DNA from: a virus
DNA length: 25,209 nucleotides
Reading direction: 5' to 3' (one strand)
IMG/VR virus record: IMGVR_UViG_3300023103_000066
Coordinates: 1-25,209 of that record
Of the stretch, positions 1 through 25,209 are shown piece after piece; the first letter of the stretch is position 1; every line of letters starts with the position of its first letter. The position numbers and the translations under genes are program-made. The notes beneath the pieces were generated by a model, which saw only the letters and a program-made list of their open reading frames with translations, had not been told where the DNA came from and did not search any database.

Positions 1-1329
1 TTCCACAAACTGCCTTTCAGCAGCATTAAAAGTATATGGCATCACCTTTTCAGATGATTCCTTAAATATTTTCCAGTAGGTTGATCCCTTGCCGTAAGTC
101 AGCAAAGTATCCATTGCGCCCCAGCTGTTTACGTAGGCAAAATATCTTATATATTCAAAATGTGCGTAGTTGATAATTACCCGTAGCGTCTCTGACACAT
201 AACCACTATCGTCACGCACACGGACAGTATATTCAGCCACAGTGCCGGGAAGAATGCCCAGGTTCAGCTGATTATAGCCGACGCCAAACATTACTTTTTC
301 ATACTGCCCTACCAGGCTGACAATATTGGTATTGGTCTGCAATTTTGAGCCGTCCGAAAACACCACATCAATACTTGCATGGACTGTTTTGACATCGGCA
401 CGGAAATTAACCCAGGAAATAAAAACAGGTTGATCCTGACGAACGTAGCGTAATTTGCTTTGCAGCATCAGGAGCTTATCAGTAGTATCAACCGGATTTT
501 TAAACGTTCCTGTTACAGATTGAGGCGCTCCCATTTTTTCAGAAAAACCACCAAGTAGCACCACGTAATTTGGTGTGGTAGTCAGCTGTCCAATATAGTT
601 TTCCCCGCCTGCGGATGCATATTTCAGAAAATACTTTCGTCTGCTATCCTTGCATTTTTGCGCAACAGGCAGCGTGAAGCTGGGAATTTCACTGGTAAGA
701 AAAGAATGTAAAAGCGGGGCAATGTCAATCGTGGCCTTCGAATCCATATCCAGCGGAATAGATCCTTTAAAAATGCGTTCCGGATTCAAATCATCCTGAT
801 CCAAAAGCCATAGTTCCAGAAACACGCTGCTGTTTACCAGCTCAGTAGTATCCGTGCCTGTGATCAGGTTAGCCAGACCACCACCGCCAATTCGCGTGAC
901 ATTAAAGTTGAACTTTTTGCCAATCAGTTTGGCTTCGAATTTGACATAATGAAGTGTAAAAGATCCACCTGGACCTGTAATGGTGCTGGAAGACGCCGTA
1001 ATTACAAAATCTTCCGCTAAGAAGTAATTGGCACGAAAGAAAGGAGCCAGACGGGCAATGTATTCCTGCTGAGTGGCAATATTGTAAGTGTATGTTGGAA
1101 ATTGTGCGCCGTTAGGTATAGCAGTATCCGAAGCCGTAAAACGAACTTCATTATCATCCCACCTAAAAACGAGTTGAGATCCATCAACAATATTCCCACT
1201 TCCGTCTGCTACGAATGTGTTTTCCGCTTTAAGCCCAGGGACAATTCCCGTCTTGTCATCCTCGAAAGTGCCGATGATACGATCTTTCGAAAAACAGATA
1301 ATTTCCGGGGGAGTAAATTCTAATGCCAT
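1..1329 (-). CDS. Large virion (tail or tail-tip) protein, partial at the window edge
   Basis: The frame is open from an ATG at 1327-1329 to position 1 with no stop, giving at least 443 residues. The C-terminus lies outside the window. The protein begins MALEFTPPEII and is rich in beta-type residues, Gly, Thr and Asn. It has no signal peptide or membrane segment. Near the cut end is a stretch containing YFAYVNSWGAMDTLL; from memory, similar stretches occur in large tail proteins of Bacteroidota phages. It is the last gene visible in the late block and follows a terminator-like hairpin at 1392-1421, so it probably has its own start of transcription or depends on read-through. A tail-tip, baseplate or receptor-binding role is inferred from position and composition. 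No catalytic motif is visible. Confidence 0.75.
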   Translation of the reverse strand, partial: MALEFTPPEIICFSKDRIIGTFEDDKTGIVPGLKAENTFVADGSGNIVDGSQLVFRWDDNEVRFTASDTAIPNGAQFPTYTYNIATQQEYIARLAPFFRANYFLAEDFVITASSSTITGPGGSFTLHYVKFEAKLIGKKFNFNVTRIGGGGLANLITGTDTTELVNSSVFLELWLLDQDDLNPERIFKGSIPLDMDSKATIDIAPLLHSFLTSEIPSFTLPVAQKCKDSRRKYFLKYASAGGENYIGQLTTTPNYVVLLGGFSEKMGAPQSVTGTFKNPVDTTDKLLMLQSKLRYVRQDQPVFISWVNFRADVKTVHASIDVVFSDGSKLQTNTNIVSLVGQYEKVMFGVGYNQLNLGILPGTVAEYTVRVRDDSGYVSETLRVIINYAHFEYIRYFAYVNSWGAMDTLLTYGKGSTYWKIFKESSEKVMPYTFNAAERQFVE

Positions 1330-1390
1330 ACCCAAAACTACCCGTATATAGCTCTTTTCAGTAGGACAAAGCACTGGGTTCTAAACAGGA

Positions 1391-1421
1391 AAAACAGCCC
1401 TGACAAATGCCTGAGCTGTTT
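1391..1421 (-). terminator. Rho-independent terminator after the 171-residue gene
   Basis: AAACAGC (1392-1398) pairs with GCTGTTT (1415-1421) around a loop of about 16 bases. On the minus strand the hairpin is followed by a short T run. It lies 25 bases past the stop of the gene at 1446-1961, ahead of the large virion gene. Confidence 0.6.
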
Positions 1422-1445
1422 AATTAAAACACGTCACCAAGAAAA

Positions 1446-1961
1446 TTACGGTTTCCAGTGAGCCGGATTAAAACATGCTGCTGCTGCAATACGCCAGGTG
1501 AATTCGTAACGCCAGCCATATAAATCATTATGCAAGGGACCAACCCACATACCGGATACAGATGGCGAGACAGTGGTGCTCTTACCGTCCACTTTCAGCA
1601 ATTCTATACTTGCCATTTTTATCATGTGCGCAAGGATCTGATCAGCTGCCGGTTTGGCTTGCTCATATATTATAGCTCGGGAATGATCCTGTCCCTGTTG
1701 TTTTTTCTCTGATTGTGCCAGTACAGCAAAAGCACCTTTCAGTTCTGAAAATTTCCCGTTTTGGTCGGTCTTGTCTTCGTCATAAAACTCAACAATCAGA
1801 CAGGGAAGTGTCAATTTTGTTTTGATAGCCGTAAGTAATAGATCAGCCTGCTCCGGAGAGTCTACAAAAAACAGGTTGACCTTTCCTGCTTCCTGTCCAA
1901 GCAATTCCAGCTTTTCAGCTACGTTCTTAAAAAAATCTACGTATGCGGGATAACTGTTCAT
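1446..1961 (-). CDS. Unknown phage protein, 171 residues, tail-assembly region
   Basis: This soluble protein has no signal peptide, membrane segment or motif that I recognise. It is Lys/Glu/Gln-rich in the middle (about residues 65-105), with the aromatic run MWVGPLHNDLYGWRYEFTWR near the C-terminus. Its ATG overlaps the stop of the gene before it by four bases (ATGA at 1958-1961), so the two are translationally coupled. Size and position between the connector genes and a large virion protein would suit a tail terminator, tail completion protein or second tail chaperone, but that is inference. A terminator-like hairpin follows it. Confidence 0.72.
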   Translation of the reverse strand: MNSYPAYVDFFKNVAEKLELLGQEAGKVNLFFVDSPEQADLLLTAIKTKLTLPCLIVEFYDEDKTDQNGKFSELKGAFAVLAQSEKKQQGQDHSRAIIYEQAKPAADQILAHMIKMASIELLKVDGKSTTVSPSVSGMWVGPLHNDLYGWRYEFTWRIAAAACFNPAHWKP

Positions 1962-2848
1962 CGGGTGCGGTGTTTGTCGGCTTCGTCTTTCATTTTCTTG
2001 TTGTGCGAAATAGTTTCATCCAGCACTTTCAAAACCGTATGCAGGGAAGCCTGTTTGATATTATCCAGTTTGGTCACATCCCGGTCGGCCATGGCTATAA
2101 TGGTATTTAGCCAGGTGAGTGATTGGGACTTCTTTTTTGCAGTTGGGGCCGTAGGTTGTTCTGTTGTTTCATCCTGTAAATCAGGTGGAAAAAGCTTACG
2201 GTACATTTTTGGAAACACGCCTTTTGCACCCATATAATTAAGCACAATGGCAGATTTAACATCACCGCTGACAGTAGCAAACACTTTGCCATTTTCTGAT
2301 ATCAGACCTTCACGGAAAGGAATACGTTTGTCCTCAAATGTTTTTTTCTGGTTACTGGTTTTCCGGAATAAAATACCACAGAAATCATTCAGCTGATCAT
2401 GTACATCCGGTGCTTTATTGTAGGCTTCCAGTCGCTGTTCAGCTGCCATAAATTCACCAAAATTCAAGTTTCCAAGTCCATCACCGGGACCGTACAGCGT
2501 TGTAGAAAATGCGCGTGCAATTTTTCGCGGGCAATAAACAGCTTTGTACTGAAGCGTGGAAAAACTCTTAATCATTGCCTGATATGGAAGTGCTTTTGTG
2601 TCATACAGAAAATTCAGTTCCATAAGCAATTGCACCCGCTGCACCTCGTTCAATGTTTCCAAATCCTTCTTAGGCACATTCATGATCAGGCCAATCAATA
2701 GCCATTGCATTTCCGGACGTTCGGCAGTTCGGTTCATTATTGCCACAGCACCAAGGAATTGATCCTGGGTGAGTTCATGAAAAGCTGTGGGGATATTGTA
2801 AGTTCTTTCTAATCCGGTTATGGGATTTCGTAGCGTGATAGGTTGCAT
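1958..2848 (-). CDS. Unknown phage protein, 296 residues, tail-assembly region
   Basis: I chose the ATG at 2846-2848 (MQPITLRNP). A longer frame starts with GTG at 2884, but that start falls inside the terminator hairpin at 2872-2899. The protein is soluble. Its N-terminal half is largely helical, the middle carries a Gly-rich stretch (YGPGDGLGNLNFGEFMAAEQ), and the C-terminus is Lys-rich and helical after a Thr/Pro/Lys linker (TEQPTAPTAKKK). It is coupled by an ATGA overlap to the next gene. Position suggests a tail-assembly factor, for example a chaperone for the tape-measure protein, but no domain is recognised and the function is open. Confidence 0.75.
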   Translation of the reverse strand: MQPITLRNPITGLERTYNIPTAFHELTQDQFLGAVAIMNRTAERPEMQWLLIGLIMNVPKKDLETLNEVQRVQLLMELNFLYDTKALPYQAMIKSFSTLQYKAVYCPRKIARAFSTTLYGPGDGLGNLNFGEFMAAEQRLEAYNKAPDVHDQLNDFCGILFRKTSNQKKTFEDKRIPFREGLISENGKVFATVSGDVKSAIVLNYMGAKGVFPKMYRKLFPPDLQDETTEQPTAPTAKKKSQSLTWLNTIIAMADRDVTKLDNIKQASLHTVLKVLDETISHNKKMKDEADKHRTR

Positions 2849-2871
2849 GGTTTTTAGTTTAGTGTTGAAAG

Positions 2872-2899
2872 AACAGAGGGCCACGAATGTCCCTCTGTT
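2872..2899 (-). terminator. Terminator hairpin after the Tad2-like gene
   Basis: AACAGAGGG (2872-2880) and CCCTCTGTT (2891-2899) form a perfect 9-bp stem with a 10-base loop. It begins seven bases past the stop of the DUF2829 gene. The following minus-strand bases are only moderately T-rich, so it may attenuate rather than stop transcription. Confidence 0.6.
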
Positions 2900-2905
2900 G
2901 ATTAT

Positions 2906-3205
2906 TTATTCAATTATTCCCCAATCATTCGATAACATATCTGTTTGCGATGCAAGCCATCCATTTACAATAGTGTTATCAGCAGCTTTCATACAGATAT
3001 ATCCAGTAAACAAAACATCTGTAATATTTTGGGCTTTATAAAAACGTTTTACAGAGTCAGGCAATGTTTTAACTAACTCAACCGGAACGACAGCTTCTGG
3101 TCTAAGAAATAGAAACATCCCTTTTCCATTCCATCCAACACGTGCAACTATATGCCCAGCATTTAATGCTTCGATCGCCTTTCCAAAACTTCTATTGAAA
3201 TTCAT
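2906..3205 (-). CDS. DUF2829 protein, Tad2-type anti-Thoeris candidate
   Basis: The protein has 99 residues. It carries the hallmarks of the DUF2829 family: an N-terminal helix (SFGKAIEALNAG), then the signature RVGWNGKGMFLFL (about residues 22-34), a central YICMKAADN (69-77) and the C-terminal signature WLASQTDMLSNDW (83-95). Founding members of this family are the Tad2 anti-Thoeris proteins, which bind and sequester the 1''-3' glycocyclic ADP-ribose signal made by the Thoeris TIR protein and so keep the ThsA effector off. The family match is seen directly in the sequence; the activity is inferred. The gene sits among connector and tail genes, 15 bases after the DUF6712-like gene, and is followed at once by a strong hairpin, as expected for an accessory gene slipped into the late operon. 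Confidence 0.85.
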   Translation of the reverse strand: MNFNRSFGKAIEALNAGHIVARVGWNGKGMFLFLRPEAVVPVELVKTLPDSVKRFYKAQNITDVLFTGYICMKAADNTIVNGWLASQTDMLSNDWGIIE

Positions 3206-3220
3206 GATTATATATTTAAA

Positions 3221-4159
3221 TTAAAGAAATGCAATTCGGGAGCCTTCCGGATTTTTGCAACGATCCGTTAAAGACACCACCACAGGAGCCACATAGCCCG
3301 TAGGTGGATTAGCGTTCATCATATCCATAAGCTTCTGCAATTCCAGTTCACCGGAGCTTGCAAATTCCCGTGCAGATGATTCAATACGTGAATTTTCGGG
3401 TACACTTACAGGTGTACGTTCGGCCATCATTACTTCCAAACCTTCGTTTGTCAGTTTAACGGTCCGGGTGAGCAGCGCACGGGAAGTCGCCATATAGATC
3501 ACTGCTTTTCTGGCAACGTCACGCATAATTTTCTCACTGATAGTCAGCGAATCAGAAGAAACGGCATGGTCATGGAATTCCTGCATAAGTCCGGCCACAC
3601 GATTTTCAACAAAGCCGATCGCTTCACGCATGGCACGGAAAGTAACATTTGGGTGAAGTAATGAAAAGACTTTCTGCACTACGGAAGCAGTTGGCACCAG
3701 GGTAGAAAATGTTTCATCCCGGATTGGTGAAGTTGCATACGTTTCAAAGGAAGAAAGGTTTTCATCCAGGAAGCTCAGCAGATCATCCAGCGCGTCCAAA
3801 CCACTATTTAGAAAATGGTTTTCCAGTTTGGCCTGCTCATTATCGCCCAGGTTCCAACGAGTATCAGACTTAGGTTTATATAGCCCGGAATTGTCAATGG
3901 AAACCCCACCTACCTGGCTGTAATACCACATTGCAAGCGGAACGCTAGCAGAATTGATACAGTCCAGTAATTGTTCCTGAACAGTGGTTAATGCTTCGGT
4001 CGTGCCGTATTCCTGTACCTCAAAATAAAATGTCCTGCCTAAAATCGGGATAATGAAACGCCGTTCAGCTTTGTTAATGGAAGGTGTTACGCTTAAAAGG
4101 TCCAGATCAACAGACACTTCAACATATTTCATCAGGTCGGCTGTGGTGGATATCAGCAT
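3221..4159 (-). CDS. DUF6712-like head-tail connector protein
   Basis: The protein has 312 residues. The N-terminus (ISTTADLMKYVEVSVDLDLLSVTPSINKAERRFIIPILG) has the pattern I associate with DUF6712 proteins of Bacteroidota phages, which lie just after the portal and are taken to be head-completion or adaptor proteins. The rest is mostly helical and soluble. It follows the portal and a small anchored protein, and its ATG overlaps the latter by seven bases. Family assignment is from memory of the pattern and needs an HMM search. The connector role is inferred from the gene order. Confidence 0.72.
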   Translation of the reverse strand: MLISTTADLMKYVEVSVDLDLLSVTPSINKAERRFIIPILGRTFYFEVQEYGTTEALTTVQEQLLDCINSASVPLAMWYYSQVGGVSIDNSGLYKPKSDTRWNLGDNEQAKLENHFLNSGLDALDDLLSFLDENLSSFETYATSPIRDETFSTLVPTASVVQKVFSLLHPNVTFRAMREAIGFVENRVAGLMQEFHDHAVSSDSLTISEKIMRDVARKAVIYMATSRALLTRTVKLTNEGLEVMMAERTPVSVPENSRIESSAREFASSGELELQKLMDMMNANPPTGYVAPVVVSLTDRCKNPEGSRIAFL

Positions 4160-4482
4160 AAAATTTCACGTAAAAGATAAATGGAAGAATCACCTTTAAT
4201 CCGCACCAGCTTCACGGACATATCCTGCGTGATTTTTTGATATTTGTCGGCAGCTGATGAAATATTTAACGCCCATATTTTGTGTTCACCAAACAGATAC
4301 TGGATAAAGCCATTGGCCTTATTTAACTTCCAGACCGGAATGATTACCTGACGCGTTGCTACGGCTATTTCTTCTGTCTTGGTTTCTTCTTCCCTTGGAA
4401 ATAACGGACAATTCAAACGAGAAATAGACAGGGCTAAAAGCACTGAAATGTAGAAAGGCAAAATAGCAATGAGAAGCTTCAT
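4153..4482 (-). CDS. Small protein with N-terminal membrane anchor or signal peptide
   Basis: The protein has 109 residues and starts MKLLIAILPFYISVLLALSISRLNC, a Lys followed by about 18 hydrophobic residues. It could be a signal anchor, or a lipoprotein signal ending at Cys25. The rest is soluble and charged, with no recognised domain. It lies between the portal and the connector gene. Membrane-targeted proteins in such a place can be superinfection-exclusion factors or spanin-like, but nothing here proves either. The seven-base overlap with the connector start shows that it is part of the operon. Confidence 0.6.
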   Translation of the reverse strand: MKLLIAILPFYISVLLALSISRLNCPLFPREEETKTEEIAVATRQVIIPVWKLNKANGFIQYLFGEHKIWALNISSAADKYQKITQDMSVKLVRIKGDSSIYLLREILC

Positions 4483-4563
4483 AAAATTGTATTTTTCGAT
4501 TTGATAAAATATGATTTGCTTTTACCTGGTAATAGCTGCTCCGATCGCGAAATTAAATTCTGT

Positions 4564-5907
4564 TTAAGAAGTTACCTGCTTAGAACCTGCGCCCGTATCA
4601 AGTGTGGTCAGAATCGTTTGTTTTGATCTGAATTCCAGTGTTGGATATTTCTTTTTCCAGCCATTGTATTCAGCCACAAAATTTAACGGTTCATATAGCA
4701 CATCCCGGTAAGGTTCGATTTGTGACAGATATATCAGCAGTGATTCGCGTTTATCAGACCCACCAGAACGGGATCCCATTTCCTTACTTGCAAAACCAAA
4801 CAGCGCCGGATCAATTCCCAATGCATAAAGCAAATGGGCAGTAGCTTCCATATTATCAGCCAGGTACGCACCATCTTTAAGTTTGTCAGGCAATGCATCT
4901 ATTTTCCAGCCTTCAATTGTTTTCATATCTATCGCACTCACACCGAATTCCGTAGCAATCGCAATTCCGGAATTTTCTACACCAATCAAACGGCGGTTAA
5001 TTTCCAACATCTTGTTTGTCCGGATCGTGTCCCGTTCAGATGCTGTTGCCTTTTCCCACTCTCCTTTATATTCTTCCTTCCAATATTCACGCGGAATCTG
5101 GATGTGGTATTTAATTGTCATCTGATTTTCAAACAACGCTTTTTTCAGTGCAGGGACTTTTTCCAGCACATCGAGCCAGCCAGAAGTGCGGATACCATCC
5201 CAATGTGCTAACTGATAGAATGTATTACCAGGTGTGGGGTAACTGGAAGGATAAATAAACTTGAAGACATTCGAATGTTTTTCCCGCGTCCAGTTGACTA
5301 AATCATACTCATACGGATCTAACAGGCGTATTTTTATCGTTTCTTCACTGGAAGCATAAGCATTTTGCCAGTTGGCATTGACATAAGCAAATTCAGAAAC
5401 ACCGGTATTTTTATTCTGCTGTCCAAAACGTGAATAAGCCGCTTCATTCGGGTGAATGTGGGTGATTTTCTGCCGGTTCTTTGACAAGATCAGCTCTGGG
5501 AATATGTTCAGGAACCAGAATATATCATTGGCAGTTTCCCGCACGTAACGTTTGAAATGCCTGTTATTCAGAAATTCCAGTATTTCAGGATCACGGACTT
5601 TCTGTAAAACCTCCTTACCTTCATCATCTTCATCTACCAAATAAGGTATGACCTTTTGACTGATCAGATTAGCCTGCCATTTCAAGGCTGTCGGTATAAT
5701 CGTACTTCGCCGGCCACGCTCTAAAACCTTTTGCGGAAAATCATTTGCAGATCCCCACGGAATAATTTCCTGTGAGCTGATCACCAGATTATCTTTTACG
5801 ATCGGCTGTGTGGGCTGGGCATTAGGAGCACCACCGCCGAAACTGACAACAGCATTGGAAGCAGGAAGCAGAGCCACTTTATTTTCTGGCAAAAATATTA
5901 CACTCAT
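4564..5907 (-). CDS. Phage portal protein
   Basis: The protein has 447 residues, in the usual range for siphophage portals. The N-terminal part contains the pattern WGSANDFPQKVLERGRRSTIIPTALKW, and the C-terminal third has GIDPALFGF followed by SRSGGSDKRESLLIYLSQIEPYRDVLYEPLNFV, both typical of Bacteroidota phage portals as I remember them. The portal forms the dodecameric ring at one vertex of the head through which DNA enters. It starts with a four-base ATGA overlap with the 103-residue gene. Large terminase lies upstream and a connector-like protein downstream, which supports the call. Confidence 0.82.
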   Translation of the reverse strand: MSVIFLPENKVALLPASNAVVSFGGGAPNAQPTQPIVKDNLVISSQEIIPWGSANDFPQKVLERGRRSTIIPTALKWQANLISQKVIPYLVDEDDEGKEVLQKVRDPEILEFLNNRHFKRYVRETANDIFWFLNIFPELILSKNRQKITHIHPNEAAYSRFGQQNKNTGVSEFAYVNANWQNAYASSEETIKIRLLDPYEYDLVNWTREKHSNVFKFIYPSSYPTPGNTFYQLAHWDGIRTSGWLDVLEKVPALKKALFENQMTIKYHIQIPREYWKEEYKGEWEKATASERDTIRTNKMLEINRRLIGVENSGIAIATEFGVSAIDMKTIEGWKIDALPDKLKDGAYLADNMEATAHLLYALGIDPALFGFASKEMGSRSGGSDKRESLLIYLSQIEPYRDVLYEPLNFVAEYNGWKKKYPTLEFRSKQTILTTLDTGAGSKQVTS

Positions 5908-6215
5908 AATACTGGATGGCCGTTGAGTTCTTCGATGAGATCAATATTTACTTTGCGGATTTCTCTGGAAGTAAGGTTCTTAATGTTGATTGGATAGCGC
6001 TTTTCCCGGGAGCTGCGTTTGGTCCCCTTGGATTCCACTGCTGAAACCTGTCTGGCTTTGTTCAGAACTGCACGGTCAAAAACTATTCTTTCACCACCTG
6101 TCCCGCGCCGTTTATCAGCCGTACAAAAAACAATGTGAAACGGCCTTGTATGGCGTTCCTGTGTACTTTCGTCCATTATTTTAAGCGCTTCTGCAACGCG
6201 TATCGGAGGTTTCAT
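5904..6215 (-). CDS. Small basic phage protein, 103 residues
   Basis: The protein is basic (many Arg and Lys, for example TADKRRGTGG and KGTKRSSREKR) and soluble. It lies between large terminase and portal and overlaps the portal start by four bases. No domain is recognised. Similar short basic proteins beside portals are often annotated only as hypothetical. It may bind DNA or assist head assembly. Its leader is the 264-base non-coding stretch downstream of terminase, so it is the first gene of the portal operon. Confidence 0.62.
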   Translation of the reverse strand: MKPPIRVAEALKIMDESTQERHTRPFHIVFCTADKRRGTGGERIVFDRAVLNKARQVSAVESKGTKRSSREKRYPINIKNLTSREIRKVNIDLIEELNGHPVL

Positions 6216-6479
6216 AAAGGAAAATTACATCCTGTATATAGCAATCCGGTAGGACAGCAATGCAAAACAAAAAACTATGCACTTTGCACTTTTTTTGAAA
6301 CCAACTTTCAGATTTTCAGGATTTTAAGTGAAAATTTTTAGAAAAGAGCTCTTTTAGTGACACAGTTCACCCAACCACACACTGTAACGCGGTGCAATTG
6401 CACTAGATCGCCCCCTGCTGCGGTATATGACAGGCGGGGTGCCGGTACCGGATACCCGCCTATCTATCAGGCTTGACAA
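6216..6479. other. Non-coding stretch with three palindromes between terminase and the portal operon
   Basis: No credible gene lies in these 264 bases. They contain a perfect 14-bp palindrome AAAAGAGCTCTTTT (6342-6355), a perfect 12-bp palindrome GTGCAATTGCAC (6392-6403), and a GC-rich nested palindrome 6432-6461 with a 7-bp outer arm (AGGCGGG/CCCGCCT) around CCGGTACCGG. An ACAGT/ACTGT pair lies at 6362-6385. The last hairpin has no T run on the minus strand, so it is not a classical terminator. A packaging, recombination or regulatory role is possible. Confidence 0.5.
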
Positions 6480-8147
6480 TCAGAATGATATGAGTGATGA
6501 TGAGTAGTCAACGCCTTGCCTGCGACGCTTGATCATGCCATACACCAACAGGTCAACAGCATCCGTGTAGTGGGGTGCCTCTTGCTGGTTAGCCTTCTCA
6601 TCCTTTTCCATGCGCTTATCCTTTTCGAAGCCGGTCTTACCACCCAGTGCTATCTTGGTGCACTCCATGGCCGTGCGCATTACTGTAGTATTTTCTTTAT
6701 TGAACATGACGGTATAGAACTCTGATTCGCTGATAGGCTGACCATTCAGCAGCAAGCCCCAGAGCATGTACCGGTTACGGTAGGAAGGAGTGACACCAAC
6801 GAAGTATCTGGTTACTGCCCAGCCTTTGGCTTCCAACTCATCACAGAACTCATCCAATGGATTCTTATCTGATACACTGTTGGATGCAATGTGTGTATGA
6901 TCATAGTAAATGATTACTTCCTTCTTATAATAGTACTTGTAGTAAGTATCAAACTCAACTGCCAAATGCTTCATCCTGTTCTTACCAGGTAGCACCACAT
7001 CCAGACCATTGATCACCTTCAACATACGTGCTATCTCCTGCCCTGCTGCCAGGGTATTGATACGCCCACCCACATCCAGCGCTATCTCAACAGGCTGGCT
7101 TCTATCCAGATCCAGATCCTTACGACAATCATGCATCTTACCCTTACCATACATGTTCTCTGCCAGGCCATCGACAAAGGAGTAATCAATTGCATTGTAA
7201 AAGTGCTTATCTGCCAGATCAGGGTAGAAGGTATTTTCCACCTTACCAGGGCGCTCATTTAGAACCGATGTACGGAAGATGAATTCAGGAAGGTTACGTT
7301 TCAGCCTTTTAACATATTCAGCACCCAACACATCAATGTTTTCAAGTGTGCTGGCCTCGGAATAAAATGTAGTTCCTTTCCTGATCTTGCTTAATTCCTT
7401 CTCATATAAGCCAATATCAAGCAATTCCTGCTTAGTCGCTTTTCCTCTAACCTGCCCTTTAATCCGGAGCAGGTTTATTTCATTTTGAAGCAGCAGAATG
7501 AGATTAACAGCATCATGATCCGTATGTTCTTCATATTCGTGGATCCACTTCCCACTGGATGATGTAGGCATATCGGTTGTGAAAGTGATGCTATGATGCA
7601 GATGGCAATCCTTGAAATAGCGTTCATTTCCCCGGTTAGTCGGCATCAGCTCGCTATCCAATTGAAGCTTATTTAAAAACTTCACTTCATCACCATCAAC
7701 CCAATCCACTGACATACCATTAGACGAACCTGGCCTATCCTGGCTAACCATACGCATCACCGAAATGTCATATCTATTAACACGCACAAAAACACTATGC
7801 TCTGCTGTTTCAGGGCACATGTAAGGCATATTTAAGCCATTGTTTTTAGGAGGGAATTTTCTGACCCAAAAATCACGGTCACGCTTCATGCCCATTTCCT
7901 GCCACCGCATGATCATCGGCGGCAGGGTTCGGTCAAGTAATTGCATATAACTTTCAGCTACATTGACACCTGCCGAACGTGGCATTAATGTCATGCACCT
8001 GTGTGCTTTTGGTGCAAGAATTCCGACCGTTTTACCGGTTCCACGTCCCATCACATGGATAGATTCATTAGCATCAACCGCATTTACGCGTAATTGGGGA
8101 AGGTTCTGGTACAGAACAGTAGGTTCACTTTCTATGTTCTGACTCAT
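6480..8147 (-). CDS. terL: Phage terminase large subunit
   Basis: The protein has 555 residues. The N-terminal ATPase domain shows Walker A GRGTGKT (residues 34-40), a Walker B-like acidic run in SVDWVDGDE (146-154), and a coupling-type motif TFTTDMPTSS (188-197). The C-terminal RNase H-like nuclease has candidate metal-binding aspartates at ALDVGG (D358), IIYYDHT (D416) and HYTDAVD (D529, D532). The protein pumps DNA through the portal into the prohead and cuts the concatemer. Its start lies inside the end of the small-terminase gene (23-base overlap). An oddity is that the last third uses almost only AAG for lysine (by hand about 19 of 21) whereas the first half is mixed, hinting at a mosaic gene. 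Confidence 0.92.
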   Translation of the reverse strand: MSQNIESEPTVLYQNLPQLRVNAVDANESIHVMGRGTGKTVGILAPKAHRCMTLMPRSAGVNVAESYMQLLDRTLPPMIMRWQEMGMKRDRDFWVRKFPPKNNGLNMPYMCPETAEHSVFVRVNRYDISVMRMVSQDRPGSSNGMSVDWVDGDEVKFLNKLQLDSELMPTNRGNERYFKDCHLHHSITFTTDMPTSSSGKWIHEYEEHTDHDAVNLILLLQNEINLLRIKGQVRGKATKQELLDIGLYEKELSKIRKGTTFYSEASTLENIDVLGAEYVKRLKRNLPEFIFRTSVLNERPGKVENTFYPDLADKHFYNAIDYSFVDGLAENMYGKGKMHDCRKDLDLDRSQPVEIALDVGGRINTLAAGQEIARMLKVINGLDVVLPGKNRMKHLAVEFDTYYKYYYKKEVIIYYDHTHIASNSVSDKNPLDEFCDELEAKGWAVTRYFVGVTPSYRNRYMLWGLLLNGQPISESEFYTVMFNKENTTVMRTAMECTKIALGGKTGFEKDKRMEKDEKANQQEAPHYTDAVDLLVYGMIKRRRQGVDYSSSLISF

Positions 8148-8871
8148 TGCGCGGGTTATTCATAATATCATCAAAGTCAACATCTTCAATTTCACGCATC
8201 TTTTCATCCTCTTTTTTCTTCCAGAAAGATTTAAGTAGAGAAGGAAGGTTTTCAGTAGGTTTCAAGCCTAATACACTCAGATCCGTTGAAACCGTAACCT
8301 GAACAATCACAGGAACGGGCAATTCTATATGTTCCCGGTCATAACCCTGAATTTTTGCCAAAGTAATATCACACCTGGCTGCAACGTCAAAGCCTTTTGC
8401 CGTTCCCAGATCAGCTGATCGTTTTCTTAATCTGCTGACCCTTTCAATGAACATGATCTTTTCAAATTCCTGATTAACCTTCGTAACGGATGCAAAAAGC
8501 CGTTTACAGTTGGCAATATCAGTATAAGCCTGACGTGGGCTGACACCATATTCAGTACGAAGCGCTTCCACCACCTGACTATCATTTGAAGGCTCAAAAT
8601 CAGATATCCATTGCCGGGCAAACTTCCACCTGGCTAATTGTTTCCTTTGGGTATGCGTTAATTTATCCTTCTTTTTAGGATTGGTATACGCTTCATAGAT
8701 TACATCAAAATCATCCTCGAAACGCTTAATAATTTCGCTTTTTTGTTTTGTAGAATACTTTCTGACTGGCTTTTCCGGTTCCAGAAAGTTAGCAAGCGCA
8801 TCTTTTAACAAACCCTTTTTTTCATCAGGATCATCATCAAATACGCCCTTTGGTTTGAATCCTGCTTTCAT
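8125..8871 (-). CDS. Probable terminase small subunit
   Basis: The protein has 248 residues. The centre has a helix-turn-helix-like stretch VVEALRTEYGVSPRQAYTDIANCKRLF, preceded by a basic helical region (residues about 38-90) and followed by a helical segment; the tail is acidic (EIEDVDFDDIMNN). DNA recognition by such a domain is the job of small terminase, which selects the viral DNA and hands it to the large subunit. It lies directly before the large terminase and overlaps it by 23 bases; its own start overlaps the previous gene by four. The assignment rests on position and the HTH-like pattern. It is longer than many small terminases. Confidence 0.72.
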   Translation of the reverse strand: MKAGFKPKGVFDDDPDEKKGLLKDALANFLEPEKPVRKYSTKQKSEIIKRFEDDFDVIYEAYTNPKKKDKLTHTQRKQLARWKFARQWISDFEPSNDSQVVEALRTEYGVSPRQAYTDIANCKRLFASVTKVNQEFEKIMFIERVSRLRKRSADLGTAKGFDVAARCDITLAKIQGYDREHIELPVPVIVQVTVSTDLSVLGLKPTENLPSLLKSFWKKKEDEKMREIEDVDFDDIMNNPRNESEHRK

Positions 8872-9701
8872 AATTCAATTTCGATTTCCTTCATTTGACG
8901 TTCCCAATTTAGGATCATTTCATCCAAAGCAGCACGACGGGCAGGATCCGTTTCTTTTTTCAGTTTAGTCCTGGTACGGCTTATATAAGTTCTCAGGTTC
9001 AGATAATTTTTTGGATAAAGAATTCCCTGTTCTTCTATCGGCGTATTTTCCGGGATCCGGTGATGTTCTTCATAATATCCGATCATTCCGTAAAGCATAT
9101 CAAGCTCTGCGGTTATATCCAATATCCTGTATGCTGCCGTTTTCCGATCGTCGCGCCGGGATGGGTCCGGAAGGTCCCGAAGCTTCTGTTTTAGCAAAAC
9201 TCTTTCATCCATAAGCCCGTAGGTTCTTTTGTGCCAATCGCGCACTTCTACCGGTTCATCATCCGAAATATCAGGATGTTTTACTATTGGAATTTCCGGA
9301 CGTTCATTTTTTGAAAGGAATTCTTCAACCTTTTTATTAAGCTCATTGAATGATTCTTCCAGGTTATCCACATCATCCAGCAGTGTAGTGACATCATTGG
9401 AAAGATCGTCAAAGTTGCCGGTCAGATCCTGAACAGTTTCTTCCAGTTCACCCACAGTTCCTTCCAAAACTGCCACTTTTCCCGGCTTCTTTGCGGTCGT
9501 TACTTTTGCAGCTGGTACAACGGGCAAAACATCTTTTACCAGCCCTGCACGCATTTTGTTCCGGTTAAAATCATTGGGCCCCATGCACAACATTTTGTAA
9601 GACATATCTTCGCCATACCGCTGTTTCCACAGGCGCAGACCGTCCGTATAATTGTCATTTTCAGACCAGGCTTTCAGCTGTAATTCGTATTCCTTTGTCA
9701 T
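8868..9701 (-). CDS. Coiled-coil protein upstream of terminase, 277 residues
   Basis: No family is recognised. An N-terminal region of about 50 residues (WSENDNYTDGLRLWKQRYG) is followed by a basic linker (AAKVTTAKKPGK), then a clear acidic coiled coil at about residues 77-130 with heptad-spaced Leu/Val (VGELEETVQDLTGNFDDL and onward). The C-terminal half is helical and charged, with several Arg/Lys clusters. It ends in an ATGA overlap with small terminase. It begins just after a terminator, so it opens the packaging operon. It may be a packaging accessory protein; this is inference. Confidence 0.68.
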   Translation of the reverse strand: MTKEYELQLKAWSENDNYTDGLRLWKQRYGEDMSYKMLCMGPNDFNRNKMRAGLVKDVLPVVPAAKVTTAKKPGKVAVLEGTVGELEETVQDLTGNFDDLSNDVTTLLDDVDNLEESFNELNKKVEEFLSKNERPEIPIVKHPDISDDEPVEVRDWHKRTYGLMDERVLLKQKLRDLPDPSRRDDRKTAAYRILDITAELDMLYGMIGYYEEHHRIPENTPIEEQGILYPKNYLNLRTYISRTRTKLKKETDPARRAALDEMILNWERQMKEIEIEL

Positions 9702-9715
9702 AATTGGAAAGGCTT

Positions 9716-9753
9716 AAAACAAAATCATCCGAACACAACAGCGCCCGGATGAT
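9716..9753 (-). terminator. Rho-independent terminator ahead of the packaging operon
   Basis: ATCATCCG (9724-9731) pairs with CGGATGAT (9746-9753), and on the minus strand the stem is followed by TTTGTTTT. It lies about 30 bases past the stop of the 63-residue gene and ends the capsid transcript. Confidence 0.75.
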
Positions 9754-9781
9754 ATAATTTAACTAAACCAAAACCTGAAAC

Positions 9782-9973
9782 CTATCTGACTTTCGCCACA
9801 TAAGGACATCCTTCGCTGATCAGCTTTTCAGCTACATCATCGGTAAGTTTGGCAAGGTCATACATCAGCCCTTTATGCTCAATTGGCATTGTTTTAGCTT
9901 CCTGTAATCCCACTACCTCATATTTACTTTTGGCCGGAGCAGACTCAACGGCCACTTTATTTTCATTTGCCAT
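9782..9973 (-). CDS. Small phage protein, 63 residues
   Basis: The short acidic/basic protein begins MANENKVAVESAPAKSKYEV and ends PYVAKVR. No domain is recognised. Its ATG overlaps the stop codon of the possible tail tube gene by one base (TAATG), so the pair is coupled and probably made together. A terminator follows. It may be an accessory to the preceding structural protein. Confidence 0.6.
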   Translation of the reverse strand: MANENKVAVESAPAKSKYEVVGLQEAKTMPIEHKGLMYDLAKLTDDVAEKLISEGCPYVAKVR

Positions 9974-10521
9974 TATACTGCTGCTGTTAAGTTCACAGTT
10001 GCAGTGTACAACAACCGCGATGGCTGGGTACAGGTAACAGTGAATTCGTACATAGATCCGTCACCTTCATTTTCGCCGTTGATTTTCTGGGCGGTCATGG
10101 TAGCGTGGTATTTGTTGCTACCCAGCTGATCGTAAGTACCATCAGGCATATTAGAATCTTCTACCAGCACAAGCAGTGGATAAATACTATTCGCAACAGC
10201 ATTGAACAGCGCAAGCGCACTCATGTTTTTGGATGGCATACGGAACACCATATTCAAAACTTTTGCACCACTGTTGTTACCACCAGCCGTAATATTATTT
10301 ACACCTGTATTACGGGTGATGTTAATCGTTTTGAACGACTTACCCGTTTTAAAAACATGGGGAGTAGTAATAATAAACGGATCTTCTGGCTTAAGCGGCG
10401 AGACGATCGGCGTCCCAAAAGTCAGGATATCATTCCATGCCGCGTAATGCAGCTTCAATTTTGTGCCTCCCATGTTGCTGCCGCAATCATCGTCAATCAG
10501 CACGTCAAATACAACACACAT
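9973..10521 (-). CDS. Structural protein, possible tail tube
   Basis: The protein has 182 residues and is beta-rich, with Thr, Asn and Gly throughout and no membrane segment. The C-terminal part (residues about 140-178, MTAQKINGENEGDG then MYEFTVTCTQPSRLL) resembles the beta strands of tail-tube-like proteins. It lies two genes after the major capsid protein and is one of the few plausible tail tube candidates in the window, but a head decoration protein would fit as well. The start is ATG after a 46-base AT-rich leader. Confidence 0.65.
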   Translation of the reverse strand: MCVVFDVLIDDDCGSNMGGTKLKLHYAAWNDILTFGTPIVSPLKPEDPFIITTPHVFKTGKSFKTINITRNTGVNNITAGGNNSGAKVLNMVFRMPSKNMSALALFNAVANSIYPLLVLVEDSNMPDGTYDQLGSNKYHATMTAQKINGENEGDGSMYEFTVTCTQPSRLLYTATVNLTAAV

Positions 10522-10567
10522 ATTTTTTTGAATTTAAAAAGCCCTGTTAACTATGAGAACAATGATA

Positions 10568-10978
10568 CTATTTGACCTCAGTCAAAAGCTGCAAAATGCT
10601 GCTCTCGTTATCAACAAGAACTTTCTGCAACGCTTTGTCTTCTTTTAATTGGGCAGCCGTCACTTCCTTCCCGCCCACACTGAACTTGGGTACAACGACA
10701 CGATATTTTTTTTTATCATGCGTAAATACTGTTGATTCAGTGAAAGTATCTTCTTTCGAAAGCTGCAAATGCTGATCCTCGATGATCTTAATTGCATCGT
10801 TTACCTGACTTGTCAGAGTAGCATTTTCTTTTACTTTCGCGTCCAAATCTGCCTGCAACTTTACATTCAAATCATCTCCTTTTTTGGCTTTTTCAACCAA
10901 TGTAGCATTTTCATTTACTTTCGCTGCCAGATCTGCCTGCAACGATTCAATAGTTGGTACTGGTTCTGTTACCGCCAT
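10568..10978 (-). CDS. Coiled-coil protein next to the capsid gene, with internal duplication
   Basis: The protein has 136 residues. Residues 13-27 (LQADLAAKVNENATL) and 41-55 (LQADLDAKVKENATL) are near-identical and 28 residues apart, exactly four heptads, so they extend one coiled coil. The C-terminal half is globular and beta-like (VFTHDKKKYRVVVPKFSVGG). It is the first gene after the major capsid protein. It may be a capsid-associated or head-completion protein; no family is recognised. Confidence 0.65.
   Translation of the reverse strand: MAVTEPVPTIESLQADLAAKVNENATLVEKAKKGDDLNVKLQADLDAKVKENATLTSQVNDAIKIIEDQHLQLSKEDTFTESTVFTHDKKKYRVVVPKFSVGGKEVTAAQLKEDKALQKVLVDNESSILQLLTEVK
10818..10943 (-). 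repeat. In-frame direct repeat within the coiled-coil gene
   Basis: Two nearly identical blocks of about 42 bases lie at 10818-10859 and 10902-10943, offset by exactly 84 bases, which keeps the frame and the heptad register. Similarity at the DNA level points to a fairly recent duplication. Confidence 0.75.
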
Positions 10979-11010
10979 TTTATTAGAACTTAAAAAAGGT
11001 TAAACAAATA

Positions 11011-11034
11011 TCCTTCCCCGTTACCAGGGAAGGA
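11011..11034 (-). terminator. Weak terminator or attenuator after the capsid gene
   Basis: TCCTTCCC (11011-11018) pairs with GGGAAGGA (11027-11034) in a perfect 8-bp stem with an 8-base loop, about 25 bases past the capsid stop. The minus-strand bases after it are T-rich but interrupted, so partial read-through into the following genes is likely. This would give more capsid than downstream product. Confidence 0.5.
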
Positions 11035-11057
11035 CTTGAATATTATTATTAGGCAAC

Positions 11058-12035
11058 TCAGGCCGCTCCATCATTCACCCAGACGATCTGAGGGATGATA
11101 AAACCAACACCAATCCACCAGTCACTCATCAGCTTAACAAAGCGCTCAAAAGCTTGGATATCAAAAATGCCTTTCATGTTTTGCAACCCTTTTGAAAGCA
11201 TAATCGCATTGGATTTTGGCGTGGTAAAGAAACGGTCATTTACAGCACCGCTTGCTTTCAGGTTCAACGAAGGCAACCCAACCAAATTGATGCTTGAATA
11301 ACGAATTGTTGTCACACCAGAAGCCGTGGCATCCGAATTTGTTAATAGGCCATATTTCTTGTCATAGCCTTTTTTGTATTCCAAAATCATCCATTCCGGA
11401 CAATATGTGGTCATTGCAATACCGCGGTATTGTATCGGCAAAGCTTTGTAATACGCTTCAAAATATTCAACTAACAAAACAGGATCAGTAGGCACTGCAC
11501 CCAATGCAATTGGAACAATATTGCCGGCTGTAACATGATCTGCAAGTAACTTCAAAATACCGTTCATAGCAGTTCCTGCTGCACCAGCAGTTCCAGCCGT
11601 TGGTGCAGCATACACACCACGGCCAATTTCATTCAGTTCCATATCCTGCTGGATCTGTGGAACGATCATCTTTTCAATCCAATACTTCACAAAAGGCCAC
11701 TCTGTACGCTTCACATCCATACTGGACAAAAAGCCTAACCAGGATGATTTGATATCGTCAGGAGTTTCAGAAAGATCTGCCTTGATATTATACTGGCGAA
11801 TTTCAACAGGTGTGAATTGTGCAGATCCAACCGGCGTAAAAGCCTTTTGGAAAGGCTGAACAATTCGGGTGTGACGGGATTCTGATGCACGCCAGATCGT
11901 ATCATCCGTAATAATATGGGTAAATGCCTGCTCCGTAACGAAACCTCTTTTCAACTGAGAATAGATGTCGTTTTGGTTCTGGCCGTGACTTAGGTAGTAA
12001 GCCCCAAATGCGGTTACAACTTCTGAAATAGTCAT
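11058..12035 (-). CDS. Major capsid protein
   Basis: The protein has 325 residues, normal for an HK97-fold capsid subunit. It is soluble, with a helical N-terminal arm (residues about 1-35), a beta-rich E-loop-like region at about 65-95, a Gly/Ala/Thr-rich linker near 145-160 (APTAGTAGAAGTAMNG), and a beta-rich C-terminus rich in Trp and Phe (KLMSDWWIGVGFIIPQIVW). It comes directly after the S49 protease gene, the standard place for the capsid gene, and a hairpin follows it. The fold itself is inferred; no short motif defines it. Confidence 0.78.
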   Translation of the reverse strand: MTISEVVTAFGAYYLSHGQNQNDIYSQLKRGFVTEQAFTHIITDDTIWRASESRHTRIVQPFQKAFTPVGSAQFTPVEIRQYNIKADLSETPDDIKSSWLGFLSSMDVKRTEWPFVKYWIEKMIVPQIQQDMELNEIGRGVYAAPTAGTAGAAGTAMNGILKLLADHVTAGNIVPIALGAVPTDPVLLVEYFEAYYKALPIQYRGIAMTTYCPEWMILEYKKGYDKKYGLLTNSDATASGVTTIRYSSINLVGLPSLNLKASGAVNDRFFTTPKSNAIMLSKGLQNMKGIFDIQAFERFVKLMSDWWIGVGFIIPQIVWVNDGAA

Positions 12036-12095
12036 TGCTTAAATTTAATTGAAGATGAAGTGTAATTTTTTACTCGTATTCGTCAGTGCAAATGA

Positions 12096-13358
12096 TCAGT
12101 AACCAGCGTCTCTGGCTTCTTTTTCAGAAGGTAATTCCTGAATTATTTGCTGCCATGTTTTTGTGTCACCTTCTCCTGCCGGTATTTCGTCAGCAGTTTT
12201 GGTTACACGTGTTCCCATTGCACCAGGCTGCTCACCAAATTCAGTCACCTTAGCCTGTAAAGCATCACGTTCGGTGGTCAGGGTACTTACCTGGCTGTTC
12301 AGCGTGGTAACCTGCAAAGTGGCTTCATTAGCAGTTGTAGTCAGGGTTGTAACCTGCTGCAATGCGGCATCTCGCTGAGCAATAAGCTGCTCAATGGTCG
12401 GAGCGTTTATAGACTGCTCCGGCTCTTCCTCAGAAAAGATCTGCATTATTTTCTCTTTTAGTCCCATTTGTATACTTGATTGTTTGGTTGTACTCTGCAT
12501 ATCAGCCAGTAGCGAAAATGTATCAGTCACACTGACAATCTCATCAATCAGCCCTTTTTCAATTGCTTCCGGAGCAAAATAGATCCGGCCTTTCTCCACA
12601 TCCTTGCTCAGTTTGGCCCCACGTCCGGTTTTCATATCAGCAATGAACTGATCATTCAAAACACCCAGATATTGTTCAACCAATTTGGAATTCTTACCAC
12701 CACTTTCAATCAGCTGCCGGTATTCCTCATTTTTCTCTGTGGATCCGGGAGCATAGATATCAAAGCTTTTTAAGCCCATTTTGGCATAATACTCCGTCCA
12801 GTCCGTGTAGCTCTGATACGTTCCGATTGATCCTATCTGATCGGTTGGCTGGGTAGCAACTATTTTTTTAGCACCTGCCATCTGGTATAAAGCAGCGCTG
12901 GCCATTGTACCATCTACCACCACCAAAAGCGGTTTTGGGAAATTCAATACACCCTGAAATACTTCACGCGTTCCGGCATTTTGTCCACCAGGTGAATCTA
13001 TTTTAACCATCACTGAACCTACCATATCATCGCTGGCCAGCTCATTCAGGTAATACAAAAAGTTTTTGGAGGAATTATAGCCGTATTTGTAGATCGGACC
13101 TACAAGCGAAATAACACCCATTGCAGAAGCTTTTCCGGTCAGTTCACTTTGTGCAGAAGATTGGAAAACACCGTTTTTGGATTGCATAAACGCCGTTTTC
13201 ATTTCCGGCCATATCGCTTTCATGTCTTCTCCCCGATCGGCGCGTGCCATCTGGTCAGCGTGTTGGTAGAGCCACGTAGGATCTATAAGCCAGTTCCCGC
13301 TAAGGCACCTGGCTATTGTTGTTAAGAAAGCATGTTCAGAGTGGTTTGCGTTGTGCAT
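12096..13358 (-). CDS. S49-family prohead protease with C-terminal scaffold-like coiled coil
   Basis: I chose the ATG at 13358 (MHNANHSEH); a GTG at 13379 in the same frame would add seven residues. Numbered from the GTG, the S49 domain shows KIDSPGGQNAG (126-136), the nucleophile in GTMASAALYQ (Ser161) and QIGSIG (181-186); Lys216 in PGSTEKNEEY is the candidate general base. After about residue 305 comes an acidic linker and a long Thr/Gln/Leu coiled coil (TIEQLIAQRDAALQQVTTL and onward), as in phage proteases fused to their scaffold. The product should help build the prohead and then cut itself and the scaffold. It is adjacent to the capsid gene. Its leader carries a G-rich repeat tract on the opposite strand. 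Confidence 0.88.
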   Translation of the reverse strand: MHNANHSEHAFLTTIARCLSGNWLIDPTWLYQHADQMARADRGEDMKAIWPEMKTAFMQSKNGVFQSSAQSELTGKASAMGVISLVGPIYKYGYNSSKNFLYYLNELASDDMVGSVMVKIDSPGGQNAGTREVFQGVLNFPKPLLVVVDGTMASAALYQMAGAKKIVATQPTDQIGSIGTYQSYTDWTEYYAKMGLKSFDIYAPGSTEKNEEYRQLIESGGKNSKLVEQYLGVLNDQFIADMKTGRGAKLSKDVEKGRIYFAPEAIEKGLIDEIVSVTDTFSLLADMQSTTKQSSIQMGLKEKIMQIFSEEEPEQSINAPTIEQLIAQRDAALQQVTTLTTTANEATLQVTTLNSQVSTLTTERDALQAKVTEFGEQPGAMGTRVTKTADEIPAGEGDTKTWQQIIQELPSEKEARDAGY

Positions 13359-13417
13359 GTCCAGGATAATTGAGGACACAAATATTAGAGTAATGGCAGG
13401 TTTGCCGTAGGACAGGC

Positions 13418-13465
13418 GGGAAGGAGAAAAGGGTTAAAAGGGGAACAGGTTAAGGGTTAACGGGT
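13418..13465 (+). repeat. G-rich tract with GGTTAA repeats, left arm of an inverted repeat
   Basis: Five runs of three or four G lie at 13418-13420, 13431-13433, 13440-13443, 13454-13456 and 13462-13464, separated by A/T-rich spacers with three copies of GGTTAA. The 13 bases at 13448-13460 are the exact reverse complement of 14129-14141. The tract could form a G-quadruplex on the plus strand, just upstream of the protease gene. Confidence 0.6.
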
Positions 13466-13470
13466 ATAAA

Positions 13471-13500
13471 AAAAGCCTCTGAATGATTCAGAGGCTTTTT
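13471..13500. terminator. Strong bidirectional terminator
   Basis: A 13-bp stem (13471-13483 with 13487-13499, core AGCCTCTGAA/TTCAGAGGCT) with a three-base loop is flanked by A and T runs on both sides, so it can act in both directions. On the minus strand it ends the transcript of the 54-residue gene. Confidence 0.85.
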
Positions 13501-13518
13501 AACTTATCACAATTCAAT

Positions 13519-13683
13519 TCAATCAGTATTTGACTGAATAAAACTTAGTGTTGATGATATATCTTCCAACATTTCAATTATTCTTTTCTGGTGAGCCAAA
13601 TTCAGCAATTCGTAATTTGTTAGATTATTATTTGCGAATTCTTCTTCATATTCATTCAAAATTCTTTTCAGATCTGTGCCCAT
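13519..13683 (-). CDS. Small acidic helical protein, 54 residues, with its own promoter and terminator
   Basis: The frame runs from ATG at 13681-13683 to TGA at 13519-13521. The product starts MGTDLKRILNEYEEEFANNN and continues as an amphipathic helix (ELLNLAHQKRIIEMLEDI). It is predicted to be soluble and helical, perhaps a dimer. No family is recognised. The gene stands alone: a terminator closes the upstream transcript at 13726-13751, a TAGATTTG promoter box lies just before it, and a strong terminator follows. This independent unit inside the late region is typical of a moron gene. Counter-defence or lysogeny functions are possible but not shown. Confidence 0.6.
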   Translation of the reverse strand: MGTDLKRILNEYEEEFANNNLTNYELLNLAHQKRIIEMLEDISSTLSFIQSNTD

Positions 13684-13708
13684 ACCTTTGATTTATTTTG
13701 GTTTAACT

Positions 13709-13716
13709 CAAATCTA
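13709..13716 (-). promoter_or_regulatory. Bacteroidota -7 promoter box for the 54-residue gene
   Basis: On the minus strand this reads TAGATTTG, an exact match to the Bacteroidota consensus TAnnTTTG. It lies 26 bases before the ATG, immediately after a terminator. A clear TTTG box at -33 is not seen, so the promoter is likely but unproven. Confidence 0.5.
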
Positions 13717-13717
13717 C

Positions 13718-13751
13718 ACAAAAAAAGCTCCTGACCAGATTGTCAGGAGCT
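13718..13751 (-). terminator. Rho-independent terminator after the structured region
   Basis: AGCTCCTGAC (13726-13735) pairs with GTCAGGAGCT (13742-13751), a perfect 10-bp stem with a 6-base loop, followed on the minus strand by seven T. It ends the transcript that contains the 75-residue gene and the structured non-coding stretch. Confidence 0.85.
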
Positions 13752-13880
13752 ACCTAGGGCGTAATGAAAGGGCAGACTGCTTAGAAAGCTCCCTTTATGG
13801 TGCAGGCCTACTGGTTACCGATCTAAATCCCTAAGCCGTATATCTTCGATCAGACCCCAGCGATGCGGGTGGTTTTATAT
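13752..13880 (-). ncRNA. Candidate structured RNA between the 75-residue gene and a terminator
   Basis: No reading frame fits these 129 bases. On the minus strand CUUAGGG (13835-13829) can pair with CCCUAGG (13759-13753) over 7 bp, including one U-G pair that would be a C-A mismatch on the plus strand, which favours the minus strand. Inside are a nested hairpin (AAAGGG/CCCTTT at 13767-13772 and 13791-13796, with GCTT/AAGC at 13779-13782 and 13786-13789) and a weaker hairpin around AGGCCT, giving a three-way junction. A strong terminator follows. No known RNA family or tRNA pattern is recognised. Confidence 0.4.
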
Positions 13881-13881
13881 T

Positions 13882-14109
13882 TTATGCAATTGTATTTGAA
13901 TCAATATAAATGTAAGGTTTCACAGAAAACTTTAATTCAGTTCGTGGAAACGGTTTTTGAAATGTAAGTGAACTGGAATTTACATTTCTACTGACACAAC
14001 GCTCCCACAGCTCTTTTGTAGGTAACATTTGTTTATGCTCTTCTTCTCTTTCAGCATATATCATTTTCAAATGCCTCAAAAATATCTGACCAGCAGTTTC
14101 CGAATCCAT
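13882..14109 (-). CDS. Small phage protein, 75 residues
   Basis: The product begins MDSETAGQIFLRHLKMIYAE and has a charged helical N-terminal half and a C-terminal half rich in Phe, Pro and Lys. No domain is recognised. The gene starts 38 bases after the previous late gene; that gap is an array of TTAACC repeats. It is the first gene of the inverted-repeat cassette. Its transcript would run through the possible structured RNA to the terminator at 13726. Confidence 0.55.
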   Translation of the reverse strand: MDSETAGQIFLRHLKMIYAEREEEHKQMLPTKELWERCVSRNVNSSSLTFQKPFPRTELKFSVKPYIYIDSNTIA

Positions 14110-14112
14110 ATT

Positions 14113-14141
14113 TTTAACCGTTAACCGTTTAACCCTTAACC
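14113..14141. repeat. TTAACC array, right arm of an inverted repeat
   Basis: Four copies of TTAACC, spaced by zero to two bases, fill the gap before the 75-residue gene. Bases 14129-14141 (TTAACCCTTAACC) are the exact reverse complement of 13448-13460, and the match continues imperfectly for four or five more bases. The two arms enclose about 690 bases. Confidence 0.65.
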
Positions 14142-14147
14142 TTATTC

Positions 14148-14639
14148 CTAAACCACCAAAGGCCTTTTTGAAAACAACCCCGTAAAATTCAGCCTATAAC
14201 CCTGAGCTCCAATAATTTCAGTGGGTGAAAAATCGGTTTTTTCCAGTTCGCAAAATTCACCAGGAGCACCAACATAACGGCGTTTTCCGTCGAAATGGGT
14301 TACACGTAGCACGAAACGCATTCTTTGCATTTGATCCAGCTGGTCCGCTACGGCTTGCGTATCGTTTACCACCAGGCAGCCCACCTGCACCGCCGATGTG
14401 GCACCGTGCACATTGGTTGTTGTCGGCTGGTCATAAGTGAGCGAATCACGGTAAGCACTAATTCCATACCATCGAATAGTTGGTAATGGAATACCATTTT
14501 GCCAAACATATATTTCATGCCTGGGGATGAATTCAATACTGAATATGCCCGTAGGTAAATTACAGTAATCTGACACGATATCACCCAATCCGGTTGCTGA
14601 AATATTGACCGGCGTTTCACTGCTTAATGTAATTTTCAT
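14148..14639 (-). CDS. Unknown late-region protein, 163 residues
   Basis: This soluble, probably beta-rich protein starts MKITLSSETPVNISATGLGD and contains EFIPRHEIYVWQNGIPLP and YGISAYRDSLTYDQPTTTN. It has no membrane segment or recognised motif. It lies seven bases after the 184-residue gene and before the capsid block, so it is probably a virion or virion-assembly protein. Composition (Gly, Thr, Tyr, beta propensity) suits a structural protein, but this is inference. Confidence 0.65.
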   Translation of the reverse strand: MKITLSSETPVNISATGLGDIVSDYCNLPTGIFSIEFIPRHEIYVWQNGIPLPTIRWYGISAYRDSLTYDQPTTTNVHGATSAVQVGCLVVNDTQAVADQLDQMQRMRFVLRVTHFDGKRRYVGAPGEFCELEKTDFSPTEIIGAQGYRLNFTGLFSKRPLVV

Positions 14640-14645
14640 AACGCG

Positions 14646-15185
14646 TTATATTTTGCCCAGCAGCATGCCTGGCATAAAATTAGAAAATTCAGACCTTACT
14701 GTATTATTCCGCTCCCGAAAGCGCAGATAAATTTTCCGGATCCGTTCATCATTCAAATCCTTTTCGTACATGCCATACCGCACCCGGAAATCATTGATGG
14801 CCTGCTGGATATTGAACACATTGCCGGTCAGACGGAGAATTTCCATATCGTGCAGGATTTCCAGATAGATGAATTTCATAACAATATTATTGAACTGGAT
14901 CAGCCGGCGTTCGGGCAGCAGCACATTGTCCTGGTACCGGAGTGGAATGGAATATTGCCAGCTTTCGGTATAACCGCGGCGCAATGCCACTTCTTTGGAA
15001 AAACATTTAACCTGTGTTGTCTTCCGGGTGAAAGCATTTATGAGCCAAAGCCCGACAAAATCATCCTGCGTGGCAAGATAAATCGAAGGTTTCCACCTTT
15101 CCAGATACTTTTTTACGGGAACACTTACCGGCATGGTATGGGAAACAACACGCGGATGTGACTTGGTACTTCCTGTCAAAATCAT
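14646..15185 (-). CDS. Unknown protein at the head of the late block, 179 residues
   Basis: I start it at the ATG at 15183-15185 (MILTGSTKSHPR); a GTG at 15200 would add five residues. The protein is strongly basic and aromatic (VKKYLERWKPSIYL, EVALRRGYTESWQYSIPL) with a helical, charged C-terminal half (DLNDERIRKIYLRFRERNN). No domain is recognised. As the first well-supported gene after the iteron region and before the structural genes, with a nucleic-acid-binding composition, it could be a late-gene activator; that role is only inferred from place and charge. Confidence 0.65.
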   Translation of the reverse strand: MILTGSTKSHPRVVSHTMPVSVPVKKYLERWKPSIYLATQDDFVGLWLINAFTRKTTQVKCFSKEVALRRGYTESWQYSIPLRYQDNVLLPERRLIQFNNIVMKFIYLEILHDMEILRLTGNVFNIQQAINDFRVRYGMYEKDLNDERIRKIYLRFRERNNTVRSEFSNFMPGMLLGKI

Positions 15186-15208
15186 AGTTGATGAATTCAC
15201 TTCTAAAT

Positions 15209-15421
15209 TTACGAAAAAAGTGCTAAACCCCGTAGGTAATTTGCTGTTTTTAGTAGATTTAGTAGCATTTTGACCCTAAATAGTTCGATATTTTTAGAAT
15301 CGAACCTTTGATTTTGAAAAAATAGTTCATCGTTGTATTTATCCAATATTTGAAGAGAACCAAACCGCTTATTTCGCCATCCTGCATTGGTCACTTTTTT
15401 TTCCTGCACTGGCTGAAACAC
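15209..15421 (-). CDS. Doubtful small reading frame, 70 residues
   Basis: The frame starts with GTG only, and no in-frame ATG lies near the start. The product is basic, with no recognised domain. Several CTA leucine codons and a leader of nine A (minus strand) are unlike the neighbours. It ends eight bases before the GTG of the next frame, which favours a real gene, but it also borders the iteron region and could be part of its non-coding leader. Confidence 0.3.
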   Translation of the reverse strand: MFQPVQEKKVTNAGWRNKRFGSLQILDKYNDELFFQNQRFDSKNIELFRVKMLLNLLKTANYLRGLALFS

Positions 15422-15434
15422 GCTTTTTTTTTGT

Positions 15435-15690
15435 AAGTTTGTAATTTCCTATAATCTACTCATTATCAGAGTTATAAGTCTGTAATTATCTGTTTCAAGT
15501 TTGTAATCAGCTCCAAAAAGTTTGTAATCCTGTAATTCTGTAATGAAAAGTGCTTTCTCCTCTATAAGAGATTACAAACTTTTTGTAATTCTTTAATTAA
15601 AATTACAAACTTAAAAAATAACTGTAATTACTGATTTTCAGACTTTTAAGCCTAATTATCGAGAAACATTACAGAATTACAAATATTACC
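15435..15690. repeat. Iteron array, candidate replication origin or operator region
   Basis: Direct copies of AAGTTTGTAAT lie at 15435-15445, 15497-15507 and 15518-15528, with AAGTCTGTAAT at 15476-15486. The last three are exactly 21 bp apart and the first is 41 bp away, so all face the same side of the helix. Shorter CTGTAAT copies follow at 15530-15536 and 15538-15544. Inverted copies ATTACAAACTT lie at 15571-15581 and 15602-15612, one forming a dyad with TTTTGTAAT, and further ATTACAG/ATTACAAA copies reach 15684. The stretch is AT-rich and has no gene. Evenly spaced iterons beside AT-rich DNA fit a Rep-type origin or an operator array. Confidence 0.65.
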
Positions 15691-15851
15691 GGACTTTTAT
15701 GAATGAGGGGTTAAAGGGGAGCCAAAAGGCGCAAACAAAGACAAAAACAGTGAGCGCGGGAATTGAACAATTTCTTTATTTCTGTAACTCCGTTTCCTTT
15801 TTGAATACCGGCTGCTGCTCCGGACTTCCAGTGGCTAATCCATAAACAAAA
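15691..15851. other. Gene-free stretch between iterons and terminators
   Basis: No supported gene lies here. It holds GGGGTTAAAGGGGA (15707-15720), close to a block at 13431-13444, an AATTGAACAATT dyad near 15761-15772, and a CCGG-flanked GCT repeat near 15810-15823. No promoter box with the full Bacteroidota consensus was found. Confidence 0.4.
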
Positions 15852-15875
15852 AAACAACTAATTTCTTAGTTGTTT
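15847..15875 (-). terminator. Second of two tandem terminators ending the early block
   Basis: AAACAACTAA (15852-15861) pairs with TTAGTTGTTT (15866-15875) around a four-base loop, followed on the minus strand by a T-rich run. It backs up the terminator immediately upstream. Confidence 0.75.
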
Positions 15876-15880
15876 GATTC

Positions 15881-15929
15881 AAAAAAACGCCACGATAATT
15901 ACAGGGGAAAAGCTGTAAATATCGTGGCG
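15881..15929 (-). terminator. Strong terminator ending the early block
   Basis: CGCCACGATA (15888-15897) pairs with TATCGTGGCG (15920-15929); an inner TACAG/CTGTA pair extends the stem. On the minus strand seven T follow. It starts four bases after the stop of the 76-residue gene. Confidence 0.88.
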
Positions 15930-15933
15930 TGGG

Positions 15934-16164
15934 TTAAATCAGTTTCTTAAATTCCTGGTATGCCACCTGCCTGATCTCGCCACTTTGTATCTCCGTCAGG
16001 CTATTGAACTTTCTGGTGTTATAATAAGGTGGCCCCACATCATCGTAATCCAAATGACCATCAACTATTGTCCCACACATCTCAATTTGTTGCCCATCAT
16101 CCAGCAGGATTGTGGTATGTAAGTTTGTTGTTACACTAACTACGCTTGTGTTTATTGCTTCCAT
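15934..16164 (-). CDS. Small phage protein, 76 residues
   Basis: The protein starts MEAINTSVVSVTTNLHTTIL and has an acidic middle (IVDGHLDYDDVGPPYYN). It looks like a small beta-rich domain with a helical C-terminus (EIRQVAYQEFKKLI). No family is recognised. It is the last gene of the early block and is followed by two tandem terminators. Confidence 0.6.
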   Translation of the reverse strand: MEAINTSVVSVTTNLHTTILLDDGQQIEMCGTIVDGHLDYDDVGPPYYNTRKFNSLTEIQSGEIRQVAYQEFKKLI

Positions 16165-16185
16165 AAAATGATTTAATTATAATAC

Positions 16186-16635
16186 TTAAATGCTCAATTG
16201 ACTTTGCCTGCTATCCTGATCAAATTTAGCCTTAAAAACTTCTTTCAAATAATAAGAAGATGTTGAATTGACCGGAACAGCAAACGGCTCAAAATCATCT
16301 TTGAATAGCGGCTGAATAATCAACTCATGCCCCACCTTTGTTTCATCCAGCACTAGCGTAAATGCGTGGGCTGGCGTATTGTCCCGGGGATATGGCTTGC
16401 TTAAATGCGCTGATGCAGTAGCTTCCAGATTTCTTTCCCTGTTTTTCTCAGGTAACTGTGGCAAGATGATTTCAGCAGCATTATACCATTGTTCCAGGAT
16501 TAAGCCCTGCCCAAACTCTACAAATAACTTCTGATTCCGGATAACAAAAGGATAACCTTCTTCATTAGTCCAATATTCCAGTTCTTCCTTCCGTGAAAGA
16601 ATGTACGCCACCAATGCTGCTATTTCCGATTCCAT
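16186..16635 (-). CDS. Unknown early protein, 149 residues
   Basis: I start it at the ATG at 16635 (MESEIAALVAYILSR); a TTG three codons earlier is less likely. The protein is soluble, with a helical N-terminus, an aromatic region (YWTNEEGYPFVIRNQKLFVEF) and a mixed C-terminal half. No motif is recognised. It sits among small early genes of the same strand, 21 bases before the next start. Confidence 0.62.
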   Translation of the reverse strand: MESEIAALVAYILSRKEELEYWTNEEGYPFVIRNQKLFVEFGQGLILEQWYNAAEIILPQLPEKNRERNLEATASAHLSKPYPRDNTPAHAFTLVLDETKVGHELIIQPLFKDDFEPFAVPVNSTSSYYLKEVFKAKFDQDSRQSQLSI

Positions 16636-16683
16636 ACAATGCAAAGTTTAATTTCAGGGTATGAAGATAAAATATTTAGTTAT

Positions 16684-16869
16684 TTATTCGTCCATACCAG
16701 CTTTCGCCAGTTCTATTTCATTTTCTAATTCCCTTACATTTTCCTTAACTTTTAACCTGTACTCATGTAAAGTCATTTTACCCGTTTCAATCTGATCAAT
16801 TTTGAAAAGTAATTTTTCATACCAACTGATCTTCATTTTCCATAATTCTATTTCTAATCCTGGTGGCAT
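16684..16869 (-). CDS. Small coiled-coil early protein, 61 residues
   Basis: Almost the whole length is one charged helix (from ELWKMKISWYEKLLFKIDQI to the C-terminus), suggesting a short coiled coil that forms a dimer. No family is recognised. It begins 18 bases after the previous gene and is part of the run of short early genes. Confidence 0.55.
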   Translation of the reverse strand: MPPGLEIELWKMKISWYEKLLFKIDQIETGKMTLHEYRLKVKENVRELENEIELAKAGMDE

Positions 16870-16887
16870 ATTAATGAGATTTAAAGT

Positions 16888-17130
16888 TTAAATATTAGCC
16901 CGCTGCATCTGCCCTGATACGATTGCTCTGTGTACATCCATCCATGGCCGGCTGATGAATTCAATTACCTTCTCCCCGCCAACTTCCATCAGATCCACGT
17001 AGTAGCCTTTGCCATTCTCCCATATTTCCCAGCAAACCCATGTCCGGCCTTTCTTATCATTCCACACGCTTTTAGGCTGAATAAATTGGCGTGGTGATGG
17101 CTGTATCCTTTTAATCGGTTCCGGTTCCAT
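16888..17130 (-). CDS. Small Trp-rich early protein, 80 residues
   Basis: The centre (SVWNDKKGRTWVCWEIWENGK) looks like two or three beta strands rich in Trp, after a Pro/Gln-rich N-terminus. The pattern WNDKKGRTW resembles the CWDKNGRYW of the next gene upstream, so the two may be related small beta domains. Its ATG lies two bases after that gene's stop. The function is unknown. Confidence 0.58.
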   Translation of the reverse strand: MEPEPIKRIQPSPRQFIQPKSVWNDKKGRTWVCWEIWENGKGYYVDLMEVGGEKVIEFISRPWMDVHRAIVSGQMQRANI

Positions 17131-17132
17131 AA

Positions 17133-17321
17133 TTATCCTTGTAAAGAGATAAGATCCATTCTGCTTTCCATTTCATCATCCCAGTAGCGCCCATTCTTAT
17201 CCCAGCACAAATGTTTTCCATGTTTCACCGGCATTGGGTCGCTTTCCACTATCCTTTCTATTTCGATATTGTCCCCGCTGCGCGTCTTCCAGATATCGCC
17301 AACTTTGATTTTTATTAACAT
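17133..17321 (-). CDS. Small early protein, 62 residues
   Basis: The product begins MLIKIKVGDIWKTRSGDNIE and has an SH3-like strand pattern with CWDKNGRYWDDEMESRMDL near the end. Its start is two bases after the stop of the 79-residue gene. An overlapping frame at 17197-17379 is not favoured. The function is unknown. Confidence 0.57.
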   Translation of the reverse strand: MLIKIKVGDIWKTRSGDNIEIERIVESDPMPVKHGKHLCWDKNGRYWDDEMESRMDLISLQG

Positions 17322-17323
17322 AA

Positions 17324-17563
17324 TCAGTATGGGTTACAGTCAAAATCATTGTCGTTGAAAATTGCATTATTATCAACAAATCTATTTTCAGCGACAGGTA
17401 CAGGATTAAAGATGTCTTCCACCACTACATCCAGCTCCTTTTCCTTCAACTTCGAAGCAGCAAGTATTTTTTTATCCCGAAACCTGCCGGATCCGGATGC
17501 GAAGTATGCCTTTTGCAAGTCCCGCACTTCTTTTACGAGTTGTGCCAATGCTAATGTTTTCAT
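17324..17563 (-). CDS. Small early protein, 79 residues
   Basis: The N-terminal half is helical and basic (LAQLVKEVRDLQKAYF); the C-terminus is acidic and Asn/Asp-rich (FVDNNAIFNDNDFD). It is coupled to the ASCH-like gene by an ATGA overlap (17560-17563). No family is recognised. Confidence 0.57.
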   Translation of the reverse strand: MKTLALAQLVKEVRDLQKAYFASGSGRFRDKKILAASKLKEKELDVVVEDIFNPVPVAENRFVDNNAIFNDNDFDCNPY

Positions 17564-18183
17564 AATAAGCCTTGTTTAGTATGTTTTTCAAAGACAATCA
17601 CCCACACCCACGGGTTCTTTATCACCGCATCATCACCGTTTATGCTGATAAATAGTGAGAAGAAAGAGTTAACCGGATCGTTTGTAGCGTTCAATTCCGG
17701 GTATGGCAGGTACATTTTATAACTCTTTTTGTCGGGAGCTTCCGGCCATGGCGCCATTACTTCAATTCCTTCTGCAATAGCATCGGAGGCTGATATATCC
17801 TGAATCCTTTCTATCCTTATATCAGTAATTTTTAACCGGGTACGGGAAAGGAATCTGGTTTTTCTCCTTTGATTATTAGGATACAGCATCTTATCAGCAT
17901 CTACCTGTCCTTTACTTTGTTCAATAACAATTTCCTGAACCCAAAGCAGATCCCCAATATTTCCGTATGGACATTTGATGAATTTTGGAATAATGTTCGT
18001 TCCAATCTTTCCCATTCTAACAACCTGATTTCCCTTTGAATCAAGCCCTAAATAATCCAGTACATAGGAATCAGGGTTTTCATTAATTGTATCCAATCCC
18101 CTTGTACGGCGGGTCATGCTTTTGCGGCCAGCATCCAGTGCCTGTACCATTTCAGTGTTGAATAATATTGGTGATTCTTTCAT
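17560..18183 (-). CDS. ASCH/PUA-like phage protein
   Basis: The protein has 207 residues. It starts MKESPILFNTEMVQALDAGRK followed by SMTRRTRG, the typical opening of phage ASCH-type proteins (a short beta strand, then a helix ending in a TRR motif). It also has GDLLWVQE near residue 77, the helix ISASDAIAEGIEV, and a C-terminal strand NPWVWVIVFE. ASCH domains are PUA-related and are thought to bind RNA or modified nucleotides. The gene lies 12 bases after the methyltransferase and may act on nucleic acids in the same early programme. The biochemical role in phages is not settled. Confidence 0.78.
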   Translation of the reverse strand: MKESPILFNTEMVQALDAGRKSMTRRTRGLDTINENPDSYVLDYLGLDSKGNQVVRMGKIGTNIIPKFIKCPYGNIGDLLWVQEIVIEQSKGQVDADKMLYPNNQRRKTRFLSRTRLKITDIRIERIQDISASDAIAEGIEVMAPWPEAPDKKSYKMYLPYPELNATNDPVNSFFSLFISINGDDAVIKNPWVWVIVFEKHTKQGLL

Positions 18184-18195
18184 TTGTTAGTTTAG

Positions 18196-19824
18196 TTAAG
18201 CTGCTTTTTGATCCATCATTTGAAGACCCTTATCAAATACCTCGTACCATAATTTGATGTAAATCGGCGGCACGCTGTTTCCTATGCATTTTTTCTTATC
18301 GGTTTCTGAACCCAGCAATACATAGTCTTCCGGAAAGCCCTGAATCACTAATAGTTCCTGAGACAAAAGCATGCGCATCAGGATATCAGATATCCCGTAA
18401 TGAGCCATGAAAACTTTCAATTTCTTTACGGCCAGACAATCGTGTTTATTAATAATAATTACCGGCTTTGTTATTGTTTCGGCAGTGATCAGAGCCAAAT
18501 GAGGATTGACAGTTATGCACGCAGCGGGCTCATTTATTCCGGAAGGCTTGCTTTTTCCATACTGCTTATCAATAAAATGGGTTTCGATCAGCCCAATCCT
18601 GTCCTTTGTCGTGAGCGTACTGCAAGGATCTTCCATTCCGAAGTGACCACCGGCACCATAATATTTTATACAGAATTGTTCCATGCTCACCAGCGCAAGC
18701 CGGTTTGCAGTAGTAATGGTTTGTGCAGGATCATTCATGGACTTCACCCTGTTTTCCGGTGAACCTGAGTAGTACGACATGACGAATGGCTCCATCTGAA
18801 TCAAACCAAAACCGTCCTTTGTAGTAATTGTAGAGCAAGGATCCGACAGGCTGAAATTCATTCCATCACCGGAAAAGTATTTTGTCATGAACGACCTGTC
18901 ACCACTTCCAACATGCCTGAAACAGCCTTCCAGAATACGCTCGTATGTTTTTTCACTTAAAGGCGGATCGCGAAATATCGACTTTCCTTTTACTTCCAGC
19001 TGCAAACAATCTCTTATTGCTTTCCACTTTTTCAGATGCTTGTTTTTGTTAATCAGCAGATCCGGGTTTTTAGCATGCGTCTGCTCCGGCCATATCTGCA
19101 TATCAGGATTTAAAGAAAAAACAGCGAAGTAACGGGTACGGGAAGTATGAGCACCCACATCAGCAGTATTATGAAGCCGGTGCCCATAAACATATCCCAG
19201 GTCTTCAATTCCTGTTTTCCATTCTTTAAAGAAAGTCCCTTTTAACTTTTTAATGGGAACAAGATGTGGCTTAAAACCTATGATAGTTTTGTTTTTGCCT
19301 TTTCCTGACATGATCGGCACAAGGAAAGAAAATGCATAACCTTCTTTGGTCTTACCTTCTTTGGGTTCCATTGGTCCCCAATCCATAAATTCACGCACAT
19401 TTTCAACTGTGAACATGTCCGGATTCAATGTTTTAAGGTAAGCCGGCATAAATTCAGCCAGACTCCTGCTATCCGGGTCCCTTTCCATGCCGCCCCGGGC
19501 ATGGCTGAAATGTGTGCATTCCAGGGAAGCATGAAAAACTAAAAGCGCATCAGGGTAAAGTATTTTAGCGTCATTCACGACGTCCAATAAACGATCTGGT
19601 AAAGTATTGTCCCGGACATCTTCAACAAAATGGACAGTTTCCGGATGATTGCGGGCATGTGAAGCAATTGCATTTGCATTATGATTAATTCCTGCAATGA
19701 CAACAGCTATTCTATCTCCATTTTCATCCACTGCTTTTTCAACTCCTTCTGTGTAACCGCCTGCTCCACAAAAGCTATCCACCACGATGAACCTGATTTT
19801 ATGAGGGATTATTTTAGTTTTCAT
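18196..19824 (-). CDS. C5 cytosine-specific DNA methyltransferase
   Basis: The protein has 542 residues. Motif I is DSFCGAGGYTEG (16-27). The catalytic loop is ASLECTHFSHARGG (99-112) with Cys103 in place of the usual GPPCQ surroundings. Motif VI is TVENVREF (139-146), motif VIII TSRTRYF (227-233), and motifs IX/X QGFPEDY (495-501) and CIGNSVPP (513-520). Between VIII and IX, residues about 312-446 form four related units with the core DPxxTITT. It should methylate cytosine in phage DNA to protect it from host restriction, or alter host DNA. No restriction enzyme gene lies beside it, so it is an orphan. It sits between the primase-helicase and the ASCH-like gene in the early operon. Confidence 0.9.
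   Translation of the reverse strand: MKTKIIPHKIRFIVVDSFCGAGGYTEGVEKAVDENGDRIAVVIAGINHNANAIASHARNHPETVHFVEDVRDNTLPDRLLDVVNDAKILYPDALLVFHASLECTHFSHARGGMERDPDSRSLAEFMPAYLKTLNPDMFTVENVREFMDWGPMEPKEGKTKEGYAFSFLVPIMSGKGKNKTIIGFKPHLVPIKKLKGTFFKEWKTGIEDLGYVYGHRLHNTADVGAHTSRTRYFAVFSLNPDMQIWPEQTHAKNPDLLINKNKHLKKWKAIRDCLQLEVKGKSIFRDPPLSEKTYERILEGCFRHVGSGDRSFMTKYFSGDGMNFSLSDPCSTITTKDGFGLIQMEPFVMSYYSGSPENRVKSMNDPAQTITTANRLALVSMEQFCIKYYGAGGHFGMEDPCSTLTTKDRIGLIETHFIDKQYGKSKPSGINEPAACITVNPHLALITAETITKPVIIINKHDCLAVKKLKVFMAHYGISDILMRMLLSQELLVIQGFPEDYVLLGSETDKKKCIGNSVPPIYIKLWYEVFDKGLQMMDQKAA
18487..18891 (-). repeat. Four-fold protein repeat in the methyltransferase target-recognition region
   Basis: Units at residues about 312-345, 347-380, 384-415 and 417-446 share the order: Phe plus basic/aromatic strand (YY or QYG), Gly/Ser turn, N/D-[DE]P, then TI/LTT..R.[GA]LI. 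They are divergent, so duplication is old. Variation here is expected to set the DNA target. Confidence 0.65.
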
Positions 19825-19853
19825 TATTGATCTGATTCTGGTTTAGTTAATTC

Positions 19854-22800
19854 TTAAAAAGTCATATCTTCTTCATCCCCACCACCTTCACCCGGGAACA
19901 ACTCTTTCTGCTCCGGCACAGGCATCACTGGGCTGGGTTTTGGTGTTTCCACTTTTGGCAAACCGGTTAATCCTGATGTATCGATGTAAAACATTTCAGT
20001 TGATTTGCCATCTACATTCACGATGATACGGCGGTTGTCGTTCGACATATCCACAGGGTTAAGGATGAATCCGTACAACTGGCACCATGCTTTCAGTTTG
20101 CCCAAAAAGCTTTGCGGGGACATTTTAACACTGGTTTTGAAAAACGAATCCTGTGCTTCATCACGTGGTGTTTTGACATCCAGCCTCTTTGCTTCATTGC
20201 TGAAATACACATCTGCCCAGGACTTGAAGTTGTCACCCATTTTCGCCATCAAATTTCGTTTCGATACGTTTTCTGATGGGGCACGTACGGCATCTTCGCA
20301 GGCCAAATAAAATTTCAGGCATTGTGCACCAAGATTGTAGGCGTAATTCTGTTGTACCTGGTCAAAATCATCCAGCAGATCCAGACCAAAATCATCTTTT
20401 GGGCTCCAATCGCTCCGATAATTTCCGTTGGCGTTTTTGTGGTAATAATCTGAGTAGACCGTATACATTTTCCTGCGCTGTGAACTCGGATCCGTATGCT
20501 TATCGCCATAATTGGAGTTAAACCAAAATTTCGGGCTGTCCTTAAAGGAAATAATGATAGACTTTACATTCTTCCGGTTCACGACCATATCCGATGTAAG
20601 CGGCTCAAAGAATGGCCCGAAGTCCAAGTGCTGGTGTGTATCATCCACCAGGATCAGATCAGATTCCCGCGTTACGTTTTCGAACATAAATGCGTTCTCC
20701 GTCATTTTTTCAGACCGTCCCGGAAGTGGAACCACACGGGAAAACAATTTAATAAACCGGGTAATCAGCGATTTACCGGATCCACCGTGGCTTTCACCTT
20801 CTTCCGAAAGTTTGGAATCCATGCCCCACACTGCCCACGGCCGGCTGCTTACTTTCCAGCGGTGCAGCGCATAACCAATCACATAGATACGGTTTGCCAA
20901 ATGTGCCTGCTGTTCAGCCTTTTCCGCTTTGGTCAGCAATTCACCGGCAATGTTCACATGGTTTGCAGCACGGTAAGCCGCTTTGCTCGTTTCGTCTTTA
21001 CTGTGTTTTTCAATGGCCGCAAGCTGATCAGCGCCCAAAGCATGGTTATTTCGGTATTTTTCTTGCTTTTCAGCAGTGTCATAATTCTCGTAGAAATCCA
21101 GACGTTCTTCCAGTTCTTCGCGCCAGTGCACCCGGCATGTCTGGATCAGGAAGTTCAGGAACTGACAATCCGTTTTCAGAATATCAGCTTGCCAGTCGCC
21201 ATTGGCCAATTTCGTGAATTTGAAATAATCATCTTCCTTTTTGGCCTTATGCTCCTTCACTTTGCCGTTTACCAGCGTTTCAATTTTCAGGATCTTATCA
21301 TCCCAAACGTATTTGCCAGTCGCGCCTGGTGCCAGCTCCTGTATGCCGTTTCCGGTTATTTTCCAGGTTACATTATTGAAAAACAGATACTGATAATCGG
21401 CTCCATAAGCTTTAAAGTCCAGCTCACGGACCGGTATATTAGACAATGAAGAATCCGATAATTGCGGAGAACGGAAGAATGCATTACGAAGATCTTCCAG
21501 GGAGTCCCGGCTGGCCAGAAACGTATGTAAAAAATCTTTCAGTTCACTGGCTTCTATTTCCCGCACAATGTTGTTATGCACATGCACATACACGAAACCG
21601 TCTTTTGTCTTATCACTTTTCAACCGGTGATAACCCATCCGGTACAGAAAATTATAGATACGAAGATTGTTAGGCTTGTATTCCAGCATCATCCTGCCAA
21701 ACTTCATTTTAATATCTCCGTCTTTATTCCGCAAATAATCCACATCCCAGAACTCGTACGGCAGAGCAGTATTCACCAGCAATTCAAAATCCCGTTTCCG
21801 GTAAGTGCCTTTGAGATTTTCTTTCTGAAAACGCAGATAATCCCGCAGATCCTTATAGTAAGGTTTGCCTTCATTATCCCTTGCTTCCAGCATACGTTCC
21901 GGCAGCCAGATCGTTCTCATATCCAGAAACTGCAAAGCCATTTTGTGCCCCTGAATAATCCCGGTTACATCAATATCAGGCAGATTATAAAAGAAATCAC
22001 AGATCTTCCGGAGCTCAGAGTATTGGTATTCCGTCCATTCTTCCGATTCAGAATTACGCCAGACAACCTGATATCCCAATGCAGCCGTATTCAAAGCATC
22101 GGATCCACCACTGCAATTAATAATGGCAGGCAATTTCTTTTCCCTCCGTTCTTCTTTTTTCTCAGCATCCGTCATTTTATCATAATCCTTCCCGCTGCCT
22201 TTGCTCAGTTCTTCAAACTTGGCATGAGCCTGGGATAGTCCATGAATAAACACCCGCGGCTTTTCTCCCAGATAACGGAAACGGTCTTTCTTGTCTGCTT
22301 TTGGTTCGTAAAACCTGCCCCAACGATCCGTTTCAGTGCCTTCCTCATAGATAAAGATCGGGTAACGGTCATTGCTGGTGAATTCATGCGTAATACCTTT
22401 ATTGGTAAAGCGTTTCCATTTCACACTTTTCAGGTGATAGTACGCAAACAGGTTTTGAGCAAGTCCCAGCCGTTTAGCTTCCTCCTTATGCAAGGCCGAC
22501 CATGCAGCATCCACCAGAACATGTTTAATTTCTTCGGTGGTCAGTTCCTTGGTTTGGTAGGTTGTTTTCCCATCCTGTTCATCCGGTTTGGCTGGCCAGC
22601 TGTTGTAGTCAGGCCGTGGCAATTCCACTTTTGCACCACCAATTTCATAGAAAGCCGCTACTGCTTTCAGCGCCGTAACAAAATCAATTCCATCTTCCGA
22701 CATGGCAATATGGATGGCATCCTTCATTTTCCCATCCCCGCCAAAGTCCGTTACGCCCCACTTTCCATCCGGCAATTGTTTCAGCTTGGCAGATGCATGT

Positions 22801-22937
22801 TTTTCAGTGTCCCGGATCTTAAAACCCTTCCGCGGATCCGTATCACATCCATCTGCCTGCGGGTAACGGGAAAGGATGTACCTTAACCCGCCGTCTACCG
22901 CCATCACATCATTTAGGTCAATATTATTTGCACTCAT
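19854..22937 (-). CDS. Primase-helicase, D5-like, 1027 residues
   Basis: The N-terminus (FKIRDTEKHASAKLK, then WGVTDFGGDGK) matches the primase zinc-ribbon fold pattern but without the zinc-binding cysteines. Residues about 228-300 look like a Toprim core (VFIHGLSQA, then PAIINCSGGSDALNTAALGY). The C-terminal part is a superfamily 3-type ATPase: Walker A GGSGKS (718-723), acidic DD in LILVDDTHQHLD (765-766) and a sensor-like KFWFNSNYG (about 800-808). It should open and prime the phage DNA, with the iteron region a possible loading site. It is the largest early gene and ends 29 bases before the methyltransferase start. Confidence 0.85.
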   Translation of the reverse strand: MSANNIDLNDVMAVDGGLRYILSRYPQADGCDTDPRKGFKIRDTEKHASAKLKQLPDGKWGVTDFGGDGKMKDAIHIAMSEDGIDFVTALKAVAAFYEIGGAKVELPRPDYNSWPAKPDEQDGKTTYQTKELTTEEIKHVLVDAAWSALHKEEAKRLGLAQNLFAYYHLKSVKWKRFTNKGITHEFTSNDRYPIFIYEEGTETDRWGRFYEPKADKKDRFRYLGEKPRVFIHGLSQAHAKFEELSKGSGKDYDKMTDAEKKEERREKKLPAIINCSGGSDALNTAALGYQVVWRNSESEEWTEYQYSELRKICDFFYNLPDIDVTGIIQGHKMALQFLDMRTIWLPERMLEARDNEGKPYYKDLRDYLRFQKENLKGTYRKRDFELLVNTALPYEFWDVDYLRNKDGDIKMKFGRMMLEYKPNNLRIYNFLYRMGYHRLKSDKTKDGFVYVHVHNNIVREIEASELKDFLHTFLASRDSLEDLRNAFFRSPQLSDSSLSNIPVRELDFKAYGADYQYLFFNNVTWKITGNGIQELAPGATGKYVWDDKILKIETLVNGKVKEHKAKKEDDYFKFTKLANGDWQADILKTDCQFLNFLIQTCRVHWREELEERLDFYENYDTAEKQEKYRNNHALGADQLAAIEKHSKDETSKAAYRAANHVNIAGELLTKAEKAEQQAHLANRIYVIGYALHRWKVSSRPWAVWGMDSKLSEEGESHGGSGKSLITRFIKLFSRVVPLPGRSEKMTENAFMFENVTRESDLILVDDTHQHLDFGPFFEPLTSDMVVNRKNVKSIIISFKDSPKFWFNSNYGDKHTDPSSQRRKMYTVYSDYYHKNANGNYRSDWSPKDDFGLDLLDDFDQVQQNYAYNLGAQCLKFYLACEDAVRAPSENVSKRNLMAKMGDNFKSWADVYFSNEAKRLDVKTPRDEAQDSFFKTSVKMSPQSFLGKLKAWCQLYGFILNPVDMSNDNRRIIVNVDGKSTEMFYIDTSGLTGLPKVETPKPSPVMPVPEQKELFPGEGGGDEEDMTF

Positions 22938-22946
22938 GTTTTTGGG

Positions 22947-23177
22947 TTATCCTTCCAATACGTTTCTTAGGGTTTCCATTGTTTTCAGCTGGGCTTCGGT
23001 CAGGTGTTTTACCTCAATTTCCCGCAATACCAACTGCCTGGCTTTGGTCTTTTCATTATCCGGCAACATGTACAGCCTGCCGGCTTTCCAGATCCTTATA
23101 ATATCAGAGATCTCCGTGATCACTGTTAATGGCTGGCGCGGTCTGGAGTGCGCGGGTGATTTGGGTAAGCTTTTCAT
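22947..23177 (-). CDS. Small early protein, 76 residues, start uncertain
   Basis: The ATG at 23177 overlaps the previous gene by 74 bases, which is long. A GTG at 23126 would shorten it by 17 residues and cut the overlap to 23 bases. The C-terminal part (about residues 45-76) is a charged helix (LVLREIEVKHLTEAQLKTME). No family is recognised. It ends nine bases before the primase-helicase start. Confidence 0.5.
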   Translation of the reverse strand: MKSLPKSPAHSRPRQPLTVITEISDIIRIWKAGRLYMLPDNEKTKARQLVLREIEVKHLTEAQLKTMETLRNVLEG

Positions 23178-23511
23178 ATCTGGCTATTAGTTCGTTTTCA
23201 CCAAGTGTTTCAATTGTCTCACGGTGAGCAAGAAGCGTATCTTCATACCACCGAATAACTTTCAATAATACTGCCGCTTCTTCTGCATATAGTAGGACGT
23301 GGCTATGGTGCCAGGCGTAGGTAGGCTGGTTAATCATGAAGTCGTGCAGGCGTCCGCCGACCTTATGCAGCGTTAGCATATCCATCACTGAAAGCACCCG
23401 CCTGCCTTTGCTCATCTGGCAATCCACCACGCCGAAAACCATCAGCGAAAGTGTGAGCCAGTTAGAGCAAGGCATTTCTAAACGGATTGGGGGTTTGGGG
23501 GAAGTCGTCAT
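23104..23511 (-). CDS. Unknown early protein, 135 residues
   Basis: The protein is soluble and mostly helical, with MCP-like or enzymatic motifs absent. It includes GGRLHDFMINQPTYAWHHSHV and a charged helix (ENELIARYEKLTQITRAL). A hydrophobic stretch near residues 18-30 is too short for a clear membrane segment. It follows the small membrane protein by 15 bases. The function is unknown. Confidence 0.6.
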   Translation of the reverse strand: MTTSPKPPIRLEMPCSNWLTLSLMVFGVVDCQMSKGRRVLSVMDMLTLHKVGGRLHDFMINQPTYAWHHSHVLLYAEEAAVLLKVIRWYEDTLLAHRETIETLGENELIARYEKLTQITRALQTAPAINSDHGDL

Positions 23512-23526
23512 GATTCAGGTTAGATT

Positions 23527-23646
23527 TTAAAATTTACTTTTCCTTCGATCGACCCCAAAAATTAGATCGATAGCCCTAAAAACATAGTAAGAAAATAAGA
23601 AGAGCAGCCCGGCAAGGAACAGGAAGAGTGCTATTTTGATGATCAT
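23527..23646 (-). CDS. Tiny membrane protein, 39 residues
   Basis: ATG at 23644-23646 and TAA at 23527-23529. The product starts MIIKIALFLFLAGLLFLFSYYVF, one clear membrane span, and ends with a basic tail (FGVDRRKSKF), so the C-terminus is probably in the cytoplasm. Its ATG overlaps the stop of the ATPase gene by four bases (ATGA), a strong sign that it is translated. Membrane anchoring of replication or an immunity role are possible. Confidence 0.62.
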   Translation of the reverse strand: MIIKIALFLFLAGLLFLFSYYVFRAIDLIFGVDRRKSKF

Positions 23647-24308
23647 GATTGAGTGCCTCCTTTCTTGTACAGATCATTAGGGAATTCGATAAATTCAAAC
23701 CGACGCAAAAAGCTTGCGCCTAAATCTTCGATATAAAAACGGGAGCATTCACAAATGATAATTGTGTGTGGCCTTTTCAGTTTAAAAGGGCTCACACATT
23801 TCTTATTAACATGAATTTCGGGATCAAACAAACTCTGCAAAACATCTAATAACCTGTTGGCTGGCACATCATCAATGATGATAAATTCGGTGTCTTTGGT
23901 TAAAGCTTGAAACGCAAATGGATCTGACAGGAAATTACTTTTCCCTGATAACCAGATAAATTCTTTCCCAACCACCAGATCTTTGGCTGCACGGCTCTTT
24001 CCAGATTCTGACGGACCAATAAAAACCTGTGACTTAGGGAAGTCCGTATTTGGTTTAGTTTCAAAAACTGCATTTACCGCATCCGGTATCGCAGCCAGAA
24101 TCTTATTCTGTACTTCCTGCTGAATACGGGTAAACAAAAGCACTTGAATTGCACAGTAGCTGTGAACCAAAGGTACAGCCGTTGCATCCCGCCATACTTC
24201 GGCAGCAGATTCATAAAAATCAACCTTACTTTCTATGGCAGCAAGCGCGGCCAAATCTTCCGGGAGGGCATTAGTTTCCCAGGCATGAATTATTTCATGA
24301 ATGTCCAT
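23643..24308 (-). CDS. P-loop ATPase, SF3/AAA-like
   Basis: I start it at the ATG at 24308; a TTG two codons earlier is an alternative. Numbered from that TTG, Walker A is GPSESGKS (100-107), Walker B FIIIDDV (144-150), a sensor-like strand TIIICECSRF (184-193), and the C-terminal FLRRFEFIEF (202-211) resembles the arginine-containing end of superfamily 3 helicase domains. The N-terminal 90 residues are helical. With a full primase-helicase nearby, it may be a helicase loader or a DNA-bound ATPase. Its stop overlaps the tiny membrane protein. Confidence 0.75.
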   Translation of the reverse strand: MDIHEIIHAWETNALPEDLAALAAIESKVDFYESAAEVWRDATAVPLVHSYCAIQVLLFTRIQQEVQNKILAAIPDAVNAVFETKPNTDFPKSQVFIGPSESGKSRAAKDLVVGKEFIWLSGKSNFLSDPFAFQALTKDTEFIIIDDVPANRLLDVLQSLFDPEIHVNKKCVSPFKLKRPHTIIICECSRFYIEDLGASFLRRFEFIEFPNDLYKKGGTQS

Positions 24309-24353
24309 TATCAATAATTTAGAACTTGAATAATACCCTTTACGGGCTGATGA

Positions 24354-24584
24354 TTAGTTTTTTTGGCTTACAATTACATTTTGAACAGAATGCCAGTCGC
24401 GCTGATAAATAACGAAAGAGCAGCAGGTACATCGGTGGATTTTCTTAAACACCTTCCGATCCGGAAATATGCGTGCTTCCTGCACTGTGTTACATTTTGG
24501 GCATTTTATTTGATCCAATTCCGAAGATTCCTGCTCGAAATCGACAAATACTTTTGTTTTTTGGGGCATTTTGATTGCTGGCAT
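24354..24584 (-). CDS. Zinc-ribbon protein, 76 residues
   Basis: Two CxxC pairs, CPKC (residues 28-31) and CTCC (52-55), form a zinc ribbon. The N-terminus is basic (PAIKMPQKTK) and the linker carries an acidic EQESSELDQ. A second ATG five codons later is possible. The first 95 bases overlap the end of the small membrane frame at 24490-24678 in another frame. A nucleic-acid-binding role is likely. Confidence 0.7.
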   Translation of the reverse strand: MPAIKMPQKTKVFVDFEQESSELDQIKCPKCNTVQEARIFPDRKVFKKIHRCTCCSFVIYQRDWHSVQNVIVSQKN

Positions 24585-24678
24585 AAGGTTGATTTTTTAA
24601 ACAGATAATAAGCCAGATGGCTGTTAAAAAAAGACTGACACAAACGATTAAATAGTATAGACCAATGAGCTGATTCAT
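24490..24678 (-). CDS. Small membrane protein, 62 residues, overlapping the zinc-ribbon gene
   Basis: The N-terminus, MNQLIGLYYLIVCVSLFLTA then IWLIICLK, is one membrane span. The rest is basic and lies over the start of the zinc-ribbon gene in another frame. Its ATG overlaps the stop of the previous gene by four bases, which supports translation. The long overlap lowers confidence. Confidence 0.5.
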   Translation of the reverse strand: MNQLIGLYYLIVCVSLFLTAIWLIICLKNQPYASNQNAPKNKSICRFRAGIFGIGSNKMPKM

Positions 24679-24956
24679 ACTAACGCCCGGTGATAAACGG
24701 CATCATAATGGCGGCGATCCATGGACTCACAGTAGGCTTCATAATGTTTGTGCATGGTAAGGTTTTCCTTAGCCCGGTTCAGCTTACTAATGATGATGGC
24801 ACGTGTAACCATCTTTTTAGAATCAGTTTCGCGGGTTTGCGCTTCTTCCAGCATTTCCAGCTCGGAATTACAGGATTTGAACATCTCGAAAAAAGTAGCA
24901 TACGACATTTCGCCTAGCGTAGAAGCCGGCGTGGCAATGATTTGGTTGTAGAACAT
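24675..24956 (-). CDS. Unknown early protein, 93 residues
   Basis: The protein is helical, with an acidic middle (CNSELEMLEEAQTRETDSKK) and a basic C-terminus (HYEAYCESMDRRHYDAVYHR). No domain is recognised. It is coupled to the next small membrane frame by ATGA and is preceded by a 64-base AT-rich gap in which no full promoter consensus is seen. Confidence 0.58.
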   Translation of the reverse strand: MFYNQIIATPASTLGEMSYATFFEMFKSCNSELEMLEEAQTRETDSKKMVTRAIIISKLNRAKENLTMHKHYEAYCESMDRRHYDAVYHRALV

Positions 24957-25020
24957 TGGTAGATTTGGTTTAATTGAAATATACTTTGTATTGGTATTGG
25001 ATGCTATGGGTTCAACTCTG

Positions 25021-25209
25021 TTAAAGATTATTACTTAAAATTTTAAACCATCTATCTTCCTCCTGTTTTGAGCACCAAGGAATTAACAGCCAGTTATTGT
25101 GCACTAACCCAATTTTGGCTTTGGCATCGGCTGAGTCATCGGCTAATAGTACCTCACTGCGAGAAAACAAATCATTTGACCGATACAAAAAAAAACAGAA
25201 TGCCTTCAT
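25021..25209 (-). CDS. Small protein at the window edge, 62 residues, possibly partial
   Basis: The frame runs from an ATG in the last three bases of the window to a stop at 25021, so the true start could lie outside. The product begins MKAFCFFLYRSNDLFSRSEV and ends WCSKQEEDRWFKILSNNL. No family is recognised. Orientation and size fit the early run. Confidence 0.5.
   Translation of the reverse strand: MKAFCFFLYRSNDLFSRSEVLLADDSADAKAKIGLVHNNWLLIPWCSKQEEDRWFKILSNNL

Follow-up and report, generated by a model that had tools for sequence, protein, structure and literature searches.

A repeat array that is probably a P4/PICI-like replication origin of a broad family of Bacteroidota phages, with a candidate initiator recognition code

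The likely replication origin of a widespread group of Bacteroidota prophages is an array of short repeats between the early and late genes. We studied it in a 25,209-bp IMG/VR virus record whose main genes all lie on the minus strand (the whole stretch is called the window below) and in which the array occupies positions 15435–15690, with repeat units in both orientations. The best explanation of the comparative data, and one in which we place considerable confidence, is that the array is a phage replication origin used by the phage's own SF3 primase-helicase (19854–22937, minus strand), in the manner of the alpha protein of satellite phage P4. The C-terminal winged helix of this protein would bind the dispersed iterons, an oligomer would assemble and open the adjoining A/T-rich segment beside a C-rich tract, and the same protein would then unwind and prime the DNA, as alpha does in P4. 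We infer physical binding, unwinding, priming and initiation at the array from comparative sequence evidence, namely the array itself, its conserved layout, its near-universal tie to one primase-helicase family, the predicted winged helix and covariation between residues and bases. Counting against an origin are a GC skew that does not flip, exceptions to the main covariation rule, a few loci with no clear array, and the 4.2 kb between array and primase gene in the window. Natural variation in this system would amount to an initiator–origin recognition code, for which short oligonucleotides and a small protein domain would be enough as test material. Should the code hold, sequence could suffice to assign origins to uncultured phages, and the protein alone to predict them; incompatibility between co-resident prophages could become predictable, and the co-evolution of a multi-copy binding site with its reader would be open to experiment.

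The array holds 12 TGTAAT/ATTACA units within 15438–15683; read on the late-transcription strand, their core is ATTACA(A/G)A. A sequence-only reading of the window had reported AAGT(T/C)TGTAAT at 15476, 15497 and 15518 with a further copy 41 bp before and inverted copies beyond, and exact positions bear this out: the direct copies start at 15435, 15476, 15497 and 15518 (steps of 41, 21 and 21 bp), inverted ATTACAAACTT starts at 15571 and 15602, and other units start at 15531, 15539, 15584, 15623, 15668 and 15676. The 21-bp periodicity claimed in the same reading is exact for three copies, but it is local to the window array and not a property of the family, in which the commonest same-strand steps are 8, 11–13 and 22–23 bp. 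In a 271-bp region the 12 units compare with a mean of 0.4 in shuffled sequence (maximum 4 in 5000 shuffles), and six long units with 0.002. No second cluster comes near that density in the entire 25,209-bp window. The region is free of genes, as had been noted, in that no ORF of at least 50 aa overlaps 15435–15690, and an Rfam search gave no match.

On its early side the array is preceded by two tandem T-tailed hairpins (RNA fold z = -8.5), a long one at 15887–15930 and one of 10 bp at about 15852–15875, both on the minus strand, which close the early transcript right before the array, where the sequence-only reading had placed early terminators. With two terminators, read-through of early transcription into the array is unlikely. 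The first iteron pair (15668–15683, TTTGTAATTCTGTAAT on the minus strand, 8-bp step) sits at the early edge of the array, as the same pair does in many relatives. Next to it is an A/T-rich spacer (15603–15667) that holds TCTGAAAATCAG (15631–15642, minus strand) and is a candidate unwinding element. About 25–40 bp outside the first pair lies a C-rich tract, CCCCTTTAACCCC (15707–15719, minus strand). The early module also encodes a C-5 cytosine methyltransferase (18196–19824, minus strand) and, adjacent to it, a phrog_874 gene (17560–18183, minus strand).

Near DNA relatives of the window were absent from the phage collection, and single-protein scans with the primase, terminase or capsid protein gave no matches. 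The window primase-helicase is 33–35% identical over 95–98% of its length to those of Polaribacter phage Leef_1 and Bacteroides phage BT-TP2, which carry arrays in the corresponding place, of the GATTACAAA type at about 29140–29410 in Leef_1 and of the GGTTACAAA type at about 5047–5300 in BT-TP2. An alignment of these three primases was the only scan query that worked, and it retrieved 80 viral loci and 80 loci from bacterial genomes, the latter all Bacteroidota. Some contigs stop short of the expected place, and nearly all of those with enough downstream DNA have a comparable array between the replication and late genes. By a simple G/A-NN-ACAA pattern, 63 of the 163 contigs hold at least 7 sites per 300 bp downstream of the primase gene, compared with 4 for a reversed-motif control (both counts summed from score distributions). 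De novo motif finding mostly gave 9–17 copies per array of a 9-mer with the usual core GTTACAA and recovered the variants GTTAAAGAA, GATAAGAA and CTCTTACAA, which the simple pattern misses; it returned no clear array motif in five loci (L025, L093, L101, L107 and L114). A further search of about 1180 genomes supplied a held-out set of 32 loci. The sequence-only reading had named lack of conservation in relatives as the result that would count against it; array position and layout are instead conserved across Bacteroidota phages. Prophages with this primase family are found across the phylum, including gut Bacteroides and Prevotella-type hosts. A literature search, with many subscription journals outside its reach, found no description of these arrays or of how these phages replicate. 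The array-bearing family is widespread and little studied.

Across the family the elements follow a common order, read with the primase on the plus strand: early terminator, C-rich tract, T/A-rich stretch, first iteron pair (often TTGTAACTTTGTAAC, with an 8-bp step), A-rich spacer (often with GAAAA/AATCA) and, spread across some 250 bp, iterons in mixed orientation. Between about -30 and +120 relative to the first pair the DNA has a mean relative stability of 0.85–0.89 of the genome mean, so that both the window spacer and the family stability profile place an A/T-rich, low-stability segment among the iterons. The C-rich tract is strand-asymmetric and conserved in the family just outside the first pair: CCC-N1-8-CCC occurs at -75 to -15 from that pair in 37 of 62 aligned loci (control windows: 4, 5, 1 and 1), and only 2 loci have the GGG equivalent there on the same strand. 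The tract may be a priming site, a site for a protein or a structural element. In many Bacteroidales relatives the array lies within about 500 bp of the primase gene, a compact layout unlike that of the window. GC skew, which had been proposed as a check, gives an origin no help: third-position skew does not flip across the array, and the small difference there has the wrong sign for a bidirectional origin.

The proposed initiator is a 1027-aa protein with an SF3/DUF5906-type AAA+ helicase and, C-terminal to it, a predicted winged helix. The helicase shows a Walker A motif (GESHGGSGKS, residues 714–723), a Walker B motif (ILVDD), a conserved N at 809 and an AAA+ fold, as expected for SF3. Its structural model has a pLDDT of 82.9, and the closest PDB entries by Foldseek are the SaPI5 primase-helicase, mpox E5/vaccinia D5 and AsfvPrimPol (E 1e-8 to 1e-6). 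Pfam DUF5906 matches 7 of 21 family members weakly, and Pfam has no clear match for the primase region. The winged helix (residues 888–986; 19980–20276, minus strand) is predicted as helices 888–911, 925–933 and 941–954 and strands 922–924, 971–975 and 978–986, mostly at pLDDT 75–94. The residues proposed to read bases are D926, at helix 2, and four residues of the wing, R970, I972, N974 and G977.

We aligned the motif of each locus to GTTACAAA and tested every primase column against it. K or R at position 974 accompanies G1 iterons in 64 of 68 loci and A1 iterons in 1 of 11 (P = 7e-9). Position 974 was first noticed in an exploratory scan and the K/R grouping was picked after the residues had been viewed; because of this post hoc choice a full scan over six groupings was run, in which K/R974 with G1 came out on top among 5556 column-by-grouping tests. 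When the base was simulated 5000 times on the primase tree, no run gave an association as strong (phylogenetic P = 2e-4). For other bases, counted over loci with the tree ignored, the top primase column for T2>A (the GATACAA types) is 926, with R in 5/6 versus 0/78, and for T3>C it is 972, with Q in 5/5 versus 1/72. T3>A has position 746 as its top column, with K977 in a tie for second place. When changes are followed branch by branch, 974 leads the 920 columns whether only G1 changes or changes of any kind are counted, and 970 leads them for loss of C5; on their own these P values fail correction for 920 columns. Motif letters were hand-set for L160, and those of L024, L122 and L151 did not enter the co-change test. 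Of 79 arrays with C5, 78 have R970, yet so do 3 of the 6 that lack this base, and the residue follows C5 only partly.

The window agrees with the 974 rule (iteron ATTACA, N974), as do four of the five held-out loci that are not near-identical and have a clear G1 or A1 (L252, L255, L258 and L233; not L231). The rule is broken by L052 (A1, K974), L231 (G1, N974) and four loci that combine G1 with D, E or Q. Positions 926, 970, 972, 974 and 977 all belong to the winged helix, and most of them to its wing. Whole-distance correlation between motif and protein is weak (Spearman 0.28 for the primase, 0.11 for the small protein discussed below), and co-change of the wing as a region is not significant (P = 0.085); the covariation signal resides in single residues. 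These residues point to the winged helix of the primase-helicase as probably the reader of the repeats, which favours an origin over a pure operator. The sequence-only reading had suggested a protein-bound origin or multi-site operator with the primase-helicase among the candidate binders, a proposal that conservation and winged-helix covariation now lend support. We lean, by a modest margin over even chances, towards a specificity code in a widespread, undescribed class of Bacteroidota phage origin, in which residue 974 (K/R or not) would set G1 or A1, 926 (R) A2 in place of T2, and 972 (Q) or 977 (K) C3 or A3, with 970 (R) contributing to base 5, initiator and origin having repeatedly changed together.

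Among known systems, lambda-type origins have direct O protein iterons beside an A/T-rich segment, with a separate initiator and the host DnaB as helicase. The array resembles them in its direct iterons adjoining an A/T-rich segment, but here the candidate initiator is the helicase itself. In P4, the winged helix of alpha binds the origin repeats, after which unwinding and priming follow (PMC4234260); by that description alpha combines, as the protein studied here would, a primase, an SF3 helicase and a C-terminal winged helix for origin repeats. Unlike P4, the Bacteroidota phages have capsid genes of their own and would have their origin ahead of the late genes, their primase region lacks a clear Pfam match and their iteron sequences are unrelated. 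PICIs have their origin 3' of rep, where iterons surround an A/T-rich region (PMC6092414). The combination of SF3 primase-helicase, iterons and A/T-rich segment downstream of rep is shared with PICI/SaPI rep-ori, and the best fold match of the primase-helicase is a SaPI protein; multiple short iterons are present as in P4 and PICIs, with covariation making the phage's own initiator the candidate binder. However, instead of two iteron sets flanking one A/T region we find a mixed-orientation spread of about 250 bp, a C-rich tract lies at one edge, the window array is 4.2 kb from rep and not immediately 3' of it, and these are phages, not satellites. Because iteron layout, C-rich tract and genome setting differ, we do not file the system as a member of either group. 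The crenarchaeal plasmid pRN1 likewise encodes a primase-helicase that ends in a winged helix, and its origin lies downstream of this gene (PMC4234260), but that origin is a stem-loop without iterons.

The alternative that survives best is a double role, in which the array is an origin and binding by the primase-helicase or the small protein also times late transcription. All of the origin evidence fits it, as does the constant placement before the late genes; nevertheless other proteins could drive late transcription, and we hold a double role to be possible, at a minority chance.

We consider it improbable that the array is instead a multi-site operator for the late operon, with the orphan protein (about 162–184 aa) encoded just past it (14646–15200, minus strand) as the binder. 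This protein has a confident AlphaFold model (pLDDT 88.5) and no PDB fold match; of the families tested, none in Pfam or PHROG and no relevant one in NCBIfam matches it, and its only clear structural relative is a Leef_1 neighbour gene product. Of 100 dereplicated loci, 88 encode a member of the family (a relative is, for example, L070:4426–4920); its alignment proved too variable for scanning contigs, and whole genomes were searched in their place. The array lies between the early terminators and the first late gene, always ahead of a late operon, and its distance to the small gene is tight (334–616 bp, 10th–90th percentile; median 407 bp) compared with that to the primase gene (157 to 5058 bp; median 703 bp, up to 8.7 kb); taken alone, this would speak for an operator, or for a small protein that acts in cis. 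Against this, no small-protein column has an association that survives correction and its co-change is much weaker than that of the primase; five arrays have no small gene (L106, L109, L151, L163 and L164), in four loci it is 3–7 kb away (L104, L098, L113 and L154), and no TTTG-TAnnTTTG promoter lies within the array. One related phage (L177) has kept the small gene but has a DnaG-type CHC2/TOPRIM primase (10016–13282, minus strand), and its array, at about 12480–12740 in reverse-complement coordinates, has a similar layout with an unrelated iteron, GTTCCACA; a swap of replication module and origin beside a retained late module is possible. Arrays with the small gene missing or distant, this locus and the covariation together argue that the replication protein is the reader.

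A non-coding, repeat-rich region at the head of the structural genes could also be a packaging (cos/pac) site to which the small terminase binds, but we rejected this as very unlikely: the iterons show covariation with the winged helix of the primase, and in the window about 7 kb separate the terminase gene from the array. In Leef_1, for which cos ends are predicted (PMC8776804), the record begins directly after a terminase-like gene, presumably at cos, far from the array at about 29140. Chance or low-complexity repeats, although the region is A/T-rich, were rejected as having practically no likelihood, contradicted by shuffles that never come close to the observed unit count and by the excess over the reversed-motif control in relatives.

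More distant primases (about 28–32% identity) often go with arrays of very different repeats, such as AACGCACTA in L242 and AACAGTACG in L248. Remote primase-helicases with dense unrelated repeats (AACGCACTA, AACAGTACG, CAGTACAAA and CGTCAAA) occur in L242, L248, L241 and L238, and the wing is shortened or missing in the alignment for the first three. Two Siphonobacter loci (L104 and L098) have iterons of a TTTACA type, and a gene for a protein of 1217–1219 aa, possibly a tape measure, stands between array and small gene; their late module is rearranged. Microcystis phage Mea-Yong924-1 (L004), related by its terminase, has a different primase and no such array; near 11721 it carries a different candidate regulatory array, with TCGGACA eight times within 260 bp, next to a gene of opposite orientation.
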